Shown here in pieces: positions 1 through 64,000 of a stretch of 64,000 nt of DNA. The notes below the pieces were generated by a model that made no database searches, had not been told where the DNA came from, and saw only the letters and a program-made list of their open reading frames with translations. Origin of the DNA: Eudorina sp. 2006-703-Eu-15 (Eukaryota; Chlorophyta; Chlorophyceae; Chlamydomonadales; Volvocaceae). The DNA is taken from NCBI GenBank assembly GCA_003117195.1, contig BDSI01000014.1, positions 248,001-312,000 on the forward strand. Direction: 5' to 3'. Each line of letters opens with the position of its first letter. Position 1 is the stretch's first letter. Position numbers and translations under genes: made by a program.

Positions 1-409
1 TGGTTGGTTCCAAATCGCTTCCGCTAACGCCAGCCGTGGCCCCATGTGGTGAACCGCCCCCACGCGGGTCGCGCTCCCCCGGGGAGTGGCGCGCCGGCCC
101 CCGGCGCATGCCAATGCACGGTACGACACGGGTACGACATGGGTACGGCACGGGTTCTGCCGTTGGGGCCTGGTCGGCATGCGGGTTTCTTGTTTCATGG
201 TTAGTTATCGCGTTTTGGTCGCGTCCGGGGGTGTGTGATGCGGACGGCCAGACCCGCGGGTCACGCGTGCGGCTGTTTGAAGCACGTGGGGGACCCGCGA
301 GCTCGTGGCCACTGAGAGGTCAGCTGTAGGCACGCCCGGAACCCGGCCATCTCCCCTTAAATTCCCGTGATGTCGTACTTTCTCCACTGTACTGCATTCC
401 CGGGTGCAG
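1..409. other. Intronic sequence at the left edge
   Basis: Sequence upstream of the first visible nicotinamidase exon, ending in the acceptor CAG at 407-409. It is rich in GTACGG-type words. No coding exon with the family's first catalytic motif is present. Confidence 0.6.
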
Positions 410-2271
410 GGGTGCCCTTGCGGTGCCGCGGGGCGACGAAGTGATCCCCGTAATCAACAAGGTGAGGTGTGTTCAGGGAAGCGGTGCTCACTGACCCATG
501 GGTCAGTGACCCGCCCGTGCGCCGCCGTTCTCGGCTGCTGCTTGCCGTAACATACGGCACTCCGGCCACTCTTAAGGCGTTCTTTGGTGTTCCGCGTTCC
601 CTGCTTTGTTATTGCAGCACGGTGTTGGATGTTTGGATCGTGGTACGAATGCCGCAATGCCGCACACCCGCCTCGCGGATGCGCGCTGGCGCCTCGCGGA
701 CCTGGCCCTTACCCTCTCGCTCCGTACGTCCCGCGGGTCACTCCTGACACCCCTTCCTTTCCTTTCCTTCCGCTTCTGTGCCGTCCTCGGTGACGACGAC
801 GCTTCCACGGCGCGCGTCCTCGGTTCCGTCCGCCCGTCCAAACGGACACGGATTCGGACGCGGCTGCACGGGGCGCCGCGCCCTGGCGGCCCACCCACCA
901 GCTCCGCCGCAGCTGCCGCGACCAGCTGACCCTCGTGGTCTTCACCCAGGACTACCACCCGCCCGGCCACGTCAGCTTCGCGAACAGCCACGCGCCGCCG
1001 CCGCCGCCGCTGCAGCTGCCGCCGCCGCCGCCGCCGCGCCTCTCGCCGCCCGTGTCTCCCTCGACCCGCCGCGGGACCGAATCCGCGCTAGCGCTGCTGG
1101 GCGGCTGGGGCGCTCATAGCGGCGGCGGCGGCGGCGGCGGCGGCCGCAGCAGCACCCACAGCGGCGGCGGCGGCGGGCCGGGCGGTTGGGACCCCACCGG
1201 GCCATGTCAGGCCATGCCGACCCAACCGGCGGCGCCACACCTGCATCCACTAGGCGTGAGTTAGCTGGTTACCGTATCATCTGCGCTGCAGACGAGGAAT
1301 TTCTGAGACTCCGAGGGGGACGGGAGCGGAGGGGAGCGGGACGGGGAGCAGTTGTTCGTCCGTGTAGGGACGAAGCTAAAAGGACAAAACCGATACCGTT
1401 TGGGGGTCCGGGGACCGAAACCATCTTGGGCGACTTGGGGCCGTGGAGGGGTCGGGGGGACGGCGTCGTGTGAGCGATGAACCGCACGTGTGCGTGCGTG
1501 CGGGTTTGGACGTGTACGGCAGCTTGCGGGTTCTGTCTTCTGCGGGCGGGTTATTGATCCGGGGACGGGCGTCACGGGGCCATTGGATGGTCCCGCCATG
1601 TACGAATGCGGGATGACCCACCCTGGAGCGTACTGCCTGTACGGCGCTGCGGTCCCGTGGCTCTCCCCCGCACGCGCTGAGGTTCGCAACAACAACCCCG
1701 CATCCGACTCCACTCCACTCCACTCCCCTCCACCCGGATTTTGACTCCTCCACACCCGACGACGTGTTCCCTGCGCGCTTTCCCCCGTCCCACGGCTGCC
1801 TGGTGGCTCCGCAGCCACCGCCGTTGCCGCCGACACCCCTGGAGCGGTCGCAGCCCTGCTGGCAGGCGCCGCCGCAGCCTCGTCAGTATGTACGACTGGC
1901 GTACGACAGGGCCACGAGGGGACTCAAGAGTTGCTCTCGATGCGGCCGCGGCTGCGCAGAGGGGACCGTCAACGCGGCAGCCGCGGCGGCGGCGGCGGAG
2001 GCGGCGGCGGAGGCGGAGGCGGCGGAGGCGGAGGCGACGAAGCTGTCGAGCGTCGCGGATGGTCAGGCCGGGCGGCATGTCCCCTCCTGGAGTGACGGGG
2101 CTAGCGAAGGGCGCGGGCACATGGCGGCGGCAGCGGCGGCGGCGGGGCAGCGGCGGCTGGGGTACGGCAGCGTCAATGGTCTGGGGGCGTCGGGTGCGCC
2201 GACGACGCCGCGGGAGGCGGAGAACGGCGGCGGCAGACCGCTTCCGTCAGTTGGTGGCATTGGCAGCGGCG

Positions 2272-2303
<32 letters not shown>

Positions 2304-5175
2304 AGTGACATCGGTGGCGGAGATCGCTGCGGCGGCGGCGGCCGCGGGCTTCTGGAGGTCACCTCGGAGGCGGTGCGGGAGGAGGAGGACGGAGAAGATC
2401 TGACGAGGCTGCTGGAGCGTCGGATGGAGGAGGCGGGCTGGACCAGTGGCGCAGCGGCGAGCATGGCGGCGGCGGCGGCGACGGCGCCAATGGCGGCGGA
2501 GGCCACGCAGCCGGATGCGGACGATGCGACGGAGGTCGCGGGGGCAAGCGCGCAGCTGATCAAGCGGGCGCAATGCCAGGTAGCGGCGGCGCCGGCAGGA
2601 CCGGTGGAGGCCGCACGTGGCGGAGCAGCAGTGCCAGGTGGCGGCGGCAGCGGCGGCGGCGGCGGCGGCAGCGCGGGGCAGGCCGCAGCTGACGCCGTCG
2701 ACGGCGGCGGCAGGGCGGCCGACCGGGGACGCGAAGCGGCGGAGGCGGCGGAGGCGACGGCCAGTGTACGGCAGGACGAGCGGGGACCCGCAGAGCCGGC
2801 AGAAAGGCCGGTGGCCACGCGCGCAGCCTGTCGGGAGCAGAACGGCGATGAGGGCGGCGGCGCCCGCGGAGCCACCGACGGCGACAGCGGCGCTGTGACA
2901 GGTTGCCGTACACACAGCGTCGCCGTACAGACGGAGCTCTCGGTCGCGGGCACCTCCCAACCCACCGGCATTGTCGCCGCCGGCATTGCCGTACAGACAG
3001 CGGCGCCGGCGGAGCCCTCCTGCGGGGAAGAGCTCACGCCGGAGACGGCGGTGGTGCCGGCGGCGGCGCTGGTGGCGCTCCCCGCGGCGGCGGCGGCGGC
3101 GGCGGCGGCCGCGCTTCCGGCGTCGCCGAAGGACACGACGCCGCCGTCGGCGCTAGGGCCGACGGGATGCGCTGACGGGACGGTGCGGGATTCCCAAACG
3201 CGACCCGACGGGCAGCGGCCGGCGGCGTCTTCCACCCCTATGGCTGCCGCCGCCGGTAACGAGGCAGTGCAAGCGGCGGAGGCGGCGGAGGCGGCGGAGG
3301 CGGCGGAGGCGGCGGAGGCGGCGGAGGCAGCGGAGGCGGAGGCGGAGGCGGAAAGGGCGGCGCGGGATGATCGGGGGAAGGTGGAGGCGAGGGGCGAGGA
3401 GGAGGTGGTGGTGCTGCAGCGGCTGTGGCCGGAGCACTGCGTGGCAGGATCTACCGGCTCGGATCTGGTTCTGGAGCTGGTCGCGCTGCCGCGAGATCTC
3501 ATTGTACGGAAAGGAACCCGACGCGAGGTCGACGGCTACAGCGCCTTCTTCGACAACGGCAGGTGGGCGGCGAACACTGTGTACGTTGCGGCGGGTACGG
3601 CAGTGTACGGGATGCTCACGAATGCCTGGAAATTGCTGCTGTCACACGGACCCATGGGTCAGTGACAGTGCACGTCGTGCCGTACAAGTCAGGTGCTGCA
3701 AGCCGTGGTATCTCCGCTGCGTCCCACGGACAGGTAATGCCGAGTGCCCGAATGCCTGCGGTCGGCTAAAAGTCGACGTACTTCAAAAAGATGCCGTACG
3801 GTCTTTCAAGCCGGTGTATCCCAGCCCATCGTCATCCTAAACACAGCCCCATCATTATTAAGGATGTTACATGGACCCCGCGGGTCATTGGTGACAGCCG
3901 AAGCTTCGTCACGGCCTATCGAGCCGGTGTACCAAAGCCCATCTTCAACCTAAACACAGCCCCATCATCCTAATAAACATCCTCAACTTCTTTTTCAATT
4001 TACCCCCCCCCCCCTGTGCGGCCTCAGGCTCCACGCCACAGGGCTCCACGAGCGGCTGGTGTCCATGGGGGTGTCCCGGCTGCTGGTGGCGGGGGTGGCC
4101 ACCGAGTACTGCGTGCTGTGGACGGTACGGGACGCCGTACGACTGGGTTACCAGGTGAGGAGGGGGCTTGAGGAGGTGTGGTGAGGTGACTCCAGTGTTT
4201 TGAGGAGGGGGGCTCTGGGTGTGGTGTTGGGGGGATTGTGGAGGAGGAGGTGATGGAGGAGGTCGGTGTCCGCGGGGGCAGGATCACGTGACCTGGGAGA
4301 TGGCTTGTACGGCAGGAACCCATGGGTCACACGGTGAGTGCCCGACTGCCCGTGGGTCGGTTTGGGCGCGCTCTCGGGTTGGGGTGTCGTAAGTGGTGTG
4401 GGGTGGGTTGAGGGTTGAGTGTGGTGCCATGAAGAAGTAATGGGGTCTCCCCGGCGCGGGTCACCGGGGTGGTGTGGAGTTCCAATGAATGAACAAGCTC
4501 TCAAAGGACGAACCCGGTCATATCCGGGCATTATTTCTGGGGGGTCAAGCTGGCAAGTGTTGGGGCGGTGTGGTGCGGACAGGGAGGAGAAGCGGCCGGC
4601 GCCACTCGCCGGTCGCCGCGCCGCTTTGCATCAGAGCCCAGATCCTGTTTAGGCTTCCTTAGCCCGGGTTGACCCGCCGGCCTGCCGACTGCAAGTGGCT
4701 CCCCGCCCCGCCCCTCTGGCAGCAGCGCAGCATAACCTTGTCTACCATTTTCTTATATCCCCCTCCCATCCCCTCCCCTCCCGTCCCCTCCCCGGTGTGG
4801 ACGTGTGCGGTGACCCATGGGTCGTTCCTGGCGGCCTGCCGGCGGCAGGTGTGGGTGGTCGCGGACGCGATCCGGGGCCTGGGCGGCCCCGAGGAGGCGG
4901 CGGCGATGGCGGAGCTCGCGGGACTGCCCGGGGTGCTGCTGCTGGTTTCGGAGCAGGTCATCTCGGCGGCGGCTGCGTGGCCGCATGCGGAGATGCTAGC
5001 CCTCACCCCGGTGGCTGAGGCGGGGCCTGAGTTTGGGGCGGGGGCTGGAGCCGGCGCTGGGGTGAGGACGGGGGCTGGGGCTGGGGTTGGGGCTGGGGAG
5101 GGCGAGGCGGAGGATGCCGTCGTCGGTGTTGACAACCGGAACGCGGCGTGCTCCGGGGGACAGGGAGGGCATTGA
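410..5175 (+). CDS. Nicotinamidase (isochorismatase-like hydrolase), 5'-partial
   Basis: Hydrolyses nicotinamide to nicotinic acid in NAD salvage. Exons read: 410-461 (ALAVPRGDEVIPVINK), 902-about 1255, a long Ala/Gly/Glu-rich exon ending at 3562, 4028-4154 and 4849-5175 (stop). Family motifs appear in the right order: the metal-binding D-x-H-x3-H in TQDYHPPGHVSFANSH, then LWPEHCVAGSTGSDL, IVRKGT, VDGYSAFFDN, the catalytic-cysteine block VAGVATEYCV, and VWVVADAIRG. The 3562/4028 junction (AG|G) restores DNGR-LHATGLHERL in phase. The exon with the catalytic Asp (VDxQxDF) is not seen and must lie left of position 1, so the gene is cut by the window edge. Between the metal-binding loop and the WPEHC motif, family members have a short loop; here there is low-complexity sequence of at least about 95 residues, and much more if the 1764-3419 open frame is coding. 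The start of that long exon is unresolved. The C terminus is Gly/Ala-rich. Confidence 0.88.
1976..3360 (+). repeat. Extended (GCG/GGC)n trinucleotide low-complexity tract
   Basis: About 1.4 kb dominated by GCG, GGC and GAGGCG triplets. All-frame openness here reflects lack of TA-rich stops, so openness alone is not evidence of coding. The forward frame that continues into WPEHC would give poly-Ala, poly-Gly and an (EAA)n helix. It also contains less repetitive stretches such as HSVAVQTELSV and AGIAVQTAAP, which favour part of it being translated as an insertion in the nicotinamidase. Confidence 0.7.
4714..4762 (+). repeat. Intronic element copy 1 (GGCAGCAGCGCAG...TCTACCA)
   Basis: Copy in the last nicotinamidase intron, sense to the gene, about 85 nt before the acceptor at 4848. 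It reads TCTACCATTTTCTTATATCC where other copies read TCTACCAATTTCCTATACCC. Confidence 0.75.
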
Positions 5176-5276
5176 GGGGCGGTCGGCTTTGTTCACTGAC
5201 AGGTCACGGGCTAGTTCGCGATTTTTTGTGCTTGGATACGAGTGCTTGGAGTGGGAATGGCCCGAGACATTCTGTT

Positions 5277-5281
5277 TGTAA
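5277..5281 (+). promoter_or_regulatory. TGTAA poly(A) signal of the nicotinamidase gene
   Basis: TGTAA is the usual green-algal polyadenylation signal. This one lies about 100 nt after the stop codon. Confidence 0.6.
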
Positions 5282-6910
5282 CCGTTAACAAGGTGGACCT
5301 TTTGGTTCGAGGGCATGTGTTGCACTGGCGGGAGAGAGGAGGTTGCTGTCATTATCGCGCAGAAAGGAGGATGAGGGGGAGAGTGAGGATGAGGAGGATG
5401 AACATTCTTGGCAGCAGCGAAATGTTGACTAGGGCTGCGCGGGCGAGGGGCAGAGGGCGGTGCCCCCCGCTGCCATGGATGCCTGAATGATGGGAGTTGA
5501 AATGCATTTTTGGGCTGTTTTGCATTTTCGGTGGTAGCCTGTTTGAGGGGCTAGGGCTTTGGAATATGAATAATTGGTGTGTGCGCGCGCGCGCGCTCTC
5601 GGACCTTTCCGACTTCCGGGATGTTGCATTTGTTTGGAAAGGGTTGGAACCTGTTGGATTGGTCCGTTCAGACAAGACGCTTCGATGCCGCAATTAATTG
5701 GGGTATGTGGCGCGATGTCCACATTCTTTGGTCAGATTGATGGGCGGTTGGGCGCTCGGAAGCGGGAGTTTGCGGGATTCAGTTGGACGACGGCGGTGTG
5801 CCAGCGCAGCCGAGGAGTTAAAAATCGAGTGGCTCACGCAGAGTGACGCCAGCCTTACGTCCGCACCTCTGTATCGTTCCTTGCAAAACTGTTCGGCTTC
5901 GGTATTCCATGGTTACAATTATGTTGACAAACTGACGCGGTGAAACATCATCATAATATCATACTGTGTCCCGTTCCTCCCAACCCGCGAACTTCCCTGG
6001 CTGCGATACTTTGAATTTCCGTTGTTGTTCAACAATCTTTGTTGCAATTATTTCGTCCTGTTTGTCCAATCCAAACCTGTGACCGCATCTTCAAACACAC
6101 TCGCGCGGTCACTTTGGAGGATTGAAAATCAGAGCCACGCCCGACAAGTGATTTGCAGACTGCGTCAGCTTCACAGTTACTGACTTCAGCGAGGCGTCGG
6201 CGTTTCTAAAACTCTTGCACATCGTCAACAGGCTTGCTCGGAGCACTCATGTCACCGTCATTGTGGTAAGTTTCTTTGAAAATTAGCACGTTAACACGAT
6301 TATGGCAACTGTCCTGGTCTGTCCGGCGTCTGCAAATCAGCGTCGACGATGGAATTGCAGCGTTGGATGCCACCAGCCGGGTGGCGCAGGCGCGAATAGC
6401 ATTCCACGTATTGTCTTAATCAACAGGAAACAAAATAACTTGTAACTCTGGTGCGCGCTGGACCCTTTCTGGACCCTTCCGCGCTCGCCTTGCGTCGCCG
6501 ACCGCTAGAAAGGGTCGCGCCTAAACTCTTCGTGCGCCGTCATCTTGCGCCACATATTCCAGTACATTACAAAACCTCTTTACAGCGCAATCGCCAATTT
6601 ACGGAGTCCGACGCTGCTGCGATCATCCAGCCAGTCCAACCCAACCAGGCCTGCTAGTATTGGTTGGCGACGGGGTGCCTGCCCTCAGTTACCTACCTGC
6701 CTACCGCCACCCCCCTTACCCCCACCTGTGACACTGGTCGCGCATCACCCTCCTCCACCCGCTTGCAGCGCTGACTCTCTGGGGCCCCCAGATGCCGTAC
6801 CCTCATCGCCTCTGGAGATCTGCGGTACGTCCAGCAGCCCCTCAGCAGTAGCCGACCCTCCGCTCGCACACAGCGCCGGTAAGGCTGCCGTGGCGGAGCC
6901 GACGGCGCCG
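5282..6910. other. Intergenic: nicotinamidase 3' end to BCAT 5' region
   Basis: Less GC-rich sequence with a (GC)n run at 5580-5596. No gene is supported. A possible tiny first exon of the next gene is at 6249-6265 (MSPSL then TG|GTAAGT). It would join in phase to an acceptor at 6768 after a pyrimidine-rich stretch, but this rests only on splice-site quality. Confidence 0.4.
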
Positions 6911-9900
6911 ATGACGGCTGCGCCGCCAACGGCCGCGTCCTCATCGCCTCCGCCGTCGCCCAAGGTGCCGGCACCTGCCGTGCCCCTCTGTCGACCGCCC
7001 TCGATGGTCACGACGAGCACGGCCGCTGACGGCGGCGCCGCCGCTGATCCCGCCGCCGGCGCGGCGGCTGCGGCCGGCGCTGCTGCTGGCGCCGCCATCG
7101 ACTGGTCACGTGTACGGCTCGGCGTCGATGCCGCGCCGACAATGTTCGTCGCTACCTGGTCGGCCGAGGACGGTTGCTGGGACGGCGGCAAGCTGGTTCC
7201 GTACGGTCCGCTGAGCCTTATGCCGGCGGCGCAAGTCCTCAACTACGGCCAGAGCATCTTCGAGGGCATGAAGGCGTACCGGTACGACGGCCCCGACGCC
7301 GCCGCCGACACCGGCGACGGCGGCCACCGAGTGCTGCTGTTCCGCCCCGACGCCAACGCGGAGCGGTTCGAGGCGGGCGCCCGCCGTATGTGCATGCCGT
7401 CGGTGCCGCCCGCCATGTTCCTGGAGGCCGTACAAGCGGTCGTACGGGCAAACGCTGCCTGGGTGAGCTGGGGATGGTGATCCGAGTGGGGACCTTGGCC
7501 GCCTGGGCGGCCTCCTCCATTCTGGGCTCATAAGGCCCCCAACCAGAAGGCCTGGACGACGACATACAGCGGACGACATCGGCCCCACTGCGGCGAGCTT
7601 CTAAGTTCGAACGTTTTATGCCCTGTCGCTGCAGCCCTAATGCCGCTCCAGCCCTGATGACACCCAACCCACCTGTCGACACGTACACGAACCCGCCCAA
7701 TCCTCCGGTCCCCTGCAGGTCCCCCCCGCCGACCGGGGCAGCCTCTACCTGCGGCCCCTGCTGCTTGGTTCCGGAGCCCTCCTGGGCCTGTGTCCCGCAC
7801 CGTCGTACACCTTCCTGGTGTACGCGATTCCCGTGGGCCAGCGCGCCAAGGTGAGGGCGGCGGGGACCCCCGGGGCGTGTGCATCTTGTGTGTCTGTTTG
7901 TATGTCTGTTTGTGTGTCTGTGTATCTGTTCGTGTGTCTGTGTGTGAATTGTTGCATGTCTGAACGGACCGGGCCTGACGCTGGCCAAGGACTTCTGAAC
8001 CAGCCCTGGGGTGTGGTAGAGAGGGCTCCCGGTGTGTGTGTGTGTGGGCGTTGGAACTCCAGGCAGGGCATCTTCTATGGCCTGAGCAGTTATGACATAG
8101 ATTCAATTCTGTCATTGATCATTCAATCAACCATTTATTGACATGGCAGGTGTGTGCAAGGAAGCACGCGCGCTCTTCTGCCGGCCCTATCACCCGTCCT
8201 CATGTCCCTTTCCAACATACCGCGGCCTCAACTTGCCTCACCGGCGCCGGCCCATGCCTAACCGGGCCCCGGCCCCGTACCCCCGGGTTTCTTTCTTTTT
8301 GAAATTTAGCCCCGTAACCCTGCACCCCCCGCACCCGGCGCAGGACGGCCGTCTGTCCTCCCTGGACTACCTGATCCACGACTCCCTGCACCGGGCCGCC
8401 CCCCGGGGAGTGGGCTCCACCAAAGCGGCGGGCAACTACAGCCCCTGCCTCCTGGCGCAGCAGCAGGCGCGGGCGCAGGGCTGCAACGACTGCATCTACC
8501 TGGACGCCAAGAGGTGGGGGCAGCACCGGCACACGGATATGATGTATAAGATATACATATAAGATATATGATGCATTAGGCACAAGGAAGCCAAGAGGTG
8601 GGGCCTGCATGGGCGCAGAGCATGGGCCAAGGGGCCCAAGCAGCGGGCAGGGGCACGGGAAAGGACTGCGGGTCAGGCGGCATCGGCATCCCTGTGTTGG
8701 TTGCTTGGACCGGTTGCTCCCTCCCTCTTCATCCGTGTCCACCACCACCACCACCAAGGAGCATTCACCCAGGAGCAAGATCCCTCTTGTCTCCACCATG
8801 GCCACCACCAGCGCGATTACCATCTTGTGATCCGTTACCTCGTCTGCCTCGCTTTCCTCCTTGCCATCCTCTTTCCCTCGCGCTCTCCCCCTTCTCCTCC
8901 TCACCCGCTCTGAACCGTCGCCCTGGCAGCAGCGCAGTTTGAAATGCAAGTCTACCAATTTCCTATACCCCCCTTCCTCCTCCCCCGCAGCGATAAGTAC
9001 CTGGAGGAGGGCTCCGGCTGCAACGTGTTTGTGACCCACGGGTCGGTGCTGTCCACCCCGCCCGCCGCCGGGTCCATCCTGCCCGGCGTCACCCGCGCCT
9101 CGCTGCTGCAGCTGGCGGCGGCTCTGGGGTACGGGGTGCGGGAGGCGCCTATCCCGGTGGAGTCGGCGATGGAGGTGGGAGGGGCCTCTGACTGGGGGGT
9201 GGGAGGTGGGAGGGGCCTCGGGCTGGGGGATGGGAGGTGGGAGGGGCCTCGGGCTGGGGGGGCTGGCGAGTCGGGGTCGGGGCCGGGGTGAGCAGGCCTC
9301 AGGCTCCTGGAGGTCGGTAGAGGGCGGGCATCGGCAGATCGGCTCTCAGGCTGGAGACTTGGGGAGCGGTTTGGGGCTTGTGTGTTGGGGCCTTCAGGAT
9401 GTCACAATGAGCCCGACCTGAGAACGTGTGCCTTGTTCCGTACACACGATATGGTGTGGCTGAGCGTGTCGAAGGGTGGCAGGATGAGAGACCGTTGCAG
9501 TGGCCTTCGACAAGGTTTTGACCATGCAGCTTTGGGCCCATCCAACCCTCGGCTCATCCATACCATTGGCTTGTGGTCCCACGTCTAAGGGGGCATCGTC
9601 AACGCCGGCCGTTCGCGAGCGCCTGCTCCCGTACTGTACTGTACTGTACTGCCGGGCGGCACGGCCGGGCCCTTTTTGCCATGACGCACCCGACAGGAAA
9701 GGAAATTTACTCGATCCCCCATGTCTGCGTTCGTACACGGGCTGACACGGCATGCCGTACATGCTGGGCCGTTGCCTCTTCATGTCGTACGCTCAGGCCG
9801 ACGAGATGTTCAGCAGCGGCACCGCGGTGGTGGTCCAACCCATTGGCAGTGTCACCTACAAGGGCCGGAAGGTGCAGTTCTGCCGGGGCGCCGCCGACAA

Positions 9901-10858
9901 CGGTCATGTCAACGGTCATGTCAACGGTCATACCAACGGCTGCGCAGCGGACGGCAACAGCGTCAGTGACACGGCAGACCTGGACGATGCAGAAGCGGCC
10001 GGCGCCGAAGCCAGCGTGTTGTACGGCAGCGGCAAAACCGCTGCGGAGCTGCTGCCGGAGGAGCGGGCCGCGCTGGCGGCCTTCGCGCCGGTTCCGGAGC
10101 CGGGGTCGCTGCCGCCCGGCGTGGGACCCCTCGCGCAGCGGTTGTACAGCCTGCTGACTGGGATCCAATACGGCAGGACGGCGGATCCGTTTGGGTGGAC
10201 GCGCGAGGTCGACATGCAAGGTCCCACAGGTACGCGGCGGGCGGGGGGAAGGAGGCGCCAGCCCCGGGTTGTGGCCGCGATGATGGTACCGGGTGGCAGC
10301 CTCGGGCGTGTTTGGGGTCGGAGTGTAGCCGCTGGGTCGCTGGGTCGGTAGGGGCAACCTGGGGTCCCCTGGAGTCCTCCCTCTGAACGGCCGGTCAGGG
10401 CAACTCTAGGATCCTCCCCCTAAATGTCCGTCCGTCCGTCCGTCGCTGGCCGTCAACAGGTGCGCTTTCTGCCTCATGCCGCCACCGCCACGGCTGCAGC
10501 CAACCTTAGCAGTGCGAAGCAAACGGTCCGCCGCGGCGACCCGCGCGGTCCTCCCCGTCCCCTGCTTGGCCCCCTCCGCCTACCTCCGCATCCGCATGCC
10601 CCCCAATACGGACCTCGTACTACCAGCGTCCTTGCTGCGGCTGGCCCTGTTGCCCTGTTGCTGTCGGCGCTTCCCTAATAACCTATGTGTCCCCCGTCTC
10701 CCGGTTCCCGCTTCTATCATCGTACGGCAGAGGGGCCCCTGCACCTGGACCAGCTGCTGGCTGCGACCCACGGGTCGGGAGAGGCGGCTCTGAGCGGCAA
10801 GGCAGAGCCGGGGCCGCTGAAGGCCAAGTCGGTGTTTGCGGACCCTAACCTGGAGTGA
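6911..10858 (+). CDS. Branched-chain amino acid aminotransferase (class IV PLP enzyme)
   Basis: Transfers the amino group between Leu/Ile/Val and 2-oxoglutarate; the Ala/Ser/Pro-rich N-terminal extension suggests plastid or mitochondrial import. Exons: up to 7462, 7719-7850, 8344-8513, 8991-9174, 9797-10229 and 10731-10858 (stop). All junction phases agree. Motifs in order: [24 protein letters not shown], then NAAW joined to [39 protein letters not shown] with the PLP-binding Lys, YLDA joined through KSD to [13 protein letters not shown], and [13 protein letters not shown]. The family usually ends near [17 protein letters not shown]; here the last exon adds about 50 residues joined by a G|AG codon. 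A low-complexity insertion of about 40 residues ([12 protein letters not shown] and an acidic stretch) precedes the last helix region. The true start is unresolved: 6911 is the first in-frame ATG, but the frame is open back to about 6509 and an upstream exon is possible. Confidence 0.9.
7955..8010 (-). repeat. Dispersed repeat fragment (CCTTGGCCAGCGTCAGG family)
   Basis: The reverse strand matches the end region of the repeats at 18710-18990 and 48470-48780 (CTTGGCCAGCGTCAGGCCCGG). It lies in a BCAT intron. Confidence 0.6.
8921..8970 (+). repeat. Intronic element copy 2
   Basis: Near-consensus copy in BCAT intron 3, sense, ending 20 nt before the acceptor at 8990, so it forms the branch-point and pyrimidine-tract end of the intron. 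Confidence 0.8.
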
Positions 10859-11188
10859 CCGAGGGGATGCTCGAGGGGGGCCGGCGCGCTTGGCGGGAGT
10901 TACCCACGGGTCGTGGGTTTGGGATCGGGGACGGCGTGCTGGAGGAGGACTCCCGGGGTTCAGGACCATTCTCTGGTGGGTCGAGTGGAACGACCGCTTA
11001 GCTGGTCATCGGGGGGGCAGGGGGAATGTGGTCGGGGCGTTCTGCATTTGAGAGCGGCGAGGCAGAGGGATCAAGGGACGGAGGCGATTCTTTGGCTGAG
11101 TGAGAGCGAGGCCATGACCCAGTGTGTGTGTGTTGGTTCCGCGAGAATTCCGGTCCTCTGTGTGCGTATGCATGTGTGTGCGTATGCA

Positions 11189-11264
<76 letters not shown>
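11189..11264. repeat. Compound microsatellite (GT)n(GA)n
   Basis: About 10 GT units followed by about 28 GA units, uninterrupted. Confidence 0.95.
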
Positions 11265-11266
<2 letters not shown>

Positions 11267-14035
11267 GTATTCTGTGCTGAGGGGTAAGGTCCGCGAACGG
11301 GGAGGAGGGGTGACGGCCGCTGTCTGTTGCGCAGCGGCGTTGTGAAGCCCCCCGCCCCCCGTCATGTTCTGAGGGTGTATTTCCGGGGGTGTATTTCCGG
11401 GGGGACGGTCACATGCAGGTGCAGTTTGGTGAGTAGTCATCCTGTCGTCATCCCCAGCACTGAACACCGCATTCACAGCCAGCGGGAGCCCGCGGCCGCA
11501 TCCCGCATATCAACCAGGGCGGCACTCGGGTGTCCGGGACATCCTGGCTGCTGTGATGGGGCGCGTGGCGAAAGAGAAGCCCACCACATGGCATTCATCA
11601 CGGGGGGGGGAGGGTCGGTGTGGAACGCAGGGGACGCCACCGCCGACGCCGAAGCCGCTAGGACAGTTGGACGTCCGCTGGGGAAGCGGTTACCGCCGTC
11701 CCACGGGTCAGTGGCGTAAAAAGGACCCGTGGGGTGGACCCGAGGACGCGCTGGAAGACGGACGACTACCGCACTGCAACATTGAACGAGGGTTACTTGC
11801 ATACTGGGGCTGACATTGAGCGGATGCTGCCCATGCTCGGCGGACACAACCCCTACCCTTGATGGTCGAGTCGTTGGCAAGGCAGGGCAGAGGACAGTGT
11901 GGGACAGAGCACCGGAGGGGACGCTTGGAGTCCTGTCACCGCACCCGAGAGAGGGGTTTCATTATCATTATCTTGCTTTGCTTTGCTGGCTTGGTGCTCG
12001 GTTGCTGCTCGGGTGTATTGACAGGCGCCCCGAACCCAGGAGGGGCCGCGGCTTCCTCACAACGGGGACATCGAGAGGGACGCGCGGAGTGCGGCGCGGG
12101 TGAAGTAATGTTGAGCTCCCACAATGTGCATCGGTTCATATTTGACGGCCCGTACTTTATGTGCCGGGCGAGGAAATCATCGTCCGTCACCCGGGTCGGG
12201 GCTGTTGTGAGAGAACCCCCCAGTATGTACGGATCTATTTCAGGGCGGAGAATGTCATCTTTTTGCGGGTGGAAGTGGAGGCCGCGATACACCGCCTGGT
12301 GCTCTTATTCTGCATGTCCTTGGTGGGGAGGCTTGGTGATGGCCGTCGCCGGTAGGCCACATAAAGCAGCATATGGTGAAGGGTGAAGAGGGAGCGAGGG
12401 ACGGCCCTGAGGGGGGTCAGGGCGATGAAGTGAACCGTAAAAGGAAATGCCTCAAGGCGCGCACGTGTTCTGGTGTCCGCTGGTGTTGGGGTTTCGACTA
12501 ATGCAGGACCAGCGGCCGTGGTACGGCAGGGGGACAGCAGTGTTGCTGAGCAGGCAGAGCGGAAAGACTTGAGGTCCGCAGGTCGAGTGCAGAATGAAGA
12601 GGAAGTTGTCGTACTGTGGAAACTGCTCCGACACAGACGGAAGGGTGAGGCTGGGTAGGACTCGCGACTGGGTCTGGGTGGCGAGCTGGATTGGATGGAC
12701 GGATAAACGAACGGATGCCCTCGCCAGCGGGTTCTTGGGGGGTTCGATGTACCGTACATCAGCGTCTGTGGGGTTGCTGCCTCGTGTCAGTCGTACAACC
12801 TGAGAGCCAGGGCCGGATGGGGGCAACAGGAGGGGCTGCAGCACTGCTTGGGACCTCCTGGTGGAAGGGGTTACCTAACCTATGTCCTCTCAAATGATGT
12901 TTGGTGTGGCTGTTGGGTTGTGTCGTTTGATGTTTCGGTGTGGCATGAGTGGTGTTCGTTTTTGGGATGGTGAAGTTGAGCGGCCTCAGTGAAAGGTTGG
13001 ACACGGCACGCGGCAAGAGGTGGCCGTGCAGGGCCTGCCTCAGTCAGGGGTGGGCCTCTCAAGCGAGGAAACAGGAAAGAGTTGTAGGTTTAGGTTTTGT
13101 AAGTTGGTTATAAGAACGAAGGAAGAGTTGTATGTGTACGACTAATGATGCTCGTGTGTTGCTTGTGCGAGTCACACAAGACCCAACCATCACCAAATCG
13201 CCATCGGGCCAGCTGTGTACGGGAATGGCCCGTTCCCCTGGGCTCACTGTCATTTTGGGGAATTCCTACGTCTTGGCACGTTACTTCTCTGTTTCACACG
13301 ACGGCCCATAGACACCTGCATACACGCCAAAGAGCACCGTAAGCAGAAGTTTATAAAACCAGTGCCAGTCCTTGTCCGTATACTCGAGATCGGACATCTC
13401 CCAGGAAAACAGGGGGACCCCAAGACTCAACCGACTAGGAGACGTTTGGACCTTGTGGGAGCCGCTTCCGGGGTCGTAGTCCACCCCGGCGCGTTCTGTG
13501 CTGTGCGCCTACAAGCGGTACGTTACCCTGTGAGTAGAATTACAGTGTGCACGACCGTGGGGTTTGGAACTGCCCGTTCCTGCGCTCCGTCTGACTTGAA
13601 ACAACATCCACACAGCCAAACCAAAACTGTGGATCGGTCTCTCACCTACAAACCAGCCGAACGGGAACTCCCCCTCGCACTCCATGTCGAATTAACAGCT
13701 AACCACCAACGGACGAACTACCAAGGATGCCACCGATCAACAATCCACTTCGCCAGAGCAGCCCCACATCATCGCGGACACCGCAACCGACGTCCAGCAA
13801 AGGAAATCCTCCTGAATCAAACCAACCTCGCGCACAACAAGCCCGAACTGCTTTCCAAAGCATGTGGATCCGCCATATGCACCGTACTGTACCGTACAGC
13901 TCGCATTCACATCCTGTGGAGACGAGCCGCGACGAGATTGGCCCGCGAAAAAAATTCGGAGATGCGGCGCGCAACGCTTGAGACGGACTAATCTCTCAAA
14001 AAACGCCTTGGGACATGGTGGACAAAATCACTACA

Positions 14036-14040
14036 TTACA
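14036..14040 (-). promoter_or_regulatory. Possible TGTAA poly(A) signal of the pTAC16-like gene
   Basis: TTACA on the + strand, about 780 nt downstream of the minus-strand stop at 14822. I saw no nearer copy on that strand, so a long 3' UTR is implied. Confidence 0.35.
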
Positions 14041-14821
14041 CGGGTTAAAAACCCATCGTCGCCGGCCCTGCTGACTGCGTGTGGTGTGGTGTGGTGTGGT
14101 GACAGCGCAGCGCAGCGCGGCCCTACTGCAGCTACCGACGACGACGCAGCCTGCAGTGATGCCCCTGCACCCATGCCCGCCACCCAGGGTGCTACCCCTC
14201 TGGACATGCCTCTCGCCAGCGGTGCCGTGCGCGACCTCTCTTCCCTCACTCACACCCGCAACCACACACCCAGCAGGCACCCCCCGAGTATCTGCTCCTG
14301 CATCCTTCCTACGCACCCAGCGGCAGCGGCCACCTGTCGTCAAAAGCTTCAGATGGGCCAGCGGCGCTGGTGGGCAGGGCAGGGGCTGATGCAGTGGCGC
14401 AAGGCAGGTGCAACCGCCTCCGCCTGCCGTGAGATAGCAAGCTCCGGAACCCCGGCGCAGCGGCGGTACGCCGCTGCCCTGCAAGCAACCCAGCCGCTAA
14501 ATAAGCTCATCATCTGCGTCTGAATCTGCGTCTGAACCAGTCATATCTGTCGGCGCCCGTCCATGGCTGGGATGGGTGCTGAGACACGCCTGTGTCCGTC
14601 TGCCCGTCGCTGCCGAGCCGGAGGTCGTTCGCGGCCACGGTGCGCCGCGGCGGCCCCACCGCGAGAGGTTCTAGCCGCCGCCGGCTGATGCCACTGCGTG
14701 CAGCCGAGCTGCCCACCCTTCCGCCACCAAAAGCTGCCTTGCCTTGCCTGTGCTGTCCGGACCCCGCTCTGCCAGCTCCGCTGTGCGTCCCCTGGCTCGG
14801 CTACCCAGCGGCAGCTGTGCT

Positions 14822-17800
14822 CTACTTGCGGCGCTGCTGGGCGGCCTTCTCGGCCTCGCGGGCGGCCTTCTCGGCGGCCAGGCGAGCGCCGCGGGTGCCC
14901 GGGACGTAGGCGGGGGCAGACTCCGCGGGCGCAGAGCGGCTGCGCCGGGGCGTCGAAAGGCGCGAGCCGCGGAGGGCGGGAACGGCGGACGTTCAGGCAA
15001 CGAGCGGACGAAGTATCAAGCAGCCGAGCAGGGTCGAGTGCAAAGGGTGGTTGGTGCCTGGGGACACGAGGTCTTGAGGCTCTTGGTGTCCTAGGAAGTG
15101 ACCTGGCGAGGTATAGGATCTGCCAGACCTCCACCTCGAGCCGTCGGGCAAGGAAGTGGGCAACTCAGGGACAGGCAGGCGATGGTGTGTACGTGTATGT
15201 GATTTGACACGAGATGTGATTTCAATCAGTATATGGTATTCCTATTTGTATTAATTATATGCGGACATGTAATGTGTGCTTCGAGAAAAGAGACCCCATG
15301 CGGACACGTACTGTGTGTTCAGATAAGAGACCCGCCCGACATGTACTGTGTGTGAATGTATGACAAGCTCATTTGGTCATTTCAACCCCGCCCCACCCCA
15401 CCCCATGCTACTCACCGGCTCGAGGAGCTGCTGCGCGAGCTGACGTTGCTGGTGCCGCTGCTGCGGCTGCTGGAGGCCGGCGGCGCGGAGCTGCTGCGCC
15501 CGGCGCTGGTGCGGGAGGTACCCGTGGGGGCGGCGGGGGCGGACCGCGAGCTGACGCTGCTGGTGCCGCGGGCCGGGGGCGCGGGGGCCGCCTTCTTGGG
15601 CTCCGGCTCGGGCCGCGACCGGACGGGAGCGCTGGCGCGCTTCGGCGGCTCGGGCGCCGGCTCCGGAACCCTGGTGTGCGAGGCGAGGACCGAGGGACCA
15701 CGGAAACCATCACGGAGCGCGGAAACCATTACGGAACATAGATACGGTACTGTCGTGTGGGCGGCGGGGCCAGCCGTGGAGAGGCAGGGCCGGGCAAAGA
15801 GCACGGCAGGGCAGGCATGCAGTCAGGGGCAAAGGCACATCCTTGGCTGGCCTGCCTAAACCCGAAACCCTTAAACCCCTGTATATTCAGTAGACTATTT
15901 CCCTGCAGACTATAAACGCCCTTCACGGTGACTGCTGACCTGCGAGATGACACGGACCGCTTTGGCGGCTCGGGCGGCGGCGGCGCGGCGCGGCCCCGGA
16001 CGGCGGTGCCGCTGGCGCGCTTCGGCTCCGGAGCCGGGGGCGGCGGCGGCGGCGCGCGGCTGCCGCGCACCGGGGCACGCTTGGGCGCGGGCGCCTCGTC
16101 CTCCTCGACCGGCTTCTTCACCGCAACCCGGGCGGTGCCGAAGCCGAAGAAGCCGCCGGCCGGCTTCTTGGGCGCCTCCTCCTCCTCCTCCTTGGGCTCC
16201 TCCTTCTTGACCGCGACCTGGCCGGCATGAGCGGGTTGGCCCTTAGAGCAAAACCGTTATCCATGGAGTAGAGATTAAAGAGAAACACAGCCCAGACGCA
16301 TCCAGCCCGGGTAGGGATGGGCGGCGGTCGAGATGCGGTCAGGACAGGCGCGCTTGAATTTGAATTTCGACGGCACACGCGCTTCAGTACGGCGTTGACT
16401 GAAGCACAGCCTGAGCTGGCGTTGACCATTCCCCATCCTAATGCCAGGGGATGGGGGCTAGGGTCCGGAAGGGATCCGGACGGGGTCTGCCAGACCCATA
16501 TCCGAACGAGAACCCCGATTCGATTGTCGGTTACTCACGGCGAACAAGTTGGTTGCATCATCGCCTCTTCATCTACGACAGAAAGTACAACGGGCGTCCT
16601 TGCGGTTACGGTTACAAACCCAGTCGCGGCCGGCCCGTCCTGGGGAGGCCAAGACAGCACCGGCGAGTCCCTCAGGCCACAGCCGCCCGTCCCCCCCAAC
16701 CTGTACCGCACTGCCGTACCGTACCTTCGCGGTGCCGAAGCCGAAGAAGCCGGTGCCGACCTTCTTGGGCGCCTCCTCCTCCTCCTCCTTGGGCTCCTCC
16801 TTAGGGGCCTCCTTCACCGCAACCTGGACCGGTGTACGACCAACGAAAGAACCACGTGACGGCGTGTACGGCAGTAGTGCACCAAGACCGGTGGTGGTGA
16901 CCTATCCACATTCCGCACCCATGTTCAAACCGCCGCTCACGCCGTCTCCCACCCCGTCCCGGACCGCAACTCCTTCCCCGTTTTCCCGCCCGCCCGCCCG
17001 CACGTCCTTTCTCCGGAGCCTACCTTCGCGGTGCCGAAGCCGAAGAAGCCGGTGCCGACCTTCTTGGGCGCCTCCTCCTCCTCCTCCTTGGGCTCCTCCT
17101 TAGGGGCCTCCTTCTTGGCGGCGACCTGCAGCGCCATCACCACGGGGTGATTTAGCCGAGATGGACAGGATCCAGGCTTTCACAACGCGGGACGGAACAC
17201 ATTCGGGATATCATAGGTATCTCAACGATCACGTGCGTGTTGTTTTGCATTGTGGATGGCGCGTCCAGGCCCTGCCTGACCTTGACGAGACACACACACA
17301 CACACATCCGTATCCGGGCTGTGTGAGAATTCCTCCACATCTCCAGCCCTACCGTATCGCCCGGGTGCACGACCCCACCACCCGACAGAAACCCGCGCAG
17401 CGCAGCGCCCACTCATGTGTGTCCGGGCTTTCTTCGCTTCAATCCACCCACCCACTCCCTAAGTGTTTTGGCGATCAGGCGAAGAGCACATAAAGACATA
17501 ATGAACCCCCGGGCGAACCAAAGGGTGAACCCCCCGGTGAACCCCCGGGTGAACCAAAGGGTGAACCCCCCGGTGAACCCCCGGGTGAACCAAAGGGTGG
17601 ACCCCCGGGAGAGGTCCCCTAAAGCCCAGAGCCGTCCGTGCAATCCTCAGCAGCTCCGTCAGCACCCCACACCAAGCGCTCGCCTTGCCGGTGCCAAAGC
17701 CAAAGAAGCCGCTCCCCGCCGCCTTCTTAGGCGCCTCCTCCACCACCACAATTTCCTCCTCGACCACCACACCCCGCCGGGCGGAAGCGCGGCGGGCGCT

Positions 17801-19006
17801 GAGCGTCCCCACCGCCGGCTTCTCCTCCTCCGCCGGCTTCTCCTCCTCGGCCGGCTTCTTGGAGGCGACGAAGCTGAAGAAGCCGCTGCCCACCGCCTTC
17901 TTGGGCGCCTCCTCCTTGGGCACTGCCTTGGGGGCCTCCGGTTCCGGAGCGGCCTGGGGAATGTGGAGATAGAGCCCATACGTGTGTTTGTTGGGGACGC
18001 CCAGCCGACCCAGGGACGCCCAGTTGCAACTCCATGTGAATCCAGACGTGGTAAGAGCAGGATGCATATTGATTGTGTATGTTCGTAAGCAGGCAGAGCA
18101 GGCGTGCACGACACATACGGTACATCAGTGTGTTTAGATAAGAGACCCGCCCGACCCAAACCATCAGTGTGTGTTTATCGAAAAGGAACCCGCACATTAG
18201 TGTTGTACTAAATACTTCACTGTGCAGTGCGGCACACACAGGAGGGAGATACCGTAGTAGTGGTCGTTTCAAGGTGGACCCGAGTCCCGACGGGGGAGAT
18301 GCGGAGCGGCGCGCTTACCGGCTCCTCGGCCGCTTGGCTGGCCGTGGCCTTGCGCAGGACGCTCATGGTGCCGAGGCCGAACAGCCCCAGGACGGGGGCG
18401 GCAGACTTGGCGGCCTCCTCCGCGGCCGCGGCGGCGGCCTCCGCGGCCGCACCCTCGGCGGCGGCGATAATCTGTGATGCGGTGCGCGGCATGATCATGA
18501 TGTGAACCCCACCATCGGGCAGGCAGGACACCATCGGGAAGGACACCATCGGGCGTGCGTGTCGTGCCGCTTGCCGCCGCCACCGTCGCGTGCTGCGCGG
18601 CCCCGAGGGGCGGCCATTTGGGTGCACGCCCGTACCAGGGCCCCGACTGCCGGATCCTCAAGTGACCTCCCCCCCCCATGACGTAACACCACCATGACGT
18701 ACACACACACGCGCCCTGGGTGCTGCAAGGACTTGAGGAGGTTGAACAGTGGACTGCGAGAAGCAGACCGCCCGGGATGGGCTTCCGCCCAATCCCTTGA
18801 GGGGCCACAGCTGTCACCGATCCTCAGGGATCGGGCGCGTGCCCCTGGTTGAGAGCGAGGGGACAGAGGCCCCTTACGCCCCTCTCCCCCGAATCCGGGT
18901 GAGAGTGCTTCGACGGTCTCCCGTATGGGGCGGGTTAGTGCCCCCGGCCAGTGTCGGCCCGGCAGATATGTAACGATACACACACACACATAAACCCACA
19001 CATTTC

Positions 19007-19049
<43 letters not shown>

Positions 19050-22000
19050 CGCCGACGGCGTCCGCCGCCGACAGCTGCTCCTCGCCGGAGGCGGCCACCT
19101 GCGCGTGGCGGTCAGGCGGGTATTGGACATGGAAGACAGGCAGGTGAGCAGGGCGTGGTGGTATTAAAAATGAACCCAGGACAGGGTTGTTTCATGGTGA
19201 TGGCCGCAAACCATGTGATGGGGCAACGAGGTCGCGTCCTGAACGCGCACAGGGCCGCCCGTGGGGCCCAGCCGACCATAACCCCTCTTGAGCCGCCCCG
19301 ACTAGCAGTTGCTTCGGTCGTTGGATAGTCGTGCAACCGCCAGGGCCGCCCTCGAGAGAGCCTCTAAGCCTGCGCTGCCACCTCCGGAACCCGCCTCCAC
19401 GCCCGACTGAGGGGGGCCCCCAAGACTGAGGGGGCCCCCAAGACACGTGCCCTACCTCGAACACCAGGCCGTTGGTGGGGCCCGCGGCCTTCAGCACCTC
19501 CAGCACCACCGAAGAGATCTGCGGTCCGCACAGAGCATCCGCGTCCTCAGTTCCGTGTCCACATCTCGAGAGCAAGGGGGAATGACGCGTGGTGATGACT
19601 GGATGATACTGGGGTGATGAGGACTGGGTGATGAGGCTGGGTGATATGCCATCATGCAGAGCTTGAGTTCGGGTAGCCACCCCTTGTCGAGCGGTTCTAC
19701 ATCTTAGTCGACCCCATATCTTGAACCTCAGGTTCCCCATCCCTGCCGTTCCCCCGTCGTACCTGCGCCTTGGAGGTCACCTCCGCGGTCGGGATAGTGC
19801 CCAGCGTGCCGATCTGCAGGTAGGAGCCCGGCTCGGCGCCGTCTTCCGTACGGTCAGAGCCGTACCCTCGTACAATCACGTACGGCTTGCCGCTGTCCGC
19901 GACCTGTATGGAACGTTGGGACCGGGTACGCCAGGGTTGGGACCGGGTATTGATAAGCTGCCCGTCGGTACGGTCGTACGGCACAACTGCATGCCACGAG
20001 GGTTACGGTGTACACGTGCCCCAAAGATGCGAAAGCCGACGCCGAAAGCCGGGCCACGGGAGGGCGGTGCCGAACCCAACGCAGCCGGATGGCGAAAGCT
20101 GCACCGCCCCAGGGGCCGTCAAGGGCTGTAGGTCTGTGCAGTTTCACGGTTCCGTTGCGCTGCAGCCGGGTATTGGGTTCGCGATTCGGGGTTGGTGCAG
20201 CCGACTCGGGGGTTCCTCCCTTGCGCGCCCTGCCACTTTCCCCCTCTCATTACGATGGACGGCGCATCAGACCACACCCAACCCCTTCGCTGCAAGGAGC
20301 GACCTTGCCCCCACCATCCCCGGTTCGAGGGCCGGCGCCCCGCCGTATCTCCGCTGTCAAGATCCTCTCCCACTCCATCCCCTTGCAGCCTTCATCGCGA
20401 CGTCGGCCCGCATTTCCTGTCACAGAGCACATCATCTCCCGCCGTCATCCCACAACCCACCCCTCCTCCAGGTCCTCTTTCGGGCCCCACCTGGCCCCGG
20501 TTCCCAACCCACCGCCCTCTCGGCAACCAGGGCCCGCCAACCCTACTTGCTCTCCCATTAATTCTCCTTCAACATGTGCATGTGATATCTTCGTCAGGGT
20601 TGGACCTGGAATGTGTCTTTCCTGTGACCCCCATCAGCCCGTCGTCCTCCTCCTCCATTGGCGGTCCGGTTCCCCCTCGCCCTTTCCCGCCCCTCCCCCG
20701 CAAAACACACACCGAACCCCTCCCTTCCGCTCCCTCTGGCAGCAGCGCAGCCTCATTACGCCCACCAATGTCCTACACCCTTCCCTCCCTGCCCTCCTCT
20801 GGAGGGCCCACCTCACCCTCCCCCGCCATGCCCTATAAGGGTCACCTACACTTGCCCTTCCCTCAACTGAAATGCCCACCTACCCCTCCCCTCCCCTGGA
20901 GGGCCCACCTAACCCTTCCCTGGAGGGCCCACCTGCTGCTCCAGTTTGCCCAGCTTGTCCAGCGGCTTGGCCGGGGCCGGGGCGGTGCTCTTGGAGCCGC
21001 CGCCGAAGAAGCCGCCGAAGAAGCTGCTGCCAGTCGGCGCTGCCGCCCCCGGCTGCGTGGACACCAGGACGATCTGGCTGGCCGAGGTGGCCTCCGCCAG
21101 AGCAAGAGCGAACTGGACCTCCTGCGGGGCGCGCGTGGGGATATAGGAAATTGGTAGACATATTGGTAGACCCCCGCGCGTGGGGGTGGTTGTGTGTTCG
21201 GTCGGTGTGTGTTCGGCTCGGCGGGGGACCCCGCCCTATAGCCAGCCTGTGAGCCAGCCCGTGGTATGTACATGTGTCGGCAGAGGGGCGGGCAGACAAA
21301 GCCAAGCGGTTGCTGCATCTCCTCCTCCGCCGCCGCCTCCTCTTCCTCCTCCCGCCGACGGGGGGCCGCACCTTTGCACCCGTCTTGCCTTTGCCCTCCA
21401 CATCGCCGTCCACCACGATGACCTTGGAGCGCCTGGGGGCCACCCGCGGGATTCCCGAGGGAGGAGATCGGCGGACATCGGGGGGGGCGGAGGGGAGGGG
21501 CCGTTCGCCCGTTGCGACATCGGCGGGTAGCGGCTTGGTGCTCTCTTTTGCGGTGGCAGCGGCTGAGGCCTGAGGCCCTGAGCCGGTGGTGGTCCAGTCC
21601 AAAACCCAAGCAACCAGCAGACCCGAGGTCCCGCTGCCCGACAAACCCCATCCGCCTCAATCCGCAGTGGCGACCCCGGGTCACCTCCCTGGCGCTCTGC
21701 GTGGCTCAGGCCCGCTCGAGCCGCTCGACTTGACGTCGGCCAGACCCACATCCAGGCTCCAACGCCAGGAGCGGCACTCCGGCAATCCCCCGAATTCCGG
21801 CGGTGCTGATCGCTTTGCTGCTCCTCCCCCGCATGCCGGGTCCCCCCGCTCCGTTTCGCTAAGGTGCTTCGCCTCCTGCTCCTCTCCCCCACCCCGGGTG
21901 TGTGTATGCATCCCCCTACAGTGCCGTAAAATATAGTCGTGTAGCCGCACTTTGGCAGTGCCTTGACGGCTGCGTCATCGCTCTCGAGCGCGTCGATGGC

Positions 22001-23186
22001 CACCAGTTTGAGGTTGGCGGCGGAGGCCCGGTCAATCAGCTCGTAGCGTTTGAAGAAGGCGAAGGCGGCGGTCGCGGCCTCAAGATCGGGCACACCTGGG
22101 GGGTTGGAGGGGGAAAAAGATCGGGGTAGGCGACGGAGGGCAAAGAGAGAAACGGCGGGCGCCCACGCAGCAGCGGATTCCGATAGGCGGTGAAAAATCT
22201 AAACCGGGCACGCTGCTGCAAGGTTGGCGTGTCGTGCATGCTGGCAGGGGCGTGTGTTGACCAAGCTGGCGGGGCGTGCACCACCCGTGGCATGGTGGTG
22301 CTGCAATCGTGTACTTTGGGCGAGATCCAGGTGGCGCCGATTCTCGGGCTCCCGGCAGCGAATGCAATCCACTCCGAGGCCGCTGCACGGCACGGTGAGA
22401 CCCGAGCCAAAGGGGCCGCCATGGTTGGCCCAACTGCTTGACGCGGACCTCCATTCAATTCACTCCCAGTTGTAATGCACGCCTGAGTCGGATCATGCCC
22501 ACCAGTGCTGTGCGCACTGGGGAGCTGGGTTGCTGTGTGCCAGCCTCGTCCCCATCACACGCCTTCATGCGAAAGGCGCCCTCCCACGCCCCAACCAGTC
22601 GACCTCGCTCCGCTCCACTCGGCCCTCACCGGCAGTGACCTTGAAGCCAGCAAGCAGCAGGTCCCGGATGATACGGATAGCAATCTGGCCCTGCCCGCCT
22701 GCGAGACGAACACCGGGGGGAAGGAACGTGGTGCAGGTCTGGAATCGGAAGTTGGGATTCCCCCGACAACCGAGTTATGCACCCACGGCCTGTCCACCGG
22801 TGGCAAAATGCAATGATTGTAAAATAGAAGTCGTACGAGACAGATTTGCAGAGGTGCAACCGCAGAAAGCGTGTCGCTAACCGCGACACGGGCGACCAAG
22901 CAGGCCAATTGCGCGACCAACCTGTCACGAAAACGCTCGATCCCTTGTACGCTGCCTGCGCGACCGCCTTGCGCAACGCAATAGTGCCAACCGAGAGGGG
23001 AGATGTTCCCGCTGCTGGAACCTGAGCTTCGGCTTGCACGCGGACAGATGGCCTCCTGCTGCCGGCGACCAACCTCGCCGGGCCGCGTGGCACTGCTCCG
23101 CGACGAACCGAGATAGCCATGGCTTTGGCCTGGCCGCTGCGACGCTGCGCAGCAGCGCGCACCTGGCGCTGTGCAAGGAGCTGCAT
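14822..23186 (-). CDS. PTAC16: pTAC16-like plastid Rossmann (NAD(P)-binding) protein with GFFGFGT repeats
   Basis: Fifteen exons join with consistent phases into 752 residues: 23186-22922, 22698-22630, 22095-21951, 21432-21372, 21121-20933, 19903-19763, 19518-19456, 19098-19048, 18471-18319, 17953-17684, 17125-17024, 16823-16725, 16217-15940, 15670-15416, 14939-14822. Residues 1-50 are Arg/Ala/Gln-rich (transit peptide). SVFVTGGQGQIA (about 84-95) is the dinucleotide-binding turn of an atypical SDR fold, followed by GFKVTAGVPDLEAA, KVIVVDGDVEG and YVIVRGYGSDR; the fold ends near residue 330. This order matches Arabidopsis pTAC16, a thylakoid/plastid-chromosome-associated protein whose enzymatic activity, as far as I know, is not established. 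The tail differs: acidic Lys/Glu stretches separate repeats (LFGLGT, GFFSFV, GFFGFGT x4), then Pro/Arg/Ser-rich sequence and an Ala/Glu/Lys/Arg-rich helix ending QQRRK. Exon 10 ends in a GC donor. A Tic62-type SDR is the alternative, but no Tic62 FNR-binding repeat is visible. Confidence 0.85.
16722..17114 (-). repeat. Perfect 94-bp exon duplication in the pTAC16-like gene
   Basis: 16722-16815 and 17021-17114 are identical by eye over 94 nt. They cover almost all of exons 12 and 11, including the first donor bases, and encode KEEPKEEEEEAPKKVGTGFF plus GFGTAK. The flanking introns are not alike. Confidence 0.85.
17502..17610. repeat. 36-bp minisatellite, about 3 copies
   Basis: Alternating GAACCCCCGGGT and GAACCAAAGGGT blocks in pTAC16 intron 10, directly downstream of the GC donor exon. 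Confidence 0.85.
18273..18291 (+). repeat. Short dispersed repeat (GGTGGACCCGAGTCCCGAC)
   Basis: Exact 19-mer also found at 41942-41960, 42879-42897 and 62812-62830. Located in pTAC16 intron 9. Confidence 0.85.
18710..18990 (+). repeat. Retroelement-like 3' tail ending in ATATGTAACG and (AC)n
   Basis: About 280 bp similar by eye to 48470-48780: shared GTGCTGCAAGGA, ACGCCCCTCTCCC, GAGAGTGCTTCG and CAGATATGTAAC, each followed by (AC)n. A fixed 3' end with a simple-repeat tail is typical of LINE or SINE insertions. Confidence 0.6.
19010..19047. repeat. (AC)n microsatellite abutting a splice donor
   Basis: On the minus strand the intron after pTAC16 exon 8 begins GTGTGTGTGT; the microsatellite starts at the exon boundary (19048/19047). 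Confidence 0.9.
20734..20780 (+). repeat. Intronic element copy 3
   Basis: Diverged copy (CTCTGGCAGCAGCGCAG then CCACCAATGTCCTACACCC) in pTAC16 intron 5, antisense to the gene. Confidence 0.6.
21137..21174 (-). repeat. Intronic element copy 4 (3' half only)
   Basis: TCTACCAATTTCCTATATCC on the minus strand, preceded by a second TCTACCAATATG, ending about 15 nt before the acceptor at 21122. Sense to the pTAC16-like gene; the GCAGCAGCGCAG half is missing. Confidence 0.7.
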
Positions 23187-25257
23187 TTCTCAGGAGCAGG
23201 CGCACCAAATAGGAAAGGTCAAGATGGCCTGCTGCGATCAACACACGGCGCAACTTCACAACTGACAGGGACCAATTTCGAGGGGACCAACCCAAAATGT
23301 ACGGCTTACCAAGATCGACTATATGCAATACCGGTCGTAAAGTTAGACCATGGCAATATTATTTAGTGAATCTGGACATCATCGCATGAGTTGTATCGTG
23401 CAAAATCTTTGTTGCGTAGCTCGTGGATTTCTCGTGCCGCTTGTGCAAGCCTTCACAAAGCGGCATGCACGTAAGTAATTTACCCAAAGTTGTATGTATT
23501 TGAACTAGACTGTAATGGAAATGATCGAAGTAACAAACATACCTTTCGGGTGGAGTCTCGGCAAGAAACGCGTCGCGCAACTTCAATCATATGACGCCAA
23601 TGTCCCAGCAACCTCCACAAATCAGACGGTGCCAAGCGCAAGCACGGGTTTCATAGGTTGCTGCCCCCACACAAACACGACCAAGGGCCCCATCAAGCCC
23701 GAGGCCACATGCTGAGCTCTCCGCCAGCTCTGGCTACGCCTGTCGACTTTGGTGTGATGTGCAGCACGACGCCAGCCAAGACAACCTGCCTGGACTCGGT
23801 TCTGCAGTTGGAGCCAGCTAAGGATTGGGGCAGGACTGCGACGCAGGTGGAGGTGGAGGAGATAAGTCCGTGGGCGTGTCCCAGGCGTTCGGCCTTCCCC
23901 CTCGGCCCCCGATGGTGCCCCTAGGGTTACAACGGGTTAGACGATGACGGCACGCACCGTGTACGGCGCCCGGCGGGCGGCAGCAGCAGCACGGAACATT
24001 CCCTCCGTAACTAGGCAAGGCTGGTCACGCCAGCCAGGTCATTGGCCGCTGCCGCTGCCATCGTCCAGGCCTCAAGCCGCGCAGCAAAAGCACCGCCGCA
24101 AAGAGCGGCCGCGTAGAGCGGCCTTCATACGACTAGCTTCAGGCCAATGAAGCCCAAGGAAGGGCCACAGGGCCTACCTACGTCCTACGAGCTCCACACG
24201 CAAGGGGACCTAGTACGGTTGCCTACCACAGATTACGCCACCGGCAGTGTGGTTCCATGGGACACAGCGAAAAGTCTGCAACAGGCGCGGCGGAAGTGAG
24301 TGAATAACGAACTTACAACGACCCTGGCGCACGAAGCGCGTCCAAGACCGGGTCGCGCCGCTGAGCGTCGCGGCTCAAGCCATCAGCAACAGCTGCCGTC
24401 GTCGGTGTGGCCAGGCCAGACCGTGTCTTCATGCCTTGCCATTTATTCTAGGCCGGGCCGGGACGTGCCGGGCCGGGACGGGCTGGGCCAACAAAGAGAG
24501 GACAAATTCACGTGAAGTACCGTACCACCCATGGTATGTACGGGTGATCTCGGTTCCCGGGTTGCCGTACCGAACCGGGTGAGATGCACCACAAGTCTAC
24601 CACCGTCACCTCCAGCAGCACACAAACAACAAAAACAAAACAACAAAAACAACAAAAACAAAAACAACGACCACAACAGCACCAGAACAACAGCAGTATC
24701 CGCAATGCCAGCCATGCAGGCACCCACACATCTTATCCTATCCTGAGGTGCCTGTCCTGGAGGACCTGGAGGTTACGAGTTCACCAACCGTGACCTAACC
24801 ACCGACCGACTTCCCCTCCCTCGACCACTTATCGCCGACCCGCAGTATCCGTCGCCCCGCTGCACTGTACGCCTGCTCAGTCCACACGGTAGTTCCAACG
24901 GACACCGCATTCCGGGTGCAGCGGCCCCCTGCCCGGTGCTGCACCGCACACCCTCCTCACCGCCGCCACCTCCCAGACGGCACCGAACCCCGGTGTGCTG
25001 CCGCCCCGCGCAAACCCTCTCTGCTGGGCCCTCTGCAGATTCCGCCTGCCCCACCTCCCTTCTTTGCTCGCGAACCGCAGCCCACCACAATCATCCCATA
25101 ATTCCAGATCCAAACCAAGCGCGGCCTGCCCCTAACCCGCACCATCAGTCGCCACGCGTTGACCCGGGAGACGTGTACCCTGGCCCCGCCCTGCCGCGCG
25201 GCTCCTGACGCCCTGCTGGCTCCCTGTCGCTGGACTGCCGTACCTCCCCACTGAGGC
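23187..25257. other. pTAC16-like 5' flank and AK6 3' flank
   Basis: About 2 kb between two minus-strand genes. It should hold the promoter and 5' UTR of the pTAC16-like gene and the AK6 3' UTR. A run of AAC/AAAAC repeats lies at 24625-24670. No further gene is supported. Confidence 0.5.
24313..24317 (-). promoter_or_regulatory. Possible TGTAA poly(A) signal of AK6
   Basis: TTACA on the + strand about 940 nt beyond the AK6 stop. Distance makes it uncertain. Confidence 0.3.
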
Positions 25258-27426
25258 TCACCGGCCCACCCCGGCCATCATGCCCCTCACCCAAGCCACG
25301 ATGTTGGCCACATTCCGCTCCAGGTCCTCCGTGTTCTCACTGGGGAGCGGCTTAACGATCTCGGGGCTTTGGGGGGGCAGGGGGCGCAGGCGCAGGCGGG
25401 CAAGAAGAGGCGGTGGAGGAGGAGGAAGAGGAAGCAGGAGGCGGCGGTGACAGGCGCAGCCGCGAGCAGTAACCCCCCCTCCCCTCCCCCGTCCCTCCCG
25501 TCCCTCTGCCCTCACCGATAGCTCTCCGAGGCCTCTTCCATCACCACCATCATGATCTCGCACTGCACGTTCTCGCAAATCTTCTTCTGGGAGTAGCCCC
25601 TGCGGCGGACGGCGGGGACGGGCGCGGGGCCGAGCAGGCGCGGCAGGATGACGTAAGGGCTGTCATCGTCGGTGCGGACCCAGGAGGTGGGACGCCGGTC
25701 GGTTTGTTGCTCTCTTGCGATCTCGCTGCCTTAATCGACAAAGGGGGTCTGGGACAAGGCAGGGCGGTGTACATATGGTCACCCAAGCCACCGTATGTGA
25801 ATCGATGGCGTCAGAGCCATCAGCTGAGGTGCCTCGGCGCGATCAGTGGCCGCGACGGGGGCGGCAGGATGGGCGCTCCCCAGCCCCCCAAAAACCCCAT
25901 CATCGCGCTGGGGCGTCCGGCCGGGCCCCAGCCCGCGCTCACCGCTTCTGCAACCTGTCGTACAGCTCCGTGTTGTTGGTCTGCAGTACGACGACGAGAT
26001 CGAACCACCTGGGCGGCGAGGAAGAGAGGGGGGTACAGGAAGAAGGGAGGGGAGTGTGCAGGAAATTGGTAGACATTTCAAACTGCGCTGCTGCCAGGGC
26101 GACGGTTCGACTGAGGGGGGAAAGAGAGGTAGGAGGGTGAGTACCCGAGTGTTAAAAGCACCAGGTCCATAAGCTTGGCACGACAAAATAGGCGTGGCAC
26201 TTGCGCAACAGCTAAGGCATGCCTGCCCAGCTCAGGCAAGGGGGCGGTGCCTCAGCGCACTCAGACAGCGTCCCCGCAGCCCCCGAGGCGTGTGAGTGCG
26301 CGAGTGTACGGGCGATGGGGGGGGGACTGCAACAAGTGTGTTCTTAGGCAGGCAGAACAGGTGTGCGTGATATGCAAGGGGCTGAGCAGCGCCCGAATAG
26401 TTGCCCGTATAGGTATATAATATACTCAAAGCTGCAAAAAGTGTGCGTGTGTGTATTTGGCGCTGTCCCGGGAGGGCCCCAGCGCCACCGTGGCGCGCAG
26501 TGCGGTGCCACCGTAACTTGCCGTTCGGGGAAGAAGTCACAGCTGTGGTGGTCCACGATGTTGCCTCCCTCCGCCATCACGTCCTCCAGGGCGTCACATA
26601 CCTGCCGGAGGTCGGGGGCCGGGTGGCCGGGACGGGAGGGTGGGTGGGTGGGTGGGTGGGCGAAGCCGCGAATGAGGGTGGGAGTAAAAGCAGCAGCAGC
26701 GGCCGGCAAAAGCAGCAGCAGCCGATGCCTGCATCCCAACACACTTCGTTCCACGCGGGATGACTTGTTTTGGGTTTGTGTCCCTGCAGGCCCACGCCCG
26801 CTGCAATGGACGAACAGGGTTGTCTCCGCCGGATTGACCCATGGTTCAGACCCTGAGCTGGCACGGTGCACCTGGGATCGTCACCAGCTCCGCAAGCCCG
26901 GACACTTCATGACCCTCGGGGGGCAATGATACACAAACATGTGTGCTAAGCGGTAATGCCTGGACGAGGCTCGCGGAGGTGGCACGCTCAGACTGCTGCG
27001 AGTGTGTCTGTGTTGGACTTCGAAGGTGGGTTCGTGGGGGAGGGTGCGGGTTTGCCGTCGTGTAAGGCCTAGCACTTTAGGACCTTACGAGACTCAACAG
27101 GTTCAATAGCTGCAGCTTGCAGTTGGCTCACTTGAGAGCACACGCTGTGCCGCGACGCGGCATTGCAGAGTGCGGGACAGGGAGCAGGCATCCCATCTGC
27201 GACCGTGACGAGACCGCGTTTCCTGCCTAGACAACCGCACCTTATCCTCATCCAGGTCGAAGCATTCAAATTCCTGGTTCCAGCCCGAGTGAAGGCCCTT
27301 CTCACGGACCCACTCGCCAACATTAATGTGCCGGAAGCCCAACTCCTGCGCCACCATCTCCGCGGTTGTGGTCTTTCCGGTGCCTGGAGTTCCCGTTATC
27401 AATATATTTGGCCTGGAGCGGCTCAT
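25258..27426 (-). CDS. AK6: Adenylate kinase isoenzyme 6 (AK6/Fap7/hCINAP-type nuclear NMP kinase)
   Basis: Small P-loop adenylate kinase/ATPase; family members also act in 40S ribosome maturation in the nucleus. Five exons: 27426-27241, 26601-26522, 26008-25943, 25599-25516, 25366-25258, giving 174 residues against 172 in human AK6. Visible motifs: [16 protein letters not shown] (Walker A, residues 12-19), [35 protein letters not shown] (Walker B-like region), [28 protein letters not shown] and [19 protein letters not shown]. Exons 2, 3 and 4 all end in phase 2 with CG. The exon 2 donor is CG|GCAAGT, a GC-AG intron: only this site gives ERWF in frame, and the nearby GTTACG would break the frame. 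The exon 5 acceptor is AAAG rather than CAG. The ATG at 27426 fits the family N terminus. Confidence 0.95.
26059..26099 (-). repeat. Intronic element copy 5
   Basis: CTGGCAGCAGCGCAGTTTG followed by TCTACCAATTTCCTG, sense to AK6, about 50 nt before the acceptor at 26009. Confidence 0.8.
26341..26425 (-). repeat. Dispersed repeat (TTAGGCAGGCAGAACAGG family)
   Basis: Reverse complement closely matches 47863-47950 over about 85 bp (shared CATATCACGCACACCTGTTC). In AK6 intron 2, near its donor. A weaker relative may lie at 18070-18110. Confidence 0.65.
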
Positions 27427-29217
27427 GTTGGCTGGTAGCGGAGGGCGACGAGAGAGCGTTGTGAAGGCTGCAAGTTTCGCCCGTCACGCAAATGCGAAAC
27501 AATTGTCAGTAAGGCCGTTGTTGAGAATTAATCAGAATAGTGTATGTGGAGGAATGAACCTTTCAAGTCCTCGTTATCCAGGCGGCGCAACCGGCAGTAG
27601 CCAAAACGAACGCTGAAACACCGAGAGTCAGCTTCTGAGTGCGACCTAAATTGTATGCATGGTTTTGACGATTAAGCTGATAAGCAATCTACTCTTCTAA
27701 TGTCAAGGTGTCGCATGCCGGTCCGTTGTCAGTACAGCTCCGTACATGTTCCCGTACTTGAAGGGAGGACAGACGCCACAGCGAGCCATCCTCCTCTAAG
27801 CGATGCCGCGATGCGTTTGAATACCCTCAATTGTCACTCCTCTGGCTCCCATTTCCAACCGTTCTGCAAATTCCCTTGCGTGACGCGCGAAGTGTGCAGC
27901 CGTGCTTGCACCCCCGTCCAGACCCGTGCCTCCTCTGAGCTCCGGTGTCATGCAACGAGCTCATGTGCTTACAGCGTAGCTGGGGCCCACATCAGGGCAC
28001 GCATCCCTGGGGCCGGCTGGCCATGCGACGACTCGCTGCGTCCCCAAGAGCCGCGGCCTAACCTTGCGGTGCTCCCTCCTGTTTTCCGTAAGGCCAGGCG
28101 AGGTGCGCTGGCCGACCCATCCAGGGACCCAGGGCTCCCAGGGCGCATCAAATCACATCCACCCGAGAAATCCTCGGCCGTCGGAAGTGGGGTCAGGCAA
28201 GCCCCCGCCCCCGCACCCTCGACCACCTGACCCATGGGTCGGTCACAGTGCACTGCGGTACATCCTACAGTCCCCGTCAGGCATGTCGTGTCAGCGCCCA
28301 TTTCCCTCCCCCGCACACCAAGCCCACCCATGGCGCGATTCAGTTCACCACCCGCCCAGAATGTGACACCATACACAGCTCCACGTGCGGTCGCGTCCGG
28401 GTCGCTTCCGGTCCGTGCGGGTGCCTCATACCAGACACCGCATGAAGAAACCCAAAACCACAGTGAAACTTATTAGCGGGTGCAATCGCAATCGCTGCCG
28501 TCCCACGTTCACGATCCGCGCTTTCCCTCGCGTGGCCCTACCGACTCACGGCGTCTACCCCCCTGGGCGTGCAGCGGCGCTCTAACGGAAGCGCATTAAC
28601 GGCCACCCACGGCGACCCACGGCTATCCCCGCCTTGGCCCCGATCCCGCGCGCTGCCGATCACATTTGGGAGACGAGAACAACAGAAGGTCAAGATAACT
28701 AGCATTGATTCCCGTGATAGCAAAACGTGATCAAGAAACATGCATCGCAGACGACGACCCAGGACTACGATCTGTACACACCAGGAACCGTACGACCCGG
28801 GTGAGAACATCACATCAGGTGTCCGTACGTCCGTACATGGGTGGGCGCTGGAGGCACCCCAGCAGGCTGTGCTCTGTCCGCACCGCCGTCCTCCGGCGCG
28901 CACCCGCCCCACATCGCTCTTTCGCACGCTCCCAACCCGCCCCCGCCCCGCGTGACCGGATCCCTTCCCCTTCCCAATCCCCCTGTTTCCCCAAACACAC
29001 ATGGCCCACAGCGTCCTGTCCACAGTCGCTCCTTGGCGCTTCCTGGAACCCCCGGCACCGGCGCCCACGCCCCCCACAACGCTGCCGCGCCCACCCACCC
29101 TCCCCTGCCCTGCCCGCGCTCGCGGCGGCAGTGCAATCCTCCGAAACCCCGGTCGAACCCCCCGGCCGAACCCCCCGACCGAAACCCCTCGGCCGAAACC
29201 CCCGGCCGCGCATCGCC
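27427..29217. other. AK6 promoter side and transporter 3' flank
   Basis: About 1.8 kb between two minus-strand genes, with a perfect GACCCATGGGTC palindrome at 28229-28240 and a CCCCGGCCGAA-type C-rich repeat near 29150-29205. The closest TTACA for the transporter transcript is at 27969-27973. No gene is supported. Confidence 0.5.
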
Positions 29218-32200
29218 CTACCCTGAACCCGGCGCCCCGCCCTCGCTGTTGCTGGCGAGCGCCGCTGCCTGCGGCGCCGCGCCGCCGGCGGCCTTCTTCC
29301 CCCCGTCCTTGTCCTTTTCCTTGTCCGCCGCGGGCTTCTTGCCGGTCCGCTGCAGCGCGTACAGCGCCACCGCCACCAGCGCACCCCCCGCCAGGTACTT
29401 CCAGCTCATGGGTTTGGGGAACACCATGAAGGACAGGATCACCTGGCACACCTGCTCGGAGGGGGGCGGTGGGGAGGGTGGGGTGGGTGGTTGGGAGGAG
29501 CGGTGGGAGGAGCGGTGAGGGAGTTCAAGAGAAAGAGCTGCTCGGGAGGGCGCTCGGAGGTGGTCGACGAGTACGGCCATGCAGCAGTACCATGAGGAGG
29601 TGTGTGATGTCGTTGGCGGTCGAGGACAGGAGTACCGTGGGTGGGTGCGTGGGTGGGTGCGTGGGTGGGTGCCTGGGTGGGTGCGTGGGTGGGTGCGTGG
29701 GTGGGTGCGTGGGTGGGTGCCTGGGTGGGTGCGTGGGTGGGTGCGTGGGTGGGTGCGTGGGTGGGTGCATGGGTGGGTGCGTGGGCGTGAGTCGTGCCAC
29801 GGCCAGATCGCGCGCGCGTTCCCTCACCTTGCGCATGGACTTGACCACCTCCGCGTTGGTGGCGCCAAAGTGCTTGATGAGCAGCAGCACCAGGCACACC
29901 GTCACATAGCCCAGCACCGAGAAGGCGCAGATGGTGGGCACCGTCTCGCGGTGCAGAGACGAGTGCGCCAGTGCGGCCTGCAGCTCACCTGCAGGAGGGG
30001 GCCGCAGGGGGCCGCAGTGCGGCGCCCAGGACGTCCGCAAGGTGGGTAGGCGAAGTGGGATGGAATCATCGACCGTCGCCCTAGGGTCCCCATTCGGCCC
30101 ACCCACGCCAGTCAGGCCCACTCATCCAGCCAGCCACAACCCATCCAGCCAGCCACAACCCATCCACCCACCCACAACCCCGCCACCCACCCACCCGTGA
30201 GCAGCAGCACCGCGAACGACTCTGCGGCCGCGAACAGCGACAGGTAGGTCATCACCTCCGCGTGGCTGGCGGGGTTGCGGATGCGGAAAAACTGCTTCTC
30301 CTCCAGGTTGGCCGTCAGCGCGTCGCACACCTATCGCCGATACGGGAGGCGGGGGAGCAGGGAAGCAGGGAGTGGTCGGGGGAACCGTTCAGCTGGCAAC
30401 GAACAGGTAACGGCGGGAGGGCGGTAGATGCGGTAGGGAGGGAGGGAGGGCGGGAGGCACAGCCGCCAGCGGCCATCCTTTCCTCATCCGCATGTGGCCC
30501 ATAGCCCAACGCAAGTGCCATGCGAAAGTGGCCCGTCAATCAAACTTGCCTCCCGGGGCAAATACGGGTATCTACCCCCAAGCAGAACACCACGCGCACC
30601 ACCAGCAGTACTACACCACATGAGGGCACGGAAGGAGCGGCGTGCCGTCAGTGGCCCCCCACGTGCCACGTCATCGCCACGTCACCTCCACGTCATCGCC
30701 ACGCTGCACCCACGCACCAGCGCGATGGTGATGAGCGCCACCCCCGTGCCGCTGAAGTTGGGCGTCCCCTCCGCGTCACCCGCCGTAAACAGGGTGATGC
30801 CCACCACCAGCAGGCCGCCCGCGCCGTACTGCAGCGCGCTGTACCGCTGACCCACCACCAGGCTGCGCAGCGTGAGGGCGAGGAGCGGCAGGGCTGTTGG
30901 CGTGGGCCAGTGACACACACGCATGTCCGGGTCTCTAGGGGGGCGGGTCTCTTAGGCGGGTCTCTTCTCTAAACACACGCACGTACACACGAGCACACAC
31001 CCACGCCTCGTGGTTCCGCAACTCCCGGGTTATTGCCCGTCTGATCCTGACCAATTTGCTACACCATTCCGTGCTTGCAAAAAATTGTCGAAAAAACCAC
31101 CGACATGACCCCTCAAAACGGCGCAGGTATCGAGGACGCCATGCCCGTTAGGCTGCAGAGCTGCAACACGCAATGACCTTGAGGGTCCAATGGAGGCCAT
31201 CATAAGGGGGTGGCCAGTGGGGTGTGCGCAGCCGGGTATGGGCGCACATCGGTGATTGGGGCAGGGGACAGCCCAACCATGGGTGCAAGGCCCCCCGAGA
31301 GGCGGACATTTCCATCGCTCTGGCAGCAGCAGCTCAGTATAAGTATGTCTACCAATTTCCTATGCCCCTCCCCTCTTTCCCCGGTAGCCCCCCGGAGCCC
31401 CAGCTCCCTACCTGCGGAAGGCCATGACGGGTATGACCCGGCACGATTTGAACACGATACGGGTGGTGTAGTTCAGGTAGTTGAGGGCCCAGTTGGTGAA
31501 GTAGGCGCCCGCCATGGCCAGGATGGAGATGAGGGCGTAGTCCTGGACGGCATAAAGGGGCCGGGCGGCACAGGGTCGAGCCATGTGGCCCCGTGGGACA
31601 CAGGCCCCAACCCGGCCTTGTGGCCCCGTTGTGGCCCGGGGCTCGGACCCTCAACCCCGGGAGCGGGAGCCGAGGGCCCCGCGCGTCCCTGCTTCCATTC
31701 GGGCCGGGAGGAGGCCTCTCGGAGCCCCCTTTGTCAATAAAGACAGCGAAGTCGCGGGATAAATCACCGATTGCGTCGAGGTTGTCGGGAGTCCTTCAGA
31801 GGCACCCCCACCGCCAGCCGGTCTGGGTTTTGCTTCCCGTCCTCCCGCTGCTCTGGCAGCAGCGCAGTTTGAGTATGTGTCTACCAATTTCCTATACCCC
31901 GCCGTAGCCGCTGACCCACAGCCGCTGCCAGTCTGGCAGCGGCCATCGGCGGTTACAGCCGCCTCGCCCCGCCCCGCCCGCCCATCTGCTGCTGACCACT
32001 GCCGCTGGTGACTGCCCAGACAGGGCCTCCTGCCCCCCCCCGTGCTTCTCTCCGGGGCACCGGGGCTCCTGGACACCTGGGCTGTGTCGTCGACGACGGG
32101 ACGCGGCCGCTCTCCGTTCCAGGAACCGTGGCCGGGCTGCACACCGACTCCCAGCTCCGGCGGCACCCCTCGCCATGTCGTAGACCTCCCCGCACCACCC

Positions 32201-32597
32201 AACTGCCCTCAGCGGCCACGCCTTCCCTCGCTCCCAACCGATACCTGTTCGCGCCTCCCTCTCCACGCCCCACACTGCCCTACGTATCCCGCTGCCTCCC
32301 TCCCTCCCTCAGGCAGCGCAGTTTGAATATGTCTTAGCAGTTTCCTATACCCTCCCTCTCTCCCTGCCTCCCTCCCTGGCCCCGTCGCTCCGGTCCGAGG
32401 GGGTTGCGGGGATGTGGCCGCTGCTCACCCTGAGGCTGGCGTTGCGTTTGAAGCTGCGCGTGACGGCCGACTCCGCCAGGCCGCAGCCCGAGTAGGTCAG
32501 GTAGGTGATGAAGGTCATCCAACCGCCGTACGTGAAGTTCGGGATGTTGAACACCTTCTCCTGCAGCGTGGAGAAGCCTAGCGCTGTGGCGATGGAC
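29218..32597 (-). CDS. SLC35B3-like nucleotide-sugar/PAPS transporter (UAA family), 5' exon unresolved
   Basis: Multi-pass Golgi/ER antiporter of the drug/metabolite transporter superfamily. Exons: 32597-32429, 31542-31412, 30862-30718, 30330-30195, 29988-29828, 29451-29218 (stop), about 325 residues with consistent phases. Diagnostic stretches: STLQEKVFNIPNFTYGGWMT; NWALNYLNYTTRIVFKSCRV followed by IPVM; VGQRYSALQYGAGGLLVVGI; PNFSGTGVALITIALV joined to CDALTANLEEK; LIKHFGATNAEVVKSMRK; and VCQVILSFMVFPKPMSW. The order and spacing follow human SLC35B3 (PAPST2) more closely than B1 or B2. The C terminus is Lys-rich (KKPAADKEKDKDGGKK), as is common for ER/Golgi-retained carriers. The first visible exon starts with one base of a split codon, so at least one upstream exon with the start is missing from this model. 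Substrate (PAPS or UDP-sugar) cannot be told from sequence. Confidence 0.85.
29637..29787. repeat. 12-bp minisatellite (GTGGGTGGGTGC), about 12 copies
   Basis: Nearly perfect tandem array with occasional CCTG/CATG variants, in the last transporter intron. The G-rich strand has regular GGG runs. Confidence 0.95.
31318..31369 (+). repeat. Intronic element copy 6
   Basis: CTCTGGCAGCAGCAGCTCAG then TCTACCAATTTCCTATGCCC; transporter intron, antisense, about 40 nt inside the donor at 31411. Confidence 0.75.
31851..31900 (+). repeat. Intronic element copy 7
   Basis: Near-consensus copy in the intron between transporter exons ending 32429 and starting 31542; antisense. Confidence 0.8.
32310..32352 (+). 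repeat. Intronic element copy 8
   Basis: Same intron as copy 7, also antisense, about 75 nt inside the donor; reads GGCAGCGCAGTTTGAATATG then a diverged TTAGCAGTTTCCTATACCC. Confidence 0.7.
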
Positions 32598-33792
32598 CTG
32601 CGGACGGGGTATTGCCGGGTGGGGTATTAATGGGCGGGGCATTGCAAAGTGCGGCTGCGGTGGGTTGGGGTGTTCCCTGCCAGGGATGGGCGAGGGTAGG
32701 ATGGGTGGCGGTGAGAACTGGGGGTCCCATCTGCGGCTCTGGTGTGCTGCAAGGGGGGGTAGTGAACACGAGCCGGTGAGATGGTGTCGTTGGTAATGCG
32801 TGAAAGGCCTGAGGCACAGGCTCCTAAGGAGCCATTATGAGACCCATTGCTCTACATTGAAGGGGTAGTTGGTGACGGGACACGCCTGGGACACTGTGCG
32901 TATTTTCCGTCATCTTGCTAGGCGAGATAGCATTGTCCAATGAGCTACGTTATTGAGTCCGTGGTGCATGACGCGAAGCGAGGCTGCAAGCGCGAAGCAG
33001 CCCGCCCGTCAAGCGCACGGTCGTTGCGGGCGTTGCGGACGGGGACCCACAACATCCCCTGAAATGAAACCCGCGGCTCACGCACCCTATCGCAAGGGCC
33101 ATAAAAAACGCCGTCTGGTTGCGAGGTTGCTTGGGCTGATGTGCCACTTTGCTGCCTGCCTCGGCCTGCGCGCGAAATGGCGTCGTCCAGCATACAGGTG
33201 CATTCACGAGGCTGGCATGTTCGATACAAATCATGAAACGCTTGCGACGGTTCGCGAGCTTTACGCGGACGCATGCGTGCAAAGCCGTATCGTCGAACTC
33301 CTGCAAGCCGATGGCAACATACCTGAGCAGCCTCAACGTCCGACCGAGCGACGACTGTATACCCCTCATCGTGGACCTCCTTCACCATTGCAACTGCCCA
33401 AGTTTAACAGCAAGCTGTGACAACTCGGGCGACCGTTGCAGTCGGGAAGAGCCTGTGCGAATGACGACTATTTGCGATACATATGCTGTCCAAAACTCAA
33501 TATGAATGAGCCTATATCAACTGGCATTGTGATCAAGTAATTCTGCCTGTGTCTTCTTGAAGTCGCCGGTCGTTCAACTTGGTCGTTGTAGTACGATCGC
33601 TACCACTTGTCGACAACACAGCGCCGATTCTTTGCCACATTACCTTTAGGCACGGCCAAGATTGGCGAGCTCATTGCTGTCAACGAGAATGAATAAACTC
33701 TCTCATTGAAGGAATGCCACGCAACGAATCGATTCATACATGAAGCCTAGTTTATATTGTAGGGCGTTGTTTGTTCAATTTGCTTGAGCTGC
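32598..33792. other. Shared 5' region of the divergent transporter and bL25 genes
   Basis: Must contain the transporter's first exon and both promoters. A minus-strand frame at 33388-33323 (MVKEVHDEGYTVVARSDVE...) ends in the strong donor CAG|GTATGT, but its phase (0) does not match the phase-2 start of the next known exon. It is a candidate first exon only if another small exon lies between. Two long overlapping minus frames at 32945-33388 have no recognised motif. Confidence 0.4.
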
Positions 33793-36001
33793 ATGTCGCT
33801 TGGCGCTGCGGTGCTTAGCGCCGCTGGTTTACGCAGCATCGGTGTGCTTCAAGGCGCACGCGGCTGGCTATGTCACCTACTATCTCAAAGCGCTGATCCC
33901 CAATGTCCGACATGGAATCTTACATTTCAGCGGCGAAAGCACATCGTGCCGGAACAGCGGCCGGCGTCTGTGGTGCCGGAGGCCATCCTCCGCGAGCTCA
34001 ACCAGATCAGTAAGTCATCCAAATGCCTCCGTCATCCACACCTTGCGGGGAATCTGTTGCGGCGTCCCGCTGAACCCTCGCCGCCCCTCCTTTGATGCCC
34101 TCCCCGGCCCTCCCGTACCTCCCATGAATACCATCGCCCGGCTCCGCAATGGCTCCGCAATGGCTGCGCATTTGGAACACCCCTAAACATCCTATAACCA
34201 CGCGCTGCCCCAGCCCACGGCCAAGCGCCAGGCGCACATCCCCCGAGCACCACCGCCGCAACCCCTCCCCCCATCCCCCGTGTGCTGCCCGCTCCGTGTC
34301 CGTGTCGCGCTTGCTTCCTCCGCTCCCCCCCATCCCCCACGCCTGCCTCGCAGACTCCTACCTTGGCGCTGAGTCACAGCTGGACGGCCGGCTCCGGAGC
34401 TCCTTGGTGCTCTCCGCCCAGTCGCTCCCGGGCCGCTTGCCGGACCACGAGGTGGAGCCAGACCTGCCCTCCCTGGAGGCGCACGTGCGGCCGCCCGAGG
34501 GGATGGCCCGCTGCGCCGTCAAGTGGCTGCGGCGGAGCGGGCGGGTGCCGGGGCACGTCTTCTCGCTGAGCAGCGGGCGGCACGGAGGCGTGTGGGAGAT
34601 GAACGTGCACTTCGATGAGAAGGAGCTGACGCGCATGGTGCGGTTGTTCTCTTGCGGAATGACCGAGCGGCGAGACGGGCAGGTGTCGGGCGGGTGCAAG
34701 CGCTGAAGGCGCATGTGCTGGAAACAAAGCGAAACGCCCCTTCGTTGTGCGACGACGGAGAGTCCGAATCACTGGCCCCACTCATGGCTGCTGCCCGTCG
34801 TACCCTCCTCCCCATCATCATCCCTGCCATACTGCACCGATGTTGCCCCATATAACATTCCAAAGTCAACTTCCTCTCCCCCTCCTGGCAGCAGCGCGGT
34901 ATAAATACGTCTACCAATTTCCTGTGCCCCCTGCCCCTCCCCCTTCTGCTACCCCGCCTCCTCCTGCTCCTGCCCCTGCTCCTGCCCCTGCCCCTGCTCC
35001 TGCTCCGGGTCTGTTGTCCACGCAGGTGCGGACATTCGGTCGGAACGGCTGCACGGCCCGCGTGCTGAAACTCAAGCTGATGCGGCCGCCGCCGCCGCCG
35101 CCAGCCCGTAACGGCAGCGACAGCGACAGCAACGCTTGCAGCAGCAGCAGCAGGGGCAGCAATAGTAGCAGCGACCTTGTGGACAGTGTCGAGCAGCTTC
35201 TGGGCGTGGTGCGGGTGAAGCCGGTGCGGGTGCACTTGAACGCGGTGACGCAGCGGCTGGAGAACATCGAGCTGCTGTACTGCCCGGTCGACCGGGTGGT
35301 GGTGGTGGACGTGCCCGTGCGGCTGCTCAACGACGAGATGGCGCCCGGGGTGCGCAAGGGCGGCTGGATGAGCATGTACAAGTGAGTCTGGGGGGGATAA
35401 ATTAAAAAAATTAGAAGTCTGGGGGAAGAGGGGGGAGGCCCACGGGGACGCAGGAAAAGGGAAAGGTGGCGCGTGGGGATGATGATGACGCTGCGGAGTG
35501 TTGAGCCGCTGGCTGGGAGCATAGTGGGAGGAGTGCTGGCGGAGGTGGTCGGGGGCGGGGCGGGGCGGGGCGGGGAGGTGGTCAGGGGCGGGGCGGGGCA
35601 GGGATGTGGTCGGGGGCGGGGCGGGGCGGGGCGGGGGTAATGTGGAGCGCTTTGGTAATGCGCCCAAGGTGGCAAACCCATGAGGCTGCGATGATGGCGG
35701 GGGAAACGGCCCAAGGAGGTTACAAGGCAGGCAGGCAGGCAGGCAGGGAACTGGGAGAGGGGGGCAGCCGGGCAGGGGAAGACAGGCACAGAGGGAGGAA
35801 GAAAGGCAGACAGAAAGGAAGGCAGGAAGGCAGGGAGGGAATGGGGGAGGGGGGGAAGGCAGACAGGCAGGCAGACATGCAGGCAGGAAGGGAGCCGGGG
35901 CTGTCTCGTAGTTAGTCTTTGTCGTTGGACCTCAGTCCGCGTTAGTCCTCAGCAATCCGGCCCCCTGTCACAACACAACAACCCAGAACGCTCCCGGTGC
36001 T

Positions 36002-36036
<35 letters not shown>

Positions 36037-36776
36037 CTCGTCCCGCATTCGGGCTACAGGCGGACTGTTCGGTATAAGGCGCTGGGGAACGCCATACCGC
36101 CGTTCATCGAGGTGAACGTACGGCACCTAGATCTGGAGCAGGATCTCCTCGTGCGGGATCTGCCCATCCCTCCGGGCACCAAGATCTACGAGAAGGTGGG
36201 TCGGGGTCCGGGGCCGCGCCACGTGAGCGAGCCGAAAGAGGAGGAGACCGAGGAGGAGGAGTGGATCTTCAGTTTGAAACAGCTCATGTGCATGTGGAGT
36301 GTGTAACACATGCGTCTGTGGGGATTGTTTTGAGGAAGATGAGCAATGGACTTTGTAATTCAAATGTTCCAACGGTACATCGTTATATCGTTTCCAGTGG
36401 TTAAAAAGACCGCAACTGGTCACAGGAAAGGGCTCCGCTGCCTTCTTTCGCCCTTCCTAATCTTGTCTGGATGCGGACGTCCCACGCCGCGGGACTTTCC
36501 GCGCGAGCTGCCCGCACCTGAGCATGTGAGCCGAGGGGCCTCTCCTCGTCGGACGCCCGGCAGTCCAGTTTGAGACCACAGCATCGACGGCCATGTGGCA
36601 CCGCACGGTATGGCCAGGCGCAGGAGCGCTGGGGTGCGGCAGTTACCTTGTCCTAACGTCTTGAACGATCGGCCGACCCCGACCCGTGCCGCATCCGCGC
36701 TCCGCCCCTGCCCCTGCCACCCCAGAACTACAACGCGCCGGTGGTTCGCTGCACGATGGACGTGGGCAAGGACTGA
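33793..36776 (+). CDS. Organellar ribosomal protein bL25 (TL5/CTC type)
   Basis: Binds 5S rRNA in bacterial-type large subunits; the nuclear gene and N-terminal extension imply mitochondrial or plastid import. Exons: 33793-34009, 34354-34637, 35026-35381, 36060-36195, 36726-36776; 347 residues. Junctions restore NQI-N-SYLGAESQLD (A|AC), ELTRM-VRTFGRNG, SMYK-RTVRYKALGN (AA|G) and YEK-NYNAPVVRC. The C-terminal TL5 beta-domain is clear: LENIELLYCPVDRVVVVDVP, GVRKGGWMS, IPPFIEVNVRHLDLEQDLLV and RDLPIPPGTKIYEK. The N-terminal half (HVFSLSSGRHGGVWEMNVHF) aligns with the 5S-binding domain but is diverged. A Pro then Ser/Asn-rich insertion (PPPPPPARNGSDSDSNACSS) sits in exon 3. The start is the first ATG in frame; a TTG lies 9 nt before it. 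Plastid and mitochondrial targeting cannot be separated by eye. Confidence 0.88.
34883..34930 (+). repeat. Intronic element copy 9
   Basis: CTGGCAGCAGCGCGGTATAA then TCTACCAATTTCCTGTGCCCC in bL25 intron 2, sense; the acceptor is 95 nt on, after a C/T-rich (CCTGCT)n run. Confidence 0.8.
35550..35640 (+). repeat. GGGGC-rich tandem tract in bL25 intron 3
   Basis: Repeated GGGGCGGGGC blocks separated by GTGGTC; many closely spaced G4 runs on the + strand. Confidence 0.85.
36003..36036 (+). repeat. (CTG)n run near the bL25 exon 4 acceptor
   Basis: About 11 CTG units ending some 24 nt before exon 4, in the position of the branch point/pyrimidine tract. Confidence 0.9.
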
Positions 36777-38226
36777 TCCAGCTGCCGGGGGCTGTAAAGA
36801 TTTGCTGCCGGAGATCCATGGGTTGGCTGCGGTTGCCTCCCACGGGTCAGCAGAGATCGGTGGGGAAACATGGCTACTGGAAGCTTGCCAACGGGCTGGG
36901 TCCGCGTTATGCCCCTTGACGGCCAGCGGGGCCCATTCACACGGGGATCATCGAAGACCTTTGAAGACCTTCGATGTGGCACGGAGGGGTTACATAGAAG
37001 AACATGCCACAACCGGAGCCGGCACGGTAGACCATGGAAGGCGCCACCTGGCCCCAGTTGCGGTGGTTGGCGGTTGAGAAACAGATCCTGCATGGATTCT
37101 GTTGGACCCTGGTGGCGTCCCGGGAGAGTGGTCAGCGCAAAAAGATGGCTGGGGTGGAGGTGCGCCTGGCGTTCCGTGCTCAGTCAGGAGCAGGGCCCTG
37201 CAGGGCGGAGGCGGAGGAAATTTGTTCGAGCTTATCGCGGTGCGGGCGTGTTTGCCTCATGTACGGTGGAGCTACAGGGACAGTTCGCGTTTGAAGGCCG
37301 CCGAATGGGGGCTTAAGATGTCCCATGTCTTGACCGTACCTGGAATTGCAACACCCACGGTGGAGGTGGGCTTACCGCCTTGTCGGTGGAGCCCCCTGGG
37401 ACATGCGCTGGTATACACCGTTGATCCCTTTTCAGGGTCCGCTGTAACGTGCATTCATTCATACCACGCATACTGCCTTGCCTGCCGACAAACAGTCCGT
37501 GGCGTGCATTTATCAGTGCCTGGCAGGTATCAGTGTAATAACATTGAGTCAACGATCTAAACGGTGCGATACCCGATGTGCCCGAACGCTGCGTGTCACA
37601 GGTAGGCTCGCCCTGCTACGCGCGCTGTCGCGCCTCCACCGTCCTCCACTTGCTGGCGGGCATAGGCGGGTAGCGCACAGACAGGGACTAGCGGGCTATT
37701 GTGTTACCGGTGGGTTTTGGGGTTCACGATTTGATTGAAGGACTACGACGCGCCGTTACGGGGCGGGGTGTGGCCCAAGATGTGGCTAGTTCCTCGGAGT
37801 TGTACGCGCGGCGTGAACCGCTCGTGAACCCCGCGTAATACTACAACCTTGCGCACGAGGCAAGGCAACTGCCGCAAGCATTCCAAATCGACTAGCTTTC
37901 GTATAAGATGCTGCTGGGAGAGCTGCGCATCGATTGATCGTGCAGGTCAACAAGCGGGCGGAAGGCTCGATAGAAGGTCCGTACAAACCGTCCACGTAAG
38001 GCGTTAGTGATGAGAAACGTTTCATCTGAATTCCTGTCGCGAAGTATTGCACTATTTCTCTTAATTTCCATGACATGCAATTGCATAACTCCTAATCAAC
38101 GCTGCTTCTAGAAAAAATGCAAGCAAACATGCGCCACCCATGTTGTGGAATATCAGTTCAAACATGACGACTTAAGTACTTGTTCAACTTAATTTGATAT
38201 CGGCTGAACAGTCACCGGAAAGAGAA
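36777..38226. other. Intergenic between bL25 and GPN2
   Basis: No gene is supported. Sequence becomes less GC-rich towards 38100-38220, consistent with the GPN2 promoter and 5' UTR. Confidence 0.5.
36793..36797 (+). promoter_or_regulatory. Possible TGTAA poly(A) signal of bL25
   Basis: TGTAA only 17 nt after the stop, closer than usual; other TGTAA copies are at about 37443 and 37534. Confidence 0.3.
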
Positions 38227-41200
38227 ATGCCTTTTGGCCAAATTGTCATCGGCCCGCCGGGCAGCGGCAAGACGACCTATTGCCGGGGCATGCAGCAGTT
38301 CATGCAAGCCACTGGACGGAAGGTCGCCATCGTCAATCTGGACCCCGCCAATGACATGCTGCCGTACGAAGCCGCCGTGGACGTAGCGGACCTGGTTTGC
38401 TTGGAGCAGGTCATGGCGGAGCTGAAGCTGGGACCCAACGGAGGTGTGAACGGTTGCAAATGGTCTCTTGCCTTGGTGCTGCGACGACTGAGGTGAACCC
38501 ACACCTGAGGTGTGCGGCACGTGTGTGAAGCGATAAAAAACCGAACCGCGAGCACACGGGTGTCACATTTGTGTCAAGCGAGAGGGCCCGCCCGTTCGTG
38601 TTTAGCCAAGAACCCCGCGTGACCCATGTGTAAGAGAAACCGACCCGACCCGACCGGGCCCGACCCATGTGAGTGAGTGCGCGTGTGAGCTTCTTTCACG
38701 ACTCCTACGACTCGCGCCCTGGATCTGATCCTCGCTTGCTCCTCCCCAGGGCTGCTGTACTGTATAGATTTCCTGGCCAAGAACCTCGACTGGCTGCATG
38801 ACAAGCTGTCGCCGCTGGAGAAGGGTGAGCAGGGCATGAAGCGGTCCTGGGGAGGGGCGTCGTCTCCGAAGTGAGGGGCAGCATCCATGGTTGCAAGGAA
38901 TGGAATCGACTGCCGGCCCAGGATCAAGCCAGGGCGACTGTGCGCACGGCTGGATCAGGCCTGGGGGTCCGATGACCGGCAGAGCTGCGCCACCTGCTGT
39001 GCCGTTGGTGCCTCGCAGCGATGGCGCGATGGTGCAATGCCCCGGAGAACTTTTGGGGGCCAGGCCCACTGTAGCCTCCTTCGACTGCCTCCATCCATCC
39101 TCGGTGTCCGACATTGGTTCGCACTGCGCCCCGCAACAGTGCGTATCAACACCCGTATTGTACCCAAACAGCAAATCAGATCAAGACACCGTACCCGCAC
39201 CCTCATGCCAGCCTGCTGTGGTTTTCCAGCTTCACTAATTAGAGCGCCGATACGCGATATGCCGGCTGAAAAGCCTGCTCGTTGGTGATCGCCAGCCACA
39301 CCTCCGCTCGTGCCCTTGAGGCTCAGTGCAGCACCTCGCTTGTCGTCTCTGTTTGCATCAGCTGCCCACGCCACCCACTCGCACCAACCCAACCCGATTC
39401 CGACCCCACACCCAACCCTACGTTGACCCCCCTCACATGTAGAGGAGTACTATTTTCTATTCGACTGTCCTGGTCAGGTGGAGCTGTTCGCGGGGCCGGG
39501 CATCGGTGGCGGCTCGCTGCGTGCCGTGCTGGACGACCTGTCGGGCCCCAAGTGGCACTACCGGCTGGTTGCCGTACAGCTTGTGGACGCGCACTTGTGC
39601 ACCGACCCAGCAAAGTAAGAAGGGCATTGCATCCTGGAAGTGCACCATCAGGTTATCATCTCGCCAGCACGGTTTCTGATCGATTAAAAAGCCATTAACA
39701 GTATTGAATTACAATGTATAGAATGCAATTAAAGCATTTGTACAACTTTGATTGAGAATGGAGCATACCGGGATCGATCCGGTGACCTCACGCATGCAAA
39801 GCGCGCGCTCTACCACTGAGCTAATACCCCGTGAATATTGGGTGAAAGTTTATTAAATATAAGAGCTCAACTGGAGCGCGTATGCGCGGCTTGACCTCGA
39901 GTCCTGCCAGCCCGCCAACCTGGCGGCGACGATGGCCGGATTTGTAACCCCTGCCCGCCCCGCCCCGTCTGGCCGCCAGGTACATCTCTGCACTGCTGCT
40001 GTCCCTCAATACGATGTTGTTCCTGGAGCTGCCGCACATCAACGTCCTGTCCAAAATGGATCTGGTACGACAGTACGGCAAATTGGGTGAGTTCGTGGGC
40101 TGACTCGCTACTGCGATAGAACAAACAACCATGGATTGCGAGGCACGGTTTGTAATCCTCATTTGTCCACATCGATGTCCGGCGCGGTCATGGGCAGCCT
40201 CAGTTGCACGGAAATATATTTTTAATGAGAAGCCGCGGGTGGTTTCACCTCGTGGGTGACCAGCTAGAAGATACCGTGGGTTCCGTGACGCACCCGCCCG
40301 CCCTGCGGCCGTGCACCCTCACCCTCTTGCCCCAGACTTCAACCTGGACTTCTACACTCAGGTCCAGGACCTGGGGTTCCTGGTGCACGCCATGGGTGGA
40401 AAGCCCTTCTCCCAGAAGTTCAGGTGGGGGCCACCCACGGCCGCCCGCGCAACGCCGGGGGAGGGAGCTGCCATGGCGGGGCGAGGTTGCGTGATTAGCC
40501 CTACAGGACACCCGGCCGAACCAACCCTGATATGCGACGCGTACCGCATGAACCTCGTGCGAGGACACCATCAAAGTGATGCACCGGCAGGCGGCTGGGA
40601 TCCGGTTGTGATGGCTGCCCCATGCAACCAGTCCAGGCTTGGCGTGCTGACGCACTCGGGATCTGGGGTGAAGCGGTCGAGAACACGTTTCTCGCTGGGC
40701 TCCTGGGTCGGTCACAAATACGAAAAAATAGTCGACGTTTCCTGGAAAGGCGAGCTGGCCCCTCTGAGCTCGCCCATATATGCGCAGTGCAATGCAGACG
40801 CAAATAAAGCGCGTCACGGCTGTCATCGGGGGGACCCACTGAGAAACATCATTGACAGAAAGCGCGTTCCTTTCCGTGGGGCACCGACGGTGCGTGTTCG
40901 CGCTGGGGGCCGAGCCAAGCCATCGGGCACAGAACGACGACAAGCTACCGTATTGGTTTGATGGCCCCAACAGTCCTCGGTCGTACCGGTCGACGAAATA
41001 ACGGTTGCGGTTGGGTCCCCGTTTCGCGATGTTTCCCCGTGGTGCCGCTCGTTGATGTGCTTCCAGGAAGCTGAGCCAGGAATTGTGCGAGGTGGTGGAG
41101 GAGTACGGCCTCGTGTCGTTCCTGCCTTTCGCCGTACAGGTACGTAAGCAATCGTACTGCGCGACATGCACTGGATGATTGCGCTGTCAGTGAGCGCAGA

Positions 41201-41802
41201 CAAGGAGGATTGCCCCGTTGCCCACCAACTCGCGACTCCCAGGCCCGCGGTTGGATTCGCCGCTTGCATCATCCTGCCCTGTCCTGACCTGCCCTGTCCT
41301 GCCCCGTCCAGTCCTGTCCTGCCCTGTCCTGTTGAGTCCTGCCCTGTTCGGTCCTGTCCGGTCCTCCTCCTGGCAGGACAAGGCCAGCCTGCAGCAGCTC
41401 ATGGTGGCGGCCGACAAGGCCAACGGGTACTGCTTCGCCACACTGCGGGGACATACGCCGTACCCGCCTGAGATGCTGTACGGCAGCGCGGGCGCGGGTG
41501 TGGCCGATCGGGACATATGGCTGGGCATGCAGGAGAAGTACGTGGATGGGGAGGTACGGGAGGCGGTTGGAGCGGTTGCGGGGGCGGCGGCAGGGTTGTT
41601 GCCACAGGTCGGCTTCGTCGGTGGTGCCGGCGGGTCGGCCGGAGTGGCGGGTCCGCCGCAGCCGCCGTCGCCGCCGCGGCAGCTGCTGCGGGTCGCCGAG
41701 GAGGAGGAGGACGGGGAGGAGGAGGACGGGGAGGAGGGCGAGGGGGACGGCGGGGAGGGGTCAGGGAAAGGGCAGGCTGCGCAGGAGGATGCGGGACAAT
41801 AG
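38227..41802 (+). CDS. GPN2: GPN-loop GTPase 2 (GPN2/ATPBD1B)
   Basis: Cytosolic P-loop GTPase needed in eukaryotes for RNA polymerase II/III assembly and nuclear import. Exons: 38227-38443, 38750-38824, 39443-39614, 39980-40086, 40336-40423, 41067-41139, 41377-41802; 385 residues, all phases consistent. Motifs: Walker A GPPGSGKT (residues 9-16), [10 protein letters not shown], the family-defining Gly-Pro-Asn loop LGPNGG (69-71, split by intron 1 at G|GG), [14 protein letters not shown] (G3), [25 protein letters not shown] (G4), [25 protein letters not shown] joined to DKASLQQLM, and [18 protein letters not shown] at 38227 gives MPFGQIVIG, the conserved family start. It is about 75 residues longer than human GPN2 because of an acidic Glu/Gly C-terminal tail encoded in the last exon. 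Intron 3 hosts a tRNA gene on the other strand. Confidence 0.96.
39760..39830 (-). tRNA. trnA-UGC: tRNA-Ala (anticodon TGC)
   Basis: 71 nt folding as a full cloverleaf on the minus strand: acceptor GGGGTAT/ATGCTCC (one G-T and one T-G pair), D arm GCTC-AGTGGTA-GAGC, anticodon arm CGCGC-TTTGCAT-GCGTG with TGC centred, variable AGGTC, and T arm ACCGG-ATCGATC-CCGGT. No intron; CCA not encoded. It lies inside GPN2 intron 3, antisense to GPN2. The A and B box regions are intact, so it is probably a functional Pol III gene. Confidence 0.93.
41278..41370 (+). repeat. Degenerate (CTGTC)n tract in GPN2 intron 6
   Basis: Irregular repeats of CCTGTCCTGCC type just before the exon 7 acceptor at 41376, doubling as a long pyrimidine-rich tract. 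Confidence 0.8.
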
Positions 41803-41908
41803 CCAGGGAGTGGTGCGGGCGGTCAGGAAGCGTGGGTACGCGATGGACGCCCCGCGTCCAAGGGGCTGCCCTTGCCCGCGGGTTGGATGGGGCTGGCATG
41901 GGTATTTT

Positions 41909-41913
41909 TGTAA
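41909..41913 (+). promoter_or_regulatory. TGTAA poly(A) signal of GPN2
   Basis: TGTAA 107 nt after the stop, typical spacing for a green-algal 3' UTR. Confidence 0.65.
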
Positions 41914-42328
41914 CCGTTATAAGGGGACGGGGACGGGGACGGGTGGACCCGAGTCCCGACCGAGTATGGGCACGGAGAGCGGGCAGTGTATTTGTTTGCT
42001 CCGTGGGGTGGTGCAGGGCCGCTCTGTGCAGCATCCCGGAGTCCCTGTCCCGTGGGGCCGGGCTTCGGGCTGGCGGCGGGTTGTGAGTGTGTGCGTGGTT
42101 GTGAGTGAGTGCGTGGTTGTGAGTGCGTGGTTGAAATTGAGACCCGGCTGGCTGTGCGTTCTCCAAGACGGTGATGGGGGTTGATTCTTGATTGAGGTGG
42201 GTTAAGGCGCCGGCCAGCTTGGGGTTTTGGAGACGGCTCCTCCATCTTTGGACTGGTTTTTAATTTTTAGTTTTGCACCGAGCGAGGCGTGACATGTAGC
42301 GCTTCCCTTGCTGGCGTTGGGTGTTTTA

Positions 42329-42415
42329 AGGTGGACCCTTCTCCCAACAGGCGATCCAACGGGCCCAGATGGCTTCGTGGGCGCCCCGTATCGTCAAACC
42401 CTACCAAGAAACGGT
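42329..42415 (+). repeat. Dispersed repeat, longer diverged copy
   Basis: Shares GTGGACCC, CCAACGGGCCCAGAT and CCCTACCAAG with 62811-62895 in the same order and spacing, about 85 bp. Confidence 0.7.
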
Positions 42416-42877
42416 GTAGTGTGGGACCTACTCTTGCTAGCTAGACGGCACGTCTATCTTTGGGCTTAAGTAGTCACAGCCGCAATGACAGGCAGCGGCC
42501 ACCTACCGGACGCTATCTCCGTCATTACCTTGCGTGTCGACGTGGGCACGTGACACATGCCACCTTGCGCTCGCCTGTCCTGGAAAAGGAGCGAGGTCTG
42601 CCCCCTAGCTACAGGCCCTCGGCGGCACCTCAATTCGCCCTCGCTCCTGGAAGTTAACAGCCGCCGCATGACATGCGCTTCATGTGTTTGGTTCACTTCA
42701 AGGAGCCCTACGTATGCCCCAGCTTCGACCGGGCTGGCGGTGGCCCCACTCCGAGGCCTGCCTATCCAACCTGAAATGCCAAACCACCAGGCCACACACG
42801 CACGCGACCAGCGCCCCTCTGCCGGTGTGTGAAAGCGCGAGGTGGATTGCCCTATCTACATAACAGTAATAGTTACA

Positions 42878-42915
42878 AGGTGGACCCGAGTCCCGACCTG
42901 GTGTTCCAACGGGCC
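42878..42915 (+). repeat. Dispersed repeat copy (GGTGGACCCGAGTCCCGAC + CCAACGGGCCCAGAT)
   Basis: Both core words are intact; similarity ends after CCCAGAT. Confidence 0.8.
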
Positions 42916-45049
42916 CAGATATCTACATGTCAGCCCGCGCCAGCAAGGGTCCTCACGAAATCTGTTTTGGTGGCCGCGTCAGAATGAATCAATACCCATA
43001 CGCTCGTGCAGACATTGCATCTGTTGTCTTTTGGGCTGTTTGGGCGCCGATGTCAACGACTTGCTGGCTAGGTGATAGGACTGGGTGTATCTATTACCGT
43101 ACCCCTCCGTACCCAGGGCGGCAGACACTTATTGTGATTGTGTGGGATAGGGGGGTTCAGCTTCACCCGTGGCCACTAACCTGGCAGTCCCTACCTTCCC
43201 CGGTATTTCGGGGCACCCTCATCCGGTCTCCCATGCCGACTTCTCCGAAATCAGTGCTCTTCCCGGGTTCAGCACCCACCACCGGCATCCAGCGGAATCT
43301 GCCGAATCAACTAAGGCGTCAACTCCGCTCCTGGTCAGCTCGCAGGTCACTTTAATCGGGTCCTTCACCGTCCATCGACATGGGGGCACCCTTGCCCTCT
43401 TACTATCGAGGGTCTTTGACCCGCTATCGGTCGGGGTCGAACATGGAACTCCAGGGGCATATATGTCGTGCCATAACAGTCGTGCCAGAACCTCAAATAC
43501 ATATTTTATTTGTTCTGAGCCCACACGCAAACATACATTGGGCAACACCTCGCGTATCACATCACATTCTTATAATGTAACATTTGATGCCACAGGGTTA
43601 ACTTACGACTTATGGACTGGGCAACGCGCAAGGAATGGGGACTTCACTGAATTCAACCCCTTCGTCTACGGGTAAATGAGTCGCATGAGCAAATGGATCA
43701 CTGGTGCCAATGAAAGGAAACTGAACCGCTAGAGCAACTCCAGAAGGCATGCTGATGGCGGTGCACCCGACGCCGCATTGCCTCCTGGTACCTGTTGAGA
43801 TCATTCCCAGTGCTTAACCAACCCAGAAATGAGTTTTTATACTCTGGCGGCACGGTGCCATTCCGTTACAGGAAATCTTACGACACACTCTGTGCTCCGT
43901 CCCAGCGGAGCGGACGACTATGTTTATGATATGATTTATTTTTGGAGCACGCTGCAAAACACTAAAGCCGTAGACCACAGTTCCACAGAGCCTCTAAGAG
44001 TCAAAAGGCGCCGCCGAACCTCTTCTGACGTACGTACAGTTTGAAATAGTTCTAAGAGAACCCGACCCGTTTGCTGCGGTACTCAACTGATGATTTTATG
44101 TTGTAAGGGCAATGGTATTCCACTAAAAGTTGTATGTAACACGACACAGGTGGACGTGAGAAGTACTTGAGGACAACTGTATTTGCCACGAACGACTTGA
44201 CAAGACGCGACCGGACGTGGCAATCAAGAACCAATGATACCGTGAGCCTGCATTCGTTCCAACTGGAATGTGTGTTGATGTTAGCTGAAGTTGTTATGAT
44301 ACATACGCGTCGAGTTGTCTGATCCTCCCGGCGGCTGATATTGGTTCTCTGGGGGTTGCCGTGGGTTGCGGTCTTAATTTTGAATGCATCAAACCTCCTG
44401 CTGACTTACCCTCATGTTCATTGTTCCATCCACACGTACCCCTACCGTACGCTATATCACGCACCCTGTTCGTACGTACCGCGTCACTGCATGCCTTCCC
44501 GCCCAGGGTTTGGGTGTCTATCTGGTTTTACGTACCTGCTGTGTAATGCTTATCTCCTTGATGATGCCGCCTGGCCGCCGTCCTACTGCTGTACGGCCCC
44601 CTTAACCTGAGCGAGCGAGCCTGGCGAGCCATTCGCCTATCAGCGCCTGGCGGGTATACATAGCGGGTATGGGTATGGGTTTGTACCATCTAGCAGCCGG
44701 TGCTGTCGACGAGGTATATGTGCCGTCCGTTGCTATGCAGTTGCCCGTGATGTCGATCTATTTTCGGGGTTGGTCCTCGGGCGGTGGCGTGGTGGCCGCA
44801 CTTAGTTTGCGACGGTGTGGAGTCGCATTCTTGTACGTTACCTCCGTCCATTTCTCTGTATTGTTACATTCAGGTTCTTCGCACCTACCATCTGCACTGA
44901 CACGGGTGCGTGCCTGCCCCCCGTCACCCTTCTTGCCACCCCCCAGCCACTCTTCACCGCAGCCCCTTGTCCTTCCCCTGCTCCTCCTCCTCCTCATCAC
45001 CCTCACGCACAACATGTGCTACTACTGAGGCGTAATACGGTCGTTGGCT

Positions 45050-47592
45050 ATGGAGGGTGACTTCACATCCCGCAGTACCCGACCACATCAGCAGCAGCAG
45101 CAGCAGCAGGGAAGTCGCGATGGCCATGGCAGCAGCAGCAGTAGGTTTGCAAACTTTTGGGACGCCCCCATAGGTACTACTCGAAATTATCCACGCCAGG
45201 CATGGCAGGAGCACTCTTCCTGGAGCGGGCTGCCAGCAGCAAGTGCGGGAAGCCCTGCCGGCCGTGCTTTTCGCCCCTTCTCGGGTGCTGGCACCAGCCC
45301 TGGCGGCGGGGTGCTGCAGTCGTCTGCAAATGGAGTCATCAGGGGGAAGAGCTCCTGGACCTTGCGGAGCTCTCCTTACTATACCTCCTTGACATCCTTT
45401 CAAGCACGGAGCAGCACTGCAACGGAGTCTCACAGGCGTAGTCGGGGCGCTTTGGGCAGTGCACCATCCACGTCCGGTGCTGCCGGCGGGAGTCCTGCCT
45501 CGCCCCACTACATGACCCCAACTTTTTCCTACATCGCCCACACGTCAGAACCGCGTCATCAGCGACGGCAAACCGCCAGCACATTTCCATCTCCTTTCGA
45601 TGGCAGCAGCTCTCGTCATCTGCAACCGTCCCGCGTAGCTTGGGAAGCCATCAACACACCCATGCCTACTACTGCTGACATGATGGCTGTTGACAGCGGC
45701 AGCAGTCACGGAGGACAAGGCGGCAACACTCAGAAGGGCGGGGTAACCATCCAGCTTCCGCATTTGAGGAAGGGATTTGCTGTCGCAGCGTCAGCAGTGG
45801 CAGATACGCCTGCTGATGGCACGGCAGGGCAACACCGAAATGACATGACTTATTACCACCAAGGCAGGCAGGGGGCTGCCCAACAGCAGCAGCACTCACG
45901 CCTGAGAGAGCCCCGTTTGATGAGGCGAGCCCAGTTACCAAGTTTGGAAGCCAGGATGACGGGGAAAGGCGAAAGCCAGGAGGACGCCGAGCTAGCCGCC
46001 GTACAGGCTGACAAGGAGCGGGCAGAGCAGCTCTTGAAAGAGGAGGCAAAGCGTGTAAGGAACCTGGAGAGGGAGCTGGCACGCTTAATCCTGCCTGATG
46101 AGGACCATGAGAACGTGGACAAGGTAGATGGGGCTGTATGTATGCAGCGCACACATGTATATATGTGGTGTGAGAGGATGGACGCACAGTGTAATAGCTC
46201 GCTCAATCTATTTGGATCCCTAACTGACATGCATGGTAATAATGGTAATGATTCGTTGCGCCATGTATGCTTGCATGCGCCATCTACGTCGATGGTCGGT
46301 AGATACGCCATTCACATTGCTTCCTCGCCATGTGCACAGATCAAGCCTTTCAAAGGGCGGGTGCGGTGGACTACGTGCGTACATGAGCGAGGTTAGCTAG
46401 CTGCTGTCAAGTTACGCGCAGGCCTACAGCCCTCGCTCGCTCACATTATTATTGCTCTTTCGTTCATCTCATGCGTCCGTGCCAACCCGCATGTATGCGT
46501 TGCGTGCGTGCAGGCCCTGCTCGTCACCTTCCCAGGGAGCAGGTGCGTGGACCAGCTGCCGGACGCCATTCAGACGCTGCTGGACGGCATGCCGCGCAGC
46601 ATCGCCACTGCACCCATGCGGCTGCTGCGGATTGACACGGTGATGCGGTAAGTATGGCTGCGCTGCTTGATTGGTCTGTCGTTCACTGTAGCTCCACGTA
46701 ACGAAATGAAGTGTAGAGCGGAGGGCGGGATAACATGCATCTATCTGGGGAACGTTTGTGCGTTCGTTCGTTTGTTCGTAACGGACGGAGTCGTTGTAAG
46801 TGGCGCCTCCGGCGCGGTTTCGGAGCGGCTTCTGCCGGGAGCGGAAGATTCACCGTACCTCCACGTAGCGAGGTGATCTGAACGCTCCCCGCCGTGGCAG
46901 AACGGTCCTAATCGTAGCCCAGCAGGTCTCAGTCACGGGCCCTGGATCACAACGCCTGTAGCCGTTTCACCCTGGCATGACCGGGAGTGTGCGAGCACGG
47001 CCGAAGGAGTGCCGTAGGAGGCCACCACAACCTCTTATTAGTGACCACGGCCTTAGCCAAATGTCTTTTAGCTGAAGATTTTCAGCCTGACCGAGGGTGC
47101 GAGAGCACGCCCGAGGAAATGCCGTGCGTAGCCGAACGGTCACAGCTGTAGCGGAAGGGTCCCAGCCATGCCAGAACAGTGGGTTGGTAGGAAAGCATAC
47201 ATAGAGTGTGATCATGCCCAAGGCCTTGCCGTCGAAGGAACATCAACGCTCGCACCTTCAATCAGAACGAACCCTTTGTGATCACGGTCGTTGTCGAATG
47301 GCACCAGCATGACTGAGGGTGCATGGGTGCAGGGTAGCACGCCCGAGGGAGAGCTGTACCTGAACGGTCGTCCCTGCCCTTAAACATATGTATGTGACAT
47401 ACGCGCACACCCATCGATTGTCTTGCAGCAGCCCCTGCCTGGCTGGCCAGTAGTGTATGTAGTCAGTGCGTACCTTAGCTTCAGGGCTGGCTACTTCAAT
47501 CATTTACTTAAGTACGTAATACACACACACATAATTGTGTGTATGTGTATATATTTTTGCGGGTTTCTTCTTTAAACACACCCACAGTTATC

Positions 47593-47632
<40 letters not shown>

Positions 47633-47943
47633 GCGGGCGGGCGGGTTGCACTTCTAAACACACACATTTTGCTTGCAGGTGGGTACATTGCGATAACAAC
47701 GCGAGGATCGCACGCACGCACAGCATTGTGGTGTGAGTCCGCGTGGCCAAGGCAGCCGACCCGCACCAGCTGGTAGTATTCCGAGCGCGCAAAAGCGTGC
47801 CAAAAACCAACAGCGCTCTTCCGACACCGCAGCCTTCTTTTCCTTTTAGGGCTCGGGCAATGGGTATACTATATGCGCAAACGGGCAAACTATCGGGCGC
47901 CGATCGGCCCCTCGCATATCACGCACACCTGTTCTGCCTGCCT

Positions 47944-47995
<52 letters not shown>

Positions 47996-50900
47996 AGGGA
48001 TGAGGGACAGGACCGGGGAGGCCGCGAGTCAGGCTCGGCGTCGGGGCTGACCGGATCGTGGGTTTGCGGGCTGTGAATGGGGAGCTTCGGGTGCGATGGG
48101 TGGGTGGAATCCCCGAGCCTTGTAGGCGATGGCCGTCACGGGTCAGGTCAACGCGCTAGGGTTTTTGCTGGCCTGTGCTGCCGATAGGTTGCCAAAGCTC
48201 AGCCAGTGAGCCCTATCTGTCGTGAACCTGCCCCTCGGCGGCCTGCCGCGTCTGGGCAGGGCTCCTAGGATGGATAGCGTGGACGTGCACGCCCCAGAGC
48301 TGCCTCTCTGACAGCCACCGAGGGCCTGAACCAGCCACCAGCGGGGTACGCGGCTGCTAGGAGATGGACTGCTTAAGAGCTAGGCGTAGGACTCCCTGCT
48401 AAGAGCCGGAATACCGGCTCGGGCGTCGCCCAGTTTATGTGCCTGGCGGGAACCCCCATGAGGGGACACCCCAGGTGCTGCAAGGAAATGAGGGAGGGCG
48501 GCAATGCCAGGCCCACGAGGCACTGGCGCTGCACGGGGCCCAGCCGAAGACGAGACGGCATGGCTGAGGCCTTTGTTTTCGTAGAGATACCGCGGTGCGT
48601 TCCAGGCCGCGCGAGTGCTCTAGGTCGAGCAAGGGGGGATGCGGCCCCTCACGCCCCTCTCCCTCCCCCGCAAAGGGAGGAGAGTGCTTCGGCGGTCTTT
48701 CCGTTAGGGCTGGGTTGGCAGCCCTTGGCCAGCGTCAGGCCCGGTCAGATATGTAACAACCACACACACACACACACACAAACACGCACATGAGACTATG
48801 ATACATACCGCGCCAGCAGGTGGTCGAGTATCAAGGTGTACGAGGAGGTCACGGCGAAGGAGTGTGTGGATGTGCCGTACTCGCGCGTCAGCGACCAGCT
48901 GTGGGCCATCACGGCGGTGCTGAGCTGGCGGTGGGGCGCTCCGAAGCCGGCTCAGTACACGCGGGGATTCAGTCCTATGGCAGAGCCGCAGTTCAAGGAG
49001 TTCAAATTGGTGCTGCAGCAGGCCCAGCAGGAGGGCCTGGTCTTCGTCTGGGTACGTAAGCAATCAGAATCAATGGCCTGCTGGCCATTGTCGCCTGGGC
49101 GGAGTCATGGAGATGGAGTCATAAAAGAGGGGTGCGCAAGGCAGATTGACCTGGGACGTTGTCTGTCAGTGGATGCATGTGGTGATGGAAAGGCGTGGGC
49201 GTTAGTTGCATGTCGGGGCCGAGGAACTTTAAACAGCCCGCACATGCTTCTGGATCGGATGCTTGATTGATGAAGAATGATCTTCCACCAGCGAGGAATA
49301 GCTTGCTAGTGTACATATTAGTACGGGCGCTCCTTTATTCATGCAGCAATAAAGGGGGCATTTTTAGCATTTTGGCAGCTCCCCTGGTGGTGCGACAGTG
49401 CATACAGGGGTGACTACGCCACCGTAAACCCTATTAAAGACGCGCGCAAGGTCTCCCCGTTGCAGCGCTGTATAGTCTCACCTTGCCTCACCCCCCCCTT
49501 GGCGCCATATTTACTCCACGTGAATCTTTGCGTGCGTGCGCAGCGCAATATATTATTATTGATTGTAAATACCACTATTACTGTAACAATATATATAATA
49601 TTATTTCATTTACAAGATTAACAACAGTTGGTAATAATATTAATATTCTGTTTATGTTTTACGTCTTTAACATTTATTGCAACCGTTGCAAGATGGGACT
49701 GCACGGGTGGGTTTGGAAGCGCATCAGGTGTGATATGTACGTTGTTCCAGCCAAAACTGCGTGCGTTTGTCTGGCAGGTGGCGGGCTTTGAAACCACACA
49801 GCAGCGTACGTATTCCGTGGCTACTGCCGGGACTCTACCTATCCCGTAAACCGCGGCTGTGTGCTCCTTCTTGCCTCGCGCAGATTGATTGGAGCTGCGT
49901 CCCGCAGTACAGCGCCCCCTCCATGGTGGAGGTGCTGCGCAGCAAGGCGTTCTATGCACGTGCTCGGGCCATGATCGTCATCCCCACCTTCACTAGCATG
50001 GTGCGTGCTTATTATCTAGGTAGTCATCAAAGAATGTGTTGTTATTAATTTGAGGTTTGGCCATGGTTGCAGTATGTAGAGATTCCAAGCAAGGGCGCGC
50101 GTGCTTGCTTATAAACTACGACGTCCATACGTACGTCATACCGCCTGATATGCCAAGCAGTAGTGAGTTCACCGCATGCCCCGCCGCCCTTGCTTCCTCA
50201 TCAGTCGTTCGCGCGGAATGGTATGCATGGCTGTATGTCCGTCCTACCTGCTGACTGCTCTCGTCACCCGCCTGCCCGCCGCAATCGCCAGCGGCCAATT
50301 CGCCCGATGATTATGCATCCATACATATATATGCGCTGTATGCGTGCGTGCGTGCTGCTTCATGGCCGCAGTTGGACGGGTTTGCCCGGGTCGTGAAGCC
50401 GCTGCTGGGGAAGGTGCGGCGCATGCTGCTGGCCCGCTGCCAGCAGGACACGTCGTCGGCATCAGCAGCAGGCGACTCCCATGCGGCCGCGGCGGCGGCG
50501 GTGCTTAAGCGCATGCTGCGGCGGGAGGTGGTGGGCGGCAGGGAGTACTTCTGCCGGGTGTGGACACTGGCGGAGCGCATGGCACGATACGGACGGTGAG
50601 TGCTACGTACGTACGGAGCGTACGGAGCGAGGCGCGTTTATTAGTGTACGTACGTCTAAACTTTGCTCTTTGCACTCATGCCCGATCAGCAACAGTCAGG
50701 TAATAACAACAGCATTACCAATAAAATATAAATAATGAAAAAAATGATTACAATGGAAAACATAAGTGCGTGATACAATAGTAATGATGATAATAATAAC
50801 AGCACCAGTACAATTATAACCCGTCAACTATATATAATATAACAACAATAATTGTAATCACTATAATAGATACGCTGGGCAGGCGCGCCCTAGCGTGATC

Positions 50901-53900
50901 AAAGGGGCAGGGACGGTGAGGCTCACTGAGGTTATACTGCGCCGCTTCCGCCGACCGGGAGCCCTGTCAGCCAGCAGGTAGATACGCTCGCACGTATGTC
51001 TTCAACTTCTGGTTGCTGCTGGGGCACTCGCGCCACCCCCCGCGCACAGGTCTGAGCAGCTGTGCAACTGGATGTCGCTCGAGGTGTGGCTGGGCATGCT
51101 GGTGGACGCACTGCTGCGGAGCACCGAAGACCCGGCGGCCAGCCAGATTTACCGGAAGATCCTGGTGCGTACGAATGCAAAGCAAGCGAGCGGCGGGCGT
51201 TTGTTGCAGCGCGAAGACATGCAGGCCCGGGTTTGAGCGAGTAGGTTATGTATGTGTCTTGGGAGCGGCGAGGGACCCGCCCGCGCTCAGATGAAAGCCG
51301 ATGTATCTATATAGCCGCGGCGGGTATTTTTGTATACACGCACGGTCGGTCCGTGCGTGTTGCACACAACCGTGAAGACACGCACTGAGAAGACACAGCC
51401 TACAAAATCCGTCACCGACGCGACCCTGCCTACCTGCGTGTGTGACCACGCGGATATACACAGGGCCGCGGCATCAGTGAGCACTTGCAGGCAGCATTGC
51501 AGCCGCTGGCTGAGTCTCTGGAGCTGGGCAGCCTGCACACCGTGGAGGGCCGGCTGGAGGTGCAGCTTGCGCAGCTATTTGAGGAGGCCGTTGGCGTATG
51601 GAGGTCCACTAGCTACCTGTGCGAGGCGCCCACCAGGGCATGGTTGCTGGTACGTGATTGTGTACGGAGTGTGGGAAATGTGTACGGAGTTTGCGACACC
51701 CGATCATCAAGGCATGCATGGATGGATGGATGGATGGACGCATGGATGGATGGATGGATGGATGCACCATGCATTGATGATGACGGTGGTGTAGCTAGGC
51801 AGGGGTGCAGTGGGGCCCTTGGTAGCTCCTCCATCGCTTGGGCTGCTGCGTGCGTGTTATTAGTTGTGGGTATTGATTGTGTGATGAGCAGCACGCACGG
51901 CGGGATAGGACCGCGAACGAGCGAGGAGTAATCCCGAACCGCCGGGTTGGTTGGCTCATCGCTGCACGCACAAGATACACGAGAACTGACATTGCTTCCG
52001 ATGCGGCGGCAGCGATGATGGGTCCCAGCGGCACCCAAGTCACTCCAGCATTAACGCTGCTGCCTTTCTTTTTCTGCTATCTTTCACTGCCATCTAGGAG
52101 TACCTGCTGGAGCTTGACACGGGCGTGTACCAAGCATGGGCGCCCGCTGATCGGCTCTGGGCCGTGTACTCGTACTTCGCCTGGAAGGTATTCACGGCGG
52201 GACAAGTTAGGGGGGCCCCCACAGCCGCTCAACTGAGCTGGCGCCTCCCCGCCTTCTCGAGAAAGGGCGAGCGGATAGAGCTAGGGACCTGCGGCTCTCG
52301 GCTAGCTGCTTTGGAGGCGGCAGATTGCGATTGAGGCCCCTGGCACCTCTCTATCTTCCGCTGTCCGCGGGAATGAAAATATGAAATGGAAAGAGCTAAG
52401 AAGGCTTTTCCATCCGTTGGCGCTCGGCAGCAGTCCTTCGGCCAGCGCTAGGCTCGGTCGGTAAGGCACTTGTAACGACATTCCGTACGCCGGTACGGCA
52501 GAGCCGTACAGAAGCCCAAAACAAAGGTATCACATATGGTTCTTTTTGATAAGTAAGGCTTTGATTACGTCACACACGCGCACACACACACCCCGTTCAG
52601 TTCTCTTTTACACACACGCCGCTTTTCTCGCGACGCAGTCATCCTTACGACCACATACCCACTTCCGCACTACCCTTCACGTATGTACGTATGCGACCAC
52701 ATACGTCGCACGCGTGTCTATCTGTACTGCCCTGCAACCCAAGGACGCCGACCGAACGGATGCGGGACTGCTTGCGGCCCTCAAGGACCTGGTGCGCATC
52801 ATGGGCGGCAGCCTGGAGCAGCTGGCCACCGCGGCGGTGCGGCTGGGGCTGGGCGAGCTCCTCCTGGAGAGTGCCAGCAGTGCCATGCTTCAGCAGGCCG
52901 AGCAGGAGGCTAGGCAACAGGAGCTGTGGCGGCAGGAGGTGGAGAAGCAGAAGCTCCAGGAAGCGGTGCTGAAGGCGATTGTGGATGAGGCGGAGCGCAA
53001 GAAGGAGCGGCAGCAGGAAGCCGAAAAGCGCCAGCTCCAAGAGCACAAAATTACGAGGGCGCTTGGGGCTGCGGATGCAAAGGAGGCGCAGCAGCAGCAG
53101 CAGGCTGGCCGCTCACCAAAGAATTTATCAAAGCCGTGGGCGTTGGTCCCAAAGCGTGGTGTTGCGGCGCCGGTAGACGCGCTGAGCAAGCTGGAACAAG
53201 AGGCAAAAAACCAGAAGCTGCTGGAGGCCGTGGAGGGCGGGGACATGAAGAACCTGGTGGCAATCCTTGCGAGGGGCGCAGACGTCAACACCTCGTACCC
53301 GGTAAAACGATGGGCCCATATGACTGGGTCGGGGCACGCAAGATACGCATGGGTAGCAAGCGCTGGTGCGAGTAGTATGTATTATTAATTGCACGTGGAC
53401 CGCTAGCTTAGCGATACATACATGCTGGGGTGGGCTGGGGGATCCAGCCCCTTGGCAGCTGTGTACGGCTAGGTGCGGCAGGACCGAGTGTCGCTCGGGC
53501 TAGTCGGGCTTCGTTAGTTCCTTGGTGGCCCGCACTTGCTGATGTTAGCTCCCCCTGGCCTGCACCGCTGACCCTACCTTTGACATGTGGCAGCATGCCG
53601 AGCCTCGCTTATCTCTGTCTATCTCGTGCACTCGCGCGCGAGCGCCGACCCGATCCGACCGTACTCTGGCCGAAAATGGTGCATGTCCCCTCAGTGACCA
53701 TCAGGGCCGGTCGCTCGGTTCCTCTTCATTCGTGCCCCATCCTCGTCATTCGTTCCCGCCCCATCGCCGTGCATACATAATAACCGAGCGAGCAGAAATG
53801 TCCATCATCGTCAAACCCCATCTACGTTCTACTACCCCACATACACTCCGCTAGCTACCTACCTGCGCACGCTATCTATCCGCGTTCGACTTGCAGGATG

Positions 53901-56900
53901 GCTGGACGCCGCTGCTGCTGGCCATCCTGCAGAGCCGCACCAGCACTGTGCGTGTGCTGCTCAAGGCGGGAGCCAACACGGAATTGCCAACACCAGGGGG
54001 CTTGGCGCCCCTGATCCTGGCGGTCGAAGAAAACGAAGAAAGGGCTGTAAAGGCGAGTATTCTAGTACTCTAGGTATTCACCAAGCCTTCACCTATCCAC
54101 CCAAGCAATGTGGCATGCAAGGTTGACCTACCACTAGCTACTAAGCTACCACCTACCATCCGTCGTGCGTGCGTGGACGTGCCTCATCAGGCGCTGCTCG
54201 AGGCGGACGCGGACACTGCTGCCACCAACAGCCAAGGATGCACCGCCCTTCACATGTGAGTGATTCGCCCTATGACATTGTCTAGGCGGGACCAGGTAAC
54301 CCTGGGTACGTGCTTGCTTATTACTTGGGCTTACCTTCGTACCAAGGCACGTAGCAAGGAGACTAGGGAGACAGCGCTACCGACCCTGCTGGCTGGGTAC
54401 GTAGTGGGTAACAGGCTGGTGCCGCGCGATAGCTAGGGTGACGCACGGTGCGGGTAATAGCCGGGGACGTCTGTATGCGCCCACCAGCCGTGCGTGATCC
54501 TTGCTCGGCCCCTGGATGGAATGCCCCAACAGATCTTGAGGGAGGTAGCTTGTGCAGGCAGACACAAACCGCTCTACATATGCAGGCAATGCTGGCACTG
54601 CAGACAAGCACTGCTTGATTGTGTCGGCACCATTGCCTGGCCATCATTGGTTTCCTGCTGATTTCCTCGGCGCTGGTTGCTGCTCTGAACCCCTGCGCCC
54701 AACCCTGCTGCCCATCCACATCAGTGCCGCATGGAAGGGGCTGGTCGACAGCGTGCTTGCGCTCATCCGAGCAGGCGCGGACAAGGAGGCGGTTAACAAG
54801 GCAAGGAGCGAACGAAGCAAGGACACAGCAGTAGTGTTGCCGCGCCGCCTACCTGCAGAATGCGTCTGTGGCTGCAGGAATTGTGTTGGGATGTAATACT
54901 ACTCTATTTTGAGCATGGACAGGATAGCTTAGGGGTAGCATGTATGTATGTACGAGGCGGCCGGTTGCAGATGTCACCCCACAGCTGCATACGCATGTCT
55001 GTACGCACGTAGCCCCCACGTGGCCAACCACGGTACCTAGCTAACTGCATGCGCGGCGCACGCCCCTAAAATTGACATCTGTATGCATTCGCGTGCTTCC
55101 TCTAAAATGTGAAGACATTCCGCAGGGCGCGCCACAATAGTGGTTGTCAAGCACAGCTGACATTATATAACCCCGCCTTTTGACACGATGATAAATAGTT
55201 AGTCTCCTTCCAAAACAAAATATGCGGCCGGCGGTGTATGTGTGCGTGCGGTATGTAATTGGCAGTTAATCGGTACCAACCCCCGCACGCACCCCATCGC
55301 GACGGGACGAACTGCAGGACGGCCGGACGCCGCTGCACCTGGCTGCGGAGAAGGGCCACGCCCAAGTGGTCCAGGCCCTACTCGACAGCGGCGCAAACAA
55401 GGACGCTGCTGATGCGGTACGTAAAAACGAACGAAGGCGCAACAGTAGCAGGTCTGTCACTAACGAGCGCGCTCGCTCACTCCATCCACAAGCGATTGTT
55501 GTTTTAGGTTTTACGCTTGGGCGGGCGCCTTGATTCGTTGATTTACATACTTTATGGCATGTTCGTTTGTGTTTTTACATTTATCTCAACACTGGCGCGG
55601 ATCCCGCCGATGATGTACATATGGGTGGCTGTGTATGCACCTATGTACGCGTGCGTTGTGCGTGCGTGGTGGTTCGTAGGGCGGTAGCACTCCGCTGCAA
55701 ATGGCCGCTGCAGCAGGACACCTTGAAGCGGCGGAGGCTCTCGTGGCGGCTGCTGGTGGCTTGAGCGGCAGCACCGACGACGACAGCATTGCTCACCAGG
55801 CCACTGCCCAGGTACGTATGTACGCACTTGCTGTACATACAGCATGTAACGTGCACGCGCATGTACGCGCATTTAAGGTGTCGATACATGCGGTATCGAT
55901 ACATTTAAGCACAAGTCGGCAGTGCGCGCGGTGCACAGCACGCAGCTGCTGCACGCCGTGTCAGATCTGGAGCTTCAAGCAAGCAAGCGGCCTGGAGTAC
56001 ATGTTTGTGTGTGCGTATGCGTGCACCGTGTTCGTAATGTGTGTGCACTCACATATGTCATGGTCGGTGCGCAATCAATCAAGATACATACAAGTGCCGC
56101 CCAATCAAGGCGTGACGGCAGGTTCATTCGTGTTCGTGCACGATGGCAGCAGCAGGTTCTGCAAAAGCTGGAGGCCATGCGGCAGGTTAAGCAGGCGGAG
56201 GAGGAGGACGAGGAGCGCAGGCGCCAGGAGGCCGCTGAGGCGGAGGCGGACGCTCGGCAGGCAGCGGAGGCAGCGAAGGCAGCCGGGGCTTCACTGCTGA
56301 GTGCTGCGGCGGCAGGAGACGTGTCGGAGGCGCGGCGGCTGTTGGAGGCAGGCGCTGTCGTGGACGCGCGCGACAAGGTACGTACATATGTAGGCGGCAG
56401 CTAATAACATGCATGTATGCAATCAATCCAAGTAAGCAGGCAACGTGCCAGCAGGCATACGCACGAACACAACACTTTTGCATGTCTGCGGAGCGCCCGA
56501 ATAGTCGTCAGCAGCAGGGCGGGAGGCTGGCAGGCTGCGTGCTTGCAGGGGACGGCGGTTAATACTGAAAGGTGGGTGGCTGGGCGGGGGGTGAGCGCAT
56601 GCAGATAGCAGCCGTGCGGGTAGGTAGGTCGAATGTATACACGCACCGCCGCTACCTAGCTAACTAGCTATCTGCTGCGTGTGGGCCTTCACGCAGGACA
56701 ATTAACGTTTTTCTGTATGCCATTATTTCATGCTGCTGTTGAGTGCGTGAGGCTCGTGTTGCTTCATGCACATTGTCAAGTGGTACGCAAAAAAGGAAAC
56801 CCACACGAACCAAAGCAGTAATCTATCACGTTCCATTTGCATGTGTCTGTGGATGGGGGCAACAGGATGGCTGCACGCCGCTGGGACTGGCGGCTACCGT

Positions 56901-59900
56901 TGAAGTGGCGGAGGCCCTGCTGAAAGCAGCAGCGGATTACGAGGCCGCAGACAAGGTAGGTCGATCGATGTGAATTACTTTGATTACGCTGCTGCGAAGT
57001 GTAACGAGTACTGTGAGCCAATGCTTCCTGCAATCTCTGCTCATGCGTGATAAGGCACCTTGGGCTCAGTGACTCCATCCGGCAGGTATGTGCTGCAGCT
57101 CGCGAATACATATATATGTATATATATATTGTATAAAACACTCATTATTACTCGTGATGAATGCGTGTTCCCCACCTGCAGGCTAAGCGGCGGCCGGACA
57201 AAGTGGCTGAGTCGCGGGGCAACGTGGAGGTTGCAGACACCATACGTCGCTGGCGCAAGGCTCACAACCCGGTCGCCCTGACGGTGAGGCGCTCTGTGCG
57301 TGGGTGGCGTTGGCGTGTGCTAGCGCATTTAATACTTTCAGCAGAGGCGATGCGATGATTCATCAGGTGCTGTATGTGCTCGAGGGCACAGCAGATAACG
57401 GCGCGCCGGTTCATGCGCATGAACCCCCAGGGCGGAACCCCCAGGGCGGAACCCCCAGGGCGGAACCCCCAGAAGTGGATAAAGCCAAGCACAGGCTTCG
57501 TGTTACATTTCACCCAGCGCAGTGAGTAAAATGACAGCTGCGTGCATTGTCCTCGAAAAGAAAACCAGCTCCTCATCCCCATAGAATGATATACCTGATA
57601 GCCTCCACCAACACTAACGAGTACATACACTCCTGTTGTTGCTAGACGTCAACATTAGGCATCATACCTTCTGCACTGTGGGTAACAGCGTTGGACACCG
57701 CCCAAACAGCCACTTACAGCCTGTCACAGCCAAGTTATCGCGACCGTCACTGACATTGCTGGGAACTGTCAGAGCCCAGACGGTGTCTATTCAACAGCCA
57801 ATAACTGGGGCGCAAATGTTGGCTAAGGCTGTCAGGCTAACATTTCCTGACAGGCAAGCCTGTCAGACCCCCTATGAGTTGGTAGGGTGCGCTGACTACT
57901 CCCAACTAAAGACGGAAACTGATTTTGCTCGCTCCGTCGTGCGGTGCGCGTGGGCGGGCGGGCGTGACATTGCTTCATGCGGGTTGCGCATACAGCGAGC
58001 GAGCGTGCAAGTGTGCGTGTGTGCGCTTCTCCTGTATGCTGTTGGCCGTCATCATTATTCCACGCAGGATGATGACGCCGCCAAGCTCCGCGACATGTTC
58101 GCGGTAAGGCTGAAGCTACGACCTCAGCTGTGTGACGCCGACGTAGAGCTGCTACTGCAACGCGCCGAGGGGACGTCGTGGCGGCTGCAGAAGGTGGAGG
58201 GCTGGATCAAATCAGCGCAGAGCCGGCGACAACGGGTTCTTTGTCTTGTGGGCGACACTGGCGAGGGCAAAAGCTCTGTCGCAGCGGCACTTCTCGGGCC
58301 AGGCAGCAGCGTTGCAAAGCACATCATCGGCTATCACTTCGTGAGGGTAGGTGTTGTAGGTGTTCGTGTTGCGCGCGCCACCAGTTCGTTGCTTGCTGCA
58401 ACAGTATACGTAAGTCCTAATCATTGATCCTGCACAGCAGCATCTTGGGAAGCCATTGGCCGCGCCGTGATACACTCCCCTTCCGGGTTTCAGCGCAGTG
58501 ATTTTATTTGGTTTCCCCTTAGCTTACCCCTGGTTTCCCCTGACTTACGGGCTATTTGGAGCGCAATGTGTACTTAATAGTTTCTTATTGTACCCCAACA
58601 GGCGAACGACAAGAGGCGGCTGGACCCGGTAGAAGTCGTCCACTCACTCGCGTTCCAAGCTGCTATGAAGTACGTTGGCAGTGCCCATGGGCAAGCGGCC
58701 GCCGCATATACCGCATACTGGACACAAGTAACCCGGCAGCCGCATTGTAGGATTACGTGTATCGTTGCATTGGTGGGTGGCTGGAAGGTACAGGTCGCAC
58801 AGCAAAATACTCGCGCTGCAACAGTTGGGCATACCTCTCTACCCCTCCCTCATTATTCTTTAGTGCGTGTTCGATTCTCCCCCATGTAGTCGCTTATTTG
58901 ATGGCTGCTGGATGGCGCTGTTGCTATGCTACACAGGAACCCGGATCATCGCCGTACGCTCCTTAACCCACCTCAGAAGAGATCCTGGACGACCGTTTCT
59001 GATCTCTCAACCCCGGTGTCAGCAGCACTCGAGAACGCGTTTCCTGAACATCGGTACAGGGACGGCGTGCTGCTGTTGGACGGGTTGGACGAGGCGGACC
59101 CACCGCCGCTACCAAGCGCTGGTGCTGATGCCAGCAGCAGTGAGCAGCGGCGGCTTGGCGCTTCATCAGGCGAAGGAATGGCGGCCAGCAATGGAAGCGC
59201 AGCAAATGGAGGAGCAGCGGGTGCCCTGGTCCCGACCACAGGCGGCAACCGCATCCTGCAGTTGCTGCTGAACGAGCTCTGTGATCAGCTGCGGAGCCGC
59301 ATCATTGTCACGGCGCACCCTGGTACAGCTTTCGGTCGCTTGGTGCCCGCCCTGACAGCCAAATACGGCAAGGGTGCAGTGCTGGTGATAAGAATCCAGG
59401 ATCTGCTGCCGGCTGACAGGGAAGGCACAGCAGGCGCGGACGGCAGTGGCGAGGGCGGCTCACTGTTGCTGTACCGCGCCATCCGCCCACTGGCAGAGAA
59501 GGTGCTGCAGAAGAGCGGCAGGTCATTCACGCCGCCGTCATCACACCCCCACACCCCAGGGATAGCCGACGTGTACGGCTTGTACGACGAGCTGCTGCGT
59601 GTGTCGTGGGACTGTGCGGCAGCAAACGGTACACAGCGGCAGCTGGGCGACCTGCTGTCCGTCGTGCTGGCGGCGCAGGAGCCGCTCGCCCTGGGCTTTC
59701 TGCAGCAGCTGGGGCTGGTGGAAGTGATGCCGCTGCTGCCGGGCTATGGCGTAGTGGCTGTGACGCAGGAAGAGCGGCTTCAGGTGCACACCAGCATGCT
59801 GGAATGGCTGGCTGCTGGCGCGGCCGAGGGTGTGATGATGCTGCAGCAGCAGCCACCGTCAGTAGTGGTAGGCGCTGCTGCTGTCGCAGGAGTGGTGTCG

Positions 59901-62900
59901 CGTGAGCGCGGCCACGGGCTGATCGGGCTGGAGCTTGCACGAAACTGGGCGCACGCCGCCATGGAGGTGGGCAAGGAGGCGGAGACGGGCTCCACTAGCG
60001 GCAGTAATAGTGGTTTGGCCGAAACCTACCTGCTGCGATACATGGCGCTGCACCTGGCGGCGGCGACTACTGCAGGCTCTTCGGCAGACAGAGGAGCACC
60101 ACCGGAGCAGGTTGCAGCAGAGCGCGGTGGACTGCAGGCAGAGGCGGCCGCAGCGCTGGACGCGCTGTTGATCGATCCCCGCTTCTGGCACGAGATTGCT
60201 AAGGCGGGGCATCAAGCTCAGCTGCTTGCGGTGTTGGGGGGGATGGCAAGCGGAGGGACCAGCACGGAACGAAGCCGCGCAGTCCTGCGGTGGCTTGGGA
60301 CACAGGCGGATAACTTCCGCGAGCTCGCGCTCACGGTATGCAGCCGTCAGTTTGTGTACCGAGACTTACAGCGGCTGCCGCGTGAGCTCTTTCGGTCCTC
60401 GCCTGGGATCAAGGAGCAGCTCATGCGTGTGCAGGGCTTCCAGTGGCGGCTGGAGGCGCAGCTGCCGCCTGAAGCGGCGGTCGCGGCGGCAGCCACAGGT
60501 GACGAGGCGGTTATCCGCTGTTCAGCCTCATGTATTGCTGCACTGAAGGTGAGTTACAGCAGGTCTTCCGTTTTCGGTTGGGTTTGTTTTGCGTGGCATC
60601 CGGCAAGCATATTGTTAATGTATGAATGATACGATTACTTACGTTGTTGCATGTATGTATATATATGCGTATTTGCAATTGACACGACGGGTTATAAGGC
60701 CATACGTGCATATGTCCGATTCATAGAAGGCTGCTGGCGCTCCGGCACAAACAGAGTAGCCAAGTGTGTCGGAACGCCAGCCTTCTGTCAGCTGCGTAAT
60801 TGCTATCATTGCTACATACCGATTCAGACCAGCCTTCCCGTAGTCGGGGACCAGCCACAGTAAAGATTAAAGACCGCGTATGATGCCCTCTGACGGCCGA
60901 GGGTCGTCCTTACCTCGCGCCGTCCCATTTCTGCAAGTCTAGCTAGCTAGCTAAGGGTTATTATTTATTTGTGTCGATGTCTCTTGCAACTGGGACATTC
61001 CGCACCTGCCTCGTTCCGGATCTCCACGTAAAAGGCCGCCAGCCGCTTGGCCGCGTCCTCGTTGACGCGCGGGGAGCACTGGCTGCGGCAGTAGTGGATG
61101 TAGCGCTTGAGGAATTCCACGTCCTGCCGGTCAGGGAGATCGGATCCGGTGGTCGACAGTTGAAATCAGCCCGAGCTGCGTACCCTAACCACATGCATGT
61201 ATGTACGAATCCATCCATCACAGGGTCACCACTACTACGAATGGACTTGGGGCGGAGAAACATACGGAAAAGTTTTCTCAGTGGCCTGGTCGCCGGATGG
61301 GAGGCAGGTGAGCGAAGTGCAGCAGCTTAGAACTGCCAGCCATATATACATCTGCGGGTGTGTGCCCTGTCCACGTGCTTTGCTTTGCATGCATGGTTCC
61401 AATCGCGGGTGTGTGCGCACAAGCTAAGCAGGTGTGACCGTTGAGGGCTATCTATCTCTGAGTTATTGCGCCATCCAGGATCAGCATTGCCCTATCTGTG
61501 TTACCATACTGCCTCTCATGATTTGCGAGCTTATTATTTGCGAGGACCGAAAATGAACAACATATTCAAAGTTGGAAACTATAAACATTTATTTGCGAGG
61601 CGTGCTTCGTTCCGAATTTTCCTCGGAACCAATAATATCTGTAAAGCACCCCGCCCGGCCGTACATTAACCAGTTTTGCGAGGTTGCTATGCGCGCTCCT
61701 CCAGGCGGAAACAAATAAACGTAGGGGGCGCAGTAAGTACCGTAGGTATTGCAACCCCGGACCTGTCACAGGCACGCCGTGGCACGCACGCAAAGGCTCA
61801 TCACAGTCGACCCTGCGTATCCAACGGCACACCTAGCACATCGTCCATGCGAGCGATTTGCGAGGCTATCAACGTATTTGTTTACAACCTATAATTATTT
61901 GCGGGCTATCTGCCCGCATTTGTTCTAGAGTTTTGCGTGGCCGTAAATATTTAATATTTACTCGCGAATAATTAGAGGCATTACGGCAACATATTTTATT
62001 TGTAATAACGGAAATGAAACAAGCAACGACATCGATCCGAATGATGGATTTTGTCTTGGTACACGCTATGCGATGTATGTATCCCGCGCGCACCATGCCT
62101 TCGTTCACAGTCACCATTTGATATGCCTGCATGCATATCCGTATGAATGGTCTATGAGGTAGGCTACCGACACCCAGCTGTCACGCACGACCTTACTTGC
62201 AGCTGCTGAGCGGTGGCGACGACAGGACGCTGCGTGTGTGGGACACGAGGAGCTTGGGTTGCACAGCCGTCATGGTTGGCCCCAAGGGAACAGAATACAG
62301 TTCCGATCTCGATGTACAAGTCATGATTGCACCTTGGATGTACTCCGCGGCATGGAGCCCCGACGGACGCCTCCTCGCAAGTGGCAGCCTCGACTACGAG
62401 CGTACAGGCCATTCGTCTTGCATATCATTGCGACAGCGGCCGAATACCTGCGCGGTGCGGCTGTGGGATGCGGTCACGGGCGTGTGTGTGGCGACACTCA
62501 ATCCTGGAAAAGGTGTTGTGGACGAGCACGGCGTTCGCAGTGTGACTTGGTGCCCCGGCCGACCCCTGCTGGCTGCTAGCGCTGGCACGCAGGTGAGATA
62601 ATACATTTGCCTTGATGAGAAGTAAGTGCATGCAGACGGAATTTTGTTGTTTGTCAAACTAACGAGGCAGAGCCTCGCTTGTGGTCGTCAGCTAGCGTGG
62701 GTACCTATACCGACATACGTACATCTTGCATGGGACAGAATACTGAGGTACTGCGTGATGATTCACCTCGCCGGATGGACTGGATGGAACCTCATCCTGT
62801 ATTAGTTGTTAGGTGGACCCGAGTCCCGACCGGGTCTGCCAACGGGCCCAGATAGCGCGTAGGCGCCTCATCTCATCAACCCCTACCAAGGACTACGCAG

Positions 62901-63714
62901 TACGCACCCATCCTCCATCACCCGCTGGGGGGTCATGCAGCCATACCAGCCAACACACCAGGTTACCAGCGCGCCAGGATTGCCTCTCCCGGAAACCGCG
63001 CCAGCCAGACCAGCCGAATCACATGGCGGGGAGGAGCCGGGATTCGAATCTCGGATCTCTGTAATCTCTGCTGGAGAAAATGCCATCGTACCGTGTTTCC
63101 CATACGACACCCATACCTGCTGTTCACGTCCCGTTAATCAACGTCTATGGAGTGAATGTCAGGTGTACGTGTGGAGCGTCTCTGAAACGGGAACCTGCAC
63201 AGCTGTGGCCACACTGCGAGGCAACACGGGCGCCATCCACTGTGTTGCCTGGGCGCCGGATGCGGGCGACTGGCTTGCAAGCGCCGGCGCAGACGGGGTG
63301 GTGCGCGTGTGGGACACATCGGAAAGCAACCTCAGCACGGCGGCATCCGCCAGCAGCAGCCGTGTAAATGCAACAGCAGAGATGATGGGACACACCGGCG
63401 CTGTCCGGAGCTGCGCATGGCGACCCACTACTGCTGCAGTTGATGCAGCAGCAGACGGTGTGGCGACCGCAACAGGGACGACGGCGACGGCCCATCCATT
63501 GCTGTTGGCCACCTCGGGTGAGGACAAGGAGCTTCGGCTGTGGGAGGTGCCGGGCGGCCGCTGCACCGGAGTGCTATCCAGCGGCCATGGCGGCACCGTC
63601 ACCTCACTCAGCTGGGAGCCTAACGGCGCGCGGCTGGCCAGCGGCAGCCAAGACAAGACGATCCGGGTGTGGAGCTCCGCCGGGCTGGAGGTCAGCGACT
63701 GGCGCTGCCTGCAG
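45050..63714 (+). CDS. NLR/STAND receptor-like protein: HET-like + ankyrin + NACHT + WD40, 3'-partial
   Basis: Twenty-five exons join in phase into at least 2326 residues and run off the window. Exons: 45050-46123, 46514-46647, 48820-49051, 49884-50000, 50372-50595, 51050-51164, 51464-51649, 52098-52187, 52744-53301, 53897-54052, 54191-54255, 54725-54800, 55318-55416, 55680-55811, 56156-56377, 56866-56955, 57182-57283, 57367-57521, 57773-57938, 58068-58346, 58602-58669, 58937-60548, 61224-61307, 62203-62592, 63163-63714. Order: disordered Ser/Gln-rich N terminus with a Q7 run and short coiled coil (1-358), HET-like region (about 400-600), helical linker, coiled coil, about eight ankyrin repeats (about 890-1190), NACHT (about 1340-1700), helical region, WD40 from about 1985. 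Such STAND proteins are signal-sensing ATPase switches; WD40 and ankyrin repeats usually sense ligand and the N-terminal domain executes the response. Exons 2 and 19 are the least certain. Exons 10 and 12 use GC donors. Start: first in-frame ATG, context GCTATGG. Confidence 0.85.
46970..47370. repeat. Degenerate tandem repeat in NLR intron 2
   Basis: Three related blocks starting near 46976, 47089 and 47310 share GTGCGAG/AGCACG, CCGAGG and (G)TGCCGT/GAACGGTC words. Unit boundaries are unclear. Confidence 0.45.
47597..47630. repeat. (AC)n microsatellite
   Basis: About 17 AC units in NLR intron 2, followed by (GGGC)n. Confidence 0.95.
47863..47993 (+). repeat. Dispersed repeat plus (AC)n tail
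   Basis: 47863-47950 matches the reverse complement of 26341-26425; here it ends CTAAATA and continues into about 22 AC units (47949-47993), suggesting a repeat with a simple-sequence 3' end. Confidence 0.65.
48470..48782 (+). repeat. Retroelement-like 3' tail, second copy, with (AC)n
   Basis: Partner of 18710-18990, ending CAGATATGTAACAACC and (AC)n about 37 nt before NLR exon 3. A third diverged piece is at about 52395-52485 (TCGGCCAGCGCTAGGCTCGG). Confidence 0.6.
48820..50595 (+). other. HET-like domain exons (3-5) of the NLR-like gene
   Basis: Across three exons the protein reads AITAVLSWRWG, then VFVW joined to IDWSCVPQYSA, then KAFYARARAMIVIPTF, then REYFCRVWTLAERMARYG. These correspond in order and rough spacing to HET-domain blocks LSYxWG, WIDxLCINQ, (I)YxxAxxVivw and WxxRxWxxQE. 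An Ala-rich insertion (AAAAAAVLKRML region) precedes the last block. HET is related to TIR; in fungi it triggers cell death. The assignment is by motif reading only and the domain is diverged, so a related TIR-like domain is possible. Confidence 0.65.
51718..51765. repeat. (ATGG)n tetranucleotide repeat
   Basis: About 10 interrupted ATGG units in NLR intron 7. Confidence 0.85.
53190..56955 (+). other. Ankyrin-repeat block with coiled-coil insertion
   Basis: Repeats visible: LLEAVEGGDMKNLVAILARG, DGWTPLLLAI, GLAPLILAVEEN, GCTALHIAAWKG, DGRTPLHLAAEKGHAQVVQA, GSTPLQMAAAAGHLEAAEAL, LLSAAAAGDVSEARRLLEAG and DGCTPLGLAA. Repeat boundaries fall near exon boundaries. Exon 15 inserts a charged coiled coil (KLEAMRQVKQAEEEDEERRR) between repeats six and seven. 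The 33-residue register fixes two splice sites: including VK before ALLEADAD and VNK before DGRTPLH keeps repeat length, which requires GC donors. Confidence 0.88.
57422..57472 (+). repeat. 14-bp minisatellite inside NLR exon 18
   Basis: Unit GAACCCCCAGGGCG, 3.5 copies. As 14 is not a multiple of 3, each copy is read in a different frame, giving PPGRNPQGGTPRAEPPE. The array lies in the linker between the ankyrin and NACHT regions. Confidence 0.85.
58068..60548 (+). other. NACHT-type P-loop NTPase region
   Basis: Walker A is VLCLVGDTGEGKSSVAAALL (P-loop at about residues 1393-1400), followed by the NACHT-typical GYHFVRANDKRRLDPVEVVH (58335-58640, across the 58346/58602 junction) and Walker B GVLLLDGLDEAD (about 1490-1501), the DGLDEA form usual for NACHT. 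Sensor-like RSRIIVTAHPG follows after a low-complexity Ser/Ala/Gly loop. DELLRVSWD...LLSVVLAAQEPLAL (59586-59696) resembles the winged-helix part of STAND NTPases. The donor after exon 20 could be TTC|GTGAGG or AGG|GTAGGT; the second keeps VRAND and is preferred. Confidence 0.87.
60725..60786. other. Strong imperfect hairpin in NLR intron 22
   Basis: Arms 60725-60749 (AGAAGGCTGCTGGCGCTCC...) and 60765-60786 (...GGAACGCCAGCCTTCT) pair over about 20 bp with a small bulge and a 15-nt loop. It could be a miRNA-like precursor, a folded transposon remnant, or chance. Confidence 0.6.
61006..61123 (-). pseudogene. Isolated MCM5-like exon, antisense in NLR intron 22
   Basis: The minus strand reads DVEFLKRYIHYCRSQCSPRV then NEDAAKRLAAFYVEIRNEA, the C-terminal lid region of an MCM replicative helicase. 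The pattern YCRxxCxPR...AA..L...YVxIR is MCM5's. It is open for 118 nt, preceded by the acceptor CAG (61126-61124) and followed by the donor GTGCGG, so the splice sites look intact. No neighbouring MCM5 exon was recognised on this strand. It is most likely a duplicated gene fragment carried into the intron. Confidence 0.75.
61520..61980. repeat. TTTGCGAGG-rich AT-leaning intron segment
   Basis: TTTGCGAG(G) recurs near 61528, 61543, 61592, 61675 and 61857 with variants at 61900 and 61930. It lies in NLR intron 23 and is compositionally unlike its surroundings; identity unknown. Confidence 0.45.
62811..62895 (+). repeat. Dispersed repeat, fullest copy
   Basis: Holds both core words GGTGGACCCGAGTCCCGAC and CCAACGGGCCCAGAT plus CCCCTACCAAG; relatives at 42329, 42879, 41942 and 18273. 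In NLR intron 24. Confidence 0.8.
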
Positions 63715-64000
63715 GTAGGTGATAAAGGCTGGGTACGTGCGAAGTTGCCGATGAAAGCATCTGCTACCCTAACAGCTGGCATGCATATACATCTATACAT
63801 GTGTGTGTATGCATTTTGCAGGTATGGCGTGGGGTTGAATCCTATACATCTATCGCAGGATCTCATCAGGAACACATACATACACGCACCTCATAATTCG
63901 TAACAGCGTGTGTATGTACGTCCTCTTCACATACATCCACTCTGCACATATTGCGAGCTCGGGCTGGCATGCAAAGTGGGGTTGTGGCTTAGCTTGTGGA

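Follow-up and report, generated by a model that had tools for sequence, protein, structure and literature searches.

A gene on the forward strand of this Eudorina contig probably encodes an intracellular NLR-type STAND receptor for cell death or defence, working by the mechanism proposed below. In our reading, an N-terminal HET module and ankyrin repeats are followed in it by a NACHT-type NTPase and a WD40 propeller. It starts within the window, by which we mean the whole stretch of 64,000 nucleotides analysed (positions 248001-312000 of contig C14, in a searched genome of 181 Mb), and "NACHT" is used for it in the wide sense of a STAND NTPase. Our spliced model has 25 exons, runs from an ATG at 45050 to a stop at 66510, and encodes 2724 amino acids with no internal stop. 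A receptor is supported by this open 25-exon frame, by Pfam matches to HET, NPHP3_N, Ank, and WD40, and by retention of Walker A, Walker B, and the winged-helix histidine. Two findings count against the reading as a full receptor: sensor-1 has histidine instead of arginine, and the relatives found are either HET-ankyrin or TIR-like-NACHT-WD40 proteins, none of them with the full combination.

A preliminary description made from the letters alone had listed HET, ankyrin, a P-loop GDTGEGKS, LLLDGLDEAD, and WD40 blocks; all are there, in order on the plus strand and in one open spliced frame, beginning with an ATG at the start position that it had given. It had also placed the sensor end outside the window, and the adjoining DNA carries the gene 2.5 kb past the window's end. 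Its estimate of more than 2300 residues was too high: counted through the last exon to finish inside the window, the model has 2232. We built it by exon finding with a higher intron cost and with homology-guided sites, several of them hand-picked on homology; an unconstrained search in which introns cost little produced over 100 exons, mostly spurious, and was dropped. Of the 24 introns, 23 are GT-AG, and one, after 54800, has a GC donor. That donor is among the uncertain splice choices, together with a weak donor after 51230 and the acceptor at 56150; the first two exons are uncertain as well. The exon chain scores 697.2 on the plus strand and 112.0 on the reverse complement, a control biased towards the model because codon usage and splice matrices were trained on that same model. 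It is the domain matches that place the gene beyond chance.

The model is least certain at the N-terminus. Exon 1 (45050-46123; 358 codons), a low-complexity Ser/Gln-rich segment with a short coiled coil at its end, is open from the ATG and weakly supported as coding: its codon usage is neutral (0.019 per codon), and a finder with low gene cost split it off in two of nine gene-cost runs, with a gene end at 46980 and a new start at 47309. The HET module (approximately residues 384 to 737) begins in exon 2 (46514-46647; MPRSIATAPMRLLRID), which aligns with the N-terminus of the module in its paralogues. The core, with AVLSWRWG, VWIDWSCVPQY, and YFCRVWTLAERMARYG, lies in exons 3 to 5 (48820-50595), and exons 6 to 8 (51050-52187) encode the C-terminal portion of this algal module, helical and, in the paralogue alignment, conserved. 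On joined exons, HET (PF06985) is matched at 29.3 bits (1.3e-6; profile positions 3-146 of 146), above the curated Pfam cut-off of 22.5 bits. A Glu/Gln-rich coil in exon 9 (52744-53301; codon score 0.413 per codon) stands ahead of the ankyrin repeats of exons 10 to 17 (53897-57283). We count seven repeats by eye, the fifth separated from the sixth by a coil; the Ank profile (PF00023, cut-off 21.1) matches six stretches of the joined exons at 116.8 bits (1.2e-34).

The NTPase follows in three exons. Exon 18 (58068-58346) holds a pre-NACHT linker and Walker A, GDTGEGKS (58251-58274); exon 19 (58602-58669; ANDKRRLDPVEVVHSLAFQAAM) aligns with its counterpart in P0006, a Chlamydomonas schloesseri protein; and exon 20 (58937-60548) holds Walker B, LLLDGLDEAD (59070-59099), a sensor-1 VTAHP (His codon 59316), and a winged-helix VHTSMLEWL (His codon 59787). 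These joined exons match NPHP3_N (PF24883), a STAND NTPase family, at 48.5 bits (1.4e-12; cut-off 24.8). The NACHT profile itself (PF05729) gave no match on the joined segment at E values up to 10, with HMMER filters dropping most matches above 0.1, and none in the genome at E≤0.001 with exons read apart. Thus, of the families that the preliminary description had expected of the joined protein, HET, Ank, and WD40 were matched and NACHT was not; its view that a lack of NACHT similarity would speak against the idea is half borne out, since the sister family NPHP3_N is matched in place of PF05729. Features of a STAND NTPase are nonetheless assembled here: the NPHP3_N match, Walker A, a Walker B of the hhhhDxxDE type, and a winged helix with its histidine.

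The sensor-1 arginine motif of STAND and NACHT NTPases is TxR. It reads TTRP in all four relatives with a readable motif (P0006 and loci on C144, C15, and C48) and VTAHP in this gene, suggesting that nucleotide handling may be altered or impaired; the winged-helix LHKSL has likewise become VHTSM, with its histidine kept. These two changes, and the neutral codon usage of exon 1, would fit a copy that is decaying or has taken on a new function: a fused relic, whether or not it is transcribed, whose NTPase switch has been lost. We think this quite unlikely for a locus with 25 open exons and intact Walker A and B, where the codon score is positive for 24 of the 25 exons, though near zero for exons 1, 4, and 21. 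A second consideration comes from the STAND match itself. The top profile is the nephrocystin-3 N-terminal one, and scaffolds commonly carry WD40 and ankyrin repeats, so the product might be a scaffold with a regulatory role, ciliary or of the TANC or nephrocystin kind, rather than an immune receptor. However, the nephrocystin name spans many NLR-like proteins, and the N-terminal HET module and the TIR-like domains of the paralogues speak for signalling in death or defence; we give a scaffold very little weight and retain the receptor.

WD40 blades occupy exons 21 to 23 (61224-63714) and, beyond the window in extended numbering, exons 24 and 25 (64413-64673 and 65293-66510), all on the plus strand. 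The C-terminal 834 residues (1891-2724) match WD40 at 179.1 bits in total (4.3e-54). The eight blades of exons 21 to 25 are at most 0.47 identical in pairwise comparison (mean, 0.31), and the seven ankyrins at most 53%. In the available text of PMC4986451, the repeats of the fungal HET-E, HET-D, and HET-R proteins are highly conserved. Given such diverged blades, allorecognition, to which the earlier description had inclined, is not supported, and we set it aside as the leading role; general defence or stress-triggered death would be the safer and likelier reading. The execution-switch-sensor layout that it had proposed finds support in the profile matches and in the TIR-like domain upstream of the NACHT paralogues. 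The ankyrins may be an additional sensor, as it had supposed, or may simply link the parts.

The HET module has many relatives. A genome search with it returned 18 matches, four of them the gene's own exons and 14 on eight contigs, at no fewer than 11 places. Six of these paralogues match the query over its full length, each within a single open frame and with 49 to 58% identity, and SWRW, DW.C, and WTLAERMAR are kept in all seven rows of an alignment of the gene with these six; the Glu of the WTLAE motif may be the counterpart of the TIR catalytic Glu. Two pairs of HET genes lie within about 10 kb of each other (157341-157985 with 166660-167304 on C134, and 580871-582210 with 587438-588219 on C10), a hint of local clusters. 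Among 5823 candidate proteins, five (P0001 to P0005) matched the HET region and cover 99 to 100% of residues 390 to 740; the nearest are from Edaphochlamys, C. schloesseri, Pleodorina, and Volvox africanus. Two are HET-ankyrin proteins, two combine HET with SH3_15 and SPRY, although in one of this pair, P0004, the HET score of 21.1 is below the cut-off, and one, from Tetraselmis, has MscS, LRR, and HET. Pfam found NACHT, NPHP3_N, or WD40 in none of the five. The Tetraselmis protein (P0005, from EukProt) is an odd mix in its own right, joining HET, a mechanosensitive-channel domain, and LRRs in one predicted protein.

Structural searches added little. Two HET paralogues were modelled with low to middling confidence (mean pLDDT, 67.1 and 55.8), and the first model gave no Foldseek match at E≤0.001; there was no TIR chain among its best 50 of 123 Foldseek rows or among its VIA rows, which cover mainly the helical part, and this is neutral as to a TIR-like fold. 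PDB sequence searches with the NTPase and the HET module gave no meaningful relative.

The NTPase has a different set of relatives. P0006 was the only protein matched by the NACHT region among 7973 scored candidates sharing most words with it, and a shorter NACHT query matched none of 7993 scored candidates. Over the NACHT unit and winged helix, the gene and P0006 are 26% identical (548 columns), and P0006 has the layout TIR-like-NACHT-WD40. Its pre-NACHT domain, with SHTW, VWLDILCVNQ, and RGWCIFEW, looks TIR- or HET-like by eye. The label TIR-like is our own, since Pfam gives HET below the cut-off (E, 0.093) and no TIR family, and BLASTP with the gene's HET module aligned only VWIDWSCVPQY with VWLDILCVNQH (E, 0.68).

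Within the genome, the NACHT exon matches six other contigs at E≤0.001 (C144, C15, C161, C48, C24, and C75). On all six, the TIR-like piece of P0006 matches upstream, on the same strand and within about 4.5 kb; the match is short on C48 (30 residues) and C161 (52 residues). The TIR-like domain and P-loop share one open frame on C144 and C15, where Pfam assigns the N-terminal domain to no family above the cut-off. The TIR-like piece also matches a further contig, C223, and has no match on C14 at E≤1e-6. NPHP3_N matches on C115, C9, and C62 are on contigs without a TIR-like match, so STAND units lacking a TIR-like effector, or of other types, may exist.

We are fairly confident that the HET-ankyrin and NACHT-WD40 parts form one gene, and a single transcript is the reading that the sequence favours. 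The last ankyrin exon and the P-loop exon are 784 bp apart (57283 to 58068), and 431 bp of this gap (57457-57887) is a dispersed repeat, perhaps a MITE or a SINE, with at least 39 further copies across the genome at 81 to 96% identity, some of them partial (40 of 496 candidates were scored). Without the repeat, the gap is 353 bp, shorter than the median model intron of 478.5 bp. The splice sites are in phase 0, with donor (3.87) and acceptor (4.66) scores in the range of the other introns. Together with the TIR-like domain upstream on all six NACHT contigs, the short gap and in-phase sites are our reasons for preferring one gene; the HET module and ankyrins seem to stand in for the TIR-like domain here.

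Two adjacent genes on the same strand, the first encoding HET and ankyrins (45050 to about 57.36 kb) and the second an effector-less NACHT-WD40 protein (from about 58.07 kb), would account for several observations as well. HET-ankyrin proteins stand alone in Edaphochlamys (P0001) and C. schloesseri (P0002), and two HET-ankyrin loci in this genome, on C170 and C57, have no NACHT or WD40 match within 10 kb downstream, so that a pair of neighbours is possible. NPHP3_N loci on C115, C9, and C62 do without a TIR-like domain. Reading through the last ankyrin exon meets an in-frame stop, and upstream of the P-loop there is an in-frame ATG at 58095, the first possible separate NACHT start outside the repeat (another in-frame ATG, 57816, is inside it). 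However, the codons read through past 57283 look non-coding (-4.93 over 23 codons), whereas the nine codons before ATG 58095 are coding-like (+4.57). Before the repeat was inserted, a 3′ UTR and a promoter would both have been confined to 353 bp, and an effector-like domain lies upstream on all six of the closest NACHT-exon contigs. Exon finders lean the same way: none of nine gene-cost runs put a gene end at the junction, but with zero start and stop cost, which broke the locus into 21 to 23 pieces, one of three runs cut there. TGTAA, the poly(A) signal, does not occur at the junction (57001-61639); this is uninformative because it is also absent around the real stop (63364-68000). On this balance we consider two genes rather unlikely. 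Near the HET-ankyrin locus on C170, there is also a frame that looks reverse-transcriptase-like by eye (L038 4854-5390, minus strand; FEKAFDKVPRELMW).

If there is one gene, how might it have arisen? We suggest, tentatively and at somewhat less than even chances, that one NACHT-WD40 unit acquired an entire HET-ankyrin gene on its upstream side, in place of the usual TIR-like effector of a small volvocine NLR repertoire.

What the sequence shows is a layout, domain matches, and paralogues; by analogy with STAND receptors, we infer nucleotide-driven oligomerisation, HET activity, a ligand, and a biological role for this protein. The WD40 propeller would sense a ligand or damaged partner and keep the NTPase closed; upon binding, the NACHT-type module would swap nucleotide and oligomerise. 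Oligomerisation would gather the HET domains through the ankyrin and coil segment, and the clustered HET domains might then launch an alarm response or the regulated death of the cell, perhaps through NAD+ cleavage, an activity that we imagine because HET is kin to TIR. The portion of PMC4986451 available to us describes HET as a distant TIR relative with homologues in green algae, and that of PMC10197012 treats the enzymatic activity of HET as not yet established.

The closest designs elsewhere are fungal. Podospora HET-E, HET-D, and HET-R likewise have an N-terminal HET, a central STAND NTPase, and C-terminal WD40, to go by the accessible text of PMC4986451. The algal gene differs in having ankyrins between HET and NTPase, in its diverged blades, and in its NTPase, whose best Pfam match is NPHP3_N, with PF05729 unmatched and the sensor-1 Arg replaced, the profiles having been run on the algal gene. 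Nearer home, the volvocine TIR-like-NACHT-WD40 proteins (P0006, C144, C15, and others) share a homologous NACHT unit and winged helix with WD40 next, and the pre-NACHT linkers look alike by eye; in contrast to their TIR/HET-like N-terminus (SHTW, CVNQ, WCIFEW), the gene has a true HET module and ankyrins. P0001 of Edaphochlamys and P0002 of C. schloesseri share that HET module (51 to 53% identity over 99 to 100% of residues 390 to 740) and then ankyrins but, unlike the gene, have no NTPase or WD40 families in their Pfam tables.

Among reported algal proteins, the C. reinhardtii NACHT-WD40 proteins of 2016 (PMC4773052) pair a NACHT-type NTPase with C-terminal WD40 as here, and the terms "HET domain," "heterokaryon," and "ankyrin" are absent from that paper. 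Chondrus crispus has the same effector-NTPase-WD40 parts in its TIR-NB-WD40 proteins (PMC7145615), but it is a red alga with an NB domain and TIR, and "ankyrin" is absent from the paper on it. Going by the available parts of these papers, then, green-algal HET homologues (PMC4986451), NACHT-WD40 proteins, and an algal TIR-NB-WD40 are already in print. Two other reports concern different matters, as far as their available text goes: the expanded HET proteins of PMC6652019 are those of the lichen fungus and not of the alga, and the lack of NBS genes in Volvox carteri (PMC11126693) concerns NB-ARC type genes and is neutral to the receptor proposed here. Our protein searches, which cover relatives sharing exact words within set length ranges, gave no HET-ankyrin-NACHT-WD40 homologue from an alga, and the open-licence PMC literature yielded no green-algal HET-NACHT protein.

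The point of interest is the possible exchange of effectors, HET-ankyrin for TIR-like. HET-headed NLRs are presented as a landmark of fungal allorecognition in the available part of PMC10197012. With one of them in an alga whose genome also has paralogues with TIR-like heads, the design would reach into the green lineage, and it could be asked there whether HET acts like TIR. The exchange, if true, would be a natural experiment showing that, in the plant lineage, HET and TIR can replace each other as effectors of NLRs. To our knowledge, little is understood of how cells are killed or protected in multicellular green algae, a question on which an algal receptor of this kind would have a bearing as well.

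Two neighbouring features deserve mention. A tRNA gene lies upstream on the minus strand (39759-39830; Rfam RF00005, 61.7 bits), and directly downstream of the gene, at about 66.9 to 81.0 kb in window-extended numbering, there is a tandem array of units of about 1.14 kb, most of them with a tract of the 12-mer CACAGCTACAGC.
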